Source of the DNA: an uncultured Kiritimatiellota bacterium
Lineage (GTDB): Bacteria > Verrucomicrobiota > Kiritimatiellia > RFP12 > DVOR01
NCBI GenBank assembly: GCA_944389545.1
Contig: CALXMT010000020.1
Coordinates: 1 to 45,037 of the forward strand
Length of the DNA: 45,037 nt
Direction: 5' to 3'
Part shown: positions 1-45,037 of the stretch, in pieces
Layout: every line of letters begins with the position of its first letter
Position numbering within the stretch: the first letter of the stretch is position 1
Translations under genes and position numbers: made by a program
The notes under the pieces: model-generated
What the model was told of the DNA's origin: nothing
The model's database searches: none
Seen by the model: only the letters and a program-made list of their open reading frames with translations

Positions 1-363
1 GAATGTTCGTTTTTCATACTTATATATTGTATCATATTTGCGCAGATAATGCAAATACTTTCTTGTCCAATCTATAGATAAAAATGTGCCACCCTTTTGC
101 CGTTCAAATGGGCCTCAATAGTAGTGACCGAAAAGGGCAAAAAGGCGACACACAAGAAATGTCTCATAATCTGACGGGAAAGTCAAACAGAGCCCCCGAA
201 CGCACAACAAATACGCATCCTTATGAAGTGGCCGTATATAAAAATAGAGGGGCTAATGACCAGAGTCCAGCCAACACAGGTATTTCAACAACTGATGGCA
301 CTGAAACTGGATACGGCACCCTCACTGCTGACACTATAACAAAAAGTGTCTCACAGGTTCAAC
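1..363. other. AT-rich stretch without a supported gene
   Basis: This left edge is clearly richer in A and T than the genes that follow. One open frame runs from 84 into the repeat element that begins at 364, but its second half is repeat sequence, it has no ribosome-binding site, and its protein shows no recognisable motif, so it is not called. I saw no TTATCCACA-type DnaA boxes, although gyrB often lies near the origin. It may be decayed coding sequence or the far end of a neighbour outside the window. Confidence 0.5.
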
Positions 364-555
364 GGCAATACTGTCCGGGAAAGTTTGGGGACACAGGGAA
401 CCGCACGGCATGGCGGCTTCCAAGAAATCGACAGAAACGCGAGGGATGGGCACGGTAGTGAGGCCCGGAGGGCCGAACGGTGAAGTGCCCAGGCCCTTGC
501 GTTCCTTCGTGTCTTCGTGGAAACGTCCCCAAACGCCATTGTCCCGGACACTGCC
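364..555. repeat. TIR-bounded dispersed element (A-type core) upstream of gyrB
   Basis: About 190 bp are bounded by imperfect inverted ends: 364-392 (core CAATACTGTCCGGGA, then GTTTGGGGAC) and 525-555 (GTCCCCAAACG, then TGTCCCGGACACTG). The inside, about 405-520, is a shared core reading, in the opposite orientation, ACGAAGGAACGCAAGGGCC and onward. Other copies of this core lie near 13520-13605, 14893-14931, 16418-16503 and 27310-27405. It ends about 26 bp upstream of the gyrB -10 box. No open frame worth calling lies inside, so this is a non-autonomous, MITE-like repeat. Confidence 0.7.
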
Positions 556-574
556 GCTCTGCAAGATAGTGCGG

Positions 575-590
575 ATTTTGGTATACTTTG
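575..590 (+). promoter_or_regulatory. gyrB promoter, extended -10
   Basis: TATACT at 582-587 is preceded by TGG (579-581), giving an extended -10 box. Transcription should start near 594. The short leader holds a small hairpin (GGGCC GAAC GGCCC, about 607-620) just before the GAAAGG ribosome-binding site. No good -35 is visible. Confidence 0.55.
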
Positions 591-604
591 AGAGTTATTT
601 GTAA

Positions 605-3112
<2,508 letters not shown>

Positions 3113-3122
3113 CCCACACAAG

Positions 3123-3153
3123 CCCCCGCCCCCACGCGGGGGCTTTTTTTATT
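3123..3153 (+). terminator. gyrB terminator
   Basis: A GC-rich hairpin (AGCCCCCGC / GCGGGGGCT around a short loop) is followed at once by a run of seven T. It lies 10 bases after the gyrB stop codon and 30 bases before the next start. Confidence 0.85.
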
Positions 3154-3182
3154 TTTCCCCTCCCCCACCCCGGACTCCCGCC

Positions 3183-5210
3183 ATGCACCTCCTCCGTCCC
3201 CTCCTCGCCACCCTGGCCATCTCCCTCACCCTCCCCCTCTCCGCCGCAACAGAGGAGAAGACGGTTTATAAAGACACTGAGCCCTATGTGGTGCCGGCAG
3301 GAAAAACAAAGAAATTCACAGATCACATATCAAATCCAAGCGATTATGACGTTGAGGGATCCTACTTTTGGTTCCGCCTAGAAGATAATACAAAATTAGT
3401 TTTCGATATGCCGGATGGTTGTCGATACGCGACAGTGTGCATTGAAACCGCCGCCGACCCGGACCATCCAGCCGAGTTACACTTTATTGAGGGATACAAC
3501 CAATTCACCCCTATTATCTTTAAACATGCAGATGATGCCCCGAATGGCACGCTTGTCCTCTACTGTGCAACATGGACCGAAAAGGATGGGCAAGGATACA
3601 ATAACTACTCGGAGCCGATATGGCAACCTGACTCCATTACAGTAGATTGTAATCTCACCTTCATCTCCCCCTTACCAGTCGATGACCAGGGTAACGCCTA
3701 TGTAGGCAAGACCTTCACTATTCCTTCCGGATGCACCTGCCGCCTTGAGACCAAATTCTCGAAGGAAACTCAACTCCCCGAAATTGCCCTCGCCGATGAG
3801 ACCTCCACCCTCGTCTTCGCAGAGCCGACCACAAACACGAATTTAGCTGAGAAGTATTGCGACCTTCTTAAGTCCTCCGCCGGTCGCTTCGTCTTCAAAC
3901 GCAACACAACCATTAATTCCACGCTGACCTTCACGAATAAGCCGACAATTGAGATTGATGGCGTAACACTCCACCTCAAGGAATCTCCCCCACAATTCAC
4001 GGATTGTAACCCCACCTTCGTTATAAGAAATGCGGGGACCTTACGTGCACCACAAGCCAATCTCCAAACTGTGAAAATAGAGGGAGAAGGAACGCTTCGA
4101 AGCATATATAGCCTTGATTGCCTAACCGGAAATGGTACCGCAATCCTTGAAGAAAGCACTGTTTCGAAAAATATGGACATCTGTGCCATTCGTGTGGACT
4201 CTGAGGAAATGCTCAAAATCAATGGAAATTCTTATTGTAAAGTACAGCGCATTGAAGGAAATGGTACAGTATCTTTTATAGGTTATATTGGCGGTTATAA
4301 TTGGAAAGACCTTGACGCGATTCTGCGGGAAAGTAAATTCACAGGCACCTTTGAATCCGAAGTAGCTCGCATTAATCAGAACATCGATTTCACGGAAATC
4401 AAAGAAAACACCTTCAGCTATACCATCATGCCTCATATACCGTCAAGGCTCGCGGTCGGATTTCAGATTGTGATTAAAATGCGACTTGAACAATATGTTA
4501 ATCTTGTGATTAAGTGGCCGCCAATAGGCCATCTCCCTCATGTTACCCTTAAACTCATTGAATCCGGCCCCTTTCAAGGCCAAGCGATAGTACCGGCCTT
4601 TTCGAAGGAGCTTGAAGAGTTCATCTTCGAAAGTGCAGCTGGTTCCCCGATTGATTGTAAAGTCGAATACGGCGAAGAGACAAACACCTTAACCTGGATG
4701 CCGATAACGCCCGGGTTCGTGGGATTGCCGGACGATGTGAACCAAATGTTGGCTCCGGACATCCCGGAAGGCGCAATCACCGGGAAGGTCATCTGCAAAC
4801 ACACCGTGGAAGAGGCCACAGAAGCGTTACGAACCTTCTCCGGAATCCACAAAGTCGTTTCACGCACGGATGGTACGACCGCAACGAACACCGTTGACCT
4901 GCACGTGGACTACTCCTTCGGCATTTCGCGCCTGACCTTTGTCGATGGCGGCAAGAATATTCTGGTCGAAGTCTCACTCACCTCCGATGCCACCTCCACT
5001 CCCACCTTCCTGGGCGACTTAACGCTCTTCGTCAACAATGAAGCCTTGAAAGAGGACACCGAACTCTTCTCCGATGAGGGAACCGACAAGTACGGCCTTA
5101 TTGCGCCTACAGGAAAAACAGTTCGTTGGTTTGTAGTCCCTTATGAAACACTTCCGAAATCCGGAGACGTCACCATCTCCGTCACCGCTGAGCCGCCACA
5201 GGCGAACTAA
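3183..5210 (+). CDS. Secreted protein of unknown function
   Basis: A 675-residue protein with a clear Sec signal peptide (MHLLRPLLATLAISLTLPLSA, probable cleavage after SAA or nearby). The mature part is rich in beta-strand-like segments, Thr, Asn and acidic residues, with no enzyme motif I recognise. It looks like a surface or secreted adhesin-like protein. No membrane anchor or C-terminal sorting signal is evident. The open frame extends upstream to 3003 inside gyrB, but the signal peptide fixes the start at ATG 3183. No promoter is visible between the gyrB terminator and this start. Base use changes sharply: the signal peptide has C-ending codons like the neighbours, whereas from about 3250 the codons are AT-rich and mixed, as if a foreign passenger were joined to a local signal peptide. 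Confidence 0.75.
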   Translation: MHLLRPLLATLAISLTLPLSAATEEKTVYKDTEPYVVPAGKTKKFTDHISNPSDYDVEGSYFWFRLEDNTKLVFDMPDGCRYATVCIETAADPDHPAELHFIEGYNQFTPIIFKHADDAPNGTLVLYCATWTEKDGQGYNNYSEPIWQPDSITVDCNLTFISPLPVDDQGNAYVGKTFTIPSGCTCRLETKFSKETQLPEIALADETSTLVFAEPTTNTNLAEKYCDLLKSSAGRFVFKRNTTINSTLTFTNKPTIEIDGVTLHLKESPPQFTDCNPTFVIRNAGTLRAPQANLQTVKIEGEGTLRSIYSLDCLTGNGTAILEESTVSKNMDICAIRVDSEEMLKINGNSYCKVQRIEGNGTVSFIGYIGGYNWKDLDAILRESKFTGTFESEVARINQNIDFTEIKENTFSYTIMPHIPSRLAVGFQIVIKMRLEQYVNLVIKWPPIGHLPHVTLKLIESGPFQGQAIVPAFSKELEEFIFESAAGSPIDCKVEYGEETNTLTWMPITPGFVGLPDDVNQMLAPDIPEGAITGKVICKHTVEEATEALRTFSGIHKVVSRTDGTTATNTVDLHVDYSFGISRLTFVDGGKNILVEVSLTSDATSTPTFLGDLTLFVNNEALKEDTELFSDEGTDKYGLIAPTGKTVRWFVVPYETLPKSGDVTISVTAEPPQAN

Positions 5211-5236
5211 AACGCCTCCCTTTTACCCCCTCTCGT

Positions 5237-5283
5237 GAGACCCTATAGTGGTTGACCGCCGACCCCTATAGGGTCTCGCCAAG
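5237..5283. repeat. Palindromic 22-23 nt repeat pair (CTATAG-centred)
   Basis: Two adjacent units begin with GACC: 5239-5260 (GACCCTATAGTGGTTGACC...) and 5261-5283 (GACCCCTATAGGGTCTCGCC...). Together they form a perfect 12-bp inverted repeat GAGACCCTATAG (5237-5248) / CTATAGGGTCTC (5266-5277). The same units recur in an array at 33381-33471. A separate perfect palindrome, CCTTATATATAAGG, lies at 5320-5333. Confidence 0.8.
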
Positions 5284-5392
5284 CCCCCTCTAGCACCCCT
5301 CCGGGAGATGCCGGAGATGCCTTATATATAAGGTAGGGATGAGGCAGGGTGTGTTCGAGAAAGCTTCCAAGCCTCCAAACTTCTAAAACTCC

Positions 5393-5431
5393 AAAAAAAA
5401 TCCCCCGACCTGGCGGTCGGGGGATTTTATT
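5393..5431. terminator. Bidirectional intrinsic terminator
   Basis: A ten-pair stem TCCCCCGACC / GGTCGGGGGA with loop TGGC (5401-5424) is flanked by a run of A on the left and TTTTATT on the right. It could end the secreted-protein transcript (180 bases upstream) on the plus strand and act on the minus strand as well. Confidence 0.8.
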
Positions 5432-5500
5432 GGGGTCAGAGCCGGAGCAGTTGGCTTTCGGTCACGTTGTCGCCCGTTTGCGGGCGCTCCGTTTTCCGTA

Positions 5501-5534
5501 ACCGTGGAAGGTTTGCCCCTTCGGGCCTACACGG
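5501..5534 (+). repeat. 34-35 bp hairpin repeat unit, copy 1
   Basis: A copy of the unit with consensus (A/G)CCGTGGAAGGTTTG, then a GC-rich hairpin with a TTCG loop, then CACGG. The outer CCGTG/CACGG and inner GCCC/GGGC pairs make a nested hairpin. Other copies: 10783-10815, 10830-10862, 13741-13765 (partial), 16646-16680, 29994-30027. Confidence 0.75.
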
Positions 5535-5681
5535 TGAGTGCCGTGTACCACTCGTCCAGACGTGTTGCAACACGCCCTAAATCTGTACCAATCTGCGATA
5601 TCTGCGTTCCCTATTGCGATTTTCTGTTCTTCGTGATTTTATCTAGGCTCGATTGTTCAGATAAACGATACGTGCAGGATT

Positions 5682-5697
5682 TGCTATACTAGGCGCA
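5682..5697 (+). promoter_or_regulatory. Promoter of the structured leader
   Basis: TATACT at 5685-5690 is preceded by TGC, an extended -10 box. The start point should be near 5697, just before the first leader hairpin (CTGCGG, loop GAGAG, CCGCAG at 5700-5716). No convincing -35 is visible. Confidence 0.6.
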
Positions 5698-5886
5698 CAC
5701 TGCGGGAGAGCCGCAGCACCACTTACGCTGAGCGTAACAAGGTTGCTTCGTTCGAAACCTGAGAAATTTCAACAAGTAAGCAACGTGTTAGGCGAGGCGT
5801 GCCGTTTTTGGCACGCTTCCCTTTTGCGTGTTTACTTGTGGGCATTCTCAGGGCCTCGAACGAAGCACGCAAAGGGAGCGTGCTTT
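5697..5886 (+). ncRNA. Long structured 5' leader, candidate cis-regulatory RNA
   Basis: From the inferred start to the ATG at 5887 the transcript has several nested pairings. There are two small hairpins (5700-5716; TTACGC TGA GCGTAA at 5723-5737). A rod follows: GCTTCGTTCGA 5745-5755 with 5856-5866 (11 pairs), CCTGAGAA 5758-5765 with 5845-5852 (8 pairs), ACAAGTAA plus GCA 5772-5782 with 5829-5839 (11 pairs), and GCGTGCC 5797-5803 with 5810-5816, extendable to 9-10 pairs. Several pairs are G-U only when read as plus-strand RNA, which favours a functional RNA over inert inverted DNA. A final hairpin, AAGCACGC 5863-5870 with GCGTGCTT 5878-5885, holds the ribosome-binding site in its loop and competes with the base of the rod. 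It matches no riboswitch class I can name. Confidence 0.65.
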
Positions 5887-7746
5887 ATGTTTGCGAATCT
5901 GAAGTCTTGGTTGAATGCGTGGCGTCCGGCGCTGTCGGTGCTGGAGCGGGGTGCCTTGGTCTTTCCATTGGCGGTTGTGCTGTTGGCCACGGCCTCTTTC
6001 TGGTGGGGCGGGGTGTGCGCACTGTGGCAGGTCTACGGCGGCTTTGCGGTGGCGCTTGGCGTGATGTTTGCGAATCGGCGCCACGCATGGGGCGCTCGCC
6101 TCAAGGGGAGCCTCCTGCTTCTCTGCACAATCCTGGCCGTTTGGGTGCTTGTGGGTTGTTTTGCGATTGAGAATTGGGATGACACCGTTTATCATTTGCC
6201 GGTCATTCGTCTGTTGATGTTAGGGTGGAATCCTCTCTACGAAGCTGTTCCAACAGAAATCCTGGAGCAGGCCGGCGTGGTCTCGATGACAGAGTTCCGC
6301 CCGTGGCATGTGTTGTTCATCTCACATTCGGTGGAAGTCTTCGGCGCATCGTTTGGCCTCTTCTTGAGAAACTTCTTCTGCCCGATGATGACACTTCCCT
6401 TTTTCCTGTTGCCGGCCACGGCAGGAATCATCTGGAGAACACTACGTGACGTTCGGGTTGAGCGAGTGGGAAGAATCGTAGGGACTATAATTGCCCTGTC
6501 TATGACTTTACGCTTTGCGTTTCTTTCTGAGGTGGATTGTGTGGTGGGGCTGGCCGGCTGCGCCGTGATAGCGGCCATGTTCAGGATTCTGGATGGGAAA
6601 CGCGAATGGTGGACGCTGCTGGTGTGCTCGCTGTGGATGATGACGGCGAAGCAAGGCTCTTTGTTGACTTGTTTTGTGCTGTGGGCGGCGTTTTCGTTGC
6701 TGCTGGTGTGGCATAATCGTGTGATGTGGCGACGTCGTCTCCTGCAATTGAGTGCCTGTGGGGCGGTCCTGGTCATTGGCTTCATGTGGATTTGCTCGTG
6801 GCCGTATGTGACATCATGGGTGCGTTATGGACATCCGCTTTATCCTGCGTATACGGTGGATGCGGAACGTTATCCCACGTATGACATCACAGGCGACTTC
6901 GAGGAGCGTAACGAGGATGCCAGGGCGATGAGCCCCATGGGGACCTTTTGCTATGCCTATATCAGCACAACGCTCACTCGCGCTTATTATGCGTGGAAAT
7001 TGGACCGCCCGGACTTTTTGCCCAAATGTGGGGCGTGGGGGCGAAACCGAGGCCCTGAACGGCACGATGTCAATACACCGCTTACGCGTGGCACATTGGT
7101 TCTGGCATTTCTGGTGGTCTTGCTGTTTGGGCATAGAGTGCGACTTGTCGCCCTTCTCTGCATCGTTGCGCTCATAGGATTTCTTCCGAGTTATTATGGT
7201 TATATGCGCTATATAACGTGGATGGCGATTCTGTATGGGTTGGCGATGGCACTAGTGATTGATGGCGTAATGAACCATCTTCGTACTTGGAGTATGGCAC
7301 GGATGGTCGTGGGATGCTTTGCAGTGTTGGGGTGTATCCTATTCGCGCTCAGGCAGGGCTTCGGCTTTGTGGAGCTACGGGACAAGTTTGAGACTGCTCT
7401 TCGCAAGTCCGAGCCGGTGGCGCTTGTTTTCTTTGAGGATGATCATAACACGTGGGCGAACACGCGTTTGCTTTATCTTCAAACGGCCGGGATGTGGGAA
7501 CAGAAGCCGAAAGAGTCAGTCACTGTTGGCGAGACATGTGAACGATTTTATTGTCCGTTCCTTGAGCTGGTCGTTCGTCATGAAGTGGCAGACGGGAAGG
7601 AAGCCAAGAAGGCGACGTCGTTATCCCAACGGTTGCTTTTGGAAATCGCAGAATTCCCACGGACTTATTTGATTAAGGTTCCGCGGCTCGCGTGGTGGCG
7701 GCTTCAATCGCTGTGGCGAAATCCCTACGCGAAGGCGTGCGACTGA
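5887..7746 (+). CDS. Polytopic membrane protein, GT-C glycosyltransferase-like
   Basis: A 619-residue inner-membrane protein with roughly ten to twelve hydrophobic segments. After the third segment comes NWDDTVYHLPVIRLLMLGWNP, a luminal-loop acidic motif followed by YHLP and GWNP. This resembles the first-loop Asp motif of GT-C enzymes that move sugars from polyprenyl carriers. The soluble C-terminal part (about 470-619) has no motif I recognise. The start is ATG 5887, where the protein becomes sensible and AGGGAG lies eight bases upstream; the frame is open upstream to 5743 but that part is the structured leader. Codon use is less GC-rich than in gyrB. Function as a glycosyltransferase is inference. 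Confidence 0.6.
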   Translation: MFANLKSWLNAWRPALSVLERGALVFPLAVVLLATASFWWGGVCALWQVYGGFAVALGVMFANRRHAWGARLKGSLLLLCTILAVWVLVGCFAIENWDDTVYHLPVIRLLMLGWNPLYEAVPTEILEQAGVVSMTEFRPWHVLFISHSVEVFGASFGLFLRNFFCPMMTLPFFLLPATAGIIWRTLRDVRVERVGRIVGTIIALSMTLRFAFLSEVDCVVGLAGCAVIAAMFRILDGKREWWTLLVCSLWMMTAKQGSLLTCFVLWAAFSLLLVWHNRVMWRRRLLQLSACGAVLVIGFMWICSWPYVTSWVRYGHPLYPAYTVDAERYPTYDITGDFEERNEDARAMSPMGTFCYAYISTTLTRAYYAWKLDRPDFLPKCGAWGRNRGPERHDVNTPLTRGTLVLAFLVVLLFGHRVRLVALLCIVALIGFLPSYYGYMRYITWMAILYGLAMALVIDGVMNHLRTWSMARMVVGCFAVLGCILFALRQGFGFVELRDKFETALRKSEPVALVFFEDDHNTWANTRLLYLQTAGMWEQKPKESVTVGETCERFYCPFLELVVRHEVADGKEAKKATSLSQRLLLEIAEFPRTYLIKVPRLAWWRLQSLWRNPYAKACD

Positions 7747-7757
7747 CGGATGGACAC

Positions 7758-7792
7758 AAAAAGCCCCCGGCCAAATCGGTCGGGGGCTTTTC
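7758..7792. terminator. Shared convergent terminator
   Basis: The stem AAAAGCCCCCG(G)CC / GGTCGGGGGCTTTT has A-tract and T-tract flanks. It lies between the stop of the plus-strand membrane protein and the stop of minus-strand gdhA, and works in both directions. Confidence 0.88.
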
Positions 7793-7809
7793 CGTTTGCC
7801 GTGGGGCTG

Positions 7810-9252
<1,443 letters not shown>

Positions 9253-9267
9253 TCAGAGGCCCAAGCC

Positions 9268-10635
9268 TCACGCGGCTGGCGCCTGCGGCCACGGCTCACG
9301 CCGCACCGCATACATCAGCCAAATCAACGGAATCATATAAAGGCAATCCGTGAACACAAGGATTCGGAACGGATTATCCTCGAAGAAGTGATCGAAGTTG
9401 ACAGAATCCAACGACAGGAGACTGATGGCGGAGATCCAATAAATCAAGACGCCCAGTGTGCAGACGACCGCGCCGATAATACTCGGCTTGGGAAGCCTCC
9501 AGGTCAGCAAAATGCCAAGCAAGAAGGTAACGGTCACAATGGTCGTGGGGAATCGACTCACATTCCATTGGATGACGCCAAACTCACGCAAATCCTTTCG
9601 CGCTTCGTCCAACTCCTTCTCGATGTACGATTCACTTGGGCCATAATACCCATAATAACCACGGTCATCGTCGCGTTCACGAATTTCCTCCAGGTCATCC
9701 TCGAGGTCTTCAACACGCTCTTCCAAATACTCTTTGCGCTCGCCCATTTGCGAGTACAGGAATGTCGAGAGGCCCAAAAGCGTGAAAATCCAAATGGCGG
9801 CAAAGATGGTGAAGAGCATCAACGGAGCCAGTGAAGATTTCGTGTCGCAACGCCAGGGCGCGGTATTCTTTTGCGCAATCATCTGCGTGCCAAACAAAAA
9901 CGTGAATGGCGGCAGAAGGGCGATACACCAGATGCAAAGCGGAATCACCACTTCCCATTCACGAGGAATGTCGTCAAACAGTTCCTCATCCATCCCCATA
10001 AAGGCGACAGCGACAAGCCCCACCCAGAGGACGCAGAGGATGATGGAGAATACGTTGACTACCTTCGGCCCGACATCAGTTTCGCCAGGCTTAGGGGCAA
10101 CCGTCCGCATACAAACCTGCAACATCATGCACATCAGCAGGAACGGCACCAACACCGTTGTAAGCAGATCGGCAACATTGAGCAGGGAAAAGTCGCCCCC
10201 TAGCATGCCCCCAGAGAAGCTAACACTCTTTGTGAAAAGGGCACCTGCCAACTGCATCAACAATAGCACCAACGTAATGCTGGCCAAAACCAGGCGGCGC
10301 GTCAGATTACCCTCGGCAGGAGGAAGCGGATAAACGCTTGGCCGCGGCGCGGCATACATCGGCCTGGACTGGGGCGGAGGCGGGGGCGGGGGCGGGGGCG
10401 GGGGCGGAGTCGGCGAAGGCCGACGCGGGACCGGGCGAGGCCCATTAACGAAACGTGAGGCATAGGACGCTCCACGTGCGGTCGAGTGAGGCACCGCACC
10501 GGAAATCGGGGCTGGCGGCGGGGGCGGCGAAGGCGGCGTTGCGGCCCCCGTCATCTGCGTGGGCGCAGGCGCGCCACACTGCGTGCAAAACTTGCTTCCA
10601 TCTGGCACCTCTGCGCCACAACTTGTGCAAAACAT
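9268..10635 (-). CDS. Zinc-ribbon membrane protein with proline-rich linker
   Basis: A 455-residue protein of unknown function. The N-terminus is a short zinc ribbon with two CxxC knuckles (MFCTSCGAEVPDGSKFCTQC). Next comes a proline-rich linker of about 70 residues with a run of at least ten Pro, encoded by a CGGGGG hexanucleotide repeat at 10381-10405. About eight hydrophobic segments follow from about residue 110. A charged coiled-coil (ERKEYLEERVEDLEDDLEE) and a Tyr/Gly-rich loop lie between the fifth and sixth segments. The start at 10635 follows AAAGGA by seven bases. Such zinc-ribbon plus membrane proteins are common in bacteria and mostly uncharacterised. It is transcribed toward gdhA. 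Confidence 0.75.
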   Translation of the reverse strand: MFCTSCGAEVPDGSKFCTQCGAPAPTQMTGAATPPSPPPPPAPISGAVPHSTARGASYASRFVNGPRPVPRRPSPTPPPPPPPPPPPPQSRPMYAAPRPSVYPLPPAEGNLTRRLVLASITLVLLLMQLAGALFTKSVSFSGGMLGGDFSLLNVADLLTTVLVPFLLMCMMLQVCMRTVAPKPGETDVGPKVVNVFSIILCVLWVGLVAVAFMGMDEELFDDIPREWEVVIPLCIWCIALLPPFTFLFGTQMIAQKNTAPWRCDTKSSLAPLMLFTIFAAIWIFTLLGLSTFLYSQMGERKEYLEERVEDLEDDLEEIRERDDDRGYYGYYGPSESYIEKELDEARKDLREFGVIQWNVSRFPTTIVTVTFLLGILLTWRLPKPSIIGAVVCTLGVLIYWISAISLLSLDSVNFDHFFEDNPFRILVFTDCLYMIPLIWLMYAVRREPWPQAPAA

Positions 10636-11058
10636 ACCAACATCCTTTCTCTACCCGCTCCACGTAGCAGGACGCTGATACCCTAACACACCTCTTTTCC
10701 CCTGTCAAACAAGCCTCAATCATACCCAAGGAGTTTTCCACGAAGACACAGGGGGCGGCTCATGCCGCCCCGGAGAACGGAGCGTGCAGGCGCGGAGCGC
10801 CAAACCTTCCACGGCCACAGAAAACAGAGCGTGCAGCGGCAAAGCCGCAAACCTTCCACGGCCACAGAACGCCCCTGCGGGGCGATGGGCGAAGCCGCTA
10901 TGCAGAGTGGCTAGCGCCGTTTACTTTCCAATAATCTGGCAGTCCTGCGTGCGATAGCACGCCCCTAATCTGCCCAAAATCTGCGGAATCTGCGGTTCCA
11001 TCACACTGGCCGTCTTCTCGGTTCTCTCGCTTTTCCCGAACGCGAACACAGGACAAAA
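10636..11058. repeat. Repeat mosaic with two nested hairpin units
   Basis: No gene is seen. From about 10751 a GC hairpin (GGGGCGGC-type) leads into a GAGAACGGAG purine tract that is interrupted twice by the 34-35 bp hairpin unit (10783-10815 and 10830-10862, both reversed). It ends in ACGCCCCTGCGGGGCGA and GGGCGAAG (to about 10894), the standard end of the purine-tract module. From about 10929 to 11001 runs a further module (CTGGCAGTCCTGCGTGC... to ATCTGCGGTTCC) that recurs at 16706-16770. Confidence 0.75.
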
Positions 11059-11059
11059 C

Positions 11060-11094
11060 AAACGGCGGCGGACGGGAGACCGTCCGCCGCCGCG
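11060..11094 (-). terminator. nfnAB operon terminator
   Basis: A twelve-pair stem (GGCGGCGGACGG 11064-11075, loop GAGA, CCGTCCGCCGCC 11080-11091) is followed on the minus strand by a T-rich TTTGTTTTG stretch. It lies 15 bases past the nfnB stop codon. Confidence 0.85.
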
Positions 11095-11109
11095 TAGGTG
11101 GCCGATGCC

Positions 11110-12603
11110 TTACTTGGAGGCAAGGTAGTCGTTGATGGCCTTGGCGGCGCGGCGGCCTTCGCCCATCGCGAGGATGACCGTGGCCGCGCCCAGAACGATG
11201 TCGCCGCCGGCATAGACGCCGGGGATGGAGGTCGCCTGGTTCGCGTCCACCACGATGTGGCCCTTGCGGTCGATCTCCAGGCCATCGGTGGTCTGGGGAA
11301 TGAGGGGGTTCGAGGCGTTGCCGATGGCGATGATCACCGCGTCCATGGGCAGGGTGAACTCGGAGCCCTGGATCGGCACGGGGCTGCGGCGACCGGAGGC
11401 GTCGGGCTCGCCGAGCTCATAGCGCAGGCACTCGATGGCGTTGACCACGCCGTTCTCGTCGCCCAGGATACGCTCGATGTTGCAGAGGAACTGGAAGTTC
11501 ACACCCTCTTCCTCGGCGTGACCGACTTCCTCGGCGCGGGCGGGCATCTCGGTGCGGCTGCGGCGGTAGATGAGGTAGACCTCCTCGGCGCCGAGGCGGA
11601 AAGCCATGCGCGCGGCATCCATCGCCACGTTGCCGCCGCCGAGAACGGCAACGCGCTTGGCGGGATAGTAGGGCGTAGCGGCGTCGGCCTTGTCGTAGGC
11701 CTTCATGAGGTTCGCGCGGGTGAGGTACTCATTGGCGGAGAAGACGCCCACGAGTTCCTCGCCGGGGATGCCCATGAAGCGCGGCAGGCCCGCGCCCGTG
11801 CCCACGTAGATGGCGTCGTAGCCGTCCTTGGCCATGAGGTCATGGAGCTTGCGGGTGCGCCCGACCACGAAGTTGGGCTCCACGTCCACACCCATCGCCT
11901 TGAGGCCCTGGATTTCCTTGTCCACGATGGCCTTGGGCAGACGGAACTCGGGGATGCCGTAGACGAGCACGCCACCCGGCTTCTGGAAGGCTTCGAAGAG
12001 GGTCACGGCGTGGCCCTCACGGCGCACGTCGGCCGCCACGGTGATGCCCGAGGGGCCGGAGCCGATGACGGCGACCTTCTTGCCGGTCTCAGGCTTGACG
12101 GAGTTGTCGATGGGGGCCTCGGCCTCGTGGGCGCGCTGCCAATCAGCCACGTAGCGCTCCAGGCGGCCAATGGCGACGCTCTGGTTGACGTCCTTGTGGA
12201 TGGCGCCAACGGTGCAGAACTTCTGGCACTGGTTTTCCTGCGGGCAGACGCGGCCGCAGATGGCCGGCAGGATGCTCGTGCGACGGATGACGGCCAACGC
12301 CCCGGCGTAGTCGCCCTGCGCAATCTGATGGATGAAGCCCGGGATGTCGATGGCCACGGGGCAACCCTTCATGCAGGGGGCGTTCTTGCACTGCAGGCAA
12401 CGGCTCGCCTCGACGCGCGCCTGGACCTCAGAGTAGCCTAGCGCCACCTCGTTCATGTTGCGGCGGCGCACCGAGGGCTCCTGCACCGGCATCTCCTGTT
12501 GCGGGATGGCCGTGCGCTCCTTCGGCGAGAGCGTCTTGTCCTTGATGGCCGCCCAGGTCTCTTCCGCCCGGGCCTCAATCTCTTCCTTGGAAACAAAGCT
12601 CAT
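11110..12603 (-). CDS. nfnB: NfnB-type NADPH oxidoreductase (glutamate synthase small-subunit fold)
   Basis: A 497-residue flavoprotein of the glutamate-synthase small-subunit family, often annotated as homotetrameric glutamate synthase (GltA). The N-terminal half has two ferredoxin-like cysteine sets (CLQCKNAPCMKGCP and CGRVCPQENQCQKFC) for 4Fe-4S clusters. FAD- and NADPH-binding glycine turns follow (VIGSGPSGITVAADV, VLGGGNVAMDAARMA) and a C-terminal GDIVLGAATVI FAD motif. It follows nfnA by nine bases, the arrangement of NfnAB. That complex couples NADH and reduced ferredoxin to NADPH formation by electron bifurcation in anaerobes. The large glutamate synthase subunit is absent here, which favours the Nfn reading. 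GAGG lies about eight bases before the ATG, overlapping the nfnA stop. Confidence 0.85.
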   Translation of the reverse strand: MSFVSKEEIEARAEETWAAIKDKTLSPKERTAIPQQEMPVQEPSVRRRNMNEVALGYSEVQARVEASRCLQCKNAPCMKGCPVAIDIPGFIHQIAQGDYAGALAVIRRTSILPAICGRVCPQENQCQKFCTVGAIHKDVNQSVAIGRLERYVADWQRAHEAEAPIDNSVKPETGKKVAVIGSGPSGITVAADVRREGHAVTLFEAFQKPGGVLVYGIPEFRLPKAIVDKEIQGLKAMGVDVEPNFVVGRTRKLHDLMAKDGYDAIYVGTGAGLPRFMGIPGEELVGVFSANEYLTRANLMKAYDKADAATPYYPAKRVAVLGGGNVAMDAARMAFRLGAEEVYLIYRRSRTEMPARAEEVGHAEEEGVNFQFLCNIERILGDENGVVNAIECLRYELGEPDASGRRSPVPIQGSEFTLPMDAVIIAIGNASNPLIPQTTDGLEIDRKGHIVVDANQATSIPGVYAGGDIVLGAATVILAMGEGRRAAKAINDYLASK

Positions 12604-12612
12604 GGTGCTGCC

Positions 12613-13455
12613 TCACTTAGTCTTTTCTTCGGCCATGCGGAGGAGGTTGCAGTTTTCCTCGCGCTCGCGGGGGACGAAGGTGCGGTTGCGCTTCATCAGG
12701 TTGTCGAAGTCGACCTGGTGGGCATCAAACTCGGGACCGTCGACGCAGACGAACTTGATCTTGCCGCCGACGAGAACGCGGCAGCCGCCGCACATGCCGG
12801 TGCCGTCGATCATGATGGAGTTGAGCGAGGCGATGGTGGGCACGCCGAAGGGACGGGTGGTCTCGGCGCAGAACTTCATCATGATGGGCGGGCCGATGGT
12901 GACGCACTCATCGACCTTCTCGCGCTCGCACACTTCCTTGAGGGGCTCGGTGACGAGGGCCTTGCGGCCGTAGGAGCCGTCGTCGGTGCAGATGATGAGC
13001 TCGTCGGCGATCTTGCGCATGTCCTCTTCCATGATGAGGAGGTCTTTGTTGCGCGCGCCCATGATGACGATGACCTTGTTGCCGGCGGCCTTCATGGCCT
13101 GGGCGATGGGGTGCATCGGGGCGACGCCGATGCCGCCGCCGACGCAGACGACGGTGCCGCGCTTCTCAATGTGCGTGGGGCGACCCAGGGGGCCGAGGAA
13201 GACGGGCAGGGAATCGCCGACTTCCATCATGGCGAGCTTCTTGGTGGAGAAGCCGACGGCCTGGAAGATGATGCGCACGTCGCCCTTCACGGGGTCGGCG
13301 TCGGCGATGGTCAGCGGGATGCGCTCGCCGAACTGCTCGTCAATCTGCAGAATGATGAATTGGCCGGCCTTGCGCTCCTCGGCAATGAGGGGCGCGTGGA
13401 TCCACATCGAGTAGACCTCGGCGGACAGCTGTTCCTTTGCGACAATCGGAAACAT
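12613..13455 (-). CDS. nfnA: NfnA-type ferredoxin-NADP reductase subunit
   Basis: 280 aa, the usual NfnA length; the family is also annotated as sulfide/dihydroorotate-dehydrogenase-like FAD/NAD-binding protein. An FAD-binding barrel leads to the NAD-binding turn VCVGGGIGVAPMHPIAQAM. The C-terminus carries a cysteine set (GMCGGCRVLVGG...FVCVDGPEFD) for a 2Fe-2S cluster. Role: accepts electrons from NADH and passes them to the NfnB partner. Start ATG 13455 is set by AAAAGGAG eight bases upstream; the frame is open further to 13527 but that part overlaps the promoter. First gene of the nfnA-nfnB operon. Confidence 0.87.
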   Translation of the reverse strand: MFPIVAKEQLSAEVYSMWIHAPLIAEERKAGQFIILQIDEQFGERIPLTIADADPVKGDVRIIFQAVGFSTKKLAMMEVGDSLPVFLGPLGRPTHIEKRGTVVCVGGGIGVAPMHPIAQAMKAAGNKVIVIMGARNKDLLIMEEDMRKIADELIICTDDGSYGRKALVTEPLKEVCEREKVDECVTIGPPIMMKFCAETTRPFGVPTIASLNSIMIDGTGMCGGCRVLVGGKIKFVCVDGPEFDAHQVDFDNLMKRNRTFVPREREENCNLLRMAEEKTK

Positions 13456-13480
13456 CGTTCTCTCCTTTTGGTTGCCCATC

Positions 13481-13490
13481 ATTGTACCAC
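13481..13490 (-). promoter_or_regulatory. nfnA promoter, extended -10
   Basis: On the minus strand AATGTGGTACAAT gives a TACAAT -10 (13486-13481) with TGG before it, almost the same string as the gdhA promoter. A degenerate repeat-element end (ATATTGCCCTGGGAAG, 13504-13519) lies immediately upstream. Confidence 0.6.
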
Positions 13491-13503
13491 ATTCGCGGCG
13501 ACG

Positions 13504-13846
13504 ATATTGCCCTGGGAAGTTTTCCACGAAGACACGAAGGAACGCAAGGGCCTGGGCACTTCACCGTTCGGCCCTCCGGGCCTCACTACCGTGCCCATCC
13601 CTTGCGTTTCTAGCGTTTTCGTAGGAAGCCTCACTGGCCGTGTAGAGAAACGCAGATTTCGCAGATTCGGGCAGATTTTTGGCGTGCTAGCGCACGCTGA
13701 ACAAGGAGCACTGACACACCCCGGACAACAGAGAGCGGAGCGTGCAGGCGCAACGCGCCGAACGGTCGCGTATCGTTTTCCAATCAGCCAATCAGCGAAT
13801 CAGCCAATCAGCCGGGCGCTCTTCGAGAGCGCCCATGGGAGGGGGG
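13504..13846. repeat. Repeat mosaic upstream of the nucleotidyltransferase
   Basis: No gene is seen. Module order: an A-type core (13504-13610) running in the same direction as the copy at 16409; an ATTTCGCAGATTC-type module with a GCGTGCTAGCGCACGC hairpin (about 13650-13698); a GAGAGCGGAG tract with a truncated copy of the hairpin unit (13741-13765); and a tandem of CAATCAGC-like 8-9 mers (13779-13813) that recurs at 40731-40766. Confidence 0.7.
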
Positions 13847-13876
13847 TTGCGGGATGAGGGGGAGGTGCGGTATACT
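13847..13876 (+). promoter_or_regulatory. Promoter of the nucleotidyltransferase gene
   Basis: TTGCGG at 13847-13852, an 18-base spacer and TATACT at 13871-13876. This is one of the few promoters in the window with a recognisable -35 and no TGn extension. Confidence 0.6.
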
Positions 13877-13911
13877 AAAGCAGTCGTTTCAACCTACACG
13901 AAGGAACAAAC

Positions 13912-14832
13912 ATGAACAAGAAACCGACGCTTTTGATTCTGGCCGCTGGCATGGGCAGCCGTTATGGCGGGCTCAAGCAGATTGATTCCGTGGGCCCCTC
14001 CGGCGAGACCATCATGGATTACTCCATCTATGACGCCATCCGCGCGGGCTTCGACAAAATCGTCTTCATCATTCGCCACGACTTCGAGGAAGCCTTCCGC
14101 GAAAAGATCGTCGCGAAGTACGAAGGCAAGATCAAGATCGAGCTCGCCTTCCAGGACCCGCTCGACCTGCCCGCCGGCTGCACCTTCCCCGAAGGCCGCG
14201 AGAAGCCCTGGGGCACCGCCCACGCCATCCGCTCCGCCCGTAAGGTGATTGACGCGCCCTTCGCCGCCATCAACGCGGACGACTTCTATGGCGCGGACGC
14301 CTTCAAGCGCCTGGCGGAATTCCTCTCCAACGTCGACACCGAGGCCCGCCCAAAGCGTTTCGCGATGGTCGGATACCGTCTGGACCAGACCCTCTCCGAC
14401 AACGGCTCCGTGGCCCGCGGCATCTGCGACGTCGCCCCCGACGGCAAGCTCCTGGGCGTCACCGAGATGACCAAGATCGCCAAGAAGCCAGACGGCGCCA
14501 TCCAGAACGAGGAAGACCCCGCCAACCCCGTGCCGCTCAAGGGCGACAGCCGCGTCTCGCTCAACCTCTGGGGCTTCACCCCCGCCCTCTTCGATGGCAT
14601 GGAGGAGCGTTTCGCCGAGTGGTTCCACGCTCACGAGGGCCAGCTCAAGGCCGAGTGGTACATCCCCTTCTATGTCGATGAGCTCGTCAAGGAAGGCCAG
14701 GCCACCGTGGACGTTCTCCCCACCGACAGCACGTGGTTCGGCGTGACCTACCGCGACGACAAGCCCATCGTGGTCGAGGCCATCAAGAAGCTCGTCGCCG
14801 CCGGCGAGTATCCCGCCAAGCTCTGGGCCTAA
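13912..14832 (+). CDS. Nucleotidyltransferase family protein
   Basis: A 306-residue cytoplasmic sugar-1-phosphate nucleotidyltransferase-like protein. The N-terminus has the nucleotide-binding signature LILAAGMGSRYGGLKQ, and NADDFYG is the metal-binding Asp motif typical of this fold. There is no C-terminal left-handed helix domain, so it is not a GlmU. The real substrate cannot be read from sequence; enzymes of this kind activate sugars or polyol/choline phosphates for glycan synthesis, which would fit the glycan locus elsewhere in the window. GAAGGA lies six bases before the ATG. Single-gene unit with its own promoter and terminator. Confidence 0.85.
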   Translation: MNKKPTLLILAAGMGSRYGGLKQIDSVGPSGETIMDYSIYDAIRAGFDKIVFIIRHDFEEAFREKIVAKYEGKIKIELAFQDPLDLPAGCTFPEGREKPWGTAHAIRSARKVIDAPFAAINADDFYGADAFKRLAEFLSNVDTEARPKRFAMVGYRLDQTLSDNGSVARGICDVAPDGKLLGVTEMTKIAKKPDGAIQNEEDPANPVPLKGDSRVSLNLWGFTPALFDGMEERFAEWFHAHEGQLKAEWYIPFYVDELVKEGQATVDVLPTDSTWFGVTYRDDKPIVVEAIKKLVAAGEYPAKLWA

Positions 14833-14851
14833 GCGACCCTCCGCTTCACCA

Positions 14852-14887
14852 CAAAAGGGGATGGGCTCCGGCCCATCCCCCTTTTTC
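14852..14887 (+). terminator. Terminator of the nucleotidyltransferase gene
   Basis: AAAAGGGGATGGGC (14853-14866), loop TCCG, then GCCCATCCCC and CTTTTT. A stem of at least ten pairs with a T-run, 20 bases past the stop. Confidence 0.9.
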
Positions 14888-14889
14888 GT

Positions 14890-15280
14890 GTCTCCACGAA
14901 AACACGAAGGAACGCAAGGGCCTGGGCACAAGGGGCGCTGTTGCGCCCCAGAGAACGGAGAACAGAGAACGGAGAACGGAACGCCCCTGCGGGGCGACAG
15001 GCGAAGTCGTAAACAAGGTTGCCCACCTAGTGGTCCTAATCGCCCTAGTAGTTCTATCGCGTCATGTTATGGCACGTCGCAGACGTGCCTGCGGGTGCAG
15101 GGGGTGTTTCCCCCTGCCGGGGTGTGGGGCGGCGCCCCACACCTACCAATCCATCAAATATCCTTTGTGCCCTTTGTGTCCGTTGTGATTCCCAAAACAA
15201 ACTGGCAGTCCTTCTCTGTGTTCCTCTGTTTTCCTCTGTTCCCCTCTGTGTCTACAAAACTTCCCCGGACACTATTGAGA
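14890..15280. repeat. Repeat mosaic (A core, purine tract, D module)
   Basis: No gene is seen. In order: the start of an A core (14893-14931) joined directly to a purine-tract module (GGGGCGC hairpin, AGAGAACGGAGAACAG tract, GCCCCTGCGGGGC, to about 15010); an intact D module (15071-15212, beginning GGCACGTCGCAGACGTGCC and ending CTGGCAGTCC); a TCCTCTGTT-type pyrimidine stretch; and a reversed element end TTCCCCGGACACTATTG at 15261-15277. Confidence 0.7.
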
Positions 15281-15302
15281 TTACGGGGAGGTGTGATAGA
15301 AT
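15275..15302 (+). promoter_or_regulatory. Promoter of the metallophosphoesterase gene
   Basis: TTGAGA (15275-15280), 16-base spacer, TAGAAT (15297-15302) with TGA before it. The -35 starts within the end of a dispersed repeat. The -10 ends only 11 bases before the ATG at 15314, so the leader can be only a few bases long. Confidence 0.55.
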
Positions 15303-15313
15303 AGCGCGCCGTT

Positions 15314-16402
15314 ATGATGCCGATCAATCTGTTTTGTTCGTTGCTGGCGATTCTGGTGACACTGGGGCCTGTGGCCAAGCTGGGGTTGCCACGCTGGGCG
15401 GTGGCGCTTGTGGGGTTGGCCTTGGTGGGTCTGGCCCAGCAGGTCATCGTCCACCGGGTTTTCCAGGCCTCAGTGATGTCCCCGGATGGAATGCCCCTTT
15501 GGTTGGAGGCGGTGCTTCTGTGGGGCACGGCCTTCCTGATTGCGACCGGTGCGCTGACAATCCTGTGGTGGGTGGCGCACTGGTGCCACCTGGCGGTCCC
15601 CGGATGGGTGCCGCTCGCGATTGGCGCGGCGTTGGCCTTCACCTTCCTCTATCTGGGGGAACGTCTGCCGACGGTGAAGGAACGCGAGGCCGTCCTGTCC
15701 GGTTTGCCGGCGGAGGCCGACGGCCTGCGTGTGGCCGTCTTGGCCGACGTGCACATCGATTCTTGGCGCGGACGCGACTGGTGCGAACGCTTGGTGGCGC
15801 GCGTGAACGCGGCCAAGCCCGACCTCATCCTCTTCACGGGGGACCAAGCGGACGGCCCGCTGGCCTTGCGCCGGGAGGACATCGCCCCGCTGGCAAAGTT
15901 GGAGGCGCCGCGCGGCAAGTTCCTCATCTCCGGCAATCACGAGCATTATTTCGAGACCGAGGCCTACCTGAAGGAATACGAGCGCCTGGGCATCACCCTG
16001 TTGGAAGGGCGCGCGCAGGAGGCCGCCGGACTGTGGCTGGTGGGTCTGCCGGATGGACGTTCCCTCACCCGGGCCGACGCGGCCGAACGGCAGTTGTGCG
16101 CCTTGATGGCGCAGGCGCCCGAGGAGGCCTTCCCCGTGCTCTTGGTGCACAAGCCCGGAATCGCGCCGGTGGCGGACGAACTGGGCGTGAAACTGCAACT
16201 CTCCGGCCACACGCATGGCGGACAACTGCCCGGGGTGGCGAGCCTCATCGCCCGCTACAACCGTGGCTTCGTCCGCGGATGGTATGACCTGCCCCAAGGT
16301 ATGCGCCTCTTCGTCGCACCCGGCACGGGTGTTTGGCTGGGCTTCCCCTACCGCCTCTATCCCTCCGAAATCACCCTGCTCACCCTACGCCGCGGCACCT
16401 AA
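15314..16402 (+). CDS. Membrane-anchored metallophosphoesterase
   Basis: A 362-residue member of the calcineurin-like phosphoesterase superfamily, YkuE/YaeI type. Three to four hydrophobic segments fill the first 115 residues. The metal-binding motifs follow in order: VLADVHIDSW (DxH), LFTGDQADGP (GDxxD), ISGNHEHYF (GNHE) and LSGHTHGGQLP (GHxH). YkuE/YaeI-like enzymes are linked to cleavage of lipid-linked phosphates such as UDP-diacylglucosamine, but the substrate here is unknown. The catalytic side should face the cytoplasm or periplasm depending on topology. ATG 15314 or the adjacent ATG 15317 is used; no ribosome-binding site fits in the very short leader. Confidence 0.87.
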   Translation: MMPINLFCSLLAILVTLGPVAKLGLPRWAVALVGLALVGLAQQVIVHRVFQASVMSPDGMPLWLEAVLLWGTAFLIATGALTILWWVAHWCHLAVPGWVPLAIGAALAFTFLYLGERLPTVKEREAVLSGLPAEADGLRVAVLADVHIDSWRGRDWCERLVARVNAAKPDLILFTGDQADGPLALRREDIAPLAKLEAPRGKFLISGNHEHYFETEAYLKEYERLGITLLEGRAQEAAGLWLVGLPDGRSLTRADAAERQLCALMAQAPEEAFPVLLVHKPGIAPVADELGVKLQLSGHTHGGQLPGVASLIARYNRGFVRGWYDLPQGMRLFVAPGTGVWLGFPYRLYPSEITLLTLRRGT

Positions 16403-16408
16403 CCGCCA

Positions 16409-16795
16409 GGGAAGTTTTCCACGAAGACACAAAAGGAACGCAAGGGCCTGGGCACTTCACCGTTCGGCCCTGCGGGCCTCACTACCGTGCCCATCCCTCG
16501 CGTTTCTCTTGTTTTTCAGGAAACCCCATCCTACCTACCTTGGCACGTCGCAGACGTGCCTGCGGGTGCAGGGGGTGTTTTCCCCTGCCGGGGTGTGGGG
16601 CAGCGCCCCACATCTACCAATCCATCGAATATCCTTTGTGCCCTTAGCCGTGGAAGGTTTGTCGCTTCGCGCCTGCACGGTGTCCGTTGTGATTCCCAAA
16701 ACAAACTGGCAGTCCTGCGTGCGGTAGCACGCCCTTAATCTGCTCAAAATCTGCGGAATCTGCGGTTCCTTTCGTGTCTTTGTGGAGACCTCCCG
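16409..16795. repeat. Repeat mosaic (A core, D module carrying a nested hairpin unit)
   Basis: No gene is seen. An A core (16409-16520) is followed by a second D module (16542-16716) nearly identical to 15071-15212, except that 16646-16680 holds an extra 34-35 bp hairpin unit in place of two bases. Then comes the GCGTGCGGTAGCACGC hairpin with ATCTGCGGAATCTGCGG (to about 16770), as at 10929-11001. The right end reads CTTTCGTGTCTTTGTGG, reversed element-end sequence. Confidence 0.75.
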
Positions 16796-17200
16796 TCACT
16801 CCATGGGGACGGCGCGGCGGGCGGCCTTCTTGGCGGCGTGTTTGGATTTGTCGTCGAGCATGCGGGCCTTTTGGCGGCGGGAACGACGACGCTTCTGACG
16901 GCGGATCTTTTCGCGTTCCTGCTGACGGGCGGAGCGCTCGCCGTCACGGACTTCCAAAATACGTTCGGCAAGGGCGCGGCGGGCCAGCCAACGGTTGTCC
17001 TCACGGGAACGCGAGGCCTGCACCTTGACGCAAAGGCCGGTGGGCACGTGCGTCAGACGGACGGCGGAGGAAGTCTTGTTGATTTTCTGCCCACCCGAGC
17101 CGGAGCCCAAGACAAACTGTTCGCGCAGGTCGGCCTCGCCCATGCCCGCACGCTTCATGAGGGCTTGGATGGCTTCGATGGTGCTTGGCGCGAGGGGCAT
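16796..17200 (-). CDS. Release-factor-like ribosome rescue protein (GGQ domain)
   Basis: A 134-residue protein with the peptidyl-tRNA hydrolysing GGQ loop (GSGSGGQKINKT) and the RF-type SAVRLTHVPTG strand, but without the codon-recognition domain of RF1/RF2. A very basic C-terminal tail (RRQKRRRSRRQK...KKAARR) could enter the mRNA channel or bind rRNA, as in ArfB and the mitochondrial C12orf65 type. The VRLTHVPTG sequence looks more like the RF1/RF2-derived branch than E. coli ArfB. Expected role: freeing peptides from ribosomes stalled without a stop codon. It follows thiC by 86 bases on the same strand, separated by a hairpin; no ribosome-binding site is obvious. Confidence 0.82.
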   Translation of the reverse strand: MPLAPSTIEAIQALMKRAGMGEADLREQFVLGSGSGGQKINKTSSAVRLTHVPTGLCVKVQASRSREDNRWLARRALAERILEVRDGERSARQQEREKIRRQKRRRSRRQKARMLDDKSKHAAKKAARRAVPME

Positions 17201-17231
17201 AGGTGGCGAAAGATTGGGCTTCCAAAAGGTC

Positions 17232-17249
17232 GGCGCCCCGAAGGGCGCC
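17232..17249 (-). other. Hairpin after thiC
   Basis: GGCGCCC with a CGAA loop (TTCG on the minus strand) and GGGCGCC. On the minus strand it is followed by GACCTTTTGG, so it may be a weak terminator or attenuate transcription into the release-factor-like gene. Confidence 0.4.
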
Positions 17250-17286
17250 TTGTTTCACAACGCCGGATGGTGGGCGGTCAACCCGC

Positions 17287-18603
17287 TCACAGGCCCTGAC
17301 GCATACGCTTGGTGGTGCGGACGGCGCAGAAAGCCTTGCCGCACATCGAGCAGTGGTCGTCCTTGGCATCGGCGCCGTTCTCGGCGCGCGTGCGGAGCCA
17401 ACGCTCGCGGGCGGCGCAGGGATCGATGGCGAGGTCGAACTGGGCGTTCCAGTCGAAGTCGTAGCGGGCCTGCGCCATCTTGTCGTCGCGTTCACGCGCG
17501 CCGGGGAGGCCGCGGGCGACGTCGCCGGCATGGGCGGCGATGAGGTAGGCCACGCACCCCTGGTGAACCTCGTTGGCGTCGGGGAGGCCGAGGTGCTCGG
17601 CGGGCGTGACGTAGCAGAGGAGGCTGGCGCCGTAGGTGGCGGCGGCGGTGGCGCCGATGGCCGAGACGATGTGGTCGTAGGCCGGGGCGATGTCGGTGAC
17701 GACGGGGCCGAGGACGTAGAAGGGTGCGCCATCGCAGAGTTCCTGCTCGCGCTCCATGTTCATCTGGACCTCGTTGAAGGGGATGTGGCCGGGGCCTTCG
17801 ACCATGGCCTGCACGCCGCGCTCGCGGCAACGGCGGACGAGTTCGCCCAGGACGGAGAGCTCGGCGAACTGCGCGGCGTCACTGGCGTCGGCCAGGCAGC
17901 CGGGACGGAGGCCGTCGCCGAGGGAGACGGTGACGTCGTGCTCGGCGAGGATGTCCATCACCTCGTCCCAGTGGGTATAGAGCGGGTTTTCGGCGTCGTG
18001 GCTGCGCATCCACTCGGCCATGATGGCGCCGCCGCGGGAGACGATGCCCATCTTGCGGCCATCGGTGAGCGGCAGGTGCTTGCGGAGAAGCCCGGCGTGG
18101 AGCGTCATGAAGTCGACGCCCTGCTCGGCCTGTTCGCGGATGACCTGCAGGAGATAGGCCGGGTCCATCACAGGGATGTCGCCGTCGAGGCGGGAGATGG
18201 TCTCGTAAATCGGCACAGTGCCGAGGGGGGCGGGGGAGTGGTCGAGCATGCCCTGGCGGATGTCGCGGAGCTCGGCGCGGATTTCCTCGGCGCCCTTGCC
18301 CGTGCCGACGGAGAGATCCATGACGAACTGGGCGCCCGCATCGAGGGCCACCTGGAGCTTGACAAGTTCATCGCCCTTGCCCGAACGCGTGGGGGAGCGG
18401 CCCAGGTTCGCGTTGATCTTGGTGGAAAAGAGTCGGCCGACGCCGGTGGGCTTGACGCCCTTGTGGGCGGGATTGAGCGGAATGACGGCATGGCCCGCGG
18501 CGACGGCCTCGCGCACGGCCTCGGGCGTCACGCGCTCCTCGGCGGCGACGGCGCGCATGGCCTCGGTGATGATTCCTTGACGGGCGGCTTGCAACTGTGT
18601 CAT
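17287..18603 (-). CDS. thiC: Phosphomethylpyrimidine synthase
   Basis: Radical SAM enzyme that converts aminoimidazole ribotide to hydroxymethylpyrimidine phosphate for thiamine. 438 aa, the short form without the long N-terminal domain of the E. coli type. The C-terminus has the special CxxCxxxxC cluster motif (CSMCGKAFC). Other family blocks: VGTGKGAEEIR, TLHAGLL, SRGGAIMAEWM, VSLGDGLRPGC and VEGPGHIPFNE. Start ATG 18603 is set by AAAGGA six bases upstream; the frame is open further upstream through the promoter. There is no room for a TPP riboswitch in the 86 bases shared with divergent argG, and none is seen. Confidence 0.95.
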   Translation of the reverse strand: MTQLQAARQGIITEAMRAVAAEERVTPEAVREAVAAGHAVIPLNPAHKGVKPTGVGRLFSTKINANLGRSPTRSGKGDELVKLQVALDAGAQFVMDLSVGTGKGAEEIRAELRDIRQGMLDHSPAPLGTVPIYETISRLDGDIPVMDPAYLLQVIREQAEQGVDFMTLHAGLLRKHLPLTDGRKMGIVSRGGAIMAEWMRSHDAENPLYTHWDEVMDILAEHDVTVSLGDGLRPGCLADASDAAQFAELSVLGELVRRCRERGVQAMVEGPGHIPFNEVQMNMEREQELCDGAPFYVLGPVVTDIAPAYDHIVSAIGATAAATYGASLLCYVTPAEHLGLPDANEVHQGCVAYLIAAHAGDVARGLPGARERDDKMAQARYDFDWNAQFDLAIDPCAARERWLRTRAENGADAKDDHCSMCGKAFCAVRTTKRMRQGL

Positions 18604-18631
18604 GGCGGTCCTTTCTTCGCTGAACGCGCAT

Positions 18632-18653
18632 AGTATAGCAAATGTGGTATACT
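18632..18653. promoter_or_regulatory. Overlapping divergent promoters of thiC and argG
   Basis: Two extended -10 boxes face away from each other: TGC-TATACT for thiC on the minus strand (18637-18632) and TGG-TATACT for argG on the plus strand (18648-18653). Only ten bases separate them, and together they form an inverted repeat AGTATA...TATACT. Each polymerase footprint would cover the other -10, so the two promoters should exclude one another. Confidence 0.65.
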
Positions 18654-18689
18654 GTGCGGCGATTTCAACCCTGAATGGAGTGATTGACA

Positions 18690-19931
18690 ATGGCAATGGT
18701 TTTGGATGACCTCAAAGGCATGGTTGCCGGCACGTGCGTTTCCGGCGGCCTCGACTCGCGCACCATCGCGAAGGTGATGATGGAAGCCGGCGTGAAGGTG
18801 ATCGGCTTCACCGGCGGCATCGGCCAGCCCGATGAAAAGGACATCAACGATGTGGCCAAGCGCATGGCGCCCACCGGCATCGAGACCGTCATCGTCGACC
18901 TGCGCAACGAAATGGCCGACGCGTGCATCGAGGCCATCAAGTGCCAGGCGATGTACGACGGCGGCTACTGGAACTCCACCGGCATCGGCCGCGCCGTCAC
19001 CATCAAGGGCCTCATCCCCGAGATGAAGAAGCGCGGCGTCCAGGTCCTCGTCCACGGCGCCACCGGCCGCGGCAACGACCAGATGCGCATCGAGCGCTAC
19101 ACCAACGTCTTCGCCCCCGAGATGAAGGTCTACTCCCCCTGGCGCGACGCCGGCCTCCTCAAGAAGTTCCCCGGCCGCACCCAGATGGTCGACTACCTCG
19201 CCCAGTTCGGCATCGTCGCCTTCGCCGGCGGCAAGAAGAAATACTCCACCGACGCCAACATGGCCGGCCTCTCCCACGAAGCCGAGGACCTCGAGAGCAT
19301 GGAGACCTCCATGACCATCGTCGAGCCCACCATGGGCGTCTGGCCCTGGCAGGCCCCCGACAAGCCCGAGCAGATCACCATCCGCTTCTCCAAGGGCCGT
19401 CCCGTCCAGATCAACGGCAAGGACGTCACCCCCCTCGAAGCCATGATGCTCGCCAACGAAATCGGCGGCCGCAACGGCATCGGCATGAAGCACGCCCTCG
19501 AAAACCGCATCATCGGTACCAAGAGCCGCGGCGTTTACGAGGCCCCCGGCATGGAGCTCCTCGGCTCCGCCATCCGCTACGTCTACCAGGCCACGATGGA
19601 CCGCCGCGCCACCCTCTTCTTCCTGCAGCTCTCCAAGCTCATCTCCGACCAGATCTACGACGGCCGCTACTACGACCCCACCACCGTCGCCGCCCGCAAC
19701 GCGGTCGACACCCTCGCGCAGTACGCCGACGGCACCGTCAAGTTGAGCCTCTACAAGGGCAACATCCTCTTCGACGCCCTCACCGACTGCCCCCACACCA
19801 TCTACAACGAAGCCGACTCCTCCATGGAGGCCTCCGACGGCGTCAACCCCGTCTCCTCCCAAGGCTTCGCCGAGATCCAGTCCGTCGAGGCCCGCATGCT
19901 CGCCCTCTCCGGCCAAATCGCCGGCAAGTGA
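18690..19931 (+). CDS. argG: Argininosuccinate synthase
   Basis: ATP-dependent joining of citrulline and aspartate in arginine synthesis, cytoplasmic. 413 aa. The PP-loop reads VSGGLDSRT near the N-terminus (the usual family form is YSGGLDTS). HGATGRGNDQMRIE is the conserved HGxTGKGNDQxR block, followed by SPWRD and a long C-terminal tetramerisation part. ATG 18690 is nine bases after GGAG; a TTG six bases upstream and an ATG six bases downstream are possible alternatives. Strong terminator at 19949-19983. Confidence 0.93.
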   Translation: MAMVLDDLKGMVAGTCVSGGLDSRTIAKVMMEAGVKVIGFTGGIGQPDEKDINDVAKRMAPTGIETVIVDLRNEMADACIEAIKCQAMYDGGYWNSTGIGRAVTIKGLIPEMKKRGVQVLVHGATGRGNDQMRIERYTNVFAPEMKVYSPWRDAGLLKKFPGRTQMVDYLAQFGIVAFAGGKKKYSTDANMAGLSHEAEDLESMETSMTIVEPTMGVWPWQAPDKPEQITIRFSKGRPVQINGKDVTPLEAMMLANEIGGRNGIGMKHALENRIIGTKSRGVYEAPGMELLGSAIRYVYQATMDRRATLFFLQLSKLISDQIYDGRYYDPTTVAARNAVDTLAQYADGTVKLSLYKGNILFDALTDCPHTIYNEADSSMEASDGVNPVSSQGFAEIQSVEARMLALSGQIAGK

Positions 19932-19948
19932 GTCTGCCCCAACGGCAC

Positions 19949-19984
19949 AAAAAAGCCCCGAGCCTCCCGGCCCGGGGCTTTTTC
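19949..19984 (+). terminator. argG terminator
   Basis: AAAAAAGCCCCG(A)GCC, loop TCCC, then GGCCCGGGGCTTTTT. It begins 17 bases past the argG stop. Confidence 0.9.
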
Positions 19985-20570
19985 ATGTACCGCCCTACTC
20001 TGTCAAGCCCAATTGTCCTGGGGAAAAGTGGGACCGCAAAGACGCAAGGGGAGGCGCGAACCGCTTCGGGCTCCATCGGTCGCTCTGCGGCTTCGCCGCT
20101 GACCGCGACCGCCGCCCTCCGTTTCGCGCCTTGTGCCTTTATAAAGAGGAGAAGTCGGGGTGTGGGGCGAAGCCTCACCAACAAAACCAACCTTCAACCT
20201 TCCAAGCCTCCAAACTTCCACTTTCCCCTGTACCCACAGGCTCAACGGATGATGCTTCCCGAAAAACACTGGAAGCGCAAGGGATGGGCACGATAGTGTC
20301 CCGGGAAATCGGCAGAGCGTCTTTTTCCGCGAAGACGCCAATGCGCGCGAAGCCAGATGGGCTAACGCCAGTCGCTTTGCGGGCTAACGCCCGCTGATCG
20401 CTCCCTCCCGCCCATCGTCTTCGCGCTTGGGTCATCTTAAGAAGTCCTTTGGGCGCAGGAAAGTGGGGCGCGGGAGGGCGCACGACCGTGCGCCCGGCGT
20501 TAGCGCCCCATCTTTCCTGCAAGATTTGCGTCTTTGCGGTCTCCATTTTCCCCGGACAGTATTGCCCTGT
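19985..20570. repeat. Repeat mosaic with a TIR-bounded element (J core)
   Basis: No gene is seen. 20025-20144 is a B core (CCGCTTCGGGCTCCATCGG... to CCCTCCGTTTCGCGCC), also at 27044-27155 and, reversed, at 33205-33300. A CCAAGCCTCCAAACTTCCA tract (about 20196-20220) follows. An element about 275 bp long runs between TIR ends at 20291-20310 (CGATAGTGTCCCGGGAAATC) and 20548-20564 (TTCCCCGGACAGTATTG). Its inside (CGCGAAGCCAGATG..., GGGCGCAGGAAAGTGGGGCG, CTTTCCTGCAAGATT) is partly shared with 40376-40560. Confidence 0.7.
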
Positions 20571-20612
20571 ATTCTCTTGGAGTCGCCGGTGCACAGCGAG
20601 AATCCACCGTAT

Positions 20613-20639
20613 TTGACAAAGGTGGGGATATGCTATAAT
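20613..20639 (+). promoter_or_regulatory. Promoter of the DUF3857 gene
   Basis: Consensus TTGACA at 20613-20618 and TATAAT at 20634-20639 with TGC before it (extended). The 15-base spacer is short, but the TGn box compensates. An ATG inside the -10 (20638) cannot be the translation start. Confidence 0.75.
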
Positions 20640-20664
20640 GCAGAGAAAGATGAAAGGGACGCAT

Positions 20665-23600
20665 ATGAAGCGAAACGTTTTTGGGGCCGTTCGGATGTTG
20701 GCCCTTGTGGCGGCGTTGGTTGCCGCCGGTTGGGTGGACGCGGCCATGCCGCCGATGCCGGAGCGCACGCAGGCCGAAATGGCGAACACCCGCGAAGAAG
20801 CCTTGAAGCAGGCGGCGACGGCCACGCGGGCCATCGCGCCGAACGCGAACACACTCACATTGGCGGAGACCGAGTGGGCGGAATACCAGGCCGACGGCAC
20901 GGACATCTCGTGGATCGATTTCTGGGTGAAGGCGCTGACCGACCAGGGCGCGCAGGAGTTGCGCGTGATGCCCCTGTGGTTCAAGGAGGGCTACTCCGAG
21001 GCCGAGTTCATCCAGGCGGAGGTTGTCCGCGCGGATGGCACGATCGAGCCCATTGACCTCGCGGCGAACGTGGCCATCGCCACGAGCAACGACAGCACCG
21101 ACGCGAACATCTATGACCCCAAGGCCAAGCGCGTGGTGCTGACGGTGCCGAAAGTCGCCGTGGGCGACACGTTGCACGTGATTGCGGCCTTCCGCACGGT
21201 GCGCCCGCGCATCCCGGACACCTATTACACGCGAAGCGTCTTTGAGAGCTTCGACGGCCCCGTCCCCTACTCCACGCTCACCGTGGTGGCGCCCAAGGAA
21301 CTGCCCCTGCGCAGCAAGGCCCTGTTGGACGAGGTGCCCGGCACGGTCACGAGCAGCAGCGAAACCCTCGCCGACGGCCGCACGCTCCACCGCTGGGTGG
21401 CGCGCAATGTGCCGCAGAGCTTCCCCGAAGAGAAGATGCCCTCGCCCGAAATCCTCCTCCAGCGCGTCGGCCTCTCCACCTTCGCCACCTGGGAAGAGGT
21501 CTCCAAGTGGTACTGGGACCTCTGCAACCGCCACATGGCGACCACCCCCGCCATCGACGCCAAGGTGCGCGAGCTGACCCAAGGCAAGGACCGCGACGCG
21601 CAGATCGAGGCGCTCTTCGCCTTCGTTGCCCAAGAGGTCCGCTACATGGGCATCATCGCAGAGGAAGAGGCCCCCGGCTTCGAGCCCCACGACGTCTCCC
21701 TCACCTTCGACAACCGTTACGGCGTCTGCCGCGACAAGGGCGTTCTCCTCGTTGCCATGCTCCGCAAGGCCGGCTTCGACGCCTATCCCGTCATCATCCA
21801 TGCCGGCAGCCCCCGCGACAAGGAGGTGCCCATGCCCTTCTTCAACCACGCCATCGTGGCCATTGACGAGGGCAACCGCTCCTATCGCCTGTTGGACCCG
21901 ACCGACGACACCGCCCGCGCCGAGCTCCCGGCCTATCTCTCCGCTTGCTCTTACCTCGTGGCGCGCCCGGACGGCGAGACCCTGCTGGAGACCCCCGTCC
22001 CCTCCCCCGAAAAGAACATGGTGGAAATCGAGACCGTCGGCGAACTGGATGCCGCCGGCACCCTTCAGCTCACCTCCACCCTCCATATCGGCGGCGTGAA
22101 CGACAACGTCTATCGCCCCCTCTTCGTCCGCTCCCAGCCCGACCGCGTGCGCGATGTCTTCGACGGCCTCATGAAGCGCGTGGCCGCCGGCGCCGAGCTC
22201 ACCTCCATCGAAGTCTCCCCGAAGGACGCCTCGGACATCTCCCAGCCGCTCACCGTCACCGTGCGCGCCCGCGTGCCGAAGTTCGGCGTGCCCGACGCCC
22301 AGGGCCACACCCTCGTCCGTCTGCCCTTCGTCAGCCGCGTCGCCGGCATGGTCAACTTCCTCTTCGACGGCCTCGAGCAGCCCACCCGCACCTACGATTG
22401 GGTCATCGAGTCGCCCTGCGGCGTCCGTGAGACCCTCTCCCTCCGCGGCATCGGCACGCTCGGCCAGCCCGAGCTCCTCCCCGACGACCCCATCCTGAAA
22501 TCCAACGGCGCCTCCTACGACATCGTCTGCCGCCGCGCCGAGAACGGCGACCTCACCCTCACCCGCGAGCTCGTCCTCTCCCGCAAGATCTACTCCCCCG
22601 AAGACTACCGCGCCCTCCGTCGCTTCGCTGAGCGCATGGACCGCATCGAGGCCCTCCGCCCGCTCTTCATCAAGCCCGCCGTCCAGGACGTCGACGCCGA
22701 AGTCTTGCTGGCCGACAACAGCGTGACCCTCGCCCCCGACGGCACCGTCACCCAGCGCCAAGCCTCCGACACCCGTGTCCTCACCTTCCAGGGCAAGCGC
22801 GACCTCGGTGAGGCCGCCTTCACCTACAACCCCGACATCGAGACGCTCACCCTCAACGACATCGTCGTCACCACCGCCTCCGGCGACCGCGTCCCCCTGA
22901 ACGACAAGGAGATCTCCGAACTGGACGTCGACGGCGCGGCGCTCTCGCCCCGCTACCCGGCCTTCCGCCAGACCATCCTCTCGCTCCCTGCCGTCGATGT
23001 CGGTGCCACCATCCACCTCGACACCTCCACCGTGACCGCCGCCGGCGCGAGCGCGCCCTTCTGCGGCATCACCGTCTTCGGCGCGGGCGCCTATCCCACC
23101 CACGAGGAGCGCTACACCATCACCGTCCCCGCGCCCCTCGATGGTTCGCTCCGCATCGCCGAGCGCAACTTCGAGGGCGTCAACGTGACCCGCACCGTCA
23201 CCGCCGAGGGCGGCATGGTCACCCGCACCTGGGTCGTCCGCGACCTCCCCGCCATCCGCCCCGAGCCCGACACGCCCGCCGCGGTCTTCACCCGCCCCAC
23301 CCTCTACTTCGCCCTTGACGCCGCCGCCCCCGGCACCGCCCTCGCGCCCCTCTTCGCGAAGGCCGAGACCCTGCTGGACGACCTGCCCGAGAGCGTTGAA
23401 GCCCTCGCCGAGACCCTCGCCGAGGACCTTGACGGCGACGACCTCGATGGCCGCCTCCGCGCCGTGCAGACCTATCTCGCCCGCAACGTCCGTGCCGTCG
23501 GCCCCGCCTGGTCCTCGCTCCGTTGGGGCACCATGACCCCGCCCGCCGTCACCCTTGCCGAGGGCTACGGCAACCGTCTCGACCGCATCCTCCTGCGCCT

Positions 23601-24516
23601 GGCCCTCCTCCGCGAGATGGACGTCGAGGCCTCCCTCGTCTTCGCCTGTGGGGAAGACGATGAGTCCATCGCGCGCTTCGGGGAAGAGCTCGCCTTCACG
23701 GAGATTCCGCGCTGGCTCAACTGGGTCACCCCCTACATCCTCCTGCCCGACGGCCGCGTTGTCGGCGATGAAGGTGAGTTTGACGAGCCCGGCGCCGCCG
23801 CCATCTCGTCCCGCCCGCTCCTCACCGCCCAGGGCACCGTCCCCTACGTCCAGAACGAGGCGCTCCGCTCCCGCGTCGAATCCTCCATCCGCGTGATTGT
23901 CCAGCCCAACGGCGACGCCTCCTTCTCGCGCGACGACTACAGCTGGGGCCTCGCCGCCGGCCAGGTCCGCAAGACCGACCGCGACCTCACCCCCGAGCTC
24001 CGCCGCCGCGCCATCGCCGCCATCGCCGAGGGCTTCGCCTCCGGCGCCACCCCCTCCAGCCAATACCTCGTGGATGTCGACGCCTATCCCACCCGTCAGG
24101 CCCTCTCCGCCGAGGCCAAGGCCTATGCCCAGCGCCGTGACCGCCTCCTCAGCATCCCCGTCCCCGCCCTGGCCGGCCAAGTCTACGGCCTGCGCGGCGT
24201 CTCCCGCGAGAACCCCATCTGGCAGGGCCGCGTCGACAACGCCCGCAACAAGGTCGACCTGTGGCTCCCGCCGGGCAGCGAGATCATCTCCAGGCCCGAG
24301 CCCTTCGTCTACGCCATCCCCGGCGGCGGCACCTACACCCTCTCCTGCACCGTCACCCCCGCCACCGCGAAGGACTGGGGCCGCGTCACCTACGTCGCCG
24401 AATGCAACATCCGGCCCGCCATCCTCGATGCCTGGCAGTTCCCCGCCCTCATCGAGCTGGATCGCCGCCTCTCCGCCCCCACCATGCGCACCCTCATCAT
24501 CCGTCTCCCTGAATAA
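20665..24516 (+). CDS. Duplicated DUF3857/transglutaminase-domain exported protein
   Basis: A very large (1283 aa) exported protein of unknown function. A signal peptide (KRNVFGAVRMLALVAALVAA, cleavage likely near VDA) leads into a DUF3857-type beta domain and then a transglutaminase-like core whose catalytic triad is visible: C355 (NRYGVCRDKG), H395 (FFNHAIVAI), D411 (LLDPTDD). From about residue 680 the layout repeats: a second DUF3857-like part and a second core (VQTYLARNVRAVG..., EGYGNRLDRILLRLALLREM). In that copy the Cys position is replaced (R971 in the alignment by eye), so it should be inactive. The real start is ATG 20665; GGGA lies six bases upstream. It abuts tsaD, so the two are probably one transcript. 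Confidence 0.85.
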   Translation: MKRNVFGAVRMLALVAALVAAGWVDAAMPPMPERTQAEMANTREEALKQAATATRAIAPNANTLTLAETEWAEYQADGTDISWIDFWVKALTDQGAQELRVMPLWFKEGYSEAEFIQAEVVRADGTIEPIDLAANVAIATSNDSTDANIYDPKAKRVVLTVPKVAVGDTLHVIAAFRTVRPRIPDTYYTRSVFESFDGPVPYSTLTVVAPKELPLRSKALLDEVPGTVTSSSETLADGRTLHRWVARNVPQSFPEEKMPSPEILLQRVGLSTFATWEEVSKWYWDLCNRHMATTPAIDAKVRELTQGKDRDAQIEALFAFVAQEVRYMGIIAEEEAPGFEPHDVSLTFDNRYGVCRDKGVLLVAMLRKAGFDAYPVIIHAGSPRDKEVPMPFFNHAIVAIDEGNRSYRLLDPTDDTARAELPAYLSACSYLVARPDGETLLETPVPSPEKNMVEIETVGELDAAGTLQLTSTLHIGGVNDNVYRPLFVRSQPDRVRDVFDGLMKRVAAGAELTSIEVSPKDASDISQPLTVTVRARVPKFGVPDAQGHTLVRLPFVSRVAGMVNFLFDGLEQPTRTYDWVIESPCGVRETLSLRGIGTLGQPELLPDDPILKSNGASYDIVCRRAENGDLTLTRELVLSRKIYSPEDYRALRRFAERMDRIEALRPLFIKPAVQDVDAEVLLADNSVTLAPDGTVTQRQASDTRVLTFQGKRDLGEAAFTYNPDIETLTLNDIVVTTASGDRVPLNDKEISELDVDGAALSPRYPAFRQTILSLPAVDVGATIHLDTSTVTAAGASAPFCGITVFGAGAYPTHEERYTITVPAPLDGSLRIAERNFEGVNVTRTVTAEGGMVTRTWVVRDLPAIRPEPDTPAAVFTRPTLYFALDAAAPGTALAPLFAKAETLLDDLPESVEALAETLAEDLDGDDLDGRLRAVQTYLARNVRAVGPAWSSLRWGTMTPPAVTLAEGYGNRLDRILLRLALLREMDVEASLVFACGEDDESIARFGEELAFTEIPRWLNWVTPYILLPDGRVVGDEGEFDEPGAAAISSRPLLTAQGTVPYVQNEALRSRVESSIRVIVQPNGDASFSRDDYSWGLAAGQVRKTDRDLTPELRRRAIAAIAEGFASGATPSSQYLVDVDAYPTRQALSAEAKAYAQRRDRLLSIPVPALAGQVYGLRGVSRENPIWQGRVDNARNKVDLWLPPGSEIISRPEPFVYAIPGGGTYTLSCTVTPATAKDWGRVTYVAECNIRPAILDAWQFPALIELDRRLSAPTMRTLIIRLPE

Positions 24517-25575
24517 ATGACCGTACTCGGCATCGAAAGTTCCTGCGACGAGACCGCCGTCGCCGTCGTCCGTGACGGCGACGAGGTCCTCTCCTCCGTC
24601 GTCTACTCCCAGGTCCCCCTCCACCAGCCCTATGGCGGCGTCGTCCCCGAGGTCGCCAGCCGCGCCCACGTCCAGAAGATCCGCGCCGTCGCCGAGGAGG
24701 CCCTTGTCCAGGCCTTCCCCAACGACCCGGATCCTTGGGCCAAGGTCGACGCCATCGCCGCCACCCGCGGCCCCGGCCTCGCCGCCGCCCTCCTCGTTGG
24801 CTGGACCTTTGCCAAGGGCCTTGCCCTCGCCCTCGGCAAACCCCTCATCCCCGTCAACCACATGCACGCCCACCTCTGGTCTGTCCGCTTGGGCAAACCG
24901 GAGCTCCGCGGCGCGGACCTGTGGCCCCAGCTCGGCCTCGCCGTCAGCGGCGGACACTCCGCCTTTGTCGACTCCCCCGCCCCAGGCACCTTCCGCCTCC
25001 TTGGCCAGACCATCGACGACGCCGCCGGCGAAGCCCTCGACAAAGCCGCCAAGCTTCTCGGCCTCGGCTATCCCGGCGGCCCTGTCGTCGACCGCCTCGC
25101 ACGCACCGTCCCCCCGGAGGCCCGTCACGCCATCCGCTTTCCGGAGGGCCGCGTCTCCGCCGACCATCCCCTTCCGCCCGGCTGGAGCCCCGAGCTCTGC
25201 GTCTCCTTCAGCGGCCTCAAAACCGCCCTGCTCACCTACGTCCGGAAGCACCCCCCGCAGACCGAGACTGACGTCGCCACCATCTGCGCCAGCTACCAAG
25301 AAGCCGTCGTCGACGCCCTCGTCCGCCGCCTCTCCCACGCCCTCAACGCCGGCGCCTACCGCTCCATCGCCGTCGGCGGCGGCGTCTCCCTCAACAGCCG
25401 CCTCCGCGAGGCCCTCGCCGACCTCGCCGACAAACGCGGACTCACCCTCCTCCTCGCCCAGCCCAAGTACTGCGGCGACAATGCCGCCATGATTGCCGGC
25501 ATCGCCTCCGCCGGCCTCGCCCACCCCGCCCCGGACGCCCTCTCCCAAGACGTCGACCCTTCTCTCCCCATCTGA
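24517..25575 (+). CDS. tsaD: tRNA N6-adenosine threonylcarbamoyltransferase
   Basis: Transfers the threonylcarbamoyl group to A37 of ANN-decoding tRNAs with TsaB and TsaE; essential in most bacteria. 352 aa. ASKHA-fold signatures: LGIESSCDETAVAVV at the N-terminus, the metal-binding histidines in PVNHMHAHLWS, the AVSGGHSAFV glycine loop, GEALDKAAKLLGLGYPGGP, and the C-terminal SIAVGGGVSLNSRLRE and PKYCGDNAAMIA. The ATG directly follows the stop of the upstream gene with no intervening base, so translation is likely coupled. The 3' side runs into a GC hairpin that belongs to a dispersed purine-tract module. Confidence 0.96.
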   Translation: MTVLGIESSCDETAVAVVRDGDEVLSSVVYSQVPLHQPYGGVVPEVASRAHVQKIRAVAEEALVQAFPNDPDPWAKVDAIAATRGPGLAAALLVGWTFAKGLALALGKPLIPVNHMHAHLWSVRLGKPELRGADLWPQLGLAVSGGHSAFVDSPAPGTFRLLGQTIDDAAGEALDKAAKLLGLGYPGGPVVDRLARTVPPEARHAIRFPEGRVSADHPLPPGWSPELCVSFSGLKTALLTYVRKHPPQTETDVATICASYQEAVVDALVRRLSHALNAGAYRSIAVGGGVSLNSRLREALADLADKRGLTLLLAQPKYCGDNAAMIAGIASAGLAHPAPDALSQDVDPSLPI

Positions 25576-25576
25576 G

Positions 25577-25846
25577 GGGCGGCGTTGCCGCCCCAGAGAA
25601 CAGAAAACAGAGAACGGAGAACAGAAACGCCCCTACGGGGCGACGGGCGAAGCCGGAACCAAACTTCCAATTACGCATCCTGCGTATTCCTTCGTGGTTC
25701 TTCGTGCTTCCTCATGTCAGTTCCGCAAGGCAAGCTTTCCACACTTTCCCACTACTTCGCCCGTCGCGCGCTTGCCGCGCGTTCTGTTCTCTGTTCTCCG
25801 TTCTCTGTTCTCTATGCTTCGGGGCGCGTCAGCGCCCCGAAGAATG
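25577..25846. repeat. Inverted pair of purine-tract modules between tsaD and the MFS gene
   Basis: 25577-25664 reads GGGGCGGC hairpin, AGAGAACAGAAAACAGAG tract, ACGCCCCTACGGGGCGACG, GGGCGAAG. 25757-25840 is the same module reversed: TTCGCCCGTCGCGCGC, GTTCTGTTCTCTGTTCTC tract, GGGGCGC GTCA GCGCCCC hairpin. The second hairpin contains the stop codon of the MFS gene (25829-25831). The middle is AT-richer with no recognisable feature. Confidence 0.7.
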
Positions 25847-26989
25847 CGTCCACCACCAGAGGGCGTGGACCGCCAGGATGAGCGGCAGGGTGAGCAAGAA
25901 GGCCGGGTAGAACCATGCCAACGGCGCATGCCCGAAGAGCAGCCCGCCGCAGATGGGCCCCAGGGCCATACCCAAATCAATGCCGATATAATAAGTGCCG
26001 TTCGCGAGGCCCCGTTCCCCGGGACGCGCCAACAAAATGGCCGTGGACTGGCACACCGTGCACATGATGCCATAACCGCCGGCCATCAACGCCGCCGCCA
26101 ACGCCATCATCCAGAAGCCCCGCATGACCGTCAGCGCCGCAAGCGCACCCCCCGCGCACCCCACCGAAATCAGCAGGAAAACCCAAAAGGGCACGCGGTC
26201 AAACACCCGCCCGAGTCCCAACCGCAACACCACCAAGACACCCGCGTAGAGCGGGAAGAACCACCCCACCGAGAAGGTCAGGCCCTCCGCCTCCGCCAGC
26301 GGCACCAAGAAGGCCTGCGTGGCCATGTAAGGCATCGCGAAGAGCAAGATGATCGCCGCCACCGGCACCACCCGCCACTCGACAATCCGCAGCCGATGAG
26401 GCCGTTCCCGCGTCCGCGCCGCCGGCAACGCCTCCCCGCGGTCGCGCACGCACCACGCCAGAAACACCAACATCGCCGACAACACGGTCGAGGTCACGAA
26501 GGCGCACCCATAGCCCACGTGCTGATAGATGAAGACCCCCGCCGCCGGCCCCACCGCCATCCCGATGGCCGTCATCATCCCATAGAGTCCCATCCCCCAC
26601 GCCACCCGCTCCCGCGGCAGCAGCTCCGAAATCCACGTCGAAAGACTCACCGAGCAGCAGGCGAAGCCCAGTCCATGCAACACCCGCACCGCCAAAACCG
26701 CCCACGGCGCCCCCGCCAACAGATAGCCGGCCCCCGCCGCCACCATCAGCGCCGCGCCCCCAATCGTCAACATCCGCTTGCCCATCGTGTCGGCCAGGTT
26801 CCCCACCACCGGCCGGCTCAACAGCGAGACCCCGTTCATCAATCCGCCGGCCAGCCCCATCAGCGCCTCCCCCGCCCCCAGCGACCCCGCATAGCCCGCC
26901 ACCAACGGCGCCACCGACATCGGCCCCGTGAAATAAAAGAACGTCGCCGCCAACAGCAACGCAAAATCTCTCTTCCGTTTCTTGGTCAT
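25829..26989 (-). CDS. Major facilitator superfamily transporter
   Basis: A 386-residue inner-membrane transporter with about twelve hydrophobic segments in two halves. The loop after the second segment, GNLADTMGKRML, matches the MFS cytoplasmic loop motif (GxLaDrxGrrxx). The substrate cannot be told; the overall look is that of a drug/metabolite or sugar efflux type. The ATG at 26989 lies only six bases after the -10 box, so the mRNA should start on the A of the start codon (leaderless). The next Met is inside the first membrane segment, so a later start is unlikely. The C-terminus overlaps a dispersed repeat hairpin. Confidence 0.85.
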   Translation of the reverse strand: MTKKRKRDFALLLAATFFYFTGPMSVAPLVAGYAGSLGAGEALMGLAGGLMNGVSLLSRPVVGNLADTMGKRMLTIGGAALMVAAGAGYLLAGAPWAVLAVRVLHGLGFACCSVSLSTWISELLPRERVAWGMGLYGMMTAIGMAVGPAAGVFIYQHVGYGCAFVTSTVLSAMLVFLAWCVRDRGEALPAARTRERPHRLRIVEWRVVPVAAIILLFAMPYMATQAFLVPLAEAEGLTFSVGWFFPLYAGVLVVLRLGLGRVFDRVPFWVFLLISVGCAGGALAALTVMRGFWMMALAAALMAGGYGIMCTVCQSTAILLARPGERGLANGTYYIGIDLGMALGPICGGLLFGHAPLAWFYPAFLLTLPLILAVHALWWWTHSSGR

Positions 26990-26995
26990 GCCCCA

Positions 26996-27024
26996 AAGAT
27001 ACCGCGCCCCGCCCCCCTTGTCAA
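26996..27024 (-). promoter_or_regulatory. MFS gene promoter (leaderless arrangement)
   Basis: On the minus strand TTGACA (27024-27019), a 17-base spacer and TATCTT (27001-26996), followed by six bases and then ATG. The classical start distance puts +1 on the A of the ATG. Confidence 0.7.
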
Positions 27025-27039
27025 GTTTGGGTTACGCCG

Positions 27040-27440
27040 CCCCGGAGAGTTTTTCCGCAAAGACGCAAGGGGAGCGTGAACCGCTTCGGGCTCCATCGGG
27101 CGCTCTGCGGCTTCGCCGCTGACCGCGCCCGCCGCCCTCCGTTTCGCGCCTGGTCGTTTTCTCGAAGTCTCTCCCGTCGCCCCGCAAGGGCGTTCCGTTC
27201 TCCTTCCTCTATTCTCTGGGGCGCGTCAGCGCCCCTTGTCCAGCGTGCGCCAGCACGCCAAAATCTGCCTGAATCTGCGAAATCTGCGTTTCCCTACACG
27301 GCATGGAGGCTTCCAAGAAATCGGCAGAAACGCAAGGGATGGGCACGGTAGTGAGGCCCGGAGGGCCGAACGGTGAAGTGCCCAGGCCCTTGCGTTCCTT
27401 CGTGTCTTCGTGGAACCTTCCCCGACACGCTTGCCCTGCG
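27040..27440. repeat. Repeat mosaic (B core, purine tract, A core)
   Basis: No gene is seen. B core at 27044-27155; reversed purine-tract module at 27166-27238 ending in the GGGGCGCGTCAGCGCCCC hairpin; CAGCGTGCGCCAGCACGCC hairpin and ATCTGCGAAATCTGCG module (about 27242-27293); reversed A core (about 27300-27412). The right end, CTTCCCCGACACGCTTGCC, is a degenerate element end. Confidence 0.7.
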
Positions 27441-27468
27441 TTGGGCCTCAAGACACATAGGGGCACTT

Positions 27469-27477
27469 TGCTATAAT
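27469..27477 (+). promoter_or_regulatory. Promoter of the acidic duplicated protein
   Basis: TGC followed by TATAAT (27472-27477), a perfect extended -10. No -35 is evident. A leader of about 50 bases follows without a clear Shine-Dalgarno sequence. Confidence 0.6.
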
Positions 27478-27531
27478 AACGGGCAATGCCACGTGGATGG
27501 CGAGGACTCCCCTATCGAATCGGATTGACGC

Positions 27532-29133
27532 ATGAAAGACGACGACCAAGAATACTGCCCCGACTATTTGCTCAAGGATCATTCCCCTTCTGATGATGAA
27601 GGCATCTGGGAGGACGATGATGACGGCTGGAAGTACATAAGACCGGAGTTCATCGAGCCGGAGTGTTACTCGGAGAAACGTCTGGCGAAACTCTACAGGA
27701 AGATTCCCGTGGACGCGGCGACGGAAGACCTGCTTCTGCGCGCCTTCCGAGCCGCGGCTCAACTCTACGGCGTCATCTCGCTGAAGGACTTCTGGCCGCT
27801 CTTCAAAGAGATGTTCCCGGACGTGGTCACCGAGAATCAGTTCTACGCCTTCACCAAGGTGGCGCGACACGACATGCGCGAAGAATATGACGGCGCGCCC
27901 ATCTTCTATATCCTCGGCCCGGAAGAATTCCTGGGTGCGCGCCAAGTCTCCACCCTCCGCGACCGTTACATCGTGAATGGGGATTATGGGAACCCGGATG
28001 ATGATACATTCGTCGTTGCCATGGCCTGTCAGAGGGACTTGGACCTCGATTTCGCGCGTCTGCCGAAAGAGGTGTTCCTGAAATATGCCGACCCACGCTA
28101 CGTGGAGCCGACACCGGAGGGCGAACGCCTGACGGCGCTCTTGAAGGACGACAAGCTGGATATGATGCCCATGTCCAGCAAGAATGAGCGAGAAGAGGTT
28201 GTCCCGGAAATTTTGGTGTATCTCCGCCGCTACGTCATCTTCACCGAGGATACGTTCAAGAACGACCTCTACTGCGAGGACTTCTCTTTCGAGGAAAACG
28301 AAGAAGAAAACAAGAAGGCCATCTTCGAGGCCATTCAGGCCTTCCTCGACGCCATCCGCCGTCCCGCCCTCAAAGGACACAAACGAGACGAGGTGCAAGA
28401 GGCGGTGGACAAACTGGAGCAAGACCTGAAACAGGACGAGGAGAGGGATGCACTCCTCTCTGACGACGACCTGGAAGACAAGCCGACGTTCAGATGTTGC
28501 AGGACGCTGGCACAGATTTACGGCGCCATCCCCATGCAGGAGGCCTGGAAAACCATTGAGTCCGCCTTCCCCGGGCTTTTCACTGAGGAATCGCTCACGC
28601 GCTTTGTCCAAACCTTGGCGCCTTTCAGAGACACGTCCTTTGCCGCCTATGAGTGCAATGGTACGCTTTATCTCGTCGACAAAGACGTTTTTCGCTACTC
28701 AACGCCGAGCTCCAAAGGTGTCCAAACCTTTCTTGATCGTTGCGCCAAAGACCTGCCTTCCTTGATTCTGACTCCCGAAGAGTTGCTGGAATGCGCCTCG
28801 CGTCCCTCCGAGGATAACTATCTTCCTTGGTGCGCGAACTACGATGCGGAGCGTGCCGTCAAGGATATTCTCCGAAAGCTGGACATCGATGAGGACGGAT
28901 GGAAAGACTTCATCATCGACCTCTCTTGGAACATTGAGCATCTCTCCCCCGACGAGGATCAAGACATCGTCCGTCAAGAAATCCTCCACTCCGCGGCCTA
29001 CCTGGAGGTCTCCATCCCGCACGCCACGGTCAACGCCCTCTGCACGGCCTGCGCCAACTACCTCCGCCACCTGCGCCGGCCGCTCCTGCGCGGCCACACG
29101 CTCGCCGAGGTCGAGGCCCTGCGCGCCAAGTGA
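27532..29133 (+). CDS. Acidic protein of unknown function with internal duplication
   Basis: A 533-residue, strongly acidic, soluble protein with no signal peptide or membrane segment and no motif I recognise. It is made of two homologous halves. Residues about 72-112 (FRAAAQLYGVISLKDFWPLF, then MFPDVVTE) match about 323-361 (RTLAQIYGAIPMQEAWKTIE, then AFPGLFTEE). Residues about 276-296 (RRPALKGHKRDEVQEAVDKL) match the C-terminus (RRPLLRGHTLAEVEALRAK). Each half is mainly helical by appearance. Start ATG 27532 has no good ribosome-binding site. The pyrF promoter overlaps its end, eight bases after the stop. Confidence 0.7.
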   Translation: MKDDDQEYCPDYLLKDHSPSDDEGIWEDDDDGWKYIRPEFIEPECYSEKRLAKLYRKIPVDAATEDLLLRAFRAAAQLYGVISLKDFWPLFKEMFPDVVTENQFYAFTKVARHDMREEYDGAPIFYILGPEEFLGARQVSTLRDRYIVNGDYGNPDDDTFVVAMACQRDLDLDFARLPKEVFLKYADPRYVEPTPEGERLTALLKDDKLDMMPMSSKNEREEVVPEILVYLRRYVIFTEDTFKNDLYCEDFSFEENEEENKKAIFEAIQAFLDAIRRPALKGHKRDEVQEAVDKLEQDLKQDEERDALLSDDDLEDKPTFRCCRTLAQIYGAIPMQEAWKTIESAFPGLFTEESLTRFVQTLAPFRDTSFAAYECNGTLYLVDKDVFRYSTPSSKGVQTFLDRCAKDLPSLILTPEELLECASRPSEDNYLPWCANYDAERAVKDILRKLDIDEDGWKDFIIDLSWNIEHLSPDEDQDIVRQEILHSAAYLEVSIPHATVNALCTACANYLRHLRRPLLRGHTLAEVEALRAK

Positions 29134-29138
29134 GCCTG

Positions 29139-29147
29139 TGCTACAAT
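29139..29147 (+). promoter_or_regulatory. pyrF promoter
   Basis: TGC with TACAAT (29142-29147), an extended -10 directly after the upstream stop codon. A 22-base leader with AAGAAAGGA follows. Confidence 0.55.
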
Positions 29148-29169
29148 ACCCCAAGAAAGGAACCGAACA

Positions 29170-29886
29170 ATGGCAGAATTGATTGTCGCGCTGGACGTGC
29201 CCAACAAGGCCGCCGTGGCCAAAACCCTCGCCACCCTCGGCGACGCCGTGGACTTCTACAAAATCGGCCTGGAGCTCTTCACCGCCGAAGGCCCGGACAT
29301 CGTGCGCCTGGTGCGTGACGCCGGCAAGCGCGTCTTCCTGGACCTCAAGCTTCACGACATTCCCCGCACCGTCGAGCGCGCCGTGCGTTCCATCGGCGGC
29401 CTGGGCGCGGAGCTCGCCACCATCCATGCCTCCGGTGGCAAGGCCATGATCCGCGCCGCCGCGGACGCCGCCGCGGAGTTCGGTGCCAACGCGCCCAAAA
29501 TCCTCGCCGTCACCTGCCTCACCTCCCTGGACCAGGGTGACCTGGACGACCTGGGCGTCTCCCGCGCCATGCCCGCGCAGGTCGAGGCCCTCGGCCTGCT
29601 GGCCATCACAAACGGCGCCGACGGCATCGTCTGCTCGCCCAAGGAAGTCGCGGCCATGAACCGCGTCCTTATCCCCGCCGCGCAGGGCCGCCCCGTCTGC
29701 TTCATCACCCCCGGCGTGCGCCCCGCCGGTGCCGCGGTGGGCGACCAAAAGCGCATCGCCACCCCCGCCGGCGCCGTCCGCGACGGCTCCACCCACCTGG
29801 TCGTCGGCCGCCCCATCCTCGAGGCGCCGGACCCCGTGGCCGCCGCTCGCGCCATCCGCGCCGAGATGGACGCCGCCCTCGCCTGA
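29170..29886 (+). CDS. pyrF: Orotidine 5'-phosphate decarboxylase
   Basis: Final step of UMP synthesis: OMP to UMP plus CO2. 238 aa, the usual length of the group I enzyme. The N-terminal LIVALDVPN, KIGLELF, the catalytic DLKLHDIPRTV (Lys-x-Asp pairs) and the C-terminal phosphate-binding VVGRPILEAPDP are all visible, as is FITPGVRP. AAAGGA lies seven bases before the ATG. Monocistronic by appearance: own promoter, and a 51-bp inverted-repeat element just after the stop. Confidence 0.96.
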   Translation: MAELIVALDVPNKAAVAKTLATLGDAVDFYKIGLELFTAEGPDIVRLVRDAGKRVFLDLKLHDIPRTVERAVRSIGGLGAELATIHASGGKAMIRAAADAAAEFGANAPKILAVTCLTSLDQGDLDDLGVSRAMPAQVEALGLLAITNGADGIVCSPKEVAAMNRVLIPAAQGRPVCFITPGVRPAGAAVGDQKRIATPAGAVRDGSTHLVVGRPILEAPDPVAAARAIRAEMDAALA

Positions 29887-29895
29887 GGCAGTGCC

Positions 29896-29946
29896 CCAAT
29901 ACTGTCCGGGGAAATCGGCAGTGTGCATTTCCCCGGACAGTATTGG
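29896..29946. repeat. Minimal TIR element: perfect 20-bp inverted repeat
   Basis: CCAATACTGTCCGGGGAAAT (29896-29915) and its exact reverse complement (29927-29946) are separated by 11 bases. With a one- or two-base bulge the pairing extends into flanking GTGCC/GGCAC. This is the same terminal motif that bounds the larger elements at 364-555, 20291-20564 and 32981-33341, here joined with no core. It may fold in the pyrF 3' end, but no T-run follows. Confidence 0.85.
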
Positions 29947-29957
29947 CACAGCGCCGT

Positions 29958-30080
29958 GTTTGTCGCGCGCTTGCCGCGCGTTCCGTTCTCCGTAGCCGTG
30001 GAAGGTTTGGCGCTTCGCGCCTGCACGCTCCGTTCTCTGTTCTCCGTTCTCCGGGGGGCGCGCCAGCGCCCCCCTCTCTG
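29958..30080. repeat. Purine-tract module with nested hairpin unit
   Basis: A reversed purine-tract module: GTCGCGCGCTTGCCGCGCG, GTTCCGTTCTCCGT tract, ending in a GGGGGGCGCGCCAGCGCCCCCC hairpin. The tract is split at 29994-30027 by a 34-bp hairpin unit (AGCCGTGGAAGGTTTG, GCGCTTCGCGC, TGCACG). Confidence 0.75.
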
Positions 30081-30097
30081 CACGTCGGCACAGGCTT

Positions 30098-30106
30098 TGC
30101 TACAAT
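30098..30106 (+). promoter_or_regulatory. Promoter of the DciA-like / waaA unit
   Basis: TGC with TACAAT (30101-30106), extended -10. GAAAGGAG follows at 30113-30120, but no start codon in the right frame lies at a normal distance from it. Confidence 0.5.
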
Positions 30107-30152
30107 GAATACGAAAGGAGTTGGACGAAGGCAAGACAAGCCGACACACACA

Positions 30153-30599
30153 ATGAAGAAGTCCCAGGCATATGTCACACGCGGGGTGCCCGCCGCGCGG
30201 GCGCTTCCGGAATGGGAGCCGCCCCAGTCAGTGCCGCGTGTGCCCCACCCCTCCGCGCTCAACCCCGCCGATCTGCCGCGCGACCGCGGCATGGCCGGCC
30301 TCGTCGGCGCTTACGAGATTCCGCCCCTCGCCGACAGCGTGCCGAAAGGACTTGAGGCGTTGGCCGACCAACTGCGCGGCGAAGACCCACAGGACACGGT
30401 GAATGCCGCGTTGGACGCACTTCTGCCGCCCGCCGAACGCCACCGTCTGGTCCTGGAATCCTTCGCAAACGGCTTACTCGTCCTCTCCTTGGCTCGCCGC
30501 GAAGACCGCTTCACCTACAGCCGCTTCATCGTGCCCAAGCTTCGCGCGGCGCTCACCCCCACCCTGGGCCACCTCACCATCCGCCTTATTGACCGCTGA
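30153..30599 (+). CDS. DUF721/DciA-like protein
   Basis: A 148-residue basic-to-neutral cytoplasmic protein. The C-terminal 90 residues (LADQLRGEDPQDTVNAALDA, then FANGLLVLSLARREDRFTYS, then KLRAALTPTLGHLTIRLID) have the pattern of DUF721: a short strand pair carrying LVLS-type residues, then a helix and a final hydrophobic strand ending in RLID. DUF721 proteins such as DciA help load the replicative helicase DnaB. The match is by eye and moderate. The N-terminal 60 residues are Pro-rich and probably disordered. ATG 30153 has no Shine-Dalgarno; ATG 30105 in the same frame overlaps the -10 box. Five bases separate it from waaA. Confidence 0.55.
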   Translation: MKKSQAYVTRGVPAARALPEWEPPQSVPRVPHPSALNPADLPRDRGMAGLVGAYEIPPLADSVPKGLEALADQLRGEDPQDTVNAALDALLPPAERHRLVLESFANGLLVLSLARREDRFTYSRFIVPKLRAALTPTLGHLTIRLIDR

Positions 30600-30604
30600 C
30601 CGCC

Positions 30605-31903
30605 ATGAAATGGTTCCTCTATAACTTCCTCTTCGCCATCGCCTACGTGCTGATGATGCCCAAGTTCCTCCTGCGCATGGCCAAGCGCGGCGGTTACGCC
30701 AACCGCTTCGCCGACCGCTTCGGGCGCTACCCCAAGGAGATCCGCGACCGCCTGGCCGACGGCACGCCGCGCGTCTGGGTGCACGCCGTCTCCGTGGGCG
30801 AGGTCGCCGTGGCCGGCCAGCTGATGGACGAGCTCCGCCGCCAACGCCCCGGCCTGGCCTTCGTCCTCTCCGTCACCAGCAGCACGGGCTGGGCCCAGGC
30901 CGAGAAGCGTGTCGGCCCCAACGACGTCCTCATCTACAATCCCCTGGACTATCCCGGCTGCGTGCGCCGCGCCCTGCGCACCTTCCGCCCCCTGGCCTAC
31001 GTCATCACCGAGACCGAGCTCTGGCCGAACATCATCCGCCGCGTCACCGACCTGGGCATCCCAGCCTTCCTCGTCAACGCCCGCATCTCCGACCACAGCG
31101 CCCCCGGCTACCGCCGCCTCCGCTGCTGGTTCGGCCCCGTCCTCAACCGCCTCACCCACATCTACGCCCAAAGCGACCTCGACGCCCGCCGCCTGGCCGA
31201 CGCCGGCTGCGACCCCGCCCGCATCACCGTCACCGGCACCATGAAGTTCGACGTCGCCCACCGCGCCCCCGAGAAGGAATCCGCCCTCCGCGCCTACCTC
31301 GACGCCGCCGGCTTCGACCCCGCCGCGCCCCTCCTCCTCGGCGGCTCCACCTGGCCCGGCGAAGACGCCTTCATCCTCGGCGTCTACCGCAAGGCCCTCG
31401 CCAAACGCCCCGACCTCCGCCTCGTCATCGTCCCCCGCCACTTCGAGAAGGCCGGCGACGTCGAGATTGCCATCCGCACCGCGGGCTTCCCCTGCCTGCG
31501 CAAATCCCGCGCCCCCGCCACCCCCGACCGCCAGCCCAAAGACACCGTCCTCCTGGCCGACACCACCGGCGAGCTCATGGGCTTCTACGGCCTCTCCACC
31601 GTCGCCTTCGTCGGCAAGAGCCTCTACGAGAAGGGCGGCCAGAACATGATCGAGCCCTGCCTCTGCGGATGCGCCACCGTCGTCGGCCCCCACACCGAAA
31701 ACTTCCGCCCCGTGATGAGCGACCTCCTCGCCCAAGGCGCCCTCCTCCAAGGCTCCGACGTCCCCGACACCGAGGCCAAACTCCTCGGCCTCTTCGCGGC
31801 CCCCGCCGCCCTCACGGCCCTGGGCCAACGCGCCACCGAGGCCGTCGAACGCCGCCGCGGCGCCACCCCGCGTATCGCCGCCGCCATCCTCGCCACCCTC
31901 TGA
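30605..31903 (+). CDS. waaA: 3-deoxy-D-manno-octulosonic acid transferase
   Basis: Transfers Kdo from CMP-Kdo to lipid IVA at the inner face of the cytoplasmic membrane, an essential step of LPS core synthesis. 432 aa, GT30 family. An N-terminal hydrophobic anchor (FLYNFLFAIAYVLMMPKFLL) leads to VWVHAVSVGEVAVAGQL with the catalytic Glu, then VITETELWPNIIRR, GGSTWPGEDAF, VIVPRHFEKAGD and EKGGQNMIEPCLCG. All are WaaA/KdtA signature blocks. How many Kdo units it adds cannot be told. Second gene of the unit starting at 30153. Presence of this gene is the firmest sign of a Gram-negative envelope. Confidence 0.95.
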   Translation: MKWFLYNFLFAIAYVLMMPKFLLRMAKRGGYANRFADRFGRYPKEIRDRLADGTPRVWVHAVSVGEVAVAGQLMDELRRQRPGLAFVLSVTSSTGWAQAEKRVGPNDVLIYNPLDYPGCVRRALRTFRPLAYVITETELWPNIIRRVTDLGIPAFLVNARISDHSAPGYRRLRCWFGPVLNRLTHIYAQSDLDARRLADAGCDPARITVTGTMKFDVAHRAPEKESALRAYLDAAGFDPAAPLLLGGSTWPGEDAFILGVYRKALAKRPDLRLVIVPRHFEKAGDVEIAIRTAGFPCLRKSRAPATPDRQPKDTVLLADTTGELMGFYGLSTVAFVGKSLYEKGGQNMIEPCLCGCATVVGPHTENFRPVMSDLLAQGALLQGSDVPDTEAKLLGLFAAPAALTALGQRATEAVERRRGATPRIAAAILATL

Positions 31904-31931
31904 CAGACCACAGACAAATTTAGGAAATCCG

Positions 31932-32960
31932 ATGACAGACTATGCGCAACAAGCCTACTGGGTCGCATTTGCCGTAACGCCCGACACGCTGAACCTCGCG
32001 GCCGGCTTTTACCCGTGGTCCAATCCCGTCTGGACCGTGCAGGACCTCCCCAACAACGAAAAAGAGGTGAAGGCCTGTCTGGAAACCATTCTGGAAAAGG
32101 CCAAGGAGGTGCAACGGCCGCCGCGGATTATTTGTGAGTCCGCCTGGATTTTCCATCGTCTGCTGGAACGGTATGCGGGGGAGCTGGGCATCCCCCTCTG
32201 CCTCGTGACGCCGAATCGACTGCACATGTTCGCCAGCAACGAAGGGAAGCGGCTCAGGCCGAACGAGATGGACCCCGCGCTCATCCTACGCTACGCCTTC
32301 GCCAATTCCCCGGAGGCCACGCCTTATGATGCCTGGCGTGCCAAGTTGCGCGATACGGTCGGCCTCTGCGACCAGTACCTCCAAGACCTAGAGCAATACC
32401 AAACGCGCCTGCGCATGACGGCAGGGGAACTCCCCGTAGCCTCCATGAAGCGACAAATCGCCAACCTGGAGCAAGAAATCGAGGCGCTGAAGCAAGACTG
32501 CGCAACGGCCATTGCCCAACGCGAGTCCATCGACCCCCGCATCAAACCCCTTCGTGACGAGGAAAACCTCGACCCCTACACCGTCGCCGTGCTGATGGCC
32601 TACTTCGATGAACTCGGAACGCTCGGGCGCAGAAAGGTCGCCTGTCTCTTGGGCGTCGTGCCGCAGTCCAATCAAGGCAGACAGACTGGAGACTCAAACA
32701 ACAGGGGTGGCCGCGTCCTCGTGCGTCGCGCCCTCTACCAGGTCGTCGCCAACCGCATCGCCTCGCACCATCCCGTGACATTCCGGCGCTACGAAGCCCT
32801 CATTGACCCGAACCGGGCAAACGGCCCCATGAACTTCAGGGCCGCGAGCTCCGCCCTGATCCACGGCCTCATCTGCCACCTTGAGTCCATTGCCAAGCAC
32901 GCCCTCGCCGAGACCGGTTATATCCCCTCCACCGCCCGTGTCGCCCCAAAGGACGCCTGA
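31932..32960 (+). CDS. IS110-family transposase homologue with degraded active site
   Basis: 342 aa, organised like IS110-family recombinases: an N-terminal RuvC-like DEDD domain, a central coiled coil (about 165-210), and a C-terminal Tnp_20-like part (LDPYTVAVLMAYFDELGT, LGRRKVACLLGVVPQ, RGGRVLVRRALYQ). By eye against the family, the first catalytic Asp (GIDVSK-type motif) is Ala14 (WVAFAVTPDTLNLA). The second position is Glu69 (ICESAW), the third (KTD) is Asn111 (RPNEMD), and the fourth is Asp114. The usual Ser-Gly of the C-terminal domain is not obvious either (QSNQGRQTG). The gene begins 28 bases after waaA, so there is no 5' non-coding end to hold an IS110-type bridge RNA. It may be domesticated or decayed. 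The frame is intact and codon use matches the neighbours. Confidence 0.75.
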   Translation: MTDYAQQAYWVAFAVTPDTLNLAAGFYPWSNPVWTVQDLPNNEKEVKACLETILEKAKEVQRPPRIICESAWIFHRLLERYAGELGIPLCLVTPNRLHMFASNEGKRLRPNEMDPALILRYAFANSPEATPYDAWRAKLRDTVGLCDQYLQDLEQYQTRLRMTAGELPVASMKRQIANLEQEIEALKQDCATAIAQRESIDPRIKPLRDEENLDPYTVAVLMAYFDELGTLGRRKVACLLGVVPQSNQGRQTGDSNNRGGRVLVRRALYQVVANRIASHHPVTFRRYEALIDPNRANGPMNFRAASSALIHGLICHLESIAKHALAETGYIPSTARVAPKDA

Positions 32961-32980
32961 TCACGCCTCCTTCCCCACCC

Positions 32981-33345
32981 AGTAGTGTCCGGGGAAGTTT
33001 TACCGCGAAGACGGTCTTGCGTGGAAACCCTGCAGGCTCCATCGCTCCCGTTGGTCGCGCCGCCCTTGGGATTTCCACGCTATCGCGCCCTTGAAGGGGC
33101 GCTCAATGGAAAATTGGGAAGTTTAGAGGCTTGGAAGTTTTCTTTTCTTGAAGGGTCGTTGCTCCACACCTAGACTTCTCTTCTTTAGAAAAGGCTACAA
33201 GTCTTTAGAAAAGGCACAAGGCGCGAAACGGAGGGCGGCGGGCGCGGTCAGCGGCGAAGCCGCAGAGCGCCCGATGGAGCCCGAGGCGGTTCGCGCCCAC
33301 TGTTGCGTCTTTGCGATTCTCATTTTCCTCGGACACTATTGTTCC
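32981..33345. repeat. TIR-bounded element with mixed cores
   Basis: Bounded by AGTAGTGTCCGGGGAA (32981-32996) and TTCCTCGGACACTATTG (33325-33341). Inside: a C module (GGAAACCCTGCAGGCTCCATC, GGGATTTCCACGCTATCGCGC), part of which recurs reversed at 44921-44947; a reversed AAGCCTCCAAACTTCCA tract (about 33110-33145); a short CTTTAGAAAAGGC direct repeat (33184-33215); and a reversed B core (about 33212-33300). No gene is seen. Confidence 0.7.
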
Positions 33346-33380
33346 CCACCCATTTTCCGCCCCCATAAGGTCCCTTTCTG

Positions 33381-33471
33381 GACCCCTAAGGGTTTCGCCC
33401 CCGATCCCTATAGGGTCTCACCCTCGACCACTATAGTGGTTGACCTCGGACCCCTATAGGGTCTCGCGGAA
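33381..33471. repeat. Tandem array of 23-nt CTATAG palindromes
   Basis: Four contiguous units at a 22-23 nt period start at 33381, 33403, 33426 and 33449. Their centres are CCCCTAAGGG, CCCTATAGGG, CCACTATAGTGG and CCCCTATAGGG. Most units begin GACC and the spacer carries TCTC or GACC. Units three and four are near-identical to the pair at 5239-5283. A weaker unit (CCCATAAGGTCCC) may precede at about 33362. Confidence 0.8.
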
Positions 33472-33524
33472 GGCCTTTTAGAGGCACCTCAAAGAGGGTG
33501 GGAAAGGTAGACGTTTGGCCGCAG

Positions 33525-33606
33525 ATTCATCCGTCGCGCGCTTGCCGCGCGTTCTGTTCTCCGTTCTCCGTTTTCCGTTCTCCGGGGCGGCGCTAGCCGC
33601 CCCCTC
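33525..33606. repeat. Purine-tract module, reversed
   Basis: CCGTCGCGCGCTTGCCGCGC, then GTTCTGTTCTCCGTTCTCC tract and the GGGGCGGCGCTAGCCGCCCC hairpin. It has the same order as the modules at 25757 and 29958 but without an inserted hairpin unit. Confidence 0.75.
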
Positions 33607-33672
33607 CCCTGCAACCTCAAGCACTCACCAAAGAATCATTTGGCAAAAAGATTTGCGGACTCCTTCACGCTT

Positions 33673-33681
33673 TGCTATGCT
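33673..33681 (+). promoter_or_regulatory. Promoter of the GT2 gene and its upstream ORF
   Basis: TGC with TATGCT (33676-33681). Six bases after the -10 comes an ATG (33688), so the transcript would begin on that ATG. Confidence 0.5.
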
Positions 33682-33687
33682 AATAGT

Positions 33688-33780
33688 ATGTATGTAGTTG
33701 TTGCGATAGACTCAACCTATTCTTGGCCCATCGGCATGGACCATAAGGACGCGTCATCCTGGGGGTATAACCATGATTGA
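33688..33780 (+). CDS. Possible leaderless upstream ORF (30 aa)
   Basis: An ATG exactly six bases after the -10 box opens a 30-codon frame (MYVVVAIDST...WGYNHD) whose TGA (33778-33780) overlaps the beginning of the glycosyltransferase gene (ATG 33773) in another frame. This arrangement allows translational coupling. The peptide has no known match. The same layout appears at 40860-40973. Coding status is inferred from position only. Confidence 0.35.
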   Translation: MYVVVAIDSTYSWPIGMDHKDASSWGYNHD

Positions 33781-34537
33781 AGCCTCTGTCTACATGATCA
33801 CGAAGAACGAGGAACGTTACCTCGAAGCGACCTTGGCCTGCCTGAAGGACTTCGCGGAGGTGGTGGTGGTGGACTGCGGGAGCACCGACCGTACGCCCGA
33901 CATCGCCAAAAGCTTCCCCAACGTCCGCTTCTTCCACCACGACTGGGAGGGCTTCGCCAAGCAGAAACAGTGGGCCCTTGACCAGTGCACCCACGAATGG
34001 GTGGTCAATGTCGATGCCGATGAACACGTCCAGCCCGAGCTCGCGCAGGAAATCGACCGCGTGGTGCGGGAAAACAAGGTTGATGGCCTCTACTTCGTCA
34101 TCAGCGACGTCTTTATGGGCCGCCCCTGCCGCCGCTGGAAGGTCAGCGGGCGCCTCCACTGCTTCCGCAAATCCTGCGGACGCTACGACCTCACCAACGA
34201 CGTCCACGAAGGCATCCTCTTCACCGGCAAGGCCACCGCCAAGACCCACGCCGCGGTCCTCCACTACGGCATCCCCGATGCCGCCACCGCCGTCGCCAAG
34301 CAAAACCAATACTCCACCCTCCGCGCCCAAGAGAAGTTCCGCAAAGGCAAGCGCGCCAAACCCCTCAAACTCCTCTTCATCCGCCCCTTCACCTTCCTGG
34401 CGCAATACTTCGGCAAAGGCAACTGGCGCGATGGCTGGGCCGGCTTCATCCGCTCCCAGCTCGCCGCCAACTACGCCTTCATGAAAGAGGCCAAGCTCCT
34501 CGCCCTCTGGCGCAATCCCCCCACCGACACCCCCTGA
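33773..34537 (+). CDS. Family 2 glycosyltransferase, WaaE/KdtX-like
   Basis: A 254-residue cytoplasmic-face glycosyltransferase. GT-A features: the N-terminal ASVYMITKNEERYLEATLAC, VVVDCGSTDRTPDIA, and the DxD-type VVNVDADEHVQ. DVHEGILF and the C-terminal amphipathic stretch (LLFIRPFTFLAQYF, GFIRSQLAANYAFMKEAKL) match the LPS-core beta-1,4-glucosyltransferase (WaaE/KdtX) group. The acceptor is probably the inner core of LPS. A GGGGG stretch about seven bases upstream serves as ribosome-binding site. It converges on the minus-strand operon with only 12 bases between the stops and no terminator visible. Confidence 0.85.
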   Translation: MIEASVYMITKNEERYLEATLACLKDFAEVVVVDCGSTDRTPDIAKSFPNVRFFHHDWEGFAKQKQWALDQCTHEWVVNVDADEHVQPELAQEIDRVVRENKVDGLYFVISDVFMGRPCRRWKVSGRLHCFRKSCGRYDLTNDVHEGILFTGKATAKTHAAVLHYGIPDAATAVAKQNQYSTLRAQEKFRKGKRAKPLKLLFIRPFTFLAQYFGKGNWRDGWAGFIRSQLAANYAFMKEAKLLALWRNPPTDTP

Positions 34538-34549
34538 TGCCGCCGCGCC

Positions 34550-35344
34550 TCAGAGGTCGAGGAAGCCGCGGCGATAGGGATTGTTGTGGCAGAAGAGGCC
34601 TGACGCGAGATAACGAGGGATGGTGGTGACGTGGAAGGCCTCGGCGGCGTGGGCGGCGAAGCAGTGGATGCCGCGGTAGATGTTGAGGGCCGAGATTTTG
34701 TCGGCATAGGGGACGGGGTTACCCTCCAATTGCGAGGGGTAGCCTTGCAGCAGGTCGATTTTGCGCGCCAGCAGGTCTTTGTCCATACGCAGGAGTGCGT
34801 TGGGCGTCCAAGGCCCGCCCATCGGCATCCAGACCTCGTAGAAGGCGATGCGGGGGCCGCCGAAGACAACGCCCAGGCGCAGGAGGAGGCGTTTGAAGAG
34901 GCGGTTGGTGATGTAGCGGTGCTCGCGGTGGCCGTCGCGCGGGTGCGGCAGGAAGACGCAGGCATACTTGCGGATGTCGCGGAGGGCCTCGAGGTAGTCC
35001 GGGATGTGCTCGCGGAGCTGGCGGTACATCGGGGGCTTGCCGAAGATGCGGGTGATGGCGGCGCGGCCGCCGGGGGAGCCGTCCGGATTGCGCAGGGCCT
35101 TGTCCATCACGGCGTGAAACTCCGCGATGCGGATGTCCGCGTCTTCCTCCGGCGTGCGCCCGAACTCGGCGAAGCCGGAGCTGCTCAGGCAGAGCACGTC
35201 GCATTGGCCCGGGTGGGACAGCATGAAGGCGCCGCACCCGAGCACCTCATCGTCGGGATGCGGACAGACAATCAAGAAGCGGTCCCTCTCCCCGAACGGC
35301 GAGGGCCGCAACACATGCGCATCAATCCCATGCTTCGCAATCAT
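34550..35344 (-). CDS. PIG-L family deacetylase
   Basis: A 264-residue protein of the LmbE/PIG-L family, zinc-dependent hydrolases that remove N-acetyl groups from GlcNAc-type sugars. The metal site is visible as FLIVCPHPDDEVLGCG near the N-terminus (HPDDE) and FLPHPRDGHREHRY (HxxH-type) in the middle. In this cluster it probably deacetylates an amino sugar of the glycan or its lipid-linked precursor. It is the last gene of the five-gene minus-strand operon, 41 bases after the preceding GT2. The ribosome-binding site is weak (AAGCGGA). Confidence 0.88.
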   Translation of the reverse strand: MIAKHGIDAHVLRPSPFGERDRFLIVCPHPDDEVLGCGAFMLSHPGQCDVLCLSSSGFAEFGRTPEEDADIRIAEFHAVMDKALRNPDGSPGGRAAITRIFGKPPMYRQLREHIPDYLEALRDIRKYACVFLPHPRDGHREHRYITNRLFKRLLLRLGVVFGGPRIAFYEVWMPMGGPWTPNALLRMDKDLLARKIDLLQGYPSQLEGNPVPYADKISALNIYRGIHCFAAHAAEAFHVTTIPRYLASGLFCHNNPYRRGFLDL

Positions 35345-35385
35345 TCCGCTTTCTTTCTATACGCAATGGCTTCTTTTGCCCACAC

Positions 35386-36330
35386 TCACCGATTGCCCAA
35401 TCCGCAATTCCTGAGACACCGCCGCCACCGCAAAAATTTCTTTGGTGTCCAGGCAAAGTAAGAAAGCCGATTCCTGCGCATAAGCGCCGCGATTCGGAGA
35501 ACCACGGCACGCTGCGTGGCCATGTCGTAATGACGGGTGCCAAGCGCTTTGACGTGATCCGCAAAGGCCTTGAGCAGGAAGGTACGAAGAAGTCGGCGGT
35601 AACACGCAGGGACGACCGCCGGCAACTTGCGCAGGAAGCGAAGTTGGGCAAAGAGATAGCGGGGCGGCGCCTGCACGGAGACGGCTCCGTCATGCCGACG
35701 ATAAAAGTAGTAAGCCCCCGGAAGCAATGCCAATCCTTTTCGGAACCGAGCGAAGGCTGAGAAGGTAAAAAGCGCATCGTCAGACCCAAACAGCACGGGG
35801 TCAAAATGCAACGCTCCGAGAGAAGTGCGACGCCAGAGTTTGGTCCAAATCGAGACCATAAGCTGGCTTTGCGAAAGCAACCAAGCGCAAGGATCCGCAA
35901 TCAAGCAGGCACGCCCTGGCGTGGGCTCCCAAGCCGGACCTTCCGACTGAAACCGCACCATAGCGCAATCCGCTCCCGTGGAGACGATGGCATCCAGAAG
36001 CACCTCCAGAAACTGTGGATGATAAACATCGTCTTGGTCAATAAAGGCGATAAACTCCCCACGAGCCAGCTCAAGTCCTCGATTTCGCGTGGCGGCAACC
36101 CCGGCGTTGGGATACTCGCGCACGAGGAAACGCGGATCGTCCTGGGTGAGCGTGCGCGCGAAGTCGGCCATGCCGTTGCCGCTGCCATCGTCCAGGCAAA
36201 GACATTCCCAGTCTGTGAAGGTCTGAGACTTGATGGAGTCCAACGCCTCCTGAAGGAAGTCCTTCACGCGATAAAGCGGCAGGATGATGGAAATCCGAGG
36301 AGCTGTTCCCATGGTATCAGACTTTTCCAT
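35386..36330 (-). CDS. Family 2 glycosyltransferase
   Basis: A 314-residue GT-A glycosyltransferase. Visible: ISIILPLYRVKDFLQEALDS, CLDDGSGNGMAD, NAGVAATRNRGLELARGEFI and the DxD-type FIDQDDVYHPQ. Sugar donor and acceptor are not readable. The start is ATG 36330, five bases after GGAGG; a GTG six bases upstream would overlap that site. It lies 12 bases after the fucosyltransferase gene. Composition is somewhat less GC-rich than in the housekeeping genes. Confidence 0.87.
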   Translation of the reverse strand: MEKSDTMGTAPRISIILPLYRVKDFLQEALDSIKSQTFTDWECLCLDDGSGNGMADFARTLTQDDPRFLVREYPNAGVAATRNRGLELARGEFIAFIDQDDVYHPQFLEVLLDAIVSTGADCAMVRFQSEGPAWEPTPGRACLIADPCAWLLSQSQLMVSIWTKLWRRTSLGALHFDPVLFGSDDALFTFSAFARFRKGLALLPGAYYFYRRHDGAVSVQAPPRYLFAQLRFLRKLPAVVPACYRRLLRTFLLKAFADHVKALGTRHYDMATQRAVVLRIAALMRRNRLSYFAWTPKKFLRWRRCLRNCGLGNR

Positions 36331-36342
36331 GCGCACCTCCGG

Positions 36343-37374
36343 TCAAATGCCAATCCTGCGGCAGTAGGAACGATAGCGCTTGGAGAAGAAGAGTTTGGCG
36401 GCATGGGCCAACGCCGCCCAACGATGAGCCACCAGAGGCGTTGCCAACCGGGAGCGAGACCAGATGATTTCGGCTCGGGCTTGGCGGCTACGACGTTTGG
36501 CAGCCTCCTTGGGCTGGGAGAAGATGTTCGCGAAGAACTCCCGCAACCGCTCCTTACGGAAGGCCTCCGGGCAACGGCCCTCCTTGAAGAGGGGCGCGGC
36601 AAGCATCGCCTCGTAGACCGCATCGTCCGCGTCCAGACGCTTGACCTCCTCCACGACGGCCTCCAACGAGGGGAACTTGGAACAATCGATGAAGGCCGCG
36701 GGGTTGAAGTCCTCGGCAACATTCGGTGCGCCCCAATAAATCGGCACGGTGCGCGCAACAAAGGCGTCAACAATCTTCTCTGTGACGTAGTCCGGGACGG
36801 CAGAATTCTCGCACGCCAAGGTAAACTTGCCCGTGCGCAGAAAGGCGATTTTGTCGTCCACACGCTTACCGCAGAAGGAATTGCGCCATTTACCGCCGGA
36901 GGTGACAGGCTTGTAAGCTGAAAGCAAGTCAAAGAGCTGTGTGCACGCGCCGTCGCGGTTGGGATTGGAGACGACCGCCGTGCAGAAACAGGTCTTGCTT
37001 CCGGCCTCGGCGTGGGCATCAAAGGGAATCACCGTGCCGTCCTCCGCGAAGAGCGCATGGAACTCCGGCAAGAAACAAAAGAGCGGATAACGCAGATGAC
37101 GGTCGCCATAGGTGAGGCGCGAGAAGGAAATCGCATAGTCCGCGTGATTGAAGTCCGGCGCCACGTTTTCCCACACATACTCCACCGCGATGGCGTCCGG
37201 GTAGTCCCGCCACTCCTCGTCAAAGAAGGTGTGAAGAATGACATCCGCCTCGGCCAAGTTGTCCGTGAGCGACACCCAAGAGAACCAGACCGGCAATTTT
37301 TTGACCCAGTCCTGCTCGTGGGGGAGCACGACATGCGTGGTATTGAGTGCAACTTTGAGAGGTCTCTGCGACAT
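36343..37374 (-). CDS. Family 10 fucosyltransferase-like protein
   Basis: A 343-residue glycosyltransferase with the GT10 donor-binding motif: FTLACENSAVPDYVTEKIVD, then AFVARTVPIYWGAPNVAEDF. This is the alpha-1,3/4-fucosyltransferase signature known from H. pylori and animals. The region before it contains YPLFCFLPEFHALF and KTCFCTAVVSNPN, typical of the bacterial branch. It would add fucose from GDP-fucose to GlcNAc or Glc in a surface glycan. No GDP-fucose synthesis genes are in the window. AAGGAT lies eight bases before the ATG. Third gene of the operon, 15 bases after the upstream stop. Confidence 0.88.
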   Translation of the reverse strand: MSQRPLKVALNTTHVVLPHEQDWVKKLPVWFSWVSLTDNLAEADVILHTFFDEEWRDYPDAIAVEYVWENVAPDFNHADYAISFSRLTYGDRHLRYPLFCFLPEFHALFAEDGTVIPFDAHAEAGSKTCFCTAVVSNPNRDGACTQLFDLLSAYKPVTSGGKWRNSFCGKRVDDKIAFLRTGKFTLACENSAVPDYVTEKIVDAFVARTVPIYWGAPNVAEDFNPAAFIDCSKFPSLEAVVEEVKRLDADDAVYEAMLAAPLFKEGRCPEAFRKERLREFFANIFSQPKEAAKRRSRQARAEIIWSRSRLATPLVAHRWAALAHAAKLFFSKRYRSYCRRIGI

Positions 37375-37389
37375 TGGGGATATCCTTGC

Positions 37390-39240
37390 TCAAGAGACAG
37401 ATTTCGGGGGAATGGCACGATAGGTCTCACGCAACCGGCGCCGCGTCTTCTTCTGCGGCGCGATTCGGGATGCCAAGCGTAACAGGTGCCACCGCAGCGG
37501 ATAGTGGAAAGCTTTGTCGCGGCGATGCCAAATCGGTTTGGTGGGGTCCATCGTGGACCAATCCGCCGAACCGCTTGGGAGATTGACGCGCGGGAAACAC
37601 TCGTAGGCCGAGAAGGCCCCCACCCCGCCGTCCAGCTTGGCAAGGATGGAAAAGGCCGCTTGGTCGTGCCGATGCTCACGGAAGGTGGGGTCGTTGGGAG
37701 CACGCGAAGGCGTGTCGTCCATCAACGCGAAGTCCTCTTCCCACAGCGCCGCCCATCGCTTGAGAAAAGCGATTGCCTCCGGGCACTTGCGTACGATGAG
37801 CGTCCCCGACTGGATGGTGGCGGAATCCAAAATATCCGAGCGGTCGCGCACGCCCAGACGGTCGAGCAAGTCGCCCTTCGTCCAGTTCCGGTCGCAATAG
37901 CCCTCCAGCCTCGTGCCCACGATGCCCGTCGGCGACTGCCGCGCCATCTCAAAATAGGCCTCCAGCCGCACCCGCCCGGAGCGAAGGAGCCTGCACCCTC
38001 CATCCACATAAAGCAGATAGTCCCCCTCGTCCATTCCCTCGAGCGTCCGCAGAATCACCTCCGGCTTCCACACCCAATAGCCGAACCCGCGCACTCCGGG
38101 ACGCAACCACTGCCCAAAACGTTCCCGAAACGCGGGAGAGAGATCACGCTCATCGTAGACGTGCACCGCATTGAACGCCCGCATTGCTCGGGCCTCGCGG
38201 CCAATGCGCCGCAGACTCTTCTCCAACCTTCGATCCGCGAAAGTCAAGAAAACATGGCGTGGACGTTGCGCCAGATGGCACTTGCCAAAACGTCCTTTCC
38301 ACCACCGAGGCAAGAGGCCCCACCGCCTCCGCAATGGGAAATCTTTCAGCCGCAAAAACCCGCATGCAAAGAGGCGCGCCAACATCGCATCCGCCGCCTT
38401 CTGCAACGCGGAATCGCCTCGCCCCTCTCTGCCCAACTTCTTGAGCAACTGCTTGATCATCTTTGAGAAGAGCGTTTGACACATCCGCCGCAACACCTCC
38501 GGACGGTCACTGAAGATAAACGTCATGTCCCGGAACGTCCGCCCAAAGGCCTCCACCCGCTCCACCCCAAAATGCTTTTTGGTGACCGACCCGGCCGCGT
38601 TCACATAGAAATAGAGCGGCAGAGGCACCCACACCCCGCGTCTGGCCCGACGCAGGAAACGGAAGGTGAAATTGACATCCTCCCCTTCCTGCAATCCCGG
38701 CACAAACCGCATCCCGCCCAGGGCCTCGCGCCGATAGAGGAAGCGACACACCCCAGGCGTCTCCCACTGCGTCCCCTCACCAAAGAAATCCGGCGCCGGA
38801 TTCTCCAGCCACCGAATCAACGCATTCGGCAACGCACGCACCGACGTCTCCGGCGTCGCGTTGCCTCCGACCCGTTCAAACCCAAAGAGCGCAAAGTCAC
38901 AATCCGGAGCACCAGACAACGCCTCGACTGTACGAGCCAACCATTCCGGATGCACAAAATCATCCGCGTCCACGAACGTCAGGAAGCGCCCCTTCGCCGC
39001 GTCCATCCCGGCGTTCCGCGCACGGAAAATCCCCCCATTGGTCTGCGTGATGACTTTCAAGCGCGGTTCGGCGCGAAAGGCCTCCCGCGCCCGCTCCACC
39101 GCCCCGTCCGTGCTTCCATCGTCCACCACAATGACTTCGAAATCCCGCCACGTCTGCGCAAACAGCGAACGCAGACACACCATTAGGTGATCGCCCGCGT
39201 TGTACACCGGCACAACAATGGAAACCAACCATTTACTCAT
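37390..39240 (-). CDS. GT2 glycosyltransferase fused to a second GT-like domain
   Basis: 616 aa. The first 230 residues or so are a GT2 domain (VSIVVPVYNAGDHL, VVDDGSTDGA, NAGMDAAKGRFLTFVDADDF), closely related in sequence and layout to the next gene upstream in the operon. From about residue 330 comes a second domain: HVFLTFADRRLEKSLRRIG, FGYWVWKPEVILRTLEGMDE, and YVDGGCRLL, whose DGG could be the metal-binding loop of another GT-A fold. I recognise the general style from polysaccharide clusters but cannot name its family. The start ATG 39240 overlaps the end of the upstream gene by eight bases (ATGAGTAA), so the two are coupled. Confidence 0.82.
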   Translation of the reverse strand: MSKWLVSIVVPVYNAGDHLMVCLRSLFAQTWRDFEVIVVDDGSTDGAVERAREAFRAEPRLKVITQTNGGIFRARNAGMDAAKGRFLTFVDADDFVHPEWLARTVEALSGAPDCDFALFGFERVGGNATPETSVRALPNALIRWLENPAPDFFGEGTQWETPGVCRFLYRREALGGMRFVPGLQEGEDVNFTFRFLRRARRGVWVPLPLYFYVNAAGSVTKKHFGVERVEAFGRTFRDMTFIFSDRPEVLRRMCQTLFSKMIKQLLKKLGREGRGDSALQKAADAMLARLFACGFLRLKDFPLRRRWGLLPRWWKGRFGKCHLAQRPRHVFLTFADRRLEKSLRRIGREARAMRAFNAVHVYDERDLSPAFRERFGQWLRPGVRGFGYWVWKPEVILRTLEGMDEGDYLLYVDGGCRLLRSGRVRLEAYFEMARQSPTGIVGTRLEGYCDRNWTKGDLLDRLGVRDRSDILDSATIQSGTLIVRKCPEAIAFLKRWAALWEEDFALMDDTPSRAPNDPTFREHRHDQAAFSILAKLDGGVGAFSAYECFPRVNLPSGSADWSTMDPTKPIWHRRDKAFHYPLRWHLLRLASRIAPQKKTRRRLRETYRAIPPKSVS

Positions 39241-40216
39241 CTGCGGACACCTCTTCCTTCCCATAACCCAAACATCCGGCCACCCACAAAGGGAAGAAGC
39301 GCAACTTCCAGCTCAGCTTGAACCCTACAAATGTCAACACACGCGTAGCAAGAAGCCGTGCGAAGACCCTCCGAAACTCACGCTTTACATCAGAAGACAA
39401 CCGTTGTCCCCGATAAGGCTTGACGAAAGCCTTCACGATCTCAGGGAATAACTTGCGACGCATCAAGTTCGCCAACTCAGGGGAATCACTTGCAATCGAT
39501 GCCAAATTGCGCAAGTCGCGTTCGAACTCCTCAAAGTTAGGACGGGCCAGATATTTACGTGAAAGAGACCCCGCGATGGTCATATAGACATAGAGGGGTT
39601 GCGGCAACCAAAGTCCACATTTGGATTGGTGCAACAACCGATACGTGAAATCCGAATCCTCAATCGCCCTAAACGTGGGGTTAAAACGTAATCCATGGAG
39701 CGCAGAAACACGATAAAGAAAACGCCACACAGATGGAGCTTGCCACCGCAAATCGTCCCGGAAGAAGTCCAAAGAAGGACAACTCATCGTCTCTGGGCAA
39801 ATCTCCTCCAATGAGGCAGTCAGACTCGGTTCATGCCCAGGCAATGCCTCCACAAAGTCAAACAAAACAAAATCACTCTCAGGCGAACGCTCCAACAAAG
39901 GCACGGTCCGCGCCAACAACTCCGCGTGAATAAAGTCATCGGCATCCATGAAGAACAGATAACGCCCCCGCATGGCGTCCATCCCTGCGTTACGCACACT
40001 GGAAACCCCTTTGTTCGGTTGTCTTATGACTCGCAACCGCAACTCACCACGAAACTCCTCCAGAACATTGTCTACTGCACCGTCCGAGCTCCCGTCGTCC
40101 ACCAGGATCAACTCAAAGTCACGGAACGTCTGCCCCAAGACAGAACGCAACGTCGGCGCCAAGCGTTCGCCGACATTATAGACGGGAATGACAACGGAAA
40201 CAATGGGAGTGTTCAT
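39233..40216 (-). CDS. Family 2 glycosyltransferase, first gene of the operon
   Basis: A 327-residue GT-A enzyme: VSVVIPVYNVGERLAPTLRS, ILVDDGSSDGAVDN, NKGVSSVRNAGMDAMRGRYL, FFMDADDFIHAE. It is a paralogue of the N-terminal half of the gene it overlaps downstream: the same order of motifs, a WRFLYR block, and a Tyr-rich LYVYMTIAGSLSRKYL segment corresponding to LYFYVNAAGSVTKKHF. It heads the operon GT2, GT2 fusion, GT10, GT2, PIG-L. AAGAG lies six bases before the ATG. Confidence 0.87.
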   Translation of the reverse strand: MNTPIVSVVIPVYNVGERLAPTLRSVLGQTFRDFELILVDDGSSDGAVDNVLEEFRGELRLRVIRQPNKGVSSVRNAGMDAMRGRYLFFMDADDFIHAELLARTVPLLERSPESDFVLFDFVEALPGHEPSLTASLEEICPETMSCPSLDFFRDDLRWQAPSVWRFLYRVSALHGLRFNPTFRAIEDSDFTYRLLHQSKCGLWLPQPLYVYMTIAGSLSRKYLARPNFEEFERDLRNLASIASDSPELANLMRRKLFPEIVKAFVKPYRGQRLSSDVKREFRRVFARLLATRVLTFVGFKLSWKLRFFPLWVAGCLGYGKEEVSADE

Positions 40217-40329
40217 GTAGGCTCTTGCGGTTTGGACTCTCTCTCAAAATCTCTCTGTTCCTTTGTGCCACATGGCTTGCAAAAGGGTGAATGGCACCAC
40301 CTTTAAACGTTCTGCACTCAAGTGACCCT

Positions 40330-40359
40330 ATTGTAATATAAATGAAATGGGTTTGTAAA
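40330..40359 (-). promoter_or_regulatory. Promoter of the minus-strand glycan operon
   Basis: On the minus strand TTTACA (40359-40354), an 18-base spacer and TACAAT (40335-40330), in an AT-rich island. The same -35/-10 pair with the same spacing occurs on the plus strand at 40824-40853. Confidence 0.65.
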
Positions 40360-40375
40360 CTTTATCCCACGGTCC

Positions 40376-40805
40376 AGTAGTGTCCGGAGAAATCGGAAAG
40401 TCTCCTTTTCCCGCAAAAGCGCCAATACGCGCGAAGCCAGATGAACTAACACCAATGGTGTCCGGGGAAGTTTCCACGAAAACACGAAGGGAGGGGCGCT
40501 AGCGCGCCCGGTGTTAGCGCCTCACCTTTCCTGCAAGATTTACGTCTTTGCGGTTCCCATTCTGGCAGTCCTTGTGCCCTTTGTGGTTCTTTGTGCCCTT
40601 TGTGGTAGCCGCACAGCGTGAGTCCGTATCCAAACTTCCATGCCTCCAAACTTCCTCATCCCCTTTTGGCGCAGGAAAGTGGGGCGCGGGAGTACAGCGT
40701 GTGAAAGAGGGTGGGGCAACGCCCCACACATCCAATCAGCCAATTCAGCTAATCAACCAATCAGCAGGCGCTCCGTCAGAGCGCCTACGTTCTCGCGGTT
40801 CTCTA
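40376..40805. repeat. Repeat mosaic between the two glycan operons
   Basis: No gene is seen. It starts with an element end AGTAGTGTCCGGAGAA (40376-40391) and the left part of the J core. That core is interrupted at 40453 by a second element end (CAATGGTGTCCGGGGAA) plus an A-type start and a GGGGCGCTAGCGCGCCC hairpin, then resumes (GGTGTTAGCGCC, CTTTCCTGCAAGATTTACG) to about 40560. Fragments follow: CTGGCAGTCC of the D module, AAACTTCC-type tracts, GGCGCAGGAAAGTGGGGCG (also at 20453), and a CAATCAGC tandem (40731-40766). Confidence 0.7.
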
Positions 40806-40823
40806 TTTCCCCGGGCACCCGGG

Positions 40824-40853
40824 TTTACAACCCTTCCAAGTTTATACTACAAT
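40824..40853 (+). promoter_or_regulatory. Promoter of the GT8 operon
   Basis: TTTACA (40824-40829), 18-base spacer, TACAAT (40848-40853). Six bases later an ATG (40860) opens a small upstream frame. Confidence 0.65.
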
Positions 40854-40859
40854 GGTGTT

Positions 40860-40973
40860 ATGCGAAAGACGGTCCTTTTTGATTATTGTGTTTTCTCTAC
40901 TCGCACGTGGGGAGCGAAGAGCGTTTATCGCGCAAGAGGGGTGCGTGCGGCACTTCCGCAAAAGCAGAGGTAA
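40860..40973 (+). CDS. Possible leaderless upstream ORF (37 aa)
   Basis: The ATG six bases after the -10 starts a 37-codon frame (MRKTVLFDYCVFSTRTWGAK, then a basic tail ending PQKQR). Its TAA lies three bases before the ATG of the GT8 gene, and the GAGG ribosome-binding site of that gene overlaps the end of the small frame. This is a second example of the layout at 33688-33780. No match is known to me; coding status is inferred from position. Confidence 0.38.
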   Translation: MRKTVLFDYCVFSTRTWGAKSVYRARGVRAALPQKQR

Positions 40974-40976
40974 GAC

Positions 40977-41945
40977 ATGACGACTCAACCTGTGAAGCAC
41001 GACCCCATCGTCATCGCCTTTTGTGTCTCGGATTCCTTCATCCGGCACACCGCCGTGGTGATTGCCTCGATTTTGGCGAGCAACCCCGGCGAAGCCTTCG
41101 CTTTCCATGTGCTGTGCGGGGACCTCTCTGCGGACAATCGCGCAAAGTTGGCGACGATGGAATCAGAACATGTCTCCATCGTCTGCCACGACGTCGCGCA
41201 AGAAGAGGAACGCGCCCTGCCGACCCTGATGGAGCACGTCTCGCGCGAGGCCTATTTCCGCTTCCGCATCCCGGAAATCATCGATGCACCACGCGTCATT
41301 TATTCAGACGTGGACGTTCTGGTGCGGGGGCCCTTGCGTCCGCTGTGGGAGACTGACCTGCAGGGTATGCCCCTGGGCGCTGTCCAAGAGGCCTCAGACA
41401 TCCTGCGCTATGACCCGAAAGTGTGGCACGATTATCGCAAGACCATCGGCATACGGGAGGACAACACCTATTTCTACTCCGGTCTCCTCTTGATGGACTG
41501 CGACAAACTCCGGGCGGAACACGCCACGGCGCGTCTCTTCGAAGATGCCGCACTGTGCACGAAGACCCTGCCACCAATCTTCTTCGCGGCCTCCGATCAG
41601 GTGGTCATCAACCGGGTCTTTCAAGGACGGATCTTCCCGCTTCCCGTACGCTACTGCATGACGAAGCCGATGATCGAACGCTTCCCCAAAGAACCCATCA
41701 TCTTCCGCCACTACATGGGTTACTACGAAAAGCCGTGGCGAAACGTTGCCTGGAGCCGCACGTGGTTCCCCTACTTGCGTTTCCTGCTCCGTACGCCGTG
41801 GCGGGGCAAGGCGTGGCGTTTTGTGTTGGGCCACCTGTGGGGCATCGTCTGGAACGTACACACCAAAAGCGGCCATACACGGGCCTTCCTCTTCGGCCTG
41901 CGTGTCTTCAAGCGCGCCGTACAACAATCGCAAGGCACACATTAA
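40977..41945 (+). CDS. Family 8 glycosyltransferase
   Basis: A 322-residue LPS galactosyl/glucosyltransferase-type enzyme. GT8 features: IVIAFCVSDSFIRHTAVVIA at the N-terminus, YFRFRIPEIIDAPRVIYSDVDVLVRGPL with the metal-binding D111-x-D113, YFYSGLLLMD, SDQVVINRVF and the late IIFRHYMG histidine block. It acts on the cytoplasmic face using a UDP-sugar. GAGG lies seven bases before the ATG. The next gene starts 15 bases after the stop and carries a related domain. Confidence 0.9.
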   Translation: MTTQPVKHDPIVIAFCVSDSFIRHTAVVIASILASNPGEAFAFHVLCGDLSADNRAKLATMESEHVSIVCHDVAQEEERALPTLMEHVSREAYFRFRIPEIIDAPRVIYSDVDVLVRGPLRPLWETDLQGMPLGAVQEASDILRYDPKVWHDYRKTIGIREDNTYFYSGLLLMDCDKLRAEHATARLFEDAALCTKTLPPIFFAASDQVVINRVFQGRIFPLPVRYCMTKPMIERFPKEPIIFRHYMGYYEKPWRNVAWSRTWFPYLRFLLRTPWRGKAWRFVLGHLWGIVWNVHTKSGHTRAFLFGLRVFKRAVQQSQGTH

Positions 41946-41960
41946 GCGGTCCTTCCCGTC

Positions 41961-43937
41961 ATGAGTACGCCCTTCATCGCACCGACAGATTCAAGCGCTG
42001 ACTATTCCGGCGACGGTCAACGCCCTGCCGAGCCGCCCATCTCCGTCTCTTGCGCGAGCGACCACGCCTACTTCTGCGGCCTGTGGGTCACCCTCCACAG
42101 CCTCTGCGCCCACTGCGCCGCGGGGCGCGCCCTGCGCCTGCACATCCTGGACGGCGGCCTCACGGCCGAGGATCGCGCCGCCCTCTCCACCCTCGCCGGG
42201 CGTTTCCCCGGCAAGACCATCGACGTTCGCCTCCACCCCATCGACCCGTCCGACTTCAGCTCCCTACCGAAATGGCGAGGCAACCACGTGGCCTACGCCA
42301 GACTCATGCTCCAGGACCTCCTCCAAGACGAGGATTACACCCTCTATACGGACGTGGACACCCTCTGGCTCCGCGACGTCTCCGAGCTCTGGGCCCTGCG
42401 CGACGACACCCCTTGCAAAGCCGTCCCCGATGGCAGTTGTCTCCCCCTCTACTCCTCCGGCGAAGCCAAAACCAAGGTCTTCCGGTCGCTCGGCGTGGAA
42501 ATTCGCCCAGAGAACTATTTCTGCTCCGGTCTCCTGCTCATGAACCTCCGCGCACTCCGCGACATGGGCTTCACCCAACGCTGGATGCACCTCCTTTCCG
42601 ACAAGCCTTCAGCCCTTTCCTTCCCAGACCAAGACCTCTACAACCTGATTCTGCCCTATCCGCTGACCAAGCCCCTGGATTGGCGTTGGGGCGAATTCTC
42701 CGCCACCTATGGCCTCCGCCCCATCGATGGCCCCCGCGTCATCCACTACGCCAATGCCGCCCCTTGGACGCACAAAGCCTCCGCCGTCGCCATGCTCTGG
42801 TGGGACTGGCTCGCCCACCACGCCGGTTTCGAGCCCTTAAACGTGCAAGCCAAAGCGCTCCGCCGCCGCTGGAAGGGCATCCGCTTCAAAGATTGGGTGA
42901 TCCACTCCCCCATCGGGTCCCTTTACAACCGTTTTCTGGCTTGGCGCAAGCCCTCTGCCTATGCCAAACGCCTGGTGCGCCACTTCCCGGAACGATGCCA
43001 CATCATTAACCCCACCAATGAAGGATTGCGCTCTGACCCGCTCCATCGCCTCTTTTGGCGCCTGATCGCCAACGGATTTCCGCGGCGCTCCAGACTCGGT
43101 CGCATCGTGCGCGCCAGACGGTGCAAAGCCCAACCATCAGACGCCATCTTTGTTCGCGAGATTGGCCGCATCCAACATCTCTTCCACGACTTCGCCCCGG
43201 ATACCGATGTCCTGGCGCTCGGCACCTCCCACATCCGTAACACCATCTGCCCAATCCCGGAGGCTCCCCTGCGCCTCTGGAATGCCGGCTTTGACAATAG
43301 CGACCTCTTCATCGCTCACGGCGTCTATCAAGCGCTCCGCGCACGTTGGCCCAAGGCCCCCGGGCAAATCGTCCTGCTCGGTGACGACTTCTGGCTGGCC
43401 TCCCACCAAGCGGAATACACCCAATACTTTTGGACCAGCGTCATCCTGCACCTCGTTGCCGGCCTCCCACTACGCTCTCACCTCCTCCTCGGCCCAACCG
43501 TGCGGCGTATCACTCCCCTGATCACCGTGCGTCAGCCCATCCCGGACCGGCAAGGATACACCCCCTGCACCGAAGTGAACATTCCCTGCAACATCAAATG
43601 GATTCGAGGTCACGTCCGTCGCGCCTTTTACCCACCCACGGAATTCGTCTGGCTGGAACGCCTCCGTGCCGCCGTTGAGGCCGATGGACGCCGTCTGGTC
43701 CTCATCCGTCCGCCCCTGCGCGCCGACTACCGCGCCGAACTCGCCAAGCAAGCCGCCGGGCGCGATGTCTACGCCCCCGGCGCCAAGGCCCGCGAAGGCT
43801 TGACCATCCTCGACTACACCGAGGCCCCCATCCCCGAAAACGGCTGGTACGACGCCGACCATCTCAACAACCTTGGTGCCGCCTGGCTCACGCCACGCCT
43901 CATCGCCGACCTCCAAAAGCTTCCTCCCGCACCTTAA
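41961..43937 (+). CDS. GT8 glycosyltransferase fused to an SGNH-hydrolase-like domain
   Basis: 658 aa in two parts. Residues about 25-310 are a GT8 domain (ISVSCASDHAYFCGLWVTLH, YARLMLQDLL, YTDVDTLWLRD with DxD, YFCSGLLLMN, FPDQDLYN, VIHYANAAPWTH). Residues about 395-658 are an SGNH-like domain: VLALGTSHIRNT with nucleophile S423, and a C-terminal DADHLNNLG with D631 and H634. SGNH enzymes of this style add or remove acyl groups on glycans. The C-terminal half is a paralogue of the separate gene at 43943. One protein may therefore both add a sugar and modify it. Confidence 0.82.
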   Translation: MSTPFIAPTDSSADYSGDGQRPAEPPISVSCASDHAYFCGLWVTLHSLCAHCAAGRALRLHILDGGLTAEDRAALSTLAGRFPGKTIDVRLHPIDPSDFSSLPKWRGNHVAYARLMLQDLLQDEDYTLYTDVDTLWLRDVSELWALRDDTPCKAVPDGSCLPLYSSGEAKTKVFRSLGVEIRPENYFCSGLLLMNLRALRDMGFTQRWMHLLSDKPSALSFPDQDLYNLILPYPLTKPLDWRWGEFSATYGLRPIDGPRVIHYANAAPWTHKASAVAMLWWDWLAHHAGFEPLNVQAKALRRRWKGIRFKDWVIHSPIGSLYNRFLAWRKPSAYAKRLVRHFPERCHIINPTNEGLRSDPLHRLFWRLIANGFPRRSRLGRIVRARRCKAQPSDAIFVREIGRIQHLFHDFAPDTDVLALGTSHIRNTICPIPEAPLRLWNAGFDNSDLFIAHGVYQALRARWPKAPGQIVLLGDDFWLASHQAEYTQYFWTSVILHLVAGLPLRSHLLLGPTVRRITPLITVRQPIPDRQGYTPCTEVNIPCNIKWIRGHVRRAFYPPTEFVWLERLRAAVEADGRRLVLIRPPLRADYRAELAKQAAGRDVYAPGAKAREGLTILDYTEAPIPENGWYDADHLNNLGAAWLTPRLIADLQKLPPAP

Positions 43938-43942
43938 ACGCC

Positions 43943-44866
43943 ATGTCCTTCTCTTCTCTTCGCCGTCGTTTTTGGAAAAGTGTCGCCCCGCTGATTCCCC
44001 ACCGTTCCGTCTTCGGTCGCATCGTACGCACGCGTGGATGTAAAACACCCCCATCTGAAACGGCGCTCCTGGAGTGCATAGGGCGAATGCAACAACTCTT
44101 CCTGGATTTCGACCCCGCCACCGAAGTGCTCGTCCTCGGTAACTCCCACACCTACTATTCCATCGCGCCCACCGCGGATTGCCCCCTCCGCCTGTGGAAC
44201 GCGGCCTACAACGGCGGCGACCTCTTCATGGCCTATCACACCTACCTGGCCCTGCGCGACAAATGGCCGCATGCCCCGGGGCAAATCGTCCTCGTCAACG
44301 AGGACTTCTTCGCCGGCGCCTACCAAGCTGAATACTCCTTCCTCTATTGGGTCGCCTCCGTCGCTCATGTCATCGGAGGAATTCCCATGCGCGACCACCG
44401 ACTCTTAGCACTCTTCCTACGCAAAATCAAGCGCCTTGCCGTCACCCGCCAGCCCACGCACACCGTGCGTGGCTACGATCCCAGCCCTCGCCCGGTCCCG
44501 GCCGAAAACAAAACGCCCGTGGCGCGTATCCAAGGCCACGTCCACATGGCCTTGGCATTGCCCCAGACCGAGCTCACTTGGCTGGAACGCCTCCGCGCCG
44601 CCGTTGAGGCCGATGGCCGCAGACTCGTCCTCTTCCGCTCCCCCTTGCGTACGGATTACCGCGCCGTGTGGGAAGACGCGGCCGCCGGGCGCGATGTCTA
44701 CGCCCCCGGCGCCAAGGCGCGCGAAGGCCTCCCTGTGCTCGATTACACTACAGTGGACTTCCCACCCGAAGGATGGGCAAACGCCGACCACCTCACAGAT
44801 GCCGGCGCCAAACACCTCACGCACCGCCTTATCGCCGACCTCCAAGCGCTCCGCACCGCACAATAG
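43943..44866 (+). CDS. SGNH-hydrolase-like protein
   Basis: 307 aa, homologous from end to end to the C-terminal part of the gene just upstream. The nucleophile motif is VLVLGNSHTYYS (S68). The C-terminal motif reads NADHLTDAG: N280 stands where the fusion protein has D631, while D282 and H283 are kept. Whether the missing first Asp abolishes activity depends on which Asp serves in the triad. WLERLRAAVEADGRRLVL and AAGRDVYAPGAKAREGL are nearly identical between the two proteins, also at DNA level. No signal peptide or clear membrane segment. It starts five bases after the upstream stop, so it is in the same operon. Confidence 0.75.
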   Translation: MSFSSLRRRFWKSVAPLIPHRSVFGRIVRTRGCKTPPSETALLECIGRMQQLFLDFDPATEVLVLGNSHTYYSIAPTADCPLRLWNAAYNGGDLFMAYHTYLALRDKWPHAPGQIVLVNEDFFAGAYQAEYSFLYWVASVAHVIGGIPMRDHRLLALFLRKIKRLAVTRQPTHTVRGYDPSPRPVPAENKTPVARIQGHVHMALALPQTELTWLERLRAAVEADGRRLVLFRSPLRTDYRAVWEDAAAGRDVYAPGAKAREGLPVLDYTTVDFPPEGWANADHLTDAGAKHLTHRLIADLQALRTAQ

Positions 44867-45037
44867 CGCCCGAGAAAGTTTCCCCACAAAGACACAAAGG
44901 GGCGGCACTAGCCGCCCCTTCGCGCGATAGCGTGGAAATCCCCAGGGCGGCGGCCCAGGTTCCAACCTCCGTGGCTCCTCCAAGCCTCCAAACTTCCAAG
45001 TTTCCATTGCGCCCCTTGCGTGCGCTAGCACGCCCAA
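44867..45037. repeat. Repeat mosaic at the right edge
   Basis: CCCGAGAAAGTTTCCCCACA is a degenerate element end. It is followed by a GGGGCGGC ACTA GCCGCCCC hairpin, a CGCGATAGCGTGGAAATCCC segment (the reverse of part of the 33030-33090 C module), CCTCCAAGCCTCCAAACTTCC, and the start of the GCGTGCGCTAGCACGC module, which runs off the window. Confidence 0.65.

Follow-up and report, generated by a model that had tools for sequence, protein, structure and literature searches.

The leader that precedes a membrane-protein gene in the window (the whole 45,037-nucleotide stretch of DNA that was analyzed, from an uncultured Kiritimatiellota bacterium) is one member of a multicopy family that reaches across the phylum, and it is near certain that this family is a structured, selected, cis-positioned leader RNA. 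Comparison of the copies also makes it very likely that two mutually exclusive folds are under selection. We consider it somewhat probable that the element would be a bistable cis-acting attenuator, in which a long rod would be the ON state and two helices that cross the rod, A1:A2 and S2:S3, would set the OFF state by termination or occlusion. Literature searches found no description of this leader element.

A blastn search with the leader matched 11 further places in the same genome (identity up to 86%, the window copy's own match excluded), as well as 9 of 16 congeners and four other genomes of the order, one of which (L026) is not a copy. Of the 24 matches that R1, a covariance model built from copies of the leader, gave in the source genome, 13 scored above 100 bits, and the weak ones (48 to 54 bits) had the same architecture on reading. 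Across wider samples, R1 matched 16 of the 17 genomes in the genus, 119 of the 162 in the order, and, at E ≤ 1e-5, 83 of 388 sampled genomes of the phylum (Kiritimatiellota and relatives), other classes included. Far-class matches keep the order of blocks, 5'-A1 B1 C1 D1 A2 E1 S1 S2 E2 D2 C2 B2 S3-U-tract, with different sequences. Homologous leaders in related genomes, which an earlier note on this DNA had made a touchstone of function, are thus present. The note had overlooked the multicopy nature of the element, the helices A1:A2 and S2:S3, and the basal GC that the rod shares with a Shine-Dalgarno hairpin. Two pattern scans of viral contigs and blastn searches of phage and plasmid records found no copy of the leader. 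In the source genome (G000), the plus strand of the contigs carries 12 of the 13 strong copies, and congeners have copies on both strands; chance or replication-strand bias may explain this.

Placing the copies relative to predicted open reading frames shows that the element sits immediately 5' of, and co-directional with, a gene. A co-directional frame of at least 80 aa begins no more than 150 nt downstream of 91 of 93 genus, 33 of 35 order, and 20 of 21 far-class copies (144 of 149 overall), and a divergent frame lies upstream of 40 of 93, 12 of 36, and 4 of 21, respectively. When copies are aligned, similarity starts at the extended -10 element (TTTTGCTATACTAT) and stops at a U-tract touching the start codon of unrelated genes. 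The -10 conserved upstream and the U-tract at the element's end could also be the promoter and terminator of a stand-alone, trans-acting small RNA that is near genes by chance, and the gene start in far classes, up to about 100 nt further on, would suit such an RNA. However, a same-strand gene immediately downstream in those 144 of 149 copies, together with a genus start codon that abuts or overlaps the U-tract, makes this very unlikely. A nonregulatory element, whether dispersed repeat or fossil hairpin, would account for copies 80 to 86% identical preceding unrelated genes within one genome, but it is extremely unlikely given the phylum-wide pairing, the constant orientation and start-codon distance, and the conserved promoter. 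The earlier note had offered the choice of a new regulatory RNA or a fossil hairpin; the regulatory RNA stands, and the fossil falls to the fixed position and orientation before genes, the conserved -10, and the crossing helices. Among candidates tried and rejected, a MITE or fossil element was ruled out by position, orientation, and covariation, and an integron attC site (GTTAGGC at 5787-5793) by the GTTTGGC or GTTGGC of other copies and by the dispersal of the elements, with no array seen.

In the window, which holds one copy, all parts of the leader lie on the plus strand. The extended -10 element, TGcTATACT, is read in the sequence at 5682-5690, and a sigma-70 two-hexamer scan found no -35 partner for it, but genus copies conserve it as TTTTGCTATACTAT. 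Plus-strand positions 5690-5890 fold to -100.6 kcal/mol, versus -64.7 ± 4.3 kcal/mol for dinucleotide shuffles (z = -8.35; none of 200 shuffles was equal), and the minimum free energy structure consists of two small perfect hairpins followed by a stacked rod at 5745-5866. The first hairpin is CTGCGG/CCGCAG (5700-5716), with CGGGnGAGCCG conserved in genus copies, and the second is TTACGC/GCGTAA (5723-5737), an equivalent of which (e.g., TTTGCG...CGCA) is seen by eye in the far classes. The ATG at 5887-5889 then opens the gene for a 619-aa multi-pass membrane protein (5887-7746) that has no significant Pfam family. These results bear out the earlier description of the locus as an extended -10, two perfect hairpins, a rod of in-order complementary blocks unlikely by chance, and a membrane-protein start. 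Because the minus strand is just as stably folded (z = -8.38), the single window sequence alone is not proof of a selected RNA.

Comparison of the copies, in contrast, demonstrates at the level of pairing patterns that leader RNA from the plus strand forms the rod, B-C-D-E-S1:S2. Covariation supports the basal helix B (B1, 5745-5755; B2, 5856-5866), helix C (C1, 5758-5765; C2, 5845-5852), and helix D (D1, 5773-5779; D2, 5832-5838), and the 5' strand of the apical hairpin, S1 (5794-5804), is supported by the fold, by compensatory changes, and by a duplex test. RNAalifold on 38 copies gave a rod of 40 pairs with compensatory changes in 29, so the stems of homologues keep their pairing as the earlier note had supposed that a functional RNA would. 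Double changes from one Watson-Crick pair to another were seen in 33 of the 40 rod pairs in the genus, 32 in the order, and 29 in the far classes. At rod pairs, G-U outnumbered A-C by 397 to 109 in the genus, 150 to 21 in the order, and 84 to 17 in the far classes, and this excess in all three tiers points to selection on the plus-strand RNA, for which the note had cited the G-U pairs of this single copy. A phylogeny-aware null, in which substitutions were re-dealt over a FastTree tree, left 15 significant rod pairs in the genus set and 15 in the order set.

Two further helices cross the rod. A1 (5742-5748) would pair with A2 (5778-5784) near the 5' end, and S2 (5810-5830), the apical strand of the rod, would pair with S3 (5865-5886), the segment before the start codon, so that S2 is a switch strand with S1 as its partner in the rod and S3 in the OFF state. 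In the genus set, the next four ranked pairs after those of the rod included one from S2:S3 (97% paired) and one from A1:A2 (100% paired), each with E = 0.05, i.e., at threshold; the phylogeny-aware test on the order-level set gave no further pairs from either helix. We also compared strands from the same copy with strands exchanged between copies less than 70% identical. Cognate pairs were better for A1:A2 (AUC of 0.80, 0.75, and 0.74 for genus, order, and far classes) and for S2:S3 (0.92, 0.94, and 0.83), and control combinations of unrelated strands gave 0.42 to 0.60. S1:S2 and S2:S3, two mutually exclusive helices with a common strand, each exceed noncognate pairing in the three tiers, so that both are conserved. 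In the window copy, the S2:S3 duplex has an energy of -35.7 kcal/mol versus -14.0 kcal/mol for shuffles, none of 2,000 being as good, and that of A1:A2 is -9.0 kcal/mol (P = 0.0015). S3 can also fold on itself. A second hairpin, GCACGC-AAAGGGA-GCGTGC (5865-5883), carries the Shine-Dalgarno sequence in its loop and has the basal GC of the rod in common. Since S3 lies directly 3' of B2 and S2 directly 5' of D2, with no linkers, geometry suggests that S2:S3 would be excluded as long as helices B through D stay fully paired.

The two folds differ in stability and in order of appearance. At equilibrium the rod is the more stable fold, with a margin of 17 kcal/mol for the window copy and mean margins of 13.0, 14.1, and 20.2 kcal/mol in the genus, order, and far classes, so an OFF state would need a trigger or kinetic trapping. 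When growing prefixes of the window copy were folded, A1:A2 formed first and was later displaced by the rod. The wide margin by which the rod is the minimum free energy structure would also suit a monostable leader whose rod serves as a docking site for an RNA-binding regulator (or for RNase III), with S2:S3 and A1:A2 as by-products, and the conserved unpaired nucleotides flanking helix C resemble those at many protein sites. By-products would not, however, stay paired while their sequences change, as these two helices do, and we regard a protein-binding leader of this kind as unlikely.

For the bistable attenuator, the proposed course would be as follows. Where the rod forms, S2 would be held by S1 and the gene expressed; where the early A1:A2 hairpin persists, the rod would be blocked and S2 would pair with S3. 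In most copies S2:S3 plus the U-tract would be an intrinsic terminator that turns the gene OFF, and in the genus S2:S3 would also bury the Shine-Dalgarno sequence, with the same effect. A U-tract of at least four T's directly after S3 is found in 85 of 98 genus, 33 of 37 order, and 19 of 21 far-class copies. In genus copies, S3 contains the Shine-Dalgarno sequence (AAAGGGAG at 5871-5878 in the window) and is followed by the U-tract and a start codon that abuts or overlaps it. At the order and class levels, the median downstream distance of the start codon is 37 and 34 nt, respectively, and because this distance usually leaves the Shine-Dalgarno sequence outside S3, only termination could work there. 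The output common to all tiers would therefore most simply be transcription termination by the S2:S3 helix and U-tract. In the window copy, S3 is followed by no more than UUU (5884-5886), so terminator activity may be low there, with control exerted chiefly on translation. Separately, in several order- and class-level copies (L061, L069, L136, L145, L147, L154, and far-class L166, L179, L187, L189, and L191), the segment directly past the U-tract is complementary to S3 by eye (GUGCAUGA with UCAUGCAU and GGAGUCCGC with GCGGAUUUC are examples), and it is possible that this segment and S3 form a third competing hairpin straddling the U-tract.

Conservation among unpaired nucleotides is highest on either side of helix C, with GAAA..UUUC at C1 (5754-5757 and 5767-5770 in the window) and GGGC..GCCU at C2 (5840-5843 and 5853-5856). 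These internal-loop nucleotides would be a likely sensor or switching site, and switching would probably proceed through C1 and C2 meeting as kissing loops. GAAA/UUUC (H1) and GGGC/GCCU (H2) can each close a hairpin with C1 or C2 in its loop, their complementarity is far above that of shuffles, and one position of the C2 hairpin is found as G-C, A-U, U-A, and C-G among far-class copies. A loop-loop contact C1:C2 in the OFF state is suggestive, and we treat it as a hypothesis because bases of helices B and D also enter the swap controls. A metabolite riboswitch, with the rod loops as the aptamer for a small molecule, would likewise account for conserved nucleotides in the internal loops and for an expression platform whose folds are mutually exclusive. 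Such a riboswitch seems decidedly unlikely, as known riboswitch models gave no match and the genes concerned (restriction-modification, glycan, and PEP-CTERM) have no obvious common metabolite.

The genes behind the leader fall into recurrent classes, the commonest being restriction-modification, surface-glycan, and PEP-CTERM genes, which normally make up a small share of a genome. Among 83 genus-level downstream proteins, Pfam domains (as raw counts) included PEP-CTERM (10), GtrA (9), acyltransferase (8), Mrr_cat_2 (7), ResIII (7), EcoRI methylase (5), glycosyltransferases of group 1/4 (5), FrhB (4), N6_Mtase/HsdM (3), and GT2 (3), and PADLOC marked type I, II, and IIG methyltransferases. EcoRI-type methylases made up 14 of 32 order-level downstream proteins, which also included D12 methylases, MmeI-type enzymes, and SacI and TdeIII endonucleases. 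As the genes concerned are mainly of the restriction-modification and surface-glycan kinds, the probable effect of the switch would be to set how far the cell is exposed to phages or foreign DNA. At one place in G000 (contig C8, copies L003 and L004, 3.5 kb apart, with L027 in a congener), the L003 and L004 leaders are identical and the first codons nearly so. One gene encodes a GtrA protein of 149 aa; the second one, after about 29 codons, continues as another, large membrane protein. The arrangement looks like a swap of gene bodies downstream of a shared leader.

With respect to known RNAs, Rfam at gathering scores gave no match anywhere in the whole window, and at the element no known riboswitch, T-box, or other class exceeded its gathering score. 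In E-value mode over 23 loci, the sole match at the element was a sub-threshold one to Pedo-repair RNA (RF01715); matches to NsiR1, radC, and Afu_513 lay away from it and look like chance. The Pedo-repair match is full length (model positions 1 to 211) at 24.3 bits and E = 0.089, below the gathering score of 150. Over 30 relatives, the five best matches of the Pedo-repair model all fell on the leader element (top score, 27.5 bits), and the model also gives sub-threshold matches on unrelated sequences. Over 388 genomes under stricter filters it gave just three weak matches; two of these, plus one weak match from the 30 relatives, were fetched and are not the leader element, so a lone sub-threshold score is no evidence.

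The likeness to Pedo-repair goes beyond the score. Both RNAs have the same series of rod stems in order and size, with asymmetric internal loops and 2 and 3 unpaired nucleotides between B and C. The Pedo-repair consensus also carries A1:A2 (CUUUGC/GCAAAG; -6.6 kcal/mol, P = 0.0085) and S2:S3 (-27.5 kcal/mol, P = 0.0045), both outside the Rfam structure and score, whereas its sequence is largely different. Pedo-repair is listed for Pedobacter only, with "?" for cis-regulation and "n" for switch (Weinberg et al. 2010, PMC2864571). It is likely, though not established, that Pedo-repair and the leader family form a common class. The statement of the earlier note that the leader has no recognized class thus holds for Rfam families at gathering score and is tempered by Pedo-repair, which points at the element below threshold and shares these extra features.

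Among general systems, terminator/antiterminator attenuators and riboswitch expression platforms resemble the leader in using one strand (here S2) in two exclusive helices and in a later helix that is followed by a U-tract or covers the Shine-Dalgarno sequence. The leader differs in that no leader peptide was seen and no Rfam T-box or riboswitch matched, and in that its competing structure combines a long rod with another hairpin that crosses it and that may signal through a kissing loop. Antitermination of the LoaP, UpxY, and RfaH type acts on polysaccharide operons, and those systems would share with the leader a leader-dependent control of surface-polysaccharide genes; unlike theirs, a large share of the genes downstream of the leader are restriction-modification genes.

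Taken together, these observations tentatively suggest, at somewhat less than an even chance, a new class of RNA switch, spread across the phylum and present in about 10 to 30 copies per genome in some species, that would alternate between the rod and a kissing-loop/terminator fold and coordinate a phage-facing regulon (restriction-modification, surface glycans, and exported PEP-CTERM proteins), Pedo-repair being the sole previously described outlier. If true, this outlier would extend the switch class to Bacteroidota, and an orphan Rfam family would gain a mechanism and a lineage. Phase variation of restriction-modification and surface-glycan genes at the DNA level is known; a common RNA switch before both kinds of genes, in tens of copies per genome of this little-studied phylum, would represent a novel means of controlling a defense regulon. 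What would tip such a switch, whether an infecting phage, some protein, or some metabolite, becomes a testable question.

In the window, the DNA that separates the leader from the upstream gene also holds an inverted repeat at 5226-5280 (GAGACCCTATAG...CTATAGGGTCTC) and a strong terminator-like hairpin at 5395-5430 (ATCCCCCGACCTGGCGGTCGGGGGATTTT). A degenerate TCCAAGCCTCCAAACTTC repeat occurs 5' of several leader copies, at 5365-5400 in the window and upstream of L007, L011, L043, and L044.

Follow-up and report, generated by a model that had tools for sequence, protein, structure and literature searches.

Dispersed palindromic repeats are common. In the lambda OR and OL operators, tandem 17–18 bp dyad sites lie ~23–24 bp apart centre to centre, separated by short linkers, an arrangement that suits cooperative dimers; plasmid iterons are direct repeats that form one cluster per replicon at the replication origin. 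REP, BIME and REPIN elements are tagged by GTAG or CGTC (PMC3733652, PMC3116915), and GTAG repeats have been reported in Verrucomicrobia (PMC3733652). Mycobacteriophage stoperators are asymmetric sites for a monomeric repressor in phage genomes (PMC9283540).

The arrays described here were found in a 45,037-nucleotide stretch of DNA (the window) from an uncultured Kiritimatiellota bacterium. Like REP, BIME and REPIN elements they are short intergenic palindromic repeats of high copy number, often clustered and near gene ends, but they comprise about four units at a fixed 22–23 bp pitch, and their dyads lack base-pair covariation. The lambda operators share with them tandem dyads, a similar site size and spacing, and short linkers; here, however, there are ~100 chromosomal copies with no single promoter and no adjacent repressor gene, and the sequences are unrelated. 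Tandem units of ~20–22 bp that bind, or here would bind, protein are common to these arrays and plasmid iterons, but iterons are direct repeats in a single origin cluster and the present arrays are dispersed dyads. With stoperators (PMC9283540) they would share the use of many dispersed binding sites for one transcription-stopping protein, but the present sites are arrayed dyads on a bacterial chromosome. We regard lambda-type operators and stoperators as functional analogues and not as relatives. In the open literature searched, no paper was found on a phased repeat of about four operator-like dyads whose linkers are random, whose pitch is fixed and whose letters differ from species to species.

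A preliminary description of the window had proposed a four-unit array at 33381–33471 and a two-unit copy at 5239–5283, and both were confirmed (Table 1). It had described an array of CTATAG palindromes; three cores of the larger array are indeed CTATAG, but that of unit 1 (CCCCTAAGGG, 22 bp long) is not, and the elements reach beyond the coordinates given there, to ~24 bp past the outer cores, the distance at which conservation among 30 canonical copies reaches background. Successive cores are spaced by 22, 23 and 23 bp, and TRF detects the array with a period of 23, 3.7 copies and a score of 91. Unit 3 is the counterpart of the canonical element's best-conserved unit (CTATAGTGGTTGACC), a sequence present in 39 of 71 sampled arrays. 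A glycosyltransferase gene comes after this array. The smaller array starts 27 bp past the stop codon of a plus-strand gene ending at 5210; its two units were thought near-identical to those of the larger array and do carry CTATAG cores at the 23-bp spacing, but the first, at 5239, is CCCTATAGTGG, with a dyad broken at ±4. The window matched no curated Rfam model, and a tRNA search of it was negative.

Table 1. Positions of the arrays, their units and other short tandem repeats in the window.
Feature	Position	Strand	Details
Whole element: four near-palindromic units in tandem, outer ends degenerate	33358..33490	+	CCCATAAGGTCCCTTTCTGGACC ... GGGTCTCGCGGAAGGCCTTTTAGAGG
Unit 1, GACCCCTAAGGGTTTCGC	33381..33398	+	odd core CTAAG 33386-33390; next core at 22 bp
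Unit 2, CGATCC-CTATAG-GGTCTC	33402..33419	+	core 33408-33413
Unit 3, CGACCA-CTATAG-TGGTTG	33425..33442	+	core 33431-33436
Unit 4, GGACCC-CTATAG-GGTCTC	33448..33465	+	core 33454-33459
Second array, two units, ends GAGACC ... GGTCTC	5235..5280	+	cores CTATAG 5243 and 5266, 23 bp apart
Short 7-8 bp tandem repeats	13780-13813, 40732-40765, 33556-33584, 14951-14980, 25594-25625, 25783-25813		intergenic

Other repeats lie nearby. A dispersed repeat of ~370 bp with inverted ends (AGTGTCCGGGGAAGTTTT ... TTTTCCTCGGACACT; 32966–33350) directly adjoins the large array and has 93 partial or full matches across 33 of 41 sampled stretches of the same genome, and tandem repeats of 7–8 bp (CCAATCAG, GTTCTCC/GAGAACG, CAGAGAA/TCTGTTC) recur in gene gaps of the window. 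In these genomes the DNA between genes is a patchwork of several such repeat families, which are swapped between sister species.

The window makes up contig C20 of a genome of 2.53 Mb (G000). The gyrB of this genome lies nearest to those of uncultured Kiritimatiellaeota gut genomes and of Candidatus Spyradenecus faecavium. The genome-wide count that the preliminary description had proposed as a check gave 145 occurrences of CTATAG-N17-CTATAG, compared with 0 for the reversed-pattern control; with a spacer of 15–19 bp the counts were 146 and 0, and for CCCTATAGGG they were 66 and 2. All but one of the 146 CTATAG pairs within 21–25 bp sit at 22–24 bp, nearly all at 23. The window arrays are thus members of a dispersed family that is far above chance, and the freely varying period that would have spoken against the earlier proposal was not seen, the pitch being strict at 22–23 bp.

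The family is patchy. Its CTATAG pairs number 295 in the sister genome G010, 52 in G012 and 5 in G009, and the family is absent or nearly so from several congeners. Within the order, arrays are confined to a few genomes, the remaining matches being scattered or without arms. Among 387 genomes sampled across the phylum, five have three in-phase cores; four of these five belong to this genus, and the fifth (G097), from another family, has one array, with the dyad TTG-CTATAG-CAA. Other congeners use other letters. G001 carries GAAACC-CTTAAG/CTTAG-GGTTT at 22 bp, mostly as four units, in >100 places, and G008 has 44-bp double units. Many G001 arrays are followed at one end by a conserved AAATAAGTCCTTATGCATTTC stretch, often with a GC-rich hairpin (GGGCCGCC..AGCGGCCC; e.g., L178:1554 and L187:1883), which suggests that these end sequences are part of a larger element. 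Further 22–23 bp palindromic tandem arrays of other sequences are present in G005 (L210:1-54), G011 (L090:8487-8548) and G009 (L213:15713-15803 and 19443-19521), a hint that the architecture is wider than CTATAG in this group.

Stretches totalling ~1.4 Mb were read from G000 and G010; of 71 arrays sampled, none lies within a gene predicted by a simple home-made hexamer caller. The consensus of the 30 canonical copies is CCCctAAaGGgcccTttgcGGACCCTTAAGGGTTTCGaCcCgGACCACTATAGGGTCTCgcCCCCGACCACTATAGTGGTTGACCTCGGACCACTATAGGGTCTCAgaaaGgcCCCTTaaGGgg. Copies at unrelated loci have a mean pairwise identity of 81% over 105 bp inside the element (95% for the best pair) and 26% in the flanks; the dispersed arrays are thus discrete elements of ~130 bp with random flanks. 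Their units alternate GACC-(7 or 8)-GGTC-(8 or 7), which holds the core-to-core spacing at 23, and the cores of the outermost units are CTTAAG, CTAAG or CTTTAG-like. The ends form degenerate terminal inverted repeats with the consensus CCCCTAAAGG...CTTT...GGACC / GGTCTCAGAAAG...CCCCTT.

The dispersal of the family in discrete copies is consistent with a mobile or copy-spread element. Gene-free dispersed copies of ~130 bp with degenerate terminal inverted repeats are also what is seen in MITEs, the features of which are partly present here; the interior, however, is wholly made of phased palindromes, and neither a target duplication nor a parent transposase was found. The main rival to the operator-like reading given below is a purely selfish, MITE-like or REP-like repeat without host function, in which the units would be recognition sites for a transposase, perhaps lost or unrecognised, and would be symmetric only through copying. 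The identity of copies at unrelated loci, their terminal repeats, their patchiness among congeners and their strictly intergenic placement all argue for it, as does the distribution over gap types in G000 (15 arrays convergent, 12 tandem, 0 divergent, by the same gene caller). The sister genomes, moreover, differ in the presence of arrays while being ~90–97% identical in most shared stretches. Yet no target-site duplication was seen, no associated transposase was found, and the ~1.4-Mb sample contains no gene with an isolated element end beside it. Copying alone also leaves unexplained how invariant sites can stand beside random 5-bp linkers within one array (see below), and simple copying does not account for an almost constant number of four units. 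We consider a purely selfish repeat possible, though on balance unlikely.

A place among the REP/RAYT systems (REPtrons) was considered and set aside. The RAYT domain (Y1_Tnp, PF01797) was not found in G000, G010 or G012, a result that also counts against the selfish-repeat explanation, and the same search matched five of 14 control genomes. The GTAG or CGTC tag is absent from the window units and from the G000/G010 consensus. A CCGTAG arm does occur in one type of G012 unit (type B), in a genome without RAYT.

Comparison of G000 with G010 showed turnover of whole arrays and of units. In six compared orthologous intergenic regions, arrays are present in both genomes, sometimes with different unit numbers: the window array at 5239 has two units in G000 and four at the orthologous G010 locus (L016). 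Unit number also differs at L112/L119, with five units versus one. Among five G010 array sites that lack a full array in G000, one retains a single core and the others hold different repeats; orthologous sites without arrays hold unrelated repeats, with no clean empty site among them. Such rapid turnover also fits selfish repeats. Differences in unit number are what slippage of an ordinary minisatellite, with no selection on the dyad, would produce, but that explanation predicts free variation in pitch, which was not seen, and is at odds with hundreds of dispersed copies of the same pitch and similar unit number, with random linkers between invariant sites, and with dyads kept across lineages in different letters. 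It is disfavoured and scarcely credible. It is also very improbable that the arrays are substrates of a site-specific recombinase, with CTATAG as the strand-exchange core between short arms. Such an enzyme would suit the conserved symmetric core, the arms that differ by lineage, the changes in unit number and the wholesale replacement of intergenic DNA between sisters, but the arms are only ~6 bp, no recombinase gene lies near the arrays examined, and no cassette-like genes lie between arrays.

Substitutions within orthologous arrays are unevenly distributed. In four alignable pairs, and conditioned on the cores being recognisable in G000, changes were counted at 2/126 core, 15/240 arm, 15/97 linker and 37/476 flank positions; cores change slowest and linkers fastest.

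A similar partition is seen in G012, the most informative of the genomes, which has 17 arrays, nearly all of four units, built from two unit types: type A, CTATAG-GGTRRY-N5-RYYACC, and type B, CTATAG-CCCAAG-N5-CTACGG. Alignment of 25 units of each type gave 12 to 18 near-invariant positions per unit. The core and arms are near-invariant, except that the outer arms of type A are R/Y-degenerate, and the ~5 linker positions carry roughly 0–0.6 bits, apart from one edge position of 1.2 in type B. Inward-facing GACC half-sites flank the arrays in a second phase of 22 bp, at −11, −33, −55 and −77 from the outer core in 16, 20, 13 and 7 of 34 ends. The four-unit arrays of this genome lie centrally in larger dispersed repeats of ~325–360 bp (e.g., L172:3894-4218 and L166:3870-4227), which carry 22-bp-phased GACC/GGTC half-sites on both sides; several are near contig ends.

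The preliminary description had taken differences between units to be symmetric, as if the dyad were being maintained. This holds only between lineages, where the dyad is kept with changed letters (ACC-CTATAG-GGT and CGG-CTATAG-CCC in G012, TTG-CTATAG-CAA in G097, AAACC-CTTAAG-GGTTT in G001). Within G000 and G010, the majority of units depart a little from symmetry (GAGACC-CTATAG-TGGTC and its reverse). The letters to the left and right of CTATAG are C/T in 30 units, A/G in 20, C/G in 13 and A/T in 9, so that symmetric pairs (C/G and A/T) at ±4 account for 22 of 72, rarer than the ~35 expected from the marginals. Placement of successive sites on one face of the helix, also proposed there, does not follow from the spacing: 23 bp is 2.19 turns at 10.5 bp/turn, or a rotation of ~70° per site, and the 22–23 bp pitch as a whole implies rotations of ~35–70°. 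Same-face placement is therefore doubtful and would need unusual geometry.

Arrays often lie 27–300 bp downstream of stop codons and in convergent gaps, where transcribed hairpins might stabilise the 3′ ends of mRNAs or terminate transcription in both directions, in the manner of the BIME/REP hairpins at gene ends. Their predicted RNA folds are more stable than those of shuffled sequences (z −3.2 to −9.2), but good folding is expected of any palindrome array. In the degenerate arms of G012, no Watson-Crick or wobble covariation was detected across the core, the linker or the whole array (P 0.13–0.54; 8 to 9 type A arrays), and the element ends of G000 and G010 match no better than shuffled pairs, including end pairs picked by eye (TTTCTG/CAGAAA, TCCGCG/CGCGGA). 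Given this lack of covariation, pairing in RNA or in a cruciform does not seem to account for the symmetry, despite the strong predicted folds. Some arrays (L056, L118), moreover, lie beyond intrinsic-terminator-like hairpins with T runs, and gaps called divergent hold 8 of 37 G010 arrays (by the same simple caller) and several in G012. A transcribed RNA element is thus an improbable explanation.

The strict pitch, free linkers, slowly changing cores and lack of covariation suit instead a DNA-binding protein on the dyad sites, probably as cooperating dimers. Tandem dyad sites at a fixed pitch with unconstrained linkers are what a cooperative operator array would be expected to contain, and they are present here; of the roles first suggested, a protein-binding array is still the best reading; a segregation site is not supported, since ~100 dispersed copies do not suit a single centromere-like site. 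We infer, with a probability of about one half, that the element evolves fast, spreads by copying and is an operator-like array to which a putative protein binds cooperatively. Each array would consist of consecutive operator-like sites, every one of them an imperfect dyad of ~18 bp with ACC or GACC half-sites around a short core (CTATAG in G000). Adjacent sites, 22–23 bp apart, would be occupied by a sequence-specific protein, in all probability dimeric. The array would move as a discrete ~130-bp element copied into intergenic DNA, and once bound might serve in local silencing or insulation at gene ends, as a roadblock there, in nucleoid organisation or in a transposition complex. An operator array and a mobile element are compatible, in that a miniature element may carry the former or may have given rise to it.

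No candidate binding protein was found among the array neighbours inspected in G009 and G097: genes beside the single CTATAG array of G009 are pseudopilin-like as read by eye, and those in G097 are uracil-DNA glycosylase-like and glutamine-synthetase-like. Nor was a shared function evident among the neighbouring genes looked at. Phage relatives were not recognised either. A pattern of three CTATAG at 23 bp has matches in seven IMG/VR contigs; none of the seven resembles these elements, and five form one family with flanks that lack arm dyads. In a family of viral contigs (IMG/VR loci L135, L137, L138, L139, L140), a conserved but unrelated tandem region of CTATAG (CTATAGGGGTTCTTATAGTTAAC... 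ATCACTTCTGGGCAGAT) lies close to AT-rich DNA and may be an origin.

Arms and cores vary by species and even by type within G012, and pitch, unit number and dyad stay constant, giving species-specific sequences on one architecture. Since the arms differ in this way, one conserved protein cannot be assumed. A broader proposal, which we advance tentatively and think rather unlikely, is a lineage-restricted chromosomal system in which a putative DNA-binding protein and its genus-wide set of ~20 to >100 four-site arrays per genome co-evolve rapidly, the arrays acting as dispersed silencers, insulators or nucleoid anchors. Were the arrays only a selfish repeat, they would represent a new internal architecture for miniature elements without RAYT. 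If the operator-like reading is true, joint change in a DNA-binding protein and its sites across the genome would be recorded in nature by these arrays, and they might also reveal a nucleoid or transcription-barrier system in a little-studied gut branch of the Verrucomicrobiota.
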